DNA from: a bacterium
GTDB lineage: Bacteria > Planctomycetota > JADGBV01
Direction: 5' to 3'
Length of the DNA stretch: 33,784 bases
NCBI GenBank assembly: GCA_023261545.1
Contig: JAHFOS010000027.1
Span: 1-33,784, forward strand
Part shown: in pieces, positions 1 to 33,784 of the stretch
Position numbering within the stretch: the first letter of the stretch is position 1
Layout of the letters: every line of letters starts with the position of its first letter
The notes under the pieces: model-generated
What the model saw: only the letters and a program-made list of their open reading frames with translations
What the model was told of the DNA's origin: nothing
Databases searched by the model: none
Program-made: the position numbers and the translations under genes

Positions 1-1
1 T

Positions 2-439
2 CCCTTGCACCTGGTGACCAACCAGGTGGAGCACGAAAAGCGGGCCGGCTGGGAGGAGGCCGCCCGCGAGGCCGGGGCCGGGGATCTGGATTGCCGCTGC
101 CTGCTGATCCCCGACGCGCGGCAGGTCCAGGACTTCCTGGCCCTCGCCGCGCCTCCGCTGCGGGGCACCTATGTCTTCACCTTCCGCAGCCTCCTGGGCC
201 GCGTCTGCGCCCTGGGCCGGGAGCTCACCGATGGCGCCACCCTGCTGCCCTTCGATCACGTCCCCGAGGTGGAGTACCGCGATCCGCCCCTTCCCAGTTG
301 CATTTTTCCTTCCCGGGAACTCGCCGCGGCGGCTATCCAGCGGCTCTACGAGCGCATCGAGCTGCTGCGCGCGGGCCGGGCCACCGTCCCGCGGCGCGAG
401 ATGTTCCAGGCGCGGCTGACGGGCGGCGCCCCCCCCTGA
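2..439 (+). CDS. LacI-type transcriptional regulator, C-terminal part of PBP1-like sensor domain (5' truncated by window edge)
   Basis: Frame is open to the window start; C-terminal pattern (FDHVPEVEYRDPPLPSCIFPSRELAAAAIQRLYERIE) resembles the end of LacI/GntR-PBP1 regulators. Confidence 0.55.
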   Translation, partial: PLHLVTNQVEHEKRAGWEEAAREAGAGDLDCRCLLIPDARQVQDFLALAAPPLRGTYVFTFRSLLGRVCALGRELTDGATLLPFDHVPEVEYRDPPLPSCIFPSRELAAAAIQRLYERIELLRAGRATVPRREMFQARLTGGAPP

Positions 440-499
440 AGGACGCCCGCATGAGATCGCCGGCTACGCATTGACGTCGGTGGTCATGGATTGAAAAAC

Positions 500-541
500 T
501 TGACATTTTCATCAAAAACATATCCTTACGACTAGGTAAGG
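500..541 (+). promoter_or_regulatory. Putative vapBC promoter/operator: TTGACA (500-505) plus perfect inverted repeat CCTTAC-GACTAG-GTAAGG (524-541)
   Basis: TTGACA followed by an AT-rich stretch; 6-bp perfect palindrome arms 20 bp upstream of the AbrB-type antitoxin start. Confidence 0.4.
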
Positions 542-562
542 AAAATTGAAGAAGGGATCGGC

Positions 563-796
563 GTGCATGCAACCTTGACAAGCAAAGGTCAGTTGACGAT
601 GCCCAAAGAGATCCGCGATTTGCTTCATTTACGGCCGGGTGACAAAGTGGACTTCGTGATCAACAAGGACGGGCAAATCGAAATCGCTCCCTTGACTACA
701 AAACTTGAGGATCTCAAAGGCATGCTGCCCAAACCGGCCCGGGCCATTTCCCTGGAGCAAATGGACGAGGCCATCCGCAAGGGCGCCGCGGGTTGA
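563..796 (+). CDS. vapB: AbrB/MazE-type (SpoVT-AbrB) antitoxin
   Basis: MHATLTSKGQLTMPKEIRDLLHLRPGDKVDFVINKDGQIEIAP is a canonical AbrB swapped-hairpin N-terminus; overlaps the downstream PIN gene. Confidence 0.88.
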   Translation: MHATLTSKGQLTMPKEIRDLLHLRPGDKVDFVINKDGQIEIAPLTTKLEDLKGMLPKPARAISLEQMDEAIRKGAAG

Positions 797-1191
797 TCGC
801 CATAGACACCAATGTCCTGGTGCGCTATCTCGCCCAGGACGATCCCGCGCAGTCCGCCATCGCCTCGCGGGAACTCAAAGCGGCCTGTTCCGAGGACTCG
901 CCGGGATTCATCAGTCAAATTGTGCTCTGCGAGTTGGTCTGGGTTTTGCAAAGGGCCTACGGCTACGAGAGGGCGCAAATAGCGAAGACGCTGGCCGGGG
1001 TGCTTTCCACCCGGACGCTGCATGTGGAGCAGGAGGCCTTGTCCTGGAAAGCACTGCGCGCCTACGAGCGCGGCCGGGCAGACTTCTCCGATTACTTGAT
1101 CGGTCATACCGGAATGGCCCACCGAGCGGACTGCACGATCACGTTCGACGAGAAGGCCGCGGAACACCCGGCTTTCCGGCTGCTCAGTTGA
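793..1191 (+). CDS. vapC: PIN-domain VapC-like toxin
   Basis: MIAIDTNVLVRYLAQDD start, conserved acidic residues, ADFSDYLIG and TFDEKA C-terminal motifs; 4-nt overlap with vapB. Confidence 0.9.
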   Translation: MIAIDTNVLVRYLAQDDPAQSAIASRELKAACSEDSPGFISQIVLCELVWVLQRAYGYERAQIAKTLAGVLSTRTLHVEQEALSWKALRAYERGRADFSDYLIGHTGMAHRADCTITFDEKAAEHPAFRLLS

Positions 1192-1199
1192 GACCGGTC

Positions 1200-3047
1200 A
1201 TGGTTCTCCAGATAAAACTGGTTTCGCTGTGCGTTTGCGCCGCGGCGCTGTGCTGCGCCATGATGGTGGCGGAGGCGCCTGCGGCCAAGGCCGGCGTTCC
1301 CCGCATCATCTTCGACTCCGATATGTCGAGCGATCACGACGACGTCGGCGACATCGCCATCCTGCACGGCCTCGCCAGCATGGGAGAATGCGAGATCATC
1401 GGCATGATGGTTTCCTCCCGCAATGGCGGGACCGCGCTGTGCATGGATGCGATCAACACCTACTACGGGAGGCCGGATATCCCCATCGGCGTCCCGCCTG
1501 ATATCGGAGGCATCGGGGAATACGCGGGGCAGATCGCCACCGAGTTCCCCCATGATCTGAAATCGCCACGGGACTGTCCGCAATCCGCGGTTTTGTACCG
1601 CGAGTTGTTGGCTTCCGCGCCCGACAAAAGCGTGACCATCGTCACCACCGGATATCTCAACAACCTCAAGGCCCTGCTGCTTTCCGGGCCGGACCAGCAC
1701 AGTCCCTTGAGCGGCCTGGACCTGATCCGCAAGAAGGTCAAACTCTGGTCCTGCGCGGGCGGATGCTTCCCCAAAGGAGACGAATTCAACTTCAGGGTGA
1801 TGGCGGACGCCGCCTACCACACGGTGAACCATTGGCCGGTGGCGGTCCTGTACGTGGGGTTCGATGTCGGGCAGGCCATCTACACCTGCGGGCGGCTGCC
1901 CGAGGCGTCGGCGGACAACCCCATCCGCCGCGTGTACGTGGACATCAAAAAGCAGTATCCCTATCCTTCCTGGGGCCAGATTGCAATTTATTGCGCGGTG
2001 CGCGGATCGGAAGGCCTGTGGGGAGTTCAGCACGTCGGCTGCAACAAATGCAACGAGGCGGGCAGCAACTGGTGGAGCGCCGAACCCGACCCTACGGGGG
2101 ACCAGGAACAGGGGTATCTGCTGGAGAAGGCGCGGACTCCCGTCCAGGCGACGCTGGATGCCTTGATCATGCTGCCCCCCAGCGGCGGCGCGCCGCGCCC
2201 GCCCGGCGAACCGAGTGATTTGCGGGCCAAAGTCAGCGGCGGCAAGATTGACCTCCAGTGGACGGACAACGCCTACAACGAAACCGGCTTTAAAATCGAG
2301 CGCGCGAGCAACGGTGTTTATACCCCCATCGGCGCCGTCGGCGCCAACGTCACCCGTTATTCGGACACGGGTCTATCCTCGACGGCGAATGTTTCCTACC
2401 GCGTCAAGGCCACTCATGCGGCCGGCGACTCGCGCTACGCCTGCGTCTGGGTTTACAGCGGCTGGACGGAGATCAATTTCGCCCGCCCCGCCGATCTGCC
2501 GCTGTACACCTACGAGCAGTGCTGCAACCTGAGAGCCGCCAGCGCGCCGCCGGGGGGCGTGCCCGCGACCCTGAACGATCACGTGACCTTGAACAACGAC
2601 TCCAGCCACGGCCAGAACATAACGCTGGACGTTGACGTGAGCGCCCTGGGTCACGAAGGCAACTTTTACGTCTATTTCTTCTACCAGGACGCCGACCACT
2701 GGTACCGGCTGAACCACGGCGAAAAGGTGTGCAAATTTGAAAAGCGCATCAAGGGCGTGACCACCCAGATAGGTGAGCCGCTGCCCATCCAGAACCTCGG
2801 CAACGGCAGCCCGCTCCAGCACTGGCGCATCAAGGCCGCTGCTCCGGGATCCCTGCAATTCATCCGCGAACTGCCCTTCGCCCCGCCCGCGGACAAGGCA
2901 AAGCAGAAAGAAGGCGTTTTACTCGACGTCTCCGAGCCCTTCGTCCTGACCGGCGGCAAGCTGGGCCTGGGCGGCTGGGCCCGCACCCCCGTCTGGGAGA
3001 ACTTCCATTTCGATGCTCCCGGTGGTGGGGGGACGGCGGCACACTAA
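1200..3047 (+). CDS. Secreted nucleoside-hydrolase-like protein with FnIII-like and C-terminal unknown domains
   Basis: Hydrophobic signal-like N-terminus; RIIFDSDMSSDHDDVGDIAILHGLAS resembles the IU nucleoside hydrolase Asp cluster; PSDLRAKVSGGKIDLQWTDNAYNETGFKIERA is FnIII-like. Start moved from ORF start 705 to the ATG at 1200. Confidence 0.75.
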   Translation: MVLQIKLVSLCVCAAALCCAMMVAEAPAAKAGVPRIIFDSDMSSDHDDVGDIAILHGLASMGECEIIGMMVSSRNGGTALCMDAINTYYGRPDIPIGVPPDIGGIGEYAGQIATEFPHDLKSPRDCPQSAVLYRELLASAPDKSVTIVTTGYLNNLKALLLSGPDQHSPLSGLDLIRKKVKLWSCAGGCFPKGDEFNFRVMADAAYHTVNHWPVAVLYVGFDVGQAIYTCGRLPEASADNPIRRVYVDIKKQYPYPSWGQIAIYCAVRGSEGLWGVQHVGCNKCNEAGSNWWSAEPDPTGDQEQGYLLEKARTPVQATLDALIMLPPSGGAPRPPGEPSDLRAKVSGGKIDLQWTDNAYNETGFKIERASNGVYTPIGAVGANVTRYSDTGLSSTANVSYRVKATHAAGDSRYACVWVYSGWTEINFARPADLPLYTYEQCCNLRAASAPPGGVPATLNDHVTLNNDSSHGQNITLDVDVSALGHEGNFYVYFFYQDADHWYRLNHGEKVCKFEKRIKGVTTQIGEPLPIQNLGNGSPLQHWRIKAAAPGSLQFIRELPFAPPADKAKQKEGVLLDVSEPFVLTGGKLGLGGWARTPVWENFHFDAPGGGGTAAH

Positions 3048-3201
3048 AAAACCCAGGTCCCTTTTGCGCTACCCTTATAGCCGTTTTAGTTAGCTTTGTC
3101 CGACCACGGAGGTTCCCCCCGAATCAGCCGGATGAGAAGAAAAAAAAGAAAAAATTCGTTCTCAGAAATTGCAAACTAAGCCATTGGCTTACCATGGTTG
3201 A

Positions 3202-3492
3202 ATGCGCTTCGATTGGGACCCGGCCAAGGAGGAAGAAAACCGGATCAAGCACGGTATTTCTTTCGGTGAGGCGACGGCGCTGTTCACCAGCGGCGCCGAC
3301 TATTTGGAAATTCCTGACGAAAAGCATAGCGAGGACGAGGATCGCCTCATCGCCATTGGCCCGATCCATCGCGGTGTCGTGATGGTCGTTTTTACAGAGC
3401 GGTTGGAACAGACGATTCGCATCATCAGTGCCCGTCGCGCCACCAAGACCGAAATCCGCCTGTACAATGAACATTTGAAGGAGAAATCATGA
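3202..3492 (+). CDS. brnT: BrnT-family toxin
   Basis: MRFDWDPAKEEENRIKHGISFGEA ... RIISARRATKTEIRLYNE is diagnostic of BrnT. Confidence 0.88.
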   Translation: MRFDWDPAKEEENRIKHGISFGEATALFTSGADYLEIPDEKHSEDEDRLIAIGPIHRGVVMVVFTERLEQTIRIISARRATKTEIRLYNEHLKEKS

Positions 3493-3779
3493 CGGATCGT
3501 GAGCTTTCAGCCGCTGACTTCGCCCGGAGCATACGTCATAGTGTGCGGTCCCGCATCATGGAAGGAAAGATCCATGGTGGCGCTGACATTGTCGCTCTGC
3601 GACGCTTTACCGGGCTGACCCAGGAAGGCTTTGCTAATGCCCTGGGCATCAGTGTCCACACCTTGCGCAATTGGGAGCAGGATCGTCGTCATCCTGATGG
3701 CACGGCCCTCGCCCTGCTGCGCATCGCGGCCCGCCATCCGCGCGTGCTTAAGGAAAATCTGGCCGGTATTGAAGGATAA
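3489..3779 (+). CDS. HTH (Xre/HigA/NadS-like) antitoxin or regulator
   Basis: ALRRFTGLTQEGFANALGISVHTLRNWEQDRRHPDGTALALLRI; 4-nt overlap with brnT. Confidence 0.85.
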   Translation: MTDRELSAADFARSIRHSVRSRIMEGKIHGGADIVALRRFTGLTQEGFANALGISVHTLRNWEQDRRHPDGTALALLRIAARHPRVLKENLAGIEG

Positions 3780-3899
3780 TCTAAAATTCTTGGTTGTTTA
3801 GATGCCACAAGCCACCAGGAAAACGCCTAGCCGCCTTTTTCGTGGTCCATCGCGATGCCGCCCGGCTTGCCCTCGCCGTCTTCGCGCTAGGTTCATGCC

Positions 3900-5303
3900 G
3901 TGAGGTTCCACTTCAGCGGCATTTGCGGCGCGGGCATGGGCAACGTGGCCATGTTGCTGGCCGAGGCGGGGCATGAGGTCAAGGGCTCGGACGAGCGCTT
4001 CTTCCCGCCCATGAGCGACGAGTTGCGCGCGCGCGGCATTCCCATCCTGGAGGGCTACAAAGCGGAGAACCTCATGGCGCTGTTCACTCCCGACGTGCAG
4101 GTGATCACCAACGCGTTGTCCCGGGATCACGTGGAGGCGGCTGGAGGCCGTGAACGGGGCTGGCGCGTGCTGAGCTTCCCCGAGGTGCTGGAGGAATTCA
4201 TCCTGCCGGGGCGCAAAGTCTTCGTCGTCGCTGGCACCCACGGCAAGACCACGACCACTTCGTTGCTCGCGCGCCTTTTGGAAAGCGAAGGGGCGGGCTG
4301 GCTGGTGGGCGGCGTCCTGCGCAGCGGCGAGCCAGGCTGCCGGCTGGGCCAGCCGAAAGCTCCCTTCGCCATCGAGGGCGATGAATATGGAACCTCCTGG
4401 TTCGACCCGCGCGCCAAATTCCTGCATTACCGGCCGCGCTGGGCCTTGCTCACGCACCTGGAATGGGATCACCTCGATATTTATCCGAGCTTCGCGGCCA
4501 TGCAGGAGCCTTTCCGCGAGCTGCTGCGCCTTGTGCCGGGGGAAGGGGGGCTCATCTATTGCAGCGACGTGCCCGAGCTGCGCAAGCTGGTGGAGCCTTT
4601 CGCCGGTCGCAAAATAGCCTACGGGACGGATGCGTCCGCCGATTTCAGGCTGGCGCGCGTGATCTCCCAGGACGCGCGGGGCAGCCGGGTTGTTTTCGCG
4701 GAGGGTGGCCGGGAGGTGGAGCTTGAAACCCCTCTGGCGGGCGGTATCTACCTCATGAACCTGCTGGGAGCCGCCGCCGCCGCGCGCACGGCCGGAGTGG
4801 GCTGGGAGGAGATTGGCCGCCGCGCCCGGGACCTTTATGGGGCCAAGCGCCGCCTGGAACCCTTGCGCCGCGGCGACCCCTTCCACCTTTACAGCGACTT
4901 CGCGCACCACCCCACCGCCGTGCGCGAAACGCTGAAGGTGTTGCGCGAGCTTCATCCCGGCGCGCCCCTCTGGGCGATTTTCGATCCGCGCAATGCCTCC
5001 TCGCGGCGCAACGCCTTCCACGCACTTTATGCCGAGGTCTTCCGCTGGGCCGACCGCGTCATCCTCGGTCCCCCGCATCCCGACGCCAAACTGGCTGACG
5101 ACCAGCGCATGGACGTCAAGAAACTGGCCGCCGACATCGGAAGGCAGGCCCAGGGCTGCTCCAGCGAGCGCGAACTGCGCGCGTGCTTTCAAGAGCCCGT
5201 GCCGCCGGGAACGGTGCTGGCGGTCATGTCGTGCGGCGCCTTCTTCGGCCTGCCCGGCGAATTGGCCAAGAGCACCGACGGAAGGGTGGAAATCAAAGGA
5301 TGA
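3900..5303 (+). CDS. mpl: UDP-N-acetylmuramate:L-Ala-gamma-D-Glu-meso-DAP ligase (Mpl)
   Basis: HFSGICGAGMGNVAMLLAEAGHEVKGSDE N-terminus, GTHGKTTTTSLLARLLE P-loop, Mur-ligase C-terminal motifs (YSDFAHHPTAVRETL, FDPRNASSRRN). Confidence 0.9.
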   Translation: MRFHFSGICGAGMGNVAMLLAEAGHEVKGSDERFFPPMSDELRARGIPILEGYKAENLMALFTPDVQVITNALSRDHVEAAGGRERGWRVLSFPEVLEEFILPGRKVFVVAGTHGKTTTTSLLARLLESEGAGWLVGGVLRSGEPGCRLGQPKAPFAIEGDEYGTSWFDPRAKFLHYRPRWALLTHLEWDHLDIYPSFAAMQEPFRELLRLVPGEGGLIYCSDVPELRKLVEPFAGRKIAYGTDASADFRLARVISQDARGSRVVFAEGGREVELETPLAGGIYLMNLLGAAAAARTAGVGWEEIGRRARDLYGAKRRLEPLRRGDPFHLYSDFAHHPTAVRETLKVLRELHPGAPLWAIFDPRNASSRRNAFHALYAEVFRWADRVILGPPHPDAKLADDQRMDVKKLAADIGRQAQGCSSERELRACFQEPVPPGTVLAVMSCGAFFGLPGELAKSTDGRVEIKG

Positions 5304-7417
5304 GAGGCCGGCTTGCCGCCGCCAGGGGACGGCTACGATCCACCGCGATGCCGCGGCGCGCACGTCTCCGGTTTTTCAGCTTCAGCGTTTCCCGTCGCCT
5401 TATGGCCTGGGTCGCGCTGGCCGGGTTCTCCTCCTTCACGGGTTTGCCCGCGAGCGAAGTGCCGCGCAACTACATGGAGGTGACGGGCCCGGACGAGGGC
5501 ATGGTGCTTCCGCTGCGGGACCGCAGGGCTGGTTTTGAATTGCAATTCAAGGTGGATGGTCCGCCGCGCGTCACGGAGGCCGCCCGCGGCGGCGCCCGCG
5601 CCTGGATTTTTCAATATTCCCTGGAGAACCGCCGCGGCGTGGAGGTCCAGGCCGACCGCTTGGCGCCCGGCGATTTGCTGCTCGATCCGCTCAGCACTCC
5701 CGTTGAGCCACCCGCTCACGCGTCGGGAGTTAAGCTCAAGGAGCGCGGTGAAGAGATCAGTGAGAAGGACGTGCTCTACCTCAAGGCCAAGTCTTTCCGG
5801 TCCTACTACGATAGGTCCGGCACGCCCATCATGCACAACGTGTTCAAGGTCGGCGACGTGCTGGAGCTCTACAAGCGCGTTTTCGACAGCAACAACCAGG
5901 TCGTTTATGAGGAGAGCGGTTTGCAGCGTTCCGACGATATCACCATCATCGAAAACGGCACCACGCTGACGGAAAAACATATCGCCATGCTGGCCCACAA
6001 GCCGGTGCTCCCGGCCCGCGTGCGCGCGCCCGTGGAGCTCAACCTCGAATTCTACCTGCGCGTGGATTGGCCCGACATGGAGCCGTTGCATCCCAACCGT
6101 TTCTGGGTGAAACGCGAGGGCGCCAAGGGGGCGCTCTACCTCCTGCCCTATGAATTGAGCGAGGGAGATGTTCCCGTGGGCAACGTCATTCAGGCCGACG
6201 GCACCGTCATCTGCCAGGCCGGCAAACCGCTGACGAAGACGGGCGCGCTGAACTCCATCGAAGTGCTCAACAAGCAGTCCGCGGCCCTGATGGTGGACAC
6301 GGTGAGGAATAAATCCATCCTGGCCCTTGACCCCATCACGGGCATCCCGGACGTTGATATGGCCGAGCCCGGCGACCTCGTACTGGCGCCCCAGAATCGC
6401 GGCGTGCACGTCCAACCCATCCTTTTGCGATCCAAGGAGGATGAGAAAACACAACTCAATCCCGAGAAATACTCCTACGCGCTGCCGGCCAGCCGCAAGG
6501 AGATCCCCGACGAGCGCTACCGCTACCCCGCCTGGGTGCACTACACGCACTACCCGATACCCGTCACCAGGGATTGCATCGCGGGTTGCGACGAGTTGCT
6601 CAAAATAGAGAAGGATTTGATGACCGGCCAGCACACTTGCGCCAAATGCAAGCGCACGCTCCATTTTGATCCCTGGGTTTACCAGCCCATGGAGGACTAC
6701 CCCTACCTCGACAAGGCTTGGCTGCGTCATCCCGTGACTTGCGGCGTTTGCCGCAATGAATTCATGCCCTGGCAGGGACATGACCGCACGGATGAGGCTG
6801 GGGAAGCTCCGGAGATCCCCCCCCAGGAACAACACCTCTTGCCGCCCCCGCGGTTGCGCCCGCAGCGCTTCAAGGCTGGCTCCGCTTTGATTGAGGATGC
6901 CTTCTATTACAAGAACGGCGAGAAAGTGGTCGTCCCCAAGGGCACGGTCATTGACGAGGACTTGCGCAAGCAGCTCGAACAGAGACCTATTTCCCCGGTC
7001 CCAGCGAAGGAAAAGACCGAGGGAGAACGAACCATCGAGATGGTTCAATGCCCCGTGTGTTTTGCCTGGAACGCCAAACCCCTGCCGCCCTACCTCATGA
7101 CGGGCCTGGTGGGGGTGGATGAAGTGCGCAGGGGGATGGTCGCCTTCCCGCACCTCGCCAAGCATATCAACAAGCTCGAACTCGTGGTCTTTGGACTGAG
7201 CTCGGAGCGCGAGCCCACCTCGAACAGGGACAAGGCGCTGCTCATCACGTTTCGGCGCGTGGGGGATGAACACTTTCAGGACCTCGTGGCCTGGGAGGTG
7301 ACCGCCGAGCGCTGGAAGTTTTTGCCGCGCTACGCCCATGAGGACGGCACGCGCCAGCCCGATCCCGTCTTTGGCGAGGCCGCGGCGGCGAAACCCGCCG
7401 AGCAACTGTTGGAGTAG
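5300..7417 (+). CDS. Secreted protein of unknown family with four Cys-pair motifs and repeated G-T-V/L-I motifs
   Basis: Signal-like N-terminus after ATG 5300 (overlaps mpl stop); CIAGC, CAKC, CGVC, CPVC motifs; long open frame. Confidence 0.7.
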   Translation: MRGRLAAARGRLRSTAMPRRARLRFFSFSVSRRLMAWVALAGFSSFTGLPASEVPRNYMEVTGPDEGMVLPLRDRRAGFELQFKVDGPPRVTEAARGGARAWIFQYSLENRRGVEVQADRLAPGDLLLDPLSTPVEPPAHASGVKLKERGEEISEKDVLYLKAKSFRSYYDRSGTPIMHNVFKVGDVLELYKRVFDSNNQVVYEESGLQRSDDITIIENGTTLTEKHIAMLAHKPVLPARVRAPVELNLEFYLRVDWPDMEPLHPNRFWVKREGAKGALYLLPYELSEGDVPVGNVIQADGTVICQAGKPLTKTGALNSIEVLNKQSAALMVDTVRNKSILALDPITGIPDVDMAEPGDLVLAPQNRGVHVQPILLRSKEDEKTQLNPEKYSYALPASRKEIPDERYRYPAWVHYTHYPIPVTRDCIAGCDELLKIEKDLMTGQHTCAKCKRTLHFDPWVYQPMEDYPYLDKAWLRHPVTCGVCRNEFMPWQGHDRTDEAGEAPEIPPQEQHLLPPPRLRPQRFKAGSALIEDAFYYKNGEKVVVPKGTVIDEDLRKQLEQRPISPVPAKEKTEGERTIEMVQCPVCFAWNAKPLPPYLMTGLVGVDEVRRGMVAFPHLAKHINKLELVVFGLSSEREPTSNRDKALLITFRRVGDEHFQDLVAWEVTAERWKFLPRYAHEDGTRQPDPVFGEAAAAKPAEQLLE

Positions 7418-7567
7418 GGCAACGGGGTCGCCGGGCCCGCGACCCCGGATCAAATTTTCCCGAGCTTTTTGTTGTGGTAAAAACGCTCCAGTTTTCTGGT
7501 GCCACATCACTCCGGAGCGCTTGCCGAGCGCGCCGGATCATCAGGTTTCCTCCAGTCCGGCGAGACG

Positions 7568-9157
7568 TCAGGCCTTCATCCATCCCGCGGTTTTGAGGTC
7601 GTCGCGCAGTGTCCCCAAGGCGGCGCCCCAGTCGCCATTGGACTGCTGGCGGTAGAGGGGGAAGTCCGGGAACCAGGGAGAGCGTTCCCAAGGGCCCACC
7701 CAGCGCCATTCGGCGGGGGCCGGGATCAGCACGCGGCAGACTTTTCCCAGCCCCGCGCGCATGTGCGTGCAGGTATTGCTGACGGCGATGTACTCGTCCA
7801 GCATATCGAGCAGAGCCAGCATGTGGTCGAGGTCATCGTGGAGGTCCGAGAAGTTATGGCAGGGCCGCCCCAGACCCGTGGCAAAGTCGCGCATATCCTC
7901 CGGGCGGGGATTGCGCTGCAAGCAGTACACCTCCGCCTCGATGCCCCGCAGGGCCTGGCCCAACAGCAGGGGCGGGACCACCTTGTGCAAGGCATTCATG
8001 TCGGCTATGCCGGCCTCCCACGTCACCCCGACGAGCCGACGGCCCCGGTGGTCTTGCGTACGGGACAGGATATCGCGCCGCCAGTCCTCGACGACCTTGA
8101 GAGCCAGGGGCGGGGGAATGAGTTCAGGTTGGGTGATTTCCAGCAGTCGCGGCAGGTCGCCGATGGGGATGGCGGCATCGTAGTTTCGCGGTGGGGTTTG
8201 CTCTGGGTAGAACCGGTCCATGCACGCGAGGCCGCCTATGATATTGCGGAGCTTGGCCTCCGGACACATGGACAATTGGGCGCCACGGGATTTGAGAATG
8301 GGGGCGAAGCGCAGGAAGAACAATTGGTCACCGAGGCCTTGCTCGCGGATCAGGAAAACGTGCTTGCCCGTCAGATCGCGCAGGAATTCCTTGGCGACGG
8401 GAAGGATGTTGATCGCGAGTACCCTGCTGCGGCGCAGGTCATAGTTTTCCCAGGCCCCGGCCAAATCTCCACGACTGCAGCAGATCCAGAGCATTCCGAC
8501 ATAAGCATTGGTGTCGTTGGAGTTCCAGGTCATGAGCTTGCGCACCCAGGTTTCCGCCCCAGCGACATCATTCGTTATGAAGCATGTGTAGGTGAGCTGG
8601 AGACAGGGATCCGGACGTGTCGGAAATCTCTCGCAGGTTCGCAGCAGGGCGGACTGCGCCTCAGTCACATCGAAAAGCTGCATGCAATTACGTCCGTAAT
8701 AGTAGAGAGCTGGAAAACGGTCGGGGAAAGACTGCGCGGCCCGCGCGAGCAGGGGCCGAGCTTCCTTGAACTGGCGCTCTTGAAAGAGAGCCAAGCCGTA
8801 GTACAGGCAAAATTCATCATCGCGAGCCTCGGGAGGAAAGCGCTCCAGGCAGGCTCGGGCCTCCTTGAACTTGTGCAGCAGGACCAGCCACTTGCAGAGG
8901 AACAGGGCTTTTTCGTGGTTCCCGCGCCGCGCTAAGAGGACGGCCTTGTCAGGGAACCCGGCGGGATCCCATTGGACCTGTTGGAGCATCTTCTGGCAGA
9001 GTTCCTTGGCTTGGCTCCATTCGCCCTGGTAAAACATTTCCAGAATTTTGTCGAAGGCCTGCCGGACCATATCCGCGGCGGAACTGGTTGGCACAATCGG
9101 GGCAGGGTCCATGGTCGGCAGTTTAGCCGTGGAATTGGAGTTCAAGAAATTAGGCAA
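7568..9157 (-). CDS. TPR-repeat protein with GT9/heptosyltransferase-like C-terminal domain
   Basis: TPR-like helices in the N-terminal half (YGLALFQERQFKEARPLLARAAQSFP...); C-terminal FLIREQGLGDQLFFLRFAPILKSRG, GVTWEAG, YIAVSNTCTHMRAGLGK typical of TPR-GT9-like proteins. Alternative start near 9112. Confidence 0.75.
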   Translation of the reverse strand: MPNFLNSNSTAKLPTMDPAPIVPTSSAADMVRQAFDKILEMFYQGEWSQAKELCQKMLQQVQWDPAGFPDKAVLLARRGNHEKALFLCKWLVLLHKFKEARACLERFPPEARDDEFCLYYGLALFQERQFKEARPLLARAAQSFPDRFPALYYYGRNCMQLFDVTEAQSALLRTCERFPTRPDPCLQLTYTCFITNDVAGAETWVRKLMTWNSNDTNAYVGMLWICCSRGDLAGAWENYDLRRSRVLAINILPVAKEFLRDLTGKHVFLIREQGLGDQLFFLRFAPILKSRGAQLSMCPEAKLRNIIGGLACMDRFYPEQTPPRNYDAAIPIGDLPRLLEITQPELIPPPLALKVVEDWRRDILSRTQDHRGRRLVGVTWEAGIADMNALHKVVPPLLLGQALRGIEAEVYCLQRNPRPEDMRDFATGLGRPCHNFSDLHDDLDHMLALLDMLDEYIAVSNTCTHMRAGLGKVCRVLIPAPAEWRWVGPWERSPWFPDFPLYRQQSNGDWGAALGTLRDDLKTAGWMKA

Positions 9158-9263
9158 CGGCTTAGATCCACTATTATCATGGTGAGATCCATTGGGACAC
9201 CCTGGAGAGAGGAGCCGTGCAGGCTTGTTCTAGATCTCGATTCATTAGAATCAGAGCAAGCCA

Positions 9264-12200
9264 GTGCTCCCAGTCTCGAATATAAGTGGTCCCGTGAGGC
9301 CCGATCTTGGCTGCGGAGACAAGGTTCCTCCCGGCACTATCAATGTTTCGGCGCCGGTGGTCGAGCGCATCCTCGGTCACGCGGCGCGTTGCGATGGCGC
9401 TCCCTTCCTGACCCTGATGGGACGTGACCAGCGTGAAACAAGGCTTACCCTTGCCCAGTTAGTGGCGCGCGCTCAGGAGTGGGCTCACCGCTACGCGCAA
9501 GCTGGTCTCCGCCCGGGCGACAAAGTCGTCGTCATCCTCGATCATGGCGAAGCGCTGTACACGAGTTACCTCGGTGCCTTGCTGGGCGGATATTGCCCGG
9601 CGTATTTCGCGCAGCCATCCGAAAAAATAGACGCGGCCTGCTATCGCGCATCCGTTCAGGTGCTGCTTCAGGTGATCGGCGGCGATTTCGTGGTGAGCAG
9701 CCGCGAGATATTCGGGCGGCTCGACCTCAAGGTGCCGCGCGGACTCTTCGATGACGGCGCAAGGTTCCATGGGACCGAAAACTTGCCGAGGGTGTCCGCG
9801 CCGGCTCCGGAAGCTCCGCTGTTCCTGCAGTTTTCTTCTGGGACGACCGGGTTGAAGAAATGCGTGGCGGTACGGGCTGACGACTTGCTATGGCAGGTGG
9901 ATGCTTATGCCGAACGGCTGCAAGCAGGCGAGGGCGACCGCATGGCAAGCTGGCTTCCCCTGTATCACGACATGGGACTCATCGCCTGCTTTTTCCTGCC
10001 GTTGTTGCGGCGCATTCCCGTTGTCGCCATGTCTCCTTTCGACTGGGTGAAGGCCCCGGGGATGTTGCTCGATGCGATGACGCGGCATCGCGCCACGCTG
10101 GTGTGGTTGCCGAATTTTGCGTTTAATTTCCTTGCGGCACGCGCTGTCTCCCACGGCGGGCCGCGCTGGGATCTGTCCAGCCTGCGAGCGGTGGTCAATT
10201 GCTCGGAACCCGTTCTTGACCAGAGTCACAAGGTCTTCACCAGCCGCTTCGGCGAATTCGGCCTGCGTGCCGACGCGATCACCACGTGTTACGCCATGGC
10301 CGAAAATACGTTCGCGGTCACTTCGAGCCGTCCCGGCGCGCCATTGGTTCTGGAGTCCCTTGATCTGGCGGAGCTGTCGTCGGGCAGGAACGTCATGCCA
10401 CGCGCCGAGGGCGAGACGGGCGTCCGGACCGTGGTCGGTTCAGGCACGGCGTTGCCGGGAGTCAAGGTCGCTATCCTGGATGAAAGCGGGAGAGAGCTTC
10501 CGGAAGGTCACGCGGGCGAGATCGCGGTCGCATCCCCGAGCCTATTCTCTGGCTACTATGGCCAGCGCGCGGATTCCGAAGATGCCTTGCGGGGCGGACG
10601 ATTCCCCACCGGCGATTTCGGCTACCTGCGCAACGGCGAGCTGTTCGTGATCGGCCGGATCAAGGACACCATCATTGTGGGCGGGCGCAACATCTTTCCG
10701 CAGGACGTGGAGGCGATTGTCAGCGAAACCGTTGGAGCGATACCGGGTCGCTGCGTCGCCATCGGCGTGGACGACTTGGCGCTGGGGACCCAGTCGCTGG
10801 TCGTGATTGCCGAGACGCATGGGGACCAACCTGGCGCGCGGAGGGAACTGCGCAGGCGCATCCGCAAGGCCATTGTGGACCAGATGGATATTGTCCCATC
10901 CGACGTGGTGCTGGCCAAACATATGTGGCTGCGGAAAGCGACTTCAGGAAAACCTGCGCGGGCGCTGAACCGCCAGCGCTACCTGGACGCTAAAAATCTT
11001 GACCTGGATGGCGGCGGCCCACAACCCGCGGCACAAGGCGGCGGGGGGCTCATCGAGGCCGTCCGGGCCTGCGTGGTCAAGGCCATCAATTTGGACGGGG
11101 ATCGTGCCAATCCCGAATTCGGCGACGACGATGATCTGCAGCGTGAAGGCGTGCTGGATTCGTTTTCCCTGGTGGGCCTGCAACTGGCCCTTGAGGATCA
11201 TTTTGGCGTTGCGGCGGTGCGCTTGATACGCGAGCGCCCCGAGGTCTATCGCAGCGTGCATGCCATGGCTGCCGTCCTGGCGCCGCTGGCCATGCATCCC
11301 GAGGGACTCCCTGACGCGGCATTTGTGCCACCGACTCGGCCGGAAGGAAGCCGCCGAAACGTGACGGACGATCTGGCGCCACAATTGCGTGACGGTGAAT
11401 CCCAGCCCTACGAATGGGTCGCTTACCTGATGCGGCGGGCCGCTCCTGGTTTTCAATCCGCCACCCTCAACTCTGACGAGCATGGATTCCGCCATACCTA
11501 CCGGGATGGCCGGCTGCTGACTTTTCGGGAATTTTCTGGGTCCAGCCGGCCGCGGGCGATTGTGCTTGGCAACAGCTTTGCTTATGGCATCGGCACGACC
11601 CACGACGCGAAGACCTTCACCAGTTGTCTGAACACGCTGGAAGGGAGCCGTGCTTACCTCTGGTACAATTTTTCGCAGCGGGCGTCAGTGATCCGGCAGG
11701 AGCGACTGGCCTTTGAGCTGTACGCGCAGGCCATTCCGGAGCTGGTGTTGTGGGTCACCGGGATCAACAACCTCATCAGCCTGATCGTGGGCGAGGGGAG
11801 GCCTGATAACCCAGCGCCGTTCGTTGGCGAGCGGTATTTCGCCAGCCGCATGATGCCGGACCGCCGCTACGGGCGGGCCAGCAGTTTCGCGGAACGCTAT
11901 CGCGCGATGCTGGAGCAGATGGAAATGGACCTCTCCACGCTTGCTTTGCGGCTGTCGGGTCAAGGGCGTCTGCTGTTCTGCCTGCAACCATCGGCATCCT
12001 GGATTGAAAAGAAGTTCACGGCGGAGGAGGAAGAACTCATCTCCAGGTTCGATGCGACAAGCGCGACCCTGCGGAAAGCGCATGCCCCGCGGGTCCTGCG
12101 GCCCTTGTATTCACGCTTCAGCTCCGACGCGGCGGCGATCTGCGAGCGCTGGAACGTGGCCTACCTCGATTGCAACCAGGACCCGCGCCTGCGAGAACAC

Positions 12201-12296
12201 AACTGGCTGTTCATAGATCGTGCTCACATGACCGATGCGGGGCACGCGTTGACGGCGGAAATGACCGTGGAATGGCTGCGCGGCCGGCGGGGCTGA
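9264..12296 (+). CDS. Tri-modular fusion: FAAL-like acyl/adenylate ligase, acyl-carrier protein, SGNH/GDSL hydrolase-like domain
   Basis: LFLQFSSGTTGLKKCVAV, CYAMAENTFAV, RFPTGDFGYLRNGELFVIGRIKDTIIVGGRNIFPQDVE (ligase); DDLQREGVLDSFSLVGLQLALEDHFGV (carrier, candidate Ser); AIVLGNSFAYG, VTGINN, FIDRAHMTDAGH (SGNH-like blocks). Confidence 0.85.
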   Translation: MLPVSNISGPVRPDLGCGDKVPPGTINVSAPVVERILGHAARCDGAPFLTLMGRDQRETRLTLAQLVARAQEWAHRYAQAGLRPGDKVVVILDHGEALYTSYLGALLGGYCPAYFAQPSEKIDAACYRASVQVLLQVIGGDFVVSSREIFGRLDLKVPRGLFDDGARFHGTENLPRVSAPAPEAPLFLQFSSGTTGLKKCVAVRADDLLWQVDAYAERLQAGEGDRMASWLPLYHDMGLIACFFLPLLRRIPVVAMSPFDWVKAPGMLLDAMTRHRATLVWLPNFAFNFLAARAVSHGGPRWDLSSLRAVVNCSEPVLDQSHKVFTSRFGEFGLRADAITTCYAMAENTFAVTSSRPGAPLVLESLDLAELSSGRNVMPRAEGETGVRTVVGSGTALPGVKVAILDESGRELPEGHAGEIAVASPSLFSGYYGQRADSEDALRGGRFPTGDFGYLRNGELFVIGRIKDTIIVGGRNIFPQDVEAIVSETVGAIPGRCVAIGVDDLALGTQSLVVIAETHGDQPGARRELRRRIRKAIVDQMDIVPSDVVLAKHMWLRKATSGKPARALNRQRYLDAKNLDLDGGGPQPAAQGGGGLIEAVRACVVKAINLDGDRANPEFGDDDDLQREGVLDSFSLVGLQLALEDHFGVAAVRLIRERPEVYRSVHAMAAVLAPLAMHPEGLPDAAFVPPTRPEGSRRNVTDDLAPQLRDGESQPYEWVAYLMRRAAPGFQSATLNSDEHGFRHTYRDGRLLTFREFSGSSRPRAIVLGNSFAYGIGTTHDAKTFTSCLNTLEGSRAYLWYNFSQRASVIRQERLAFELYAQAIPELVLWVTGINNLISLIVGEGRPDNPAPFVGERYFASRMMPDRRYGRASSFAERYRAMLEQMEMDLSTLALRLSGQGRLLFCLQPSASWIEKKFTAEEEELISRFDATSATLRKAHAPRVLRPLYSRFSSDAAAICERWNVAYLDCNQDPRLREHNWLFIDRAHMTDAGHALTAEMTVEWLRGRRG

Positions 12297-12359
12297 CCTG
12301 CGTGGTGGGGATTTTTCCGACGGATTCAGGATCCTTCCGTTGGATTGGGTTTGCGTGTC

Positions 12360-13229
12360 TCAAAATTTTAGCAATCTGACATTATTGATCAGCAAACGCC
12401 GATCCACACCCTCGTGTGTCACGGGTTCGACGCCGTGGAACGAGCGCCCGCTTTTGACGAACATCATGAGCCGATTGGGTAGGAAAGCCACGGTCCCGGT
12501 GCGGATGAAATCGCCGAAATCGTAATGAGGTCCACCGCGGCACTCGAAGTTCGGGTCCTTGCTTCGATAAAGAGAAGTTCCGAGATCGCGGTCACGGTCG
12601 TCTTCTGGCAAATAAAACAGGAAGGAGATCAGCCGGTGAGGCGCATCCGAATGGGGACCGATGGCGAATCCGGACCGATCGCTGACCAGCAAGGCATCGC
12701 TGCGGACCAGGACCTCGCCCGACGCCCCGAAGAGCGCCGCCAGCCGATCCTCGCAGAATGGCAGAAATTTACTGACGGCGGCCCTGATGAAGTGCTCCGA
12801 GTACAACCAGGCCGCGCATTCCACCCAGAAGGCTTTGCGTGTCTTGTCGAGCTTGGTGAAGTGCTCGTCGTTGAAAAGCAGGACCTTTCGCTCTTTGTAG
12901 GTACCACGCGTCCGCCCGGTCTCACTGAGGGGAGTTAGGAAGGGCTCCGGCGGAAAATGACGCCGTATTTCATGGTAATATTCCCTTGGGAATATATCGT
13001 CAATGACGACATGCGCGAAGGGATCGCCGTTGACTTCGGACGCCGCGATTTTAGACGACACATGATCGAAGGCCACTTGTGCGGTTGGCGATAGTGTAGA
13101 TGGGATCGGTGTGGTTTCGAATCCCCGCGTCACGACGATGCGATTGAGAGACATGCGGTCGAATATTAACCCGGAATTCCCCTTCGTCCACTCGAAAAAC
13201 CCCTTATAAATCGCGGGGTCGCGGGTCAT
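12360..13229 (-). CDS. 2-oxoglutarate/Fe(II)-dependent oxygenase-like protein
   Basis: HVVIDDIFPREYYHEIRRHFP, GPHSDAPHRLISFLFYLPEDD (HxD), SFHGVEPV (distal His), RRLLINNVRL (Arg). Start chosen at ATG 13229, inside ORF 12360..13391. Confidence 0.75.
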   Translation of the reverse strand: MTRDPAIYKGFFEWTKGNSGLIFDRMSLNRIVVTRGFETTPIPSTLSPTAQVAFDHVSSKIAASEVNGDPFAHVVIDDIFPREYYHEIRRHFPPEPFLTPLSETGRTRGTYKERKVLLFNDEHFTKLDKTRKAFWVECAAWLYSEHFIRAAVSKFLPFCEDRLAALFGASGEVLVRSDALLVSDRSGFAIGPHSDAPHRLISFLFYLPEDDRDRDLGTSLYRSKDPNFECRGGPHYDFGDFIRTGTVAFLPNRLMMFVKSGRSFHGVEPVTHEGVDRRLLINNVRLLKF

Positions 13230-13333
13230 TTTGTGTGTTCGGTACTGTCCACAGCGCGATCTTGAGTTTGAGCAGGCGGAAGGCTTCGTTCTGGAGGGGT
13301 GTCGGTGGAGCGCTTGTGAAAGGAGGTGATCCC

Positions 13334-14692
13334 CTAGCTTTCGACATCGGAGCTTGTTGCATGGACAGTAGGCGCCGATGGAGGATTCCATTGCAGATAT
13401 AAGGGAAGGAAACGTATCCTCTGCTCTGGCATGTCTGCCACGTTGGCTGAGGACAACACCAGACCTGTTTTGCAGTCCGCGTGCTCTGCAAGGTACTGGT
13501 GGAGGCTGCGGAGCTTTCCCGCGGGCCCGCTTTTAACCTCCAGCGGCGTGATGGGGCCGTCGGCCTCGGCGATGACGTAATCCACCTCGGCGGAACTGTT
13601 GCGTTGTGCGCGCGCCCAGTAGTACAGATGGCCGTTTTCTGATCCGCCTCGCTGGGCCAGCAGTTCTTGGCCGACGAACTGCTCCGCCAGCGCCCCTTCG
13701 AAGGTTTTCATGAGGTCGGTGGATCCCAGCACCTCCCTGGCGGAGATCCCGCAGAGGTGCTGCATCATGCCGATGTCGAGGAAGATGCTTTTAAAAGTCT
13801 TTTCCGTGGCACCAGCCATGAGCGGCAAACCCTGAGCGGACGATGCGGACACCTTATGGGCGACCTGCGACCGGAAGAGCATCCCCAAGGCGTTCTTGAT
13901 GGTTTCGACCCTCTTCTCCGGATACAGGGCCGTGTATTTGATCTGCCGGCCCACCTGGCGGGGCAAACTTTCGAAGATATGTTCCAAGACCCCGCGCTCA
14001 ATCCGCGTTCCGTACTTCGTCAGCCCATCCAGATAGGACTGGCTGAGGGCCGCATGAACGCGCCCCGCCTCCACCATGGATCCGCTCTCCACGTAGGCAG
14101 CGACGGCTTCCGGCATCCCACCGACCAGGAAGTATTCTCGGAGTTTTTCCAGAAACTTCTCGTGGATGGACGCCGCCAGCGGTTGGCGCGCTTCGCGGTT
14201 CGGCAGGTGCTCGACGAGGATGTCCTGGCCCAGGGCGCCCAGGAATTCGCGAAAACTCATGGGATAGAGCCATGCGAACTCTACGCGGCCGACGGGAAAC
14301 GAAGTGGGTGCCACCGCAAGTTCCAGCAAGGATCCCGCGGCGATGACGTGGAGCTCGGGGACTTGCTCATAAAGGTAGCGGAGCGCCACCAGGGCCCGCT
14401 CGCAGGCCTGAATTTCGTCGAGGAAGAGCAGCGTCCTCCCCGGATGGATGCGCTGCCCGGTCTCGACCTCCAGCCGGCGGATGAGACCGGGCGCGTCGAG
14501 ACTTCCCTCAAAGGCCCGCCGCAGCGCGGGGTCCCGCTCGAAGTCACAAACAATCACTTCCGCGAACTCCTTACGGCCAAAACTCAGAACCGTATAGGTT
14601 TTTCCAACTTGGCGCGCTCCCCGCAAGATCAGGGGCTTGCGACGCGAATGGACTTTCCAGTGTGAAAGCCAGGATTCAAGATGGCGAATCAT
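13334..14692 (-). CDS. AAA_14 / DUF4143 ATPase
   Basis: LILRGARQVGKTYTV Walker A, TLLFLDEIQACERAL Walker B, AAGSLLE, EVDYVI...PLEVKSG C-terminal PD-(D/E)XK-like pattern. Confidence 0.9.
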   Translation of the reverse strand: MIRHLESWLSHWKVHSRRKPLILRGARQVGKTYTVLSFGRKEFAEVIVCDFERDPALRRAFEGSLDAPGLIRRLEVETGQRIHPGRTLLFLDEIQACERALVALRYLYEQVPELHVIAAGSLLELAVAPTSFPVGRVEFAWLYPMSFREFLGALGQDILVEHLPNREARQPLAASIHEKFLEKLREYFLVGGMPEAVAAYVESGSMVEAGRVHAALSQSYLDGLTKYGTRIERGVLEHIFESLPRQVGRQIKYTALYPEKRVETIKNALGMLFRSQVAHKVSASSAQGLPLMAGATEKTFKSIFLDIGMMQHLCGISAREVLGSTDLMKTFEGALAEQFVGQELLAQRGGSENGHLYYWARAQRNSSAEVDYVIAEADGPITPLEVKSGPAGKLRSLHQYLAEHADCKTGLVLSSANVADMPEQRIRFLPLYLQWNPPSAPTVHATSSDVES

Positions 14693-14873
14693 GTAAAATT
14701 ACCACCATAATTATACGTTGATATAGTAATAATCCAGTGCAAATAATTGTTGGAACTTCATCGCCACCCGAAGTACGTCGGCAAGTGAACTTTACTCCGG
14801 CCAGGAAATCAAGAACGGGTTGCTGCGTTTCTCCAGCTACGGCTGCCGCTGCTGTGGAACTGCCTGCGTCATC

Positions 14874-15040
14874 CGCGTGAATAAATCCTTATTCACTTTA
14901 GCCTTCCACCACAATGCCAAATGCGAAAATCCTCTTGCACGCGGAGACGTGGAGACGCGGAAAGCGCGGAGAAGAAAGGCAAGCCGAAAGAGTCGAAACA
15001 CTTTGCCAAGATGCGATGGATTTTTCCGGTAGGGGACTAC
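14874..15040 (+). repeat. Dispersed CGCGGAG repeat family, copy A
   Basis: CGCGTGAATAAATCC ... CACGCGGAGACGTGGAGACGCGGAAAGCGCGGAGAAG ... GATGCGATGGATTTTTCCGGTA; compare copies B-E. Confidence 0.8.
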
Positions 15041-15070
15041 GGTGCAAGCGCATTATCGCCGGGACGGAAT

Positions 15071-15775
15071 ATGTTGCGCGTCTTCATCGGTTGGGACTCC
15101 CGCTACCCCGAATTGTCCGATGTGTTGAGCTACAGCCTGCGCAAGCACGCCAGCATTCCGCTCTCCATCAGCTACCTCAAGCTGGCCGAGCTGGGACTGC
15201 ACCGCCCCAATGACCCCCTGGCCTCCACGGAATTCACCTACACGCGCTTTCTCGTTCCCTGGCTGTGCAATTACGAGGGGGTGGCTGTTTTCATGGACAA
15301 CGACATGGTGTGCCTGGGAGACATCAAGGAGTTGGCCGAATTGGACATGGATCCCTATGCCTTACGGGTGGTTAAACACGACTACCGTCCGACGAACAAA
15401 ACCAAGATGTACGGCTGCCCCCAGACGGTCTATCCGCGCAAAAACTGGTCGAGCCTGATGATCATGAATTGCGCCAGGTTGCGCCTGTGGAGCAAACAGG
15501 TCGTGGACACCCAGAGCGGCGCCTACTTGCACCGCTTCCAGGACATCCCAGATGAGCTTATGGGTGACATTTCTCCAGCATGGAACGCCCTGGACTGGAT
15601 GGACAGAGGCACTCGCCTCATCCATTACACCAATGGCGGCCCCTGGTTCGAGCGCTACCGCGACCACCCTTATGGCCAGGTCTGGTTCAAGATGAGGGAC
15701 GAATGGAGGGCCGGCCTTCCGGGCGCTGCGGACGGTCCCGTTGCGGACCCCGTACGTCAGCCTGGTGTTCATTAG
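15071..15775 (+). CDS. GT8-like glycosyltransferase
   Basis: MLRVFIGWDSRYPELSDVLSYSLRKHAS, FMDNDMVCLGDI (DxD), SLMIMNC, GTRLIHYTNGGPWF. Start set to ATG 15071, downstream of repeat-derived codons. Confidence 0.75.
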   Translation: MLRVFIGWDSRYPELSDVLSYSLRKHASIPLSISYLKLAELGLHRPNDPLASTEFTYTRFLVPWLCNYEGVAVFMDNDMVCLGDIKELAELDMDPYALRVVKHDYRPTNKTKMYGCPQTVYPRKNWSSLMIMNCARLRLWSKQVVDTQSGAYLHRFQDIPDELMGDISPAWNALDWMDRGTRLIHYTNGGPWFERYRDHPYGQVWFKMRDEWRAGLPGAADGPVADPVRQPGVH

Positions 15776-15779
15776 TCCA

Positions 15780-16000
15780 CGATGATTCATATCTATCGCA
15801 TCTTGGCAAGGGTTCCAGGATCTTCAGGTTTTCCTGTATTCTCCGCGCTTCCCGCGTCTCCGCGTGCAAGAAAATTTCTGCGTTCAGCAATGGTGTGAAA
15901 AATGAAAAAGAAGACGGGGATTTATTCACGCGGAGACGCGGAGAACGCGGAGGGGAAAGCGGCTGTTGACGACTTTTTTGGTTCCGGCTGCCGGGTTAGC
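15780..16000 (-). repeat. Dispersed CGCGGAG repeat family, copy B (opposite orientation)
   Basis: Reverse complement reads GCTAACCCGGCAGCCGGAACCAAAAAAGTCGTCAACAGCC...CCTCCGCGTTCTCCGCGTCTCCGCGTGAATAAATCCCCGTC...TTGCACGCGGAGACGCGG...GATGCGATAGAT. Confidence 0.85.
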
Positions 16001-16014
16001 GTTGGAGCCCCACG

Positions 16015-17268
16015 ATGACCCCTGAGACCATTCTCGGAACGATAACGGATCTCATCCTGGCCCGTCGTCCAGACGAGGTCGAGCAACTGATTTCCCGCCT
16101 TCGACAGCAGGGCCAGCTCGGACCCGATCACCTTTTCCTCTTCGGAATCTCGCAATGTCTGGCCGGCACCCCGGACGTTGGCGTGGTGACGATCAAGCAG
16201 TCGTTCACGCTCGGCAGCCATTCGGATGAACTGTATGCTGCTATGGGGAAAATCTGGCAAGGCATGGGGGAGGCCGGGGAGAAGTGTCGCGATATCCTGT
16301 GCCAATACCGCGTGCTTCCCTTTCAAACAGTGGGCAGGCTCGGTGCCGAGGCCAACTGGAACAACGTGGAGCCCTGGCATTTTTCTCGGAAGATGACCCA
16401 TTTTTTTCCGCAGAAGGCGGAGGATTTCAAAGACATCAACCTCATCGTGGAAAAATTTATTACGCCGGGTTGGCTGCCGCAGCGCCCGCTGTTCAGCAAG
16501 GAATCGGCCATCCTGACCATGGGGTCGTGCTTCGCCCAGGAGCTACGCAATTACCTGCGGGAGAAGGGATTGGTGTCGGACTGGATGTTCGTGCCCCCGG
16601 GTTTGAATAACACCTTTGCCTTGCGGAATTTCGTGGAGTGGTGTGTCTCGGGGGAGCGTTCCGCGGATGCCTATTGGTACGACGAAACCGCTGATGGAAA
16701 GGCCAAGAAATGGCAGCCGCCCGAAGAAAGTCAGAGCTACCGGAGGGTTCTTGAGAGGATTAGTGGATTGGTGCTGACGCTGGGACTCTCGGAAGTGTGG
16801 TACGATACCGCTACCGGCGGAATTTTCTGGAGAGGGGTGCCGCGCTCCCTGTTCGACGAGCGCAAGCATCAGTGCAGAATTTCAACGGTGGATGAAAATG
16901 TGCGGAATATCAAAAAACTGGTCGCGTTGATTCGGAGCATCCGCGCCGATCTTCCCATCATCATCACCTTGTCGCCGATACCCCTCAAGGCCACCGTCCA
17001 GCCTTACTCGTGCGTCACGGCGGACTGCGTTTCAAAGTCAACGCTGCGCGTCGCGATCCACCAGTTCCTGGAGGAAGCGCGCGATCCGCGCGTTTACTAC
17101 TGGCCCTCCTTCGAAATCGTGAAGTGGATGGGCGCCCATTTTCCCTTCTCGATGTTTGGCGAAGACGGCAACCCGAGGCATGTGAACCGTGGGGCCGTGA
17201 AGCTGGTCCTGGAGGCGTTCATTCGTCATTACTTTGATTCGCCAGCTTCCGCACAGCCGACCCCCTGA
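16015..17268 (+). CDS. GSCFA-domain protein
   Basis: AILTMGSCFAQELRNYLREKG, LTLGLSEVWYD, IIITLSPIPLKAT are GSCFA family hallmarks. Confidence 0.85.
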   Translation: MTPETILGTITDLILARRPDEVEQLISRLRQQGQLGPDHLFLFGISQCLAGTPDVGVVTIKQSFTLGSHSDELYAAMGKIWQGMGEAGEKCRDILCQYRVLPFQTVGRLGAEANWNNVEPWHFSRKMTHFFPQKAEDFKDINLIVEKFITPGWLPQRPLFSKESAILTMGSCFAQELRNYLREKGLVSDWMFVPPGLNNTFALRNFVEWCVSGERSADAYWYDETADGKAKKWQPPEESQSYRRVLERISGLVLTLGLSEVWYDTATGGIFWRGVPRSLFDERKHQCRISTVDENVRNIKKLVALIRSIRADLPIIITLSPIPLKATVQPYSCVTADCVSKSTLRVAIHQFLEEARDPRVYYWPSFEIVKWMGAHFPFSMFGEDGNPRHVNRGAVKLVLEAFIRHYFDSPASAQPTP

Positions 17269-17292
17269 GCCATTGGTCTAAAAGAGCGGAAT

Positions 17293-18051
17293 ATGAAAGG
17301 ACGTGATTGGGATTTATTTCTTAACAAGGTTCATAGCACCATCGCGTTGGATGCACATCTGCTGGCGCAGTTCGCGGAACTGAAGATCGGATCAACCGGA
17401 TTCCTGGCGCTGGCCAGGCAGTGCCAGCAGGCGACGAAGATGGACATCGCTCATTGGAAGATTTTCCGGAGATTGGACCGGCTATGGAAGTTGTTGTGCT
17501 ATATGCGCTATGCCCAAGCTAGAACGTCGGAAGGTCGCTTCTGCGAATGCGGCGTTTACAAGGGGTACTCCGCTTTGGCCATGAGCCAGGTCATGATGGT
17601 GGATGAGAAGGATCTCCCTTTCCGTGAATTATGGCTGTTGGACAGTTTCGAGGGCCTGAGCGAACCGAGCGAGCAGGATCGAGTTCAGGACAGCATGCCC
17701 CAGACCGCGGTGGTCAAGGGGTACTTTGCGGCCCCTCTGGAGGATGTGCGGCAACGCTTGAGTGGTTTTTCCAATGTCCGCATTCAAAAGGGATGGATTC
17801 CCGAGGTGTTCACCGCGCTGCCCGACGGCAAATGGGCCTTCGTCCACATTGACGTGGATTTGTATGCGCCGATTCTGGCCTCTTTGGAATACTTCTACCC
17901 CCGGTTGGTCTCCGGTGCCGTCGTCATCAACGACGACTTTGGCTCTAGTTTATATCCCGGGGCAGGCAAGGCCTGGATGGAGTTTTTTCAGAAGGTTGGC
18001 AAGGGCTACGCGATCCTCGACTCCGGCCAAGCCGTTTATATCCACGACTGA
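17293..18051 (+). CDS. TylF/MycF-type SAM-dependent methyltransferase
   Basis: FCECGVYKGYSALAMSQV, LWLLDSFEGLSEPSEQD, VHIDVDLYAPILASLEYFYPRLVSGAVVINDDFG. Confidence 0.85.
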   Translation: MKGRDWDLFLNKVHSTIALDAHLLAQFAELKIGSTGFLALARQCQQATKMDIAHWKIFRRLDRLWKLLCYMRYAQARTSEGRFCECGVYKGYSALAMSQVMMVDEKDLPFRELWLLDSFEGLSEPSEQDRVQDSMPQTAVVKGYFAAPLEDVRQRLSGFSNVRIQKGWIPEVFTALPDGKWAFVHIDVDLYAPILASLEYFYPRLVSGAVVINDDFGSSLYPGAGKAWMEFFQKVGKGYAILDSGQAVYIHD

Positions 18052-18086
18052 ACCGCGGGCGTAACTGCGCAGAGCCCAACTGTTGA

Positions 18087-18350
18087 CATGCGATCATCAT
18101 CAGCAACAACGCCGCGAACAAGCATTTGAACCGCGTTCAGGTCATCCCGCTGACCTCAAACATCGAGAGGCTTTACCCCAGCGAGTCCTACGTAACCGTC
18201 GGCCAAAAGAAGTCAAAAGCCATGACGGATCAGATCGCCACGGTCAGCAAGACGAGAGTCATGAGCAAGGTGGGCTTTATCACAACCGCTGATTTGGCTG
18301 GTGTCGAGAGAGCCCTGTGCACGCATCTCGGCCTAATCCATGGCAGCTAA
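18087..18350 (+). pseudogene. MazF/PemK-like toxin remnant lacking N-terminus
   Basis: Frame reads HAIIISNNAANKHLNRVQVIPLTSNIERLYPSESYV...IATVSKTRVMSKVGFI; in-frame TGA at 18084 removes the expected RGDIW...GSE segment. Confidence 0.75.
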
Positions 18351-18378
18351 CCCGGCAGCCGGAACCCAAAGAATCGTC

Positions 18379-18545
18379 GTAAGCGTTCAGTCCTTTTGGC
18401 GCCACGATCCCCCGCCGTTCGCCCTGAGCCTGTCGAAGGGCGGACCGCAACGAAGGCACGGCCCGTTATGCTTCGACAAGCTCAGCACGAACGGGCTTGG
18501 CTGCTGACACAGCAATGCGAAGGCGCGGACCATGTGAACGCTTAC
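18379..18545. mobile_element. 167-bp MITE-like element with IS66-like ends, nested in repeat copy C
   Basis: Perfect 11-bp terminal inverted repeats GTAAGCGTTCA...TGAACGCTTAC, flanked by 8-bp direct repeat GAATCGTC (18371-18378 and 18546-18553). Confidence 0.8.
18413..18497. repeat. REP-like inverted repeat pair inside the MITE-like element
   Basis: CCGTTCGCCCTGAGCCTGTCGAAGGGCGG and, inverted, TGCTTCGACAAGCTCAGCACGAACGGGC. Confidence 0.75.
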
Positions 18546-18720
18546 GAATCGTCAACGGACGTTTCCCCCTCCGCGTTCTCCGCGTTTCAGCGTGAACAAT
18601 TCCCGTTTTCTTTCCATTTTTTACGCCATTGCTGAACTCAGAAGTTTTCTTGCGTGCGCAAACGCGGAGAGCGCGGAGGAGACTACAAGTCACACGCCTC
18701 GGTTTTTCACCGTGCCCGGC

Positions 18721-19842
18721 TCAGGACGCGGCGAGTTCCGCGAAGCGTTGAGCCGCCAGGTCGGGGTTAAAACGCCGCGCATTGCCTTCGAGCAGCGGTC
18801 GGCGTGTTTCCAGGATCGCGGGCTGGTTCACGATCTCGCGCAGCGCGGTCTCCCAGGCGCTGGGGTTCGCGTAATCGTCCACCAGCAGACCGGCGGCGCC
18901 GCTGGCTTCCGGCAGTCCGCCCACGCGACTGGCCAGCGTCGGCACGCCGGCAGCGTGGGCCTCGACCACGACGCGCCCAAAAGCCTCTTGCCACTGGGAC
19001 GGCGCAACCAGGAGATTCGCCACCGCGTAAATTTGCGCCATGTTCCAGGTCTTGGGCAGACAGGTGATGTTGGGCCGTGAGGATAGCATTTGGAAAATTT
19101 TGCCCTCGATCTTGCTCCATCCCTCCAGAGCCAGGAACTGAACGGAAGGGAACCGATCCGCAAGGTGCAGGAAAATAGCGAGGCCCTTGACCGCGATGGG
19201 ATTCACGAAAAGAACCGTGAACTGGCCACTTTTGGCTGGGTTTTCGCCGTGATAGCGCTCCGCTTGAATGGCCGGATAGAGCACGTCGCTGTCGTAGCCG
19301 AACTGATCCTTGACCTTGCGTTTGACGAACTCGGAATTGGCAAGTAGCCGCGGGGTTCCGATCCCTAGATCCTTGAAGCGCGCGGGCTCGTAGCCGTTCT
19401 GAACGTAAAAAAAGGTCCGCACGTCCCGCCGCTCGCGCAGTTCTCTCCAGCATTCGATGAAGCCCTCGGCCTGCAGGAGCGCGACATCCGGGTTGTATTG
19501 CCGCAAATATTCTGCAAAACTCTGCTGGAAGTGATCTTCGCGGGCCAGGGTCGTCGTGGGGGAATCCGGCATGCGGTAAGTCACGTGCGCGAAGGCGGGG
19601 TAGGCGATGGTTCCTTCACCGGTCTCAATTTCCGCCGCTTGCTGCTCCAAACTCAGGTTGACCCTGAGATCCCGCAGGATGCCTCCCAGTGCTTCCAATT
19701 GAGGATAATGGAACGCTCCGAGCGCTTTAACGCCCATCAGGCCCCGGCTTTCCAAGGCGCTCAAAAGGTCGAAAGCGATAGTTTCTCCGCCCCCTTCGCC
19801 GAGGGGAGCCAGAGTTTTTCTCGAGGCGAATAGTAGCTTCAT
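18721..19842 (-). CDS. Glycosyltransferase family 4
   Basis: KLLFASRKTLAPLGEGGGETIAFDLLSALESRG, LLANSEFVKRKVKDQFG, LLVAPSQWQEAFGRVVVEAHAAGVPTLASRVGGLPE. Confidence 0.88.
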   Translation of the reverse strand: MKLLFASRKTLAPLGEGGGETIAFDLLSALESRGLMGVKALGAFHYPQLEALGGILRDLRVNLSLEQQAAEIETGEGTIAYPAFAHVTYRMPDSPTTTLAREDHFQQSFAEYLRQYNPDVALLQAEGFIECWRELRERRDVRTFFYVQNGYEPARFKDLGIGTPRLLANSEFVKRKVKDQFGYDSDVLYPAIQAERYHGENPAKSGQFTVLFVNPIAVKGLAIFLHLADRFPSVQFLALEGWSKIEGKIFQMLSSRPNITCLPKTWNMAQIYAVANLLVAPSQWQEAFGRVVVEAHAAGVPTLASRVGGLPEASGAAGLLVDDYANPSAWETALREIVNQPAILETRRPLLEGNARRFNPDLAAQRFAELAAS

Positions 19843-19930
19843 ATTATTATAAATCAAACACTTAATTTGTTTTTCGGGGCGATGCCGCGCCAGCTTAGCC
19901 CATGCGGGTCATTAATCCAGGGCTTGGGGC

Positions 19931-19957
19931 TAAAGGTCCTGGGATTTTTTCCGATAA
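19931..19957 (+). promoter_or_regulatory. Sigma28 (FliA)-type flagellin promoter
   Basis: TAAAGGTC-N11-TCCGATAA, compared with the sigma28 consensus TAAAGTTT-N11-GCCGATAA; about 80 nt upstream of the flagellin ATG. Confidence 0.8.
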
Positions 19958-19998
19958 TTCCTCTTGACACCGCTTCCGGGTCCTGTAGACTGGGGCGG

Positions 19999-20038
19999 TC
20001 CAAGGGACTTGGATTCAACATTTCTAAAGGAATAGAAA
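19999..20038 (+). promoter_or_regulatory. Candidate dual CsrA-binding leader of flagellin: two GGA-loop hairpins
   Basis: TCCAAG-GGA-CTTGGA (19999-20013) and TTTCTA-AAGGAA-TAGAAA (20021-20038), both perfect stems; second loop holds the SD, ATG at 20040. Confidence 0.6.
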
Positions 20039-20039
20039 C

Positions 20040-23000
20040 ATGGGGTTAAGGATTAACCATAATCTGGCGTCACTGAACGCCTCGCTCAATCTGGGACGCG
20101 CCAACAGCATGTTGTCCAAGTCCCTGGGACGGCTCTCCACGGGCCTCAAGATTAACTCGGCGGCCGATGGGCCAGCCGACCTCATTATTTCCGAGCGTAT
20201 GCGCGGCCAGATTCGGGCCCTGTCGCAGGCGACGGAAAACACACAGACGGCGATTTCCATGCTAACGACGGCGGAAGGCGCGCTCACCGAAACCAACTCC
20301 CTGCTCGTCAAGATGAAGGGGCTGGCTTTGAAGGCAGCTCAGTCCGGTACGGCCGATGCCGATGAGATCGCCGCCTCTCAGGCCGAAATTGACGCCGCGT
20401 TGGACTCCATCAACGCGATTGCACGCAACACATCCTTCGGCTCCAAGTTCCTGCTGGACGGCAGTCTTGACATCTCGGCCACGGAGGTGGATACCAACTC
20501 CGTTAATGTCTCTCTTGAGAAGGCCAACTTTGTGGGCGACACCAAGCGACTCACGGTGGATGTCACGGCGGCTTCAGCGAAGGCCCAATCCAACTTTTCC
20601 CTCAATTCCTCTGGTGCCCTTGACGTCGCCCAGTCCATCAAAGTGACTGGCAACCGTGGTTCCTCCACCATCGCCTTCTCCAAGGGGGCGACCGGCACGG
20701 ATATCGCCAAGGAGATCAATGATCAAACCACCCAGACGGGTGTGCTGGCCTCCTACAACAGTACCAAGCAGCGCATCGAATTTATCTCCAACGACTACGG
20801 CTCCACCGAGTTTGTCCAGGTCGAGGATATGGATGGGACGAATGACCTCTTGCGCGGTGACTTGAAGGAGCAGATTAAGACAGCTGAGATTACCTATGGC
20901 GGCCAGTTCAAGATCAAGGCCAAGACATCGGGTGAAGCTGGCGAGAAGATTGCCATCAAGTTCGATAAGACGAGCAACAACAGTGGCACCGCGGAAACGA
21001 TGGCGGTGACCCAGGATTCCAGCAGCGGTAAAACACAGCTCACCTTCACGTTGTCGGATGATATGACGACGTCATTGAGCCTCTTTAGCTCGTCTATTTT
21101 CGTCAATGATGGATATGACAAGAATATCGAGACCACTATTTCTGAGATCCAGGCTCTCATTCAGAACAACGTCACCGTCAACAGCTTGGTCGAGCTGGAG
21201 TTGGTTGGGGACACCAAGATTACCGATAAGGTAAGGGTGGACTCCGCGTTCACGGATTCCTATGTTCAGCTCGTCGGCGGTGCGACGGGACAGGTGGCTA
21301 CGGCGGCATCGGTTAATATCGAAGGCAGCGCCGGTGGGCGACTTGTGATCAGTGCTAAGAACGCTGGTGTGGGCGGCAACGACATCCAGATCCTCACGGC
21401 GACAAGCAGCGTTATCATGAGCGCGGCGATGGACTCCCTCGGCTCGGCGATTACCACGACCAGTGGCGCGTTCAGCGGTGGATCCCAGGGTTGGATTTTC
21501 GTTGGTGTTGGAGGGACCATCTATATCAACAGCAATGCCACGTACCGGCAGATTACGGAACAGTTGAATTCCAATACCAGCGCCAAAGAATTGGTAACGG
21601 CCTCCTTCACCGGAACAGGCCTCGATACCATGAGCACCGGCACGAGTGGCGTTCTTGGGAAATACAACTTGACGGGTGGCACGGGTTTGTCAGGTGGTGC
21701 CAGGGCGGCGTCCTTCATCAATATCGGAGGCGCTACCACGGATCTCGGGCTTATGGTGACCTCTAAGAAGCATGGAACTGAGGGTAACGGCTATGAACTG
21801 GTCATTCGCAATCGTATGTCAAGCACGGGTTCTGTTGAGGTTTATGGCAAGAGGATCATCGTCAATCTTTCCACTGCGGGTATCGGATCTGCGTTGGTCC
21901 TGACAGGCATCATCAGTGCTACCGCAGCGGGATCAGGTGCGAGTATCACTACTAACGCGGCATACGGTGGTAACTACTTCAACCAGTTCAGGTGGAGTTT
22001 TGAGTCTGATACCACTGTGAACGATGCTCCGACTGTTTCTTACGATTCGACAACGAAAACCATCAAGGTTAAGTACGAGACGACCTCCACGACGTTGGGT
22101 GCATTGAGGACGGCCATCACGGGTTCATCGGCCATCCTTGACACGGAAACAGGGCTGACGGTGGGCAACGTTTTCACGCTCACGGGTATGGGCGGTGCGT
22201 TGCCGACGGGCTCGGTCTTTGTGTCTGGTGGCGTCAATACTTCCCTTACAGGTTCTTTGACCACCATGAGTGCGGAATATTTTGGTGGAGGATCGGGCGT
22301 GGTCGGTATTGATTTCAGTGCTACCACGACGTTGGCTGGGCTGATGGGTATTATACGTGGCAACGCCACGGCCCGTGATCTCATAGATGTGGACTTTTTC
22401 GGGAGTGGAGATATCAATCTGTCCATGATCCTTTCTTATGCTGCCGTGAACCCGCTCAGTACTAATGTGAGTACGAACGCGTTCAAGAACGTGAAGGGAG
22501 TATGGGGAGATTACACCTACGTCCTTACGGGAGGTGTATCAGGAAATGTCCAGACCAACATCGTTTCCAAGAGTGGATCTGATGGTCAAGTTAAGGTGAA
22601 CGGCGTCCAGGCATCGGCCAAAAATTTGGGATTCACGTTCGACAATGGTGACGTGCGTGGAACGATAACGCTGAATGAGGCGCTCAACGCTGCTGGCAAG
22701 AAGTCTGTCTTCACGGTAGCTTCGCGTGGAGCCTTCTTCCAGGTGGGCCAGAAGGGTCAGCTCAGCTACCAGACGGGTATCGCCCTGAAGAACGTCCAGA
22801 CCTCCGGCTTAGGACGTGGATCGTACCTCAACAAGGACTTCGACACCTCCGTGGCGGAGAGCTCCACCAACAAGCGGCGTGTCGTCGGAACGCTTGATGG
22901 GATCCGCGGTGGAAGCACCTTCGCGCTCTCCAGAGATCCTTCAACGGCCGTTCAGGTCATTGACAAGGCCATCTCTGATATTGCGAGGCTCAGAGCCCAG

Positions 23001-23216
23001 GTGGGTGCCTTCATCAGCAACACCCTGGAAAGTAACCTCAATTCCTTGGGAGTCGCCTTCGAGAACCTCACGGCATCCGAATCCCGCATCCGCGATGTGG
23101 ATTTTGCGGCGGAGACGGCGGAGTTCACGAGGTCTCAGATCCTGGTTCAAGCTGGAACGTCGGTGGCGTCTCAGGCCAACGCGTCAACCCAGGCGGCTTT
23201 GCAGCTCCTTAAGTAA
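20040..23216 (+). CDS. fliC: Flagellin with large central insert (1058 aa)
   Basis: MGLRINHNLASLNASLNLGRANSMLSKSLGRLSTGLKINSAADGPADLIISERMRGQI N-terminus and SRIRDVDFAAETAEFTRSQILVQAGTSVASQANASTQAALQLLK C-terminus. Confidence 0.97.
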   Translation: MGLRINHNLASLNASLNLGRANSMLSKSLGRLSTGLKINSAADGPADLIISERMRGQIRALSQATENTQTAISMLTTAEGALTETNSLLVKMKGLALKAAQSGTADADEIAASQAEIDAALDSINAIARNTSFGSKFLLDGSLDISATEVDTNSVNVSLEKANFVGDTKRLTVDVTAASAKAQSNFSLNSSGALDVAQSIKVTGNRGSSTIAFSKGATGTDIAKEINDQTTQTGVLASYNSTKQRIEFISNDYGSTEFVQVEDMDGTNDLLRGDLKEQIKTAEITYGGQFKIKAKTSGEAGEKIAIKFDKTSNNSGTAETMAVTQDSSSGKTQLTFTLSDDMTTSLSLFSSSIFVNDGYDKNIETTISEIQALIQNNVTVNSLVELELVGDTKITDKVRVDSAFTDSYVQLVGGATGQVATAASVNIEGSAGGRLVISAKNAGVGGNDIQILTATSSVIMSAAMDSLGSAITTTSGAFSGGSQGWIFVGVGGTIYINSNATYRQITEQLNSNTSAKELVTASFTGTGLDTMSTGTSGVLGKYNLTGGTGLSGGARAASFINIGGATTDLGLMVTSKKHGTEGNGYELVIRNRMSSTGSVEVYGKRIIVNLSTAGIGSALVLTGIISATAAGSGASITTNAAYGGNYFNQFRWSFESDTTVNDAPTVSYDSTTKTIKVKYETTSTTLGALRTAITGSSAILDTETGLTVGNVFTLTGMGGALPTGSVFVSGGVNTSLTGSLTTMSAEYFGGGSGVVGIDFSATTTLAGLMGIIRGNATARDLIDVDFFGSGDINLSMILSYAAVNPLSTNVSTNAFKNVKGVWGDYTYVLTGGVSGNVQTNIVSKSGSDGQVKVNGVQASAKNLGFTFDNGDVRGTITLNEALNAAGKKSVFTVASRGAFFQVGQKGQLSYQTGIALKNVQTSGLGRGSYLNKDFDTSVAESSTNKRRVVGTLDGIRGGSTFALSRDPSTAVQVIDKAISDIARLRAQVGAFISNTLESNLNSLGVAFENLTASESRIRDVDFAAETAEFTRSQILVQAGTSVASQANASTQAALQLLK

Positions 23217-23241
23217 GATCTCCTCTCAGAGTAATAGATTT

Positions 23242-23280
23242 AAAAGCCAGCCCGGGTTATTCCGGGCTGGCTTTTTTTTT
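23242..23280 (+). terminator. Rho-independent terminator after flagellin
   Basis: AAAAGCCAGCCCGG-GTTATT-CCGGGCTGGCTTTT, perfect 14-bp stem with T-tract. Confidence 0.93.
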
Positions 23281-23294
23281 AGGGGGATAGGTTC

Positions 23295-25193
23295 ATGAAG
23301 ATTCTCCCCCAGAATAGCCAAGGCTTAATGCGCCGTGGGATTGTTCCTGGCGTCCATGTCAAGATTGAGCTCCAGGACATTCTTGAGGTGAAGATCCAGC
23401 GCTGTTCCGTAGAAGGATATTATCTGGAAGTGTGTCGTGGCGTTGAGATCCACATCCTAGGCAGCCGCCACAATCAGATCAAAAACGCCGAGCGCAAGGC
23501 TGCATCTGTGGAGATGACACCCAACACTTTCTATTATATGCTGGGTTTCGGCACGGGTCATCTCGCCAAGCGTCTGCTCCAGGGGCTGCCTAAATCGTCT
23601 TTTCTGCTGGTGGTGGAACCCTGCCCTGAAATTTTCTACCGCCTGATGATGGAGGAGGATTTTTCAGTACTTCTTAACGACGAGCGGGCGCATGTAGTCC
23701 TCCCCACCAATCTTGAAACCATGCGCCAGCCGCTGGTCCTTGTCCTGGAAACTTTGTTGCCACACTACGACAAGGCCGTCTATGTGGACAATTGCGACGA
23801 GACACTCCACGTCACCCCCATGAAGGAGTGGCGGAGCGCCATCAGCCGCCAAATTCGCGAATCGTGCAGATTTACCGTCATGAACATCAGGACCTCCGAT
23901 GTCAGCAGCGTGTACTACAATCAGAACGTCCTTTTCGGCATCATGTGCCTGGACTGGGCGGCTATCACGCGCGGTTTATCGAATCGTCCGCTGGTTATCG
24001 TCGCCATGGGGCCCTCATTGGACTTGGAGTATGAGACTTTGCGCCAGATCCAGAGCAAGTGCCATATTGGCTGCGTGGACAACGCTTACCGCGTGTTGCG
24101 AAAGGAAGGCATTGTTCCTGACTTCGTCTTTCAAGTGGAGTGGAGCGAGCGCACGGCGGAATTCTATGAGGGTCTGGAAATACCCCCGCATACGATTCTG
24201 GCTTTTGGCATGGGGGCTTATGGCGGTGTGGTCAAGAAGTGGCCGGGTCAGAGACTGGCTTTTCCAACGTTTCTCACCAAAGCTCTGATTGGAGAGTTTT
24301 ACCCCGAGGGCGTCCCGACCTTCGGGGGAAACAATGTGGGCATGATGGGCGTTGATTTCGCCACCACTGCCAAGGCAAGTCCTGTGTATCTTGTGGGATT
24401 CGACCTCTGCGCACCGATGGCGTGTTTTTTTCACCCCGCTGCGCTGCATCTCAACGATGCTTATCCCGCCATGAGCCGATTTTGGTCGCTTGAAAAGATG
24501 AACTATGCTTACATCCGCATTTACAATGAAACCATCGAGGTGCCCGGCTACGACGGCAAACCGGTTTATACACCGTTCTCTTTTGATAGAGGCAAAAAGG
24601 AGCTGGGCGAAATCATGAGGGACCGTGGGCGGGCCGAACACTTTTTTTCGGCGAGCCGCTACGGCAATCCCATTCCTGGCGTCGGCTATCGCCCCCTCGC
24701 CGAGCTGTCGGCCCTGCTCGACGGCCTTCCCGACAAAGAGATTCTCCATCCCAACCAATGCACCCTGAACGGCGACAAATTGCTGGAATTCACGGATCGC
24801 AAGCTGGATGAGGTTGACGACTACTACCGGGCACTCAAGGACGTTCATGATCATGCCGGGGATTGGCTGCGGATAGTTGACCAGACCTCGGATGAGGATC
24901 GGGTTAATTTCGTCGGACGGCAGTTCAATGAGTCCTTCGCCCGCCTGCACCAGACTAACTGTGCTTGGCTGGAGCAACTGTTGATATCCATGGATCGCCG
25001 CATCCAGATTCGGCACTTTACGCGTCTCAATCAGGTTAAGAACGTCGAGGACAAGCGAGAGAAGATACGCGAGATGGCGCGGCTTTTCATTGATGACTAT
25101 CCTGTCATCGCCTCCTACCAGAAATTCATGGAGGAATATTTGAAAAAAATTCAATCCGCTGGTCAGCAGTATCTCATGGAGCATGGAACTTGA
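23295..25193 (+). CDS. maf: Motility accessory factor (Maf/MAF_flag10, DUF115 family), candidate flagellin nonulosonate glycosyltransferase
   Basis: FYYMLGFGTGHLAKRLL, PLVIVAMGPSLDLEYETLRQIQSKCHIGCVDNAYRVLRKEGIVPDFVFQVEW, FGGNNVGMMGVDFATTAKASPVYLVGFDLC; immediately downstream of flagellin. Confidence 0.88.
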   Translation: MKILPQNSQGLMRRGIVPGVHVKIELQDILEVKIQRCSVEGYYLEVCRGVEIHILGSRHNQIKNAERKAASVEMTPNTFYYMLGFGTGHLAKRLLQGLPKSSFLLVVEPCPEIFYRLMMEEDFSVLLNDERAHVVLPTNLETMRQPLVLVLETLLPHYDKAVYVDNCDETLHVTPMKEWRSAISRQIRESCRFTVMNIRTSDVSSVYYNQNVLFGIMCLDWAAITRGLSNRPLVIVAMGPSLDLEYETLRQIQSKCHIGCVDNAYRVLRKEGIVPDFVFQVEWSERTAEFYEGLEIPPHTILAFGMGAYGGVVKKWPGQRLAFPTFLTKALIGEFYPEGVPTFGGNNVGMMGVDFATTAKASPVYLVGFDLCAPMACFFHPAALHLNDAYPAMSRFWSLEKMNYAYIRIYNETIEVPGYDGKPVYTPFSFDRGKKELGEIMRDRGRAEHFFSASRYGNPIPGVGYRPLAELSALLDGLPDKEILHPNQCTLNGDKLLEFTDRKLDEVDDYYRALKDVHDHAGDWLRIVDQTSDEDRVNFVGRQFNESFARLHQTNCAWLEQLLISMDRRIQIRHFTRLNQVKNVEDKREKIREMARLFIDDYPVIASYQKFMEEYLKKIQSAGQQYLMEHGT

Positions 25194-26863
25194 GTGATGA
25201 TAAACCCACTCCCCCGGAGTTAAAACCCCGCTCCGGGGCGCTCGGCATTATTGATTTCACCCTGCCAATCACTTCGGCGGAATTTGAACTGCGCTATTAC
25301 GACACGGCCTTTCAGGGATTGAGTTTCCTGGAGATATTTCTGGATCGTGTGTCCAAGGTGCCGGGAATTGACAACCTTGTGGCGGTGGTTCACTCTGAAG
25401 TGGAGGGGCGGGTCATGCCGTATCTAAGCCGCTATTCTTCCATCAAGGCCTTGGCTGTGCCGGCCATGGGCGCGGCGATTCGCTATCTGAACCATCCTTG
25501 TCTGACCAAAAGCATCAAGTGGTGTCATCAGAGCTTTCGCGGCGGAGCCTTGGATGCCACCATCTACGACGATGTCATGCCCATGGAGCTGTTGCGGGAT
25601 CTGTCGGGTCAGGTCTATCCGAAGTCGCTCATATATTTCACTCCGGAATTTCCCCTTTTTGACGTGGAATACGCCACCCAACTGCTCGACAACCGTGAGG
25701 ACGACAAGCACCAATTGCTGCTCAAGGTTCGTGCTTCGGTGCTCGGAGCTTCCCCGGCGGTCATTCCCTGGGCCGGCCTCAAGTTGCTCCAGACGGCGCG
25801 TTGGACGCCGCTGGCGAATTTTCGCCCAAATCCAGGGGGCGATGGTGCCATGATCATGAGGGATAGTGTTTATCATGATCGCGATACCGACTTGAAACGC
25901 GGCAGCCTAATTTTACGTTCGCGACGGGACGGGCGGCGGCTGACGCAGCTTTTGCGGTACCTTGGCGCCAACAAATTGGAGTGGACGACACGGAACCTGG
26001 TCGCCGGGCTTCAAACCGAAGCGGTAGCCTTGGAGGATTTGCCCAGGGAAGTGGACGTCGAACTCAACTCGCTGGGGTATACCGCTAGCTGTAAACTGCC
26101 GTCCTTGCGGGAGGGGCCGGAGATGGATTTTGCGTTGTTTGAAAAGTTATACGTGGAAGTCTGCTCATGGGAGGATGGCCTGCTCACCATCGGTGATCTG
26201 GGGGATGTCCTGAAGTATTCCCGCCTGGGGGATTTGCGGCAACTGGTGAAGGGCAAGCGTCCCTGGGGGCTGCACATGATCTGGAATGCCGAAACCTTGT
26301 TGGAGATGAGCCCGCTTCCCCTTGAATGGATGGAAATTCCCTTTGATATCCTGACTCTGAGGGTGACGCCGCTTTCCTACTCCAGAAAATATAAGATGAT
26401 CGATATCGAACCCGTGATTTTGGAACTTTCCCGTATCTATAACAAAAGCGATTATCAAGCGCCGGTGCTGCACATCGAAATGAACAAGCACGAGGCCAAT
26501 TGGCGTGACGCCAAGCCCATCTTCGACTGGGCGTCCAAGTATTGTACGAGCTTCAATCTCGTGGGCTTTAACGACTATGCGGGCCAGATTCAAAGTGAGC
26601 CAGGGACCTTTCATTATGTTCCGAGGCCCCGCTACCCGTGCGAGAAGCTGCTGTATCAGATGTACGTGTTGCCTGACGGAACGGTCCCGCTCTGCAAGCA
26701 GGACTTCAAGGGTTCGATGGCCTTTGGGAACGTGCGTGACCGGACGCTCAAGGAGATTTGGAACGATGAAAAACTGCTCAGCCTGCGCACACGGCAGTTG
26801 GCCGGCGAGTTCCATACTACCGAACTATGTGGGCGCTGCAAAGTGGGCTGGGCGCACACTTGA
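25190..26863 (+). CDS. SPASM-domain protein without radical-SAM CxxxCxxC motif; N-terminal region nucleotidyltransferase-like
   Basis: C-terminus CEKLLYQMYVLPDGTVPLCKQDFKGSMAFGNVRDRTLKEIWNDEKLLSLR...CGRCKVGW is SPASM-like; overlaps maf stop by 4 nt. Confidence 0.75.
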   Translation: MSDDKPTPPELKPRSGALGIIDFTLPITSAEFELRYYDTAFQGLSFLEIFLDRVSKVPGIDNLVAVVHSEVEGRVMPYLSRYSSIKALAVPAMGAAIRYLNHPCLTKSIKWCHQSFRGGALDATIYDDVMPMELLRDLSGQVYPKSLIYFTPEFPLFDVEYATQLLDNREDDKHQLLLKVRASVLGASPAVIPWAGLKLLQTARWTPLANFRPNPGGDGAMIMRDSVYHDRDTDLKRGSLILRSRRDGRRLTQLLRYLGANKLEWTTRNLVAGLQTEAVALEDLPREVDVELNSLGYTASCKLPSLREGPEMDFALFEKLYVEVCSWEDGLLTIGDLGDVLKYSRLGDLRQLVKGKRPWGLHMIWNAETLLEMSPLPLEWMEIPFDILTLRVTPLSYSRKYKMIDIEPVILELSRIYNKSDYQAPVLHIEMNKHEANWRDAKPIFDWASKYCTSFNLVGFNDYAGQIQSEPGTFHYVPRPRYPCEKLLYQMYVLPDGTVPLCKQDFKGSMAFGNVRDRTLKEIWNDEKLLSLRTRQLAGEFHTTELCGRCKVGWAHT

Positions 26864-26882
26864 GCCTCAATATGGAGAGTCG

Positions 26883-27305
26883 TCCACAGATTACACTGAT
26901 GAACACAGAGAATAATGATCTGCGTACTCGTGCCATCATCGGGGCGGCGATAGAAGTTCATCGGCAACTGGGACACGGGTTCCTAGAGACGGTTTATCAT
27001 GAGGCTTTGGCGCTTGAATTTGCAGCACAAAAAATCCCCTTTCAACACGAGACACCCCTTGCTGTCAATTACAAAAACCAAGCGCTTGCCTGCACCTATA
27101 GGGCCGACTTTATTTGTTATGGTGACATTCTCGTAGAACTGAAGACACTTGCTGCATTAGGCGGTAATGAACAGGCGCAGGTCATCAACTATTTGAGGGC
27201 ATCTGGGTTGCGCCTGGGACTGTTACTTAATTTTGGCGTGCCCAGCCTTCAAATCAAACGTATGGTTTTCGGCCCTCATTTGTGTTCCTCTGTGAAATCT
27301 GTGGA
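26883..27305. repeat. Imperfect inverted repeat arms (26883-26907 and 27281-27305) of the ACACAGAT family bounding a GxxExxY gene
   Basis: Left TCCACAGATTACACTGATGAACACA; right reverse-complements to TCCACAGATTTCACAGAGGAACACA. Confidence 0.8.
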
Positions 27306-27333
27306 TAATCTAAATTCTGGCTTATCCGACTAA
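26899..27333 (+). CDS. GxxExxY protein (PD-(D/E)XK nuclease-like family)
   Basis: IIGAAIEVHRQLGHGFLETVYHEALALEF...YRADFICYGDILVELKTL...QVINYLRASGLRLGLLLNFG. Confidence 0.9.
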   Translation: MNTENNDLRTRAIIGAAIEVHRQLGHGFLETVYHEALALEFAAQKIPFQHETPLAVNYKNQALACTYRADFICYGDILVELKTLAALGGNEQAQVINYLRASGLRLGLLLNFGVPSLQIKRMVFGPHLCSSVKSVDNLNSGLSD

Positions 27334-27394
27334 TGTGTACCTTTGGGCAGTGTCATCCCTGTTTTTTGGTTCTCTGCGCCCCAAACTCGGGATC

Positions 27395-27460
27395 ATCCAC
27401 AGATTACACAGATGTGTATTGATTAAATATTATCTGTATTAATCGGTGTCCTCTGTGGAT
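27395..27460. repeat. ACACAGAT-family palindromic repeat
   Basis: ATCCACAGATTACACAGATGTGTATTGATTAAATATTATCTGTATTAATCGGTGTCCTCTGTGGAT. Confidence 0.85.
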
Positions 27461-27483
27461 AATCCAAAAATAGCCTTGGCCCC

Positions 27484-29133
27484 GTGGACTTCATGAGCAC
27501 AGTTCCCAGCCCGCTCGCCGTATTCGCGACGACCAGCAACCCTGCGGACGACACCGCGATTTTCGGCCTCAAGGTGGCGGTGCGCGGCTTTTTCAGGGCG
27601 CTGTTGAAGCATGGGCCGTTCACCACGGTCAACTTTTACGGGCAATTTTCATCTCCTGGCTCGCTCCTGGAGCGCTGGCAGAGCGTGCTGGAACTGGATG
27701 CCGCGGCCATGGACAAGGTTCGCCTGTTGCCCCTGGAGTTTCTCCCCGAACATCTGGGGGCAGGTGAAGTCTCGGTTTTGCATCGCGGTGATCCGCGCAT
27801 CGAGGGGCTCGTCAACTGCCGCAACGCGGCCGGAGGGCCGCATTTGGCAGCCGTCACGGGCACCACGCATTCGCTGAACCGGGCGGATGAGTACGCCTCG
27901 TATTTGCAGCATCTTCTGCTGGGATCCTCGGGCCGCGAAGCTGTTGTATGCACTTCTACGGATGCCAAGAAGGTGTTGAATACAATTTATGATGCCCTCG
28001 CGGAGGCGTTTCCCCAGTTGGCGGGGTGCACGCGCCCGGACACTCCGGTCATTCCCCTGGGAGTCGAAGAACCGGTGCATGTTATGGACCGCCAGCAGGC
28101 AAGATCGGTTTTGTCATTGGATGATCAAGAGGTGGCGATCACTTACATCGGGCGCCTGCACAGTCTCGTCAAAGGTGATTTGCGCCCTACCATCCGCACT
28201 TTCGCCCGCGTGTTGGCCAAGCATCCCCGTGCGCGCCTTTTTCTGGCCGGAGGCGTGGCGGACAAGGACAAGGGGGAGCTCGAAATGCTCTTGGCCGATG
28301 CGCGCGGCTGTGGTTGCTCCCAGGCCGTGCAGCTCATGCCCAATATCGAGGAGAAAAACAAGCAACGGCTCCTTGCCGCCAGCGATATTTTTATTTCCCC
28401 GGTGGATAATTTCCAGGAGACCTTCGGCCTGAGCATCGTGGAGGCCATGATGCACGGCTTGCCGGTGATAGCCACGGATTGGGGGGGGTATCGCGATCTC
28501 GTCATTCACGGTGAAACCGGGTTTTTGGTTCCCAGCCGCAGACTGCCATATCCGGAAAGCGATGGGTTCTTCTGCATGGGAATGGGCTATGTCCCTTTTG
28601 CATTGACCCAGTGCGTCAGCCTTGATCAGGATAGTATGGATCAATTCCTGGAAAACCTCGTCGTTCATCCGGAACTCCGAAATACCATGGGAGCGCGCGG
28701 AAAAGAACGCGCTCGGCAATTCGCCTGGCCGCGCGTGATCTCACAACACATGGACCTCTGGGGAGGAATGCTGCGTCGCCCGGTTGTTCCCGGCCATTTT
28801 TTAAACCTGCCGCAGGCGCGTGTTTTTCGCTCTTACCCCAGCCATGAAATAGACTTGGAGATGAAATGGGCTTTGCGTGAGACCCAACAGGGTGACGTGC
28901 GGCTTCCGATGCCCCATCCGTGGATTCAGCAAATCCTGAATAAACAGTTGTTGCAGGGAATTTTGAAGGGGATTTACGCCCAGGGCCCTTCTTCTATCGC
29001 CGAATTGGGTGCACTACTGAATGTGGACACGAATCCGCTGCGCTTGCCGCTCGCTTACCTCATCAAACACGGCGTGCTCGTTGCCGCCAAGGGAAGTGGG
29101 ACGCCTTCCCTCGGTGATGCCCCCGTGGCATGA
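27484..29133 (+). CDS. Glycosyltransferase family 4 with extra C-terminal (winged-helix-like) region
   Basis: ITYIGRLHSLVKGDLRPTIRTFARVLAKHPRARLFLAGG, NKQRLLAASDIFISPVDNFQETFGLSIVEAMMHGLPVIATDWGGYRDLVIHGETGFLV. Confidence 0.87.
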   Translation: MDFMSTVPSPLAVFATTSNPADDTAIFGLKVAVRGFFRALLKHGPFTTVNFYGQFSSPGSLLERWQSVLELDAAAMDKVRLLPLEFLPEHLGAGEVSVLHRGDPRIEGLVNCRNAAGGPHLAAVTGTTHSLNRADEYASYLQHLLLGSSGREAVVCTSTDAKKVLNTIYDALAEAFPQLAGCTRPDTPVIPLGVEEPVHVMDRQQARSVLSLDDQEVAITYIGRLHSLVKGDLRPTIRTFARVLAKHPRARLFLAGGVADKDKGELEMLLADARGCGCSQAVQLMPNIEEKNKQRLLAASDIFISPVDNFQETFGLSIVEAMMHGLPVIATDWGGYRDLVIHGETGFLVPSRRLPYPESDGFFCMGMGYVPFALTQCVSLDQDSMDQFLENLVVHPELRNTMGARGKERARQFAWPRVISQHMDLWGGMLRRPVVPGHFLNLPQARVFRSYPSHEIDLEMKWALRETQQGDVRLPMPHPWIQQILNKQLLQGILKGIYAQGPSSIAELGALLNVDTNPLRLPLAYLIKHGVLVAAKGSGTPSLGDAPVA

Positions 29134-29135
29134 AC

Positions 29136-29909
29136 TCAAGGCATGGCGCCGCTGCCGCGCACGGGGAGGCCGTGGCGGTGCAGGTACGCTTTGGCCTCTT
29201 TCGGCGTTTGTTCGGTGAAGTGGAATAGACTGGCCGCGGCCACGGCGGAGGCGCCCGCTTCCCGCAGGGCCAGCAGCATGTGTTCGTAGGTTCCACAGCC
29301 CCCGGAGGCGATGACGGGGATGCTCACGCGGGAGGTCACTTGGCGGATGAGGTCGAGGTCGAAACCCGAAAGCGTGCCATCGCATTCAATAGAGGTGATG
29401 AGGATCTCTCCGGCGCCGAGATGCTCCAGCTCGGCGGCCCATGTGGCCGGGGTCCTTCCGGTGGGACGGCGCCCGCAGTGGCTAAAGCATTCGTGGCCGT
29501 CCGCACTATTCTTGCGCGCGTCAATGCTGGCGACGATGCACTGAGAACCGAAAAGGTGCGCTGCGTCGCGCACGAGATTGGGATGCTCGTAAGCCGCGCT
29601 GTTGAGGCAGATTTTATCCGCGCCAGCGAGCAGCAACTGGCGGATGTCGTCGAGGGAGCGGATTCCACCGCCCACGGTGAGCGGGACGAAACATTCCGCC
29701 GAGATATCCTCCACCGTGGCGAAATCAGGAGCGCGCCGTTCCTCGGTGGCGGTGATATCGAGGAGGATGAGCTCGTCCACCTCGCGCGTGTTATAAACCT
29801 TGATGGCGGGCAGCAGGGTGCCCACCCGGCGCCAACTGTCGAAGGCGACGCCTTTGACCAACCCGGAATCCTTCCAGAGCAGGGTGGGGATGATGCGGGC
29901 TTTCAGCAA
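29136..29909 (-). CDS. HisF2/WbuZ-like amidation-associated cyclase paralog
   Basis: LLKARIIPTLLWKDSGLVKG, VGGGIRSLDDIRQLLLAGADKICLNSAAYEHP, IPVIASGGCGTYEHM; likely TTG start at 29909. Confidence 0.87.
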   Translation of the reverse strand: MLKARIIPTLLWKDSGLVKGVAFDSWRRVGTLLPAIKVYNTREVDELILLDITATEERRAPDFATVEDISAECFVPLTVGGGIRSLDDIRQLLLAGADKICLNSAAYEHPNLVRDAAHLFGSQCIVASIDARKNSADGHECFSHCGRRPTGRTPATWAAELEHLGAGEILITSIECDGTLSGFDLDLIRQVTSRVSIPVIASGGCGTYEHMLLALREAGASAVAAASLFHFTEQTPKEAKAYLHRHGLPVRGSGAMP

Positions 29910-30007
29910 TTCAGACTCATTCGAATAATGCGTGGCTCTTCCAGAATTTTCACACGGATACACGGTCGAGCAAGATTGTAACCCAATCGAGTTGCCGGGG
30001 GGGATTT

Positions 30008-30090
30008 TCCACAGATTGCACGGATTAACACAGATAATAATCAATCAGGGCCGTCATTTTTAATCAGTGCAAATCTGTGGAATCTGTGGA
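30008..30090. repeat. ACACAGAT-family inverted repeat between hisF2 and hisH2
   Basis: TCCACAGATTGCACGGATTAACACAGAT ... TAATCAGTGCAAATCTGTGGAATCTGTGGA. Confidence 0.82.
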
Positions 30091-30169
30091 TGCTCCCGTG
30101 TTGAGGACGCGGAGAGCTGAGAACAAACGGGGAGGGGGCTGCCAGAGGTACGCATTCTTCGGATGAGCC

Positions 30170-30784
30170 CTAAATCCCCAGGAAATTCCTGAGCAGCGCG
30201 AATCCCAGGCGGGAGCTTTTCTCGGGATGAAACTGGACTCCGCTGGCCGGCCCTCTCGCCACGGCGGAAACGAAGGAACCGCAATAGGGGGTCGTGGCGA
30301 TGATGTCGTCCGGATGGACGGGCAGCAGATGGTAACTGTGGACGAAGTAAAAGTCGCTACCCTTCGGGATACCCGTCAGCAGAGCGTGACTTTTGGAAGG
30401 ATGAATTTCATTCCAGCCGACGTGAGGAATGCGCTCGGTACCGCCAGCGGATTGCAGTCGCACCACCTTTCCGGGGATAAGTCCCAGGCCTTCGGCTCCG
30501 CCGCCCTCGTCGCCCTCGTCGGCCAGGAGTTGCAGGCCCAGGCAGATACCCAGCAGGGGCACCCTTTCCTCCAATACGGCCTTGCGCAGGGGTTCCACCA
30601 TTCCGGCGCGGTGCAGGTTGGCCATGCCGTCCTTGAAGGAGCCCACGCCCGGCAGCACTATTCTATCCGCCGCGCGCAGGGTATCGGGTTTTCCGCTCAC
30701 CTCGGGAACGACTCCCAGGCGCTCCAGGGCACGCCGCAAGGAACCCAGATTGCCCATCCCGTAATCAACGATGAGCGCGTTCAA
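30170..30784 (-). CDS. HisH2/WbuY-like glutamine amidotransferase
   Basis: MNALIVDYGMGNLGSLRRALERLG, PGVGSFKDGM, PLLGICLGLQLL, GVQFHPEKS. Confidence 0.92.
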   Translation of the reverse strand: MNALIVDYGMGNLGSLRRALERLGVVPEVSGKPDTLRAADRIVLPGVGSFKDGMANLHRAGMVEPLRKAVLEERVPLLGICLGLQLLADEGDEGGGAEGLGLIPGKVVRLQSAGGTERIPHVGWNEIHPSKSHALLTGIPKGSDFYFVHSYHLLPVHPDDIIATTPYCGSFVSAVARGPASGVQFHPEKSSRLGFALLRNFLGI

Positions 30785-30786
30785 CC

Positions 30787-30965
30787 CAACCCGCCGGAGC
30801 CGAAAAAGTCGTCAACAGCATTCGCCCCCTCCGCGCTCTCCGCGTCTCCGCGTGAATAAATCCCCGTCTTCTCTTTCATTTTACACACTATCGTTCAATG
30901 CAGAAATTTTCTTACACACGGAGGCGCGGAGAAGACAAGGAAACCCGAAGGGTCAAAAATCCCGT
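30787..30965 (+). repeat. Dispersed CGCGGAG repeat family, copy D
   Basis: GAGCCGAAAAAGTCGTCAACAGC...CCTCCGCGCTCTCCGCGTCTCCGCGTGAATAAATCCCCGTC...ACACACGGAGGCGCGGAGAAG. Confidence 0.85.
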
Positions 30966-32110
30966 CAGCCGATGGGGTGGTTCAGGGCGAGGTTGCCGTC
31001 CCGATCCTTGATGAGGTTGCCGCGCGCGTCGCTTTTGAACAACTTTTTATTGGTGAAGCGGTCACAGATGCGAATGAATTCATCAACGGTCACGCCGATG
31101 GGTCGCAGGATTTCCGCCAGGGGTTTGCCGAGGTAGGTCCAGGGGAACCTTCCGTCATGGCGCCGGACAATGGCGACGGCATCCGCGCGGGTGAGGCGCC
31201 CGCGACGCACGTGGACGCTGACCATGCTGGAGGCCCTTCCAAACCCGAATTTGAGATACATGAAATAATCATGGATGCCGGTCTGATGGTTGTCTAGGTT
31301 TTCATAGCTGAAACCCGTGCCCTCCACCACGCCATCGTAGGGGCTGAATCCGTGAGCCGTGGAGATCAGCGCATTGGCCATGCTGTCCCAGGGGATGTAG
31401 TAGCCCAGGAAGAGGCCCGTGACGCCCGCGGCCTTCAGCGCTTCGTCCGAGGGATAGGTGTAGGCGTAAAGCTGCCGGGCTTCAATGCCTTCGAGGCCGA
31501 CGAGATCGCTCACACGCAGGCCCAGCAGGCCGCCGAACTCTTCGAGCCAGCGCCGGTCCAGCACGTTGTTTTCGCTGGCCGCCGCCGGCCCGCCGTATTC
31601 GTTTTCCGAGTTCTCCCCCCAGAGGATGAGGGGGACGCGGTATTGGACGGCGGCGCGAACGGGCACCGTGAAAATGGAAACGTGCTCCGGCCAGGAGATA
31701 TCGCCCACCTGCTCCAGGCCGATGCGGTTGAGCTTGCGGCGCACGACGGGATTGGTCGTGAACTCCAGGTAATCCACGCCGATGCCTTTGAGGTTCTCGA
31801 TATTGCGCCGTCCGATGGGTGAGAGATCGCAAGTCGTGGCTGTCACGCAGAGCGGATTCATTCCCAGTTCCAGAGCGCGCAAGACTTGATAGGTGCTGTC
31901 CTTGCCGCCGCTCACGGGGACGATGCAATCCCAGTTGCTCCCCGCCGGGTTGCGGTAGCGGTCGAGCAGGGCCGTGAGCTGTCGGCGGCGCTCTTCCCAG
32001 TCCACAACCGCCCGCCGTTCATAGTTGCGGCAGGCCGTGCACACGCCCGCCTCGTCAAGGCGCAGGTCGGGACGGGTGTCGGGCATCACGCAATGTCGGC
32101 AGTGTTTCAT
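30965..32110 (-). CDS. N-acetyl sugar amidotransferase (WbuX/WbpG/PseA-like)
   Basis: MKHCRHCVMPDTRPDLRLDEAGVCTACRNYE, IVPVSGGKDSTYQVL PP-loop, ILWGENSENEYGG. Confidence 0.92.
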   Translation of the reverse strand: MKHCRHCVMPDTRPDLRLDEAGVCTACRNYERRAVVDWEERRRQLTALLDRYRNPAGSNWDCIVPVSGGKDSTYQVLRALELGMNPLCVTATTCDLSPIGRRNIENLKGIGVDYLEFTTNPVVRRKLNRIGLEQVGDISWPEHVSIFTVPVRAAVQYRVPLILWGENSENEYGGPAAASENNVLDRRWLEEFGGLLGLRVSDLVGLEGIEARQLYAYTYPSDEALKAAGVTGLFLGYYIPWDSMANALISTAHGFSPYDGVVEGTGFSYENLDNHQTGIHDYFMYLKFGFGRASSMVSVHVRRGRLTRADAVAIVRRHDGRFPWTYLGKPLAEILRPIGVTVDEFIRICDRFTNKKLFKSDARGNLIKDRDGNLALNHPIG

Positions 32111-32129
32111 CGTGTTTTCCTAACCCTGT

Positions 32130-32325
32130 GGAGCCGAAACGAAAAAGTCGTCCATAGCTTCTCGCCCTCCGCGTCTCCGCGTGAGCGAATCCCAATCTTT
32201 TTCACTTTTCGGACCATCACCGAATGCGGAAGCATTTTTGCACGCGGAGACGCGGAGAAGATAGGAAAGTCTGAGGAGAAGAATATCTTTGCCCCGATGC
32301 AGTGGATTTTTTCGGTAAGCGGCTC
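32130..32325 (+). repeat. Dispersed CGCGGAG repeat family, copy E
   Basis: GAGCCGAAACGAAAAAGTCGTCCATAGC...CCTCCGCGTCTCCGCGTGAGCGAATCCC...GCACGCGGAGACGCGGAGAAG...GATGCAGTGGATTTTTTCGGTA. Confidence 0.85.
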
Positions 32326-32340
32326 ACGGCAGCTATCCCG

Positions 32341-32925
32341 TCAGGCCGAGGCCGGCCCGCGTGCTTCACGGGGATTCAGGACATGGTACTGGACGACATC
32401 CCGATAGCTGCCGTTCTTGAAATAGAAGTCGCGGAACGTGCCTTCGAGCTGAAAACCCAGTTTCTCGGCCACGCGCATCATCCCGCGATGCTCGCTGTCG
32501 GTACCCATCCACAAGCGGTGGAGGTTGAGGGTGTCGAAGCCGTAGTCCATCATGAGCCGGAAGGCCTCGGTGCCGAGGCCCTTTCCCCATTGGCTTTTTT
32601 CACCGATGAGGATGGCGATCTCCGCGGATCGGTTGAGGCGATCAATATTGAGCAACCCGACATTGCCGACATGCTGCCCCGTGGACAGGAGGCGGATGGC
32701 GAAGATGATCTTGGTATTGTCGGCGAGCACGCCCTGGATGTACCTGAGTTCGGACTCCAGGGATTCGGGCAGGATGGAACGTCCGCTGTAGGGATTGGTT
32801 TCGGCATCGTTCAGCCAGGAGACATAGCGTTCATTGATGTGACGGGTGGAGAGGGCCTCCAAACCGATGGTCTTGCCGGCTCGAAAATAGCGGGCGGCGC
32901 GGGCCGATTTGTGTGGCGTCTTCAT
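32341..32925 (-). CDS. GNAT acetyltransferase (PseH/RimJ-like)
   Basis: AEIAILIGEKSQWGKGLGTEAFRLMMDYGFDTLNLHRLWMGTDSEHRGMMRVAEKLGFQLEGTFRDFYFKNGSYRDVVQYHVL; ATGA overlap with the upstream gene. Confidence 0.88.
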   Translation of the reverse strand: MKTPHKSARAARYFRAGKTIGLEALSTRHINERYVSWLNDAETNPYSGRSILPESLESELRYIQGVLADNTKIIFAIRLLSTGQHVGNVGLLNIDRLNRSAEIAILIGEKSQWGKGLGTEAFRLMMDYGFDTLNLHRLWMGTDSEHRGMMRVAEKLGFQLEGTFRDFYFKNGSYRDVVQYHVLNPREARGPASA

Positions 32926-33784
32926 GCCGGGCATTTTAGGCCCAGTGAGGCGATGATCCAGGCAGCGAGATCGTGGCGGCCGCGAGCGGAAAGCTCGAAG
33001 CGGATTTTGCGCCCTCCCAGGGCTGCCCGCAGCTCCTCCACCAGCAAGGCCTCGCTCACGGCGGTCTTGATGAGCCCCACACGGCTCAGGTAGCAGGGGT
33101 CGGCCCCCTGCAGGTGGGGTTGGATGGACACCACGGGCACGTTCATGCGTGCGGCCTCCAGCAGCATCATGGAGCTCATGCCGGCCACGAGATCGCTGGC
33201 GGCAATGAGGTTTCGTGAGCGGCCTTCGCGGCACACCTCCAGTCTGAGCCCTGGGGAGAGGAAGGGCCGCGCGCAGGCTTTGGCGCGCGCCTCGGCCTCC
33301 GGCTCGTGGCGCGGGTGCAGCTTGCATAGGACCGCGACCTCGCGGTCAGGCAGGACCTTGCGCAAGGCTCCCAGCAAGGTTGCCAAGGCCTCATGTTCCG
33401 TGTAGCCATGTCCGGAGCTCAAATGCGTGGGCTCGGAGGCGAACAGCACGCGGAGTTCGCGCGCGAGCTTGAGGGGCGGCTCGCGGTCGGGAAGCGGCGC
33501 GATATCCTCGAGGTAGGGCAGCCCGGCGATGAACAGGCGGCTTTCGGGGAATCCCAGGGCGACCATTTCGCGCACGGCGACTTCGTCGATGACGGCGATA
33601 AGGTCGGGAAGCGCCGCGGTCTTGATGTTGCCATCGCGCTGGAAACGCAGGGCATAATCCATCCATTGATCGAGGACCGCCACCGTGGGCACGTCTCTGC
33701 GGCGGGCGCAGCTCCAAAGCGCGTTCTCGAGATCGGGAGGGAAGGAAGTCCCCGTGAGGAGCAAATCGCAGCCCGCGAGCCACG
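32922..33784 (-). CDS. GT-B glycosyltransferase-like protein (5' end beyond the window)
   Basis: AVLCKLHPRHEPEAEARA, IAASDLVAGMSSMMLLEAARMNVPVVSIQPHLQG; frame is open to the window edge (...WLAGCDLLLTGTSFPP). Confidence 0.6.
   Translation of the reverse strand, partial: WLAGCDLLLTGTSFPPDLENALWSCARRRDVPTVAVLDQWMDYALRFQRDGNIKTAALPDLIAVIDEVAVREMVALGFPESRLFIAGLPYLEDIAPLPDREPPLKLARELRVLFASEPTHLSSGHGYTEHEALATLLGALRKVLPDREVAVLCKLHPRHEPEAEARAKACARPFLSPGLRLEVCREGRSRNLIAASDLVAGMSSMMLLEAARMNVPVVSIQPHLQGADPCYLSRVGLIKTAVSEALLVEELRAALGGRKIRFELSARGRHDLAAWIIASLGLKCPA

Follow-up and report, generated by a model that had tools for sequence, protein, structure and literature searches.

Control of flagellin by CsrA and its antagonist FliW is already known in Bacillus and other bacteria, and the CsrA-FliW module is conserved in deeper branches (PMC6529632). 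The facts on hag, CsrA and FliW used here, including the assignment of CsrA residue R44 to RNA binding and N55 to FliW binding, are drawn from PMC7652899 and PMC6529632. A CsrA dimer can bridge two sites 10-63 nt apart, with an optimum above 18 nt, and CsrA sites are also known within initially translated regions (review PMC7652899). In Campylobacter jejuni, two reports (PMC4894983, PMC7829508) describe the flaA mRNA as likewise a flagellin target of CsrA with FliW as the antagonist. The flagellin leader described here lies in the window, the whole 33,784-nt stretch of planctomycete DNA analyzed, and what is now seen in this lineage is most likely the same control.

The flagellin leader and its GGA-loop hairpins

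The ATG at 20040 opens a reading frame in which both flagellin N and C domains were found (Table 1). A sequence-only reading had placed a sigma28 promoter ahead of a leader of about 75 nt, and the pattern is present: TAAA-N16-CCGATAA is the sole match in the window at up to one mismatch (0.17 expected by chance), and a FliA sigma factor is encoded in the genome with a score above the curated cut-off. Genome-wide, the strict pattern was uninformative because its matches were no more numerous than in the control (one further match, with an equal control count). The sigma70-like element farther downstream agrees with the consensus at 10 of 12 positions, against a shuffle mean of 0.3. A terminator-like hairpin with a T-run (19916-19943, + strand) overlaps the sigma28 promoter, and the adjacent upstream gene lies on the - strand. 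No Rfam family reached its gathering score within the window. Between 16015 and 29133, the flagellin gene lies among genes for GSCFA, a TylF-like methyltransferase, glycosyltransferases, an MptE/PseD-like flagellin modification protein and a SPASM protein; these flanking sugar-transfer and modification genes suggest a flagellin glycosylation locus.

Table 1. Positions of promoter, leader and coding features at the flagellin locus
Feature	Coordinates	Strand	Remarks
Sigma28-type promoter, TAAA-N16-CCGATAA	19931..19957	+	Start expected at ~19965; fliA in genome
Possible second promoter, sigma70-like TTGACA-N16-TAGACT	19964..19991	+	Start would be at ~19998; consensus match only
Competing 10-bp stem, 19975-19984 with 20004-20013	19975..20013	+	Minimum free energy fold of 19966-20042
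Hairpin 1, TCCAAG-GGA-CTTGGA	19999..20013	+	Putative upstream CsrA site, GGA1 at 20005-20007; placed as the upstream GGA hairpins of relatives
Hairpin 2, TTTCTA-AAGGAA-TAGAAA	20021..20038	+	Putative CsrA site over the SD, GGA2 at 20029-20031
Flagellin gene	20040..23216	+	1058 aa; PF00669, PF00700, PF07196
Hairpin 3, GGTTAA-GGA-TTAACC	20044..20058	+	Codons 2-7; possible third CsrA site, overlooked by the sequence-only reading

The leader contains the two perfect GGA-loop hairpins that had been claimed, with 24 nt between GGA1 and GGA2, within the published bridging range, and with the SD in the second. The loop of hairpin 2 is an ANGGAN hexaloop containing the SD. At least one GGA-loop hairpin with at least six Watson-Crick pairs arose in 1.9% of dinucleotide shuffles of the leader and at least two arose in 0.02%; the whole window holds six such hairpins on the + strand and five on the - strand. 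Hairpin 2 is predicted to be weak (-2.6 kcal/mol). It was predicted from nearly every transcript start tested (the exceptions being 19980 and, to a lesser degree, 19958), with a pairing probability of 0.94-0.97 in the predicted fold of the leader from 19966.

Conservation across the phylum and association with csrA and fliW

Of the 99 genomes in our phylum sample, 53 had matches to the flagellin N domain. Relatives were recovered by alignment of the flagellin N terminus; a full-length query found none because its patterns were drawn from the variable middle of the protein. In addition to the window's own, 100 upstream regions were extracted, and hairpins were counted in 98 non-redundant leaders. 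GGA-loop hairpins with at least four, five and six Watson-Crick pairs were present in 57, 41 and 30 of these leaders, respectively, compared with 16.5, 5.3 (+/- 2.2) and 1.5 in shuffles, and a control stretch farther upstream had a hairpin with at least five pairs in only 7 of 98. The spacing between the GGA hairpin and a GGA-containing SD clusters at 20-28 nt, a range that includes the 24 nt of the window.

We then evaluated pairing with upstream GGAs chosen solely because they lay 18-32 nt from the GGA of the SD, which avoided choosing stems by eye. The flanks of the upstream GGA had 161 paired cells, compared with 105.8 +/- 6.6 after exchanging 3' arms, and those of the SD GGA had 238 compared with 181.7 +/- 8.2; genomes without csrA and fliW had no pairing excess at the SD (43 versus 41.2). 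When the upstream site was anchored on GGA position only, 69% of cells were paired in register and 35-42% when the register was slid; the effect was smaller at the SD site (0.60 versus 0.32-0.54). An alignment of 18 selected leaders gave a covariation of 0.885 (0.264 in shuffles), with six of six pairs changed on both sides, but these leaders had been chosen for their stems and the sliding-register test is therefore the fairer one. A recurrent leader form, GGACAAGGATGTCC, fits the SELEX consensus RUACARGGAUGU (PMC7652899). The two-site layout is kept across the phylum, with covarying stems and a spacing of 20-28 nt. A like layout occurs at flagellin loci of Zixibacteria, Halobacillus, Riflebacteria, Synergistota and others, and so is not particular to this phylum. 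In one other genome of the sample with 16 flagellin-domain matches, most of the flagellin leaders fetched had GGA-loop hairpins.

The host genome (288 contigs, 91% complete) encodes the two regulators that the hag model calls for. One copy of csrA (contig C272, 74.8 bits) and one of fliW (contig C261, 110 bits) were found, and their best matches among solved structures were chains D and A of 5dmb, respectively. By alignment with the CsrA chains 1t3o and 5dmb, the host CsrA retains N55 as well as R44 and is extended at its C terminus. The fliW, csrA and flagellin genes are on separate contigs here and are neighbors in many relatives.

Across the sample, csrA and fliW co-occur with each other (both in 31 genomes, fliW alone in 1, csrA alone in 6) and with flagellin. 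Leaders with GGA hairpins were more common where both genes were found (37 of 71 leaders versus 5 of 25), and by genome the counts were 23 of 30 versus 3 of 13 (p 0.002, in a test that treats genomes as independent); this association is blurred by genes missing from incomplete genomes. In genome G063, which is 91% complete, the GGA-loop hairpins of flagellin leaders are strong, with stems of up to 10 bp, and csrA and fliW were not found. Four flagellated genomes of a single family each have 9-17 csrA-like matches with no fliW detected, and the four leaders examined from this family were without GGA-loop hairpins.

The presence of csrA, fliW and fliA, the conserved GGA layout, the compensatory pairing and the enrichment together make a hag-type CsrA-FliW leader very probable. 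We assign a probability of roughly 0.75 to the reading that the leader belongs to a sigma28-transcribed flagellin message under such control, with CsrA binding itself inferred. The translational control and FliW-like antagonist anticipated from the sequence are thereby supported: of the checks proposed with that reading, those that could be run came out in its favor, and none gave a result named beforehand as refuting it. The hairpins could instead have arisen by chance, or could serve mRNA stability or SD accessibility with CsrA not involved, a view that the weakness of hairpin 2 would accommodate. Two such hairpins are rare in shuffled leaders, however, and the layout is conserved across the phylum, covaries, and is linked to csrA and fliW, which leaves this the least probable of the explanations considered here.

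Competing folds and a third hairpin

The standing of hairpin 1 is more conditional. Its loop is a GGA triloop rather than an ANGGAN hexaloop, so that binding would require two pairs to open. It is also improbable from the sigma28 start because 19975-19984 pairs with 20004-20013: in the predicted fold of the full-length leader the competing stem beats hairpin 1 by only 1.8 kcal/mol, burying GGA1. For a transcript starting at ~19966, the predicted probability of hairpin 1 was ~0.15 when the transcript extended to 20060 and ~0.01 when it extended to 20075. Among the starts tested, hairpin 1 dominated the predicted folds from 19980 on. Predicted exposure of GGA1 at its bridging distance therefore varies with the transcription start, and a shorter transcript from the sigma70-like promoter could possibly leave hairpin 1 unopposed. 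Of the two hairpins as originally drawn, both sequences are present and the second is predicted to fold, but the first is not part of the predicted best fold of a full-length sigma28 transcript.

The window's leader also differs from its relatives. A covariance model of 18 phylum leaders (CANGGA hairpin plus CANGGAGGA SD) did not match it at E values up to 10 with filters off; the leader therefore lacks the CANGGA/AGGAGGA consensus of its relatives. Matches of the model in the host's own genome (26, all weak, best E 0.04) were treated as chance. The sole genome of the same family had just one weak flagellin-domain match, so the leaders compared are those of more distant relatives. The mismatch to the model, the outcompeted triloop and the hairpins of G063 all count against the hag-type reading.

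The first two of these points, together with the textbook hexaloop of hairpin 2, which hairpin 1 does not share, favor an explanation in which the SD hairpin is the only one of the pair bound by CsrA. Hairpin 1 would then be a by-product of sequence, the stable upstream structure would be the 10-bp stem, and CsrA would act through the SD alone or with the GGA at 20011-20013 or 20050-20052. We consider this a serious possibility but not the probable one: the position of GGA1 agrees with the phylum-wide spacing, and a gap of 1.8 kcal/mol is within model error and the reach of protein binding. The SD hairpin as a CsrA site is the stronger claim of the two.

Hairpin 3 is a perfect 6-bp stem with a GGA triloop, its GGA (20050-20052) 21 nt past GGA2. 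It uses TTA, which is rare among the leucine codons (2 of 86), and only 0.64% of synonymous codon samples yield a GGA hairpin like it. With the precedent for CsrA sites in initially translated regions, these features argue for a three-site leader, in which CsrA would also bind the codon 2-7 hairpin for tighter repression or a dimer would pair hairpins 2 and 3. This is unlikely in our view. No counterpart was present in the 100 other leaders (101 compared), so the single case is about what chance would yield over the whole set, and hairpin 3 is possibly a chance product. Less likely still is a combined arrangement, in which the GGA hairpins stand three in a row at intervals of 24 and 21 nt, the first of them can be hidden by the competing stem, and two promoters or two folds would set the grip of CsrA on the flagellin message.

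Proposed control and comparison with known systems

Under hag-type control, one pocket of a CsrA dimer would bind GGA2, in the SD loop of hairpin 2, and the other GGA1 in hairpin 1 upstream, and the bridging dimer would keep the ribosome off the flagellin message. Once the hook is complete and flagellin is exported, FliW would be released from flagellin, and free FliW would strip CsrA from the RNA so that flagellin translation begins. The repression and its relief by FliW are inferences, as is which of the two forms, hairpin 1 or the competing stem.

On this reading, a flagellin checkpoint that has been studied in detail elsewhere also operates in a lineage that has received little attention. 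The covariation shows that flagellin leaders with two GGA sites in this layout are widespread in the phylum, mostly alongside csrA and fliW, and such leaders could help to predict CsrA targets in lineages that lack genetics. Specific points on which this leader departs from the hag model, and which can be tested, are the competing stem and hairpin 3.

Among described systems, the Escherichia coli glgC leader likewise has a GGA in an upstream hairpin loop and another at the SD, and a single CsrA dimer spans both (PMC7652899), but the gene is a different one and small RNAs, not FliW, antagonize CsrA. The Bacillus subtilis hag leader (Hag-FliW-CsrA) is alike in its flagellin gene, its two GGA sites with one over the SD, and the presence of csrA and fliW in the genome. 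Here, unlike in hag, the upstream GGA sits in the triloop of a perfect hairpin, a stem is predicted to compete with that hairpin, the first codons hold a third GGA hairpin, and fliW and csrA are on different contigs.
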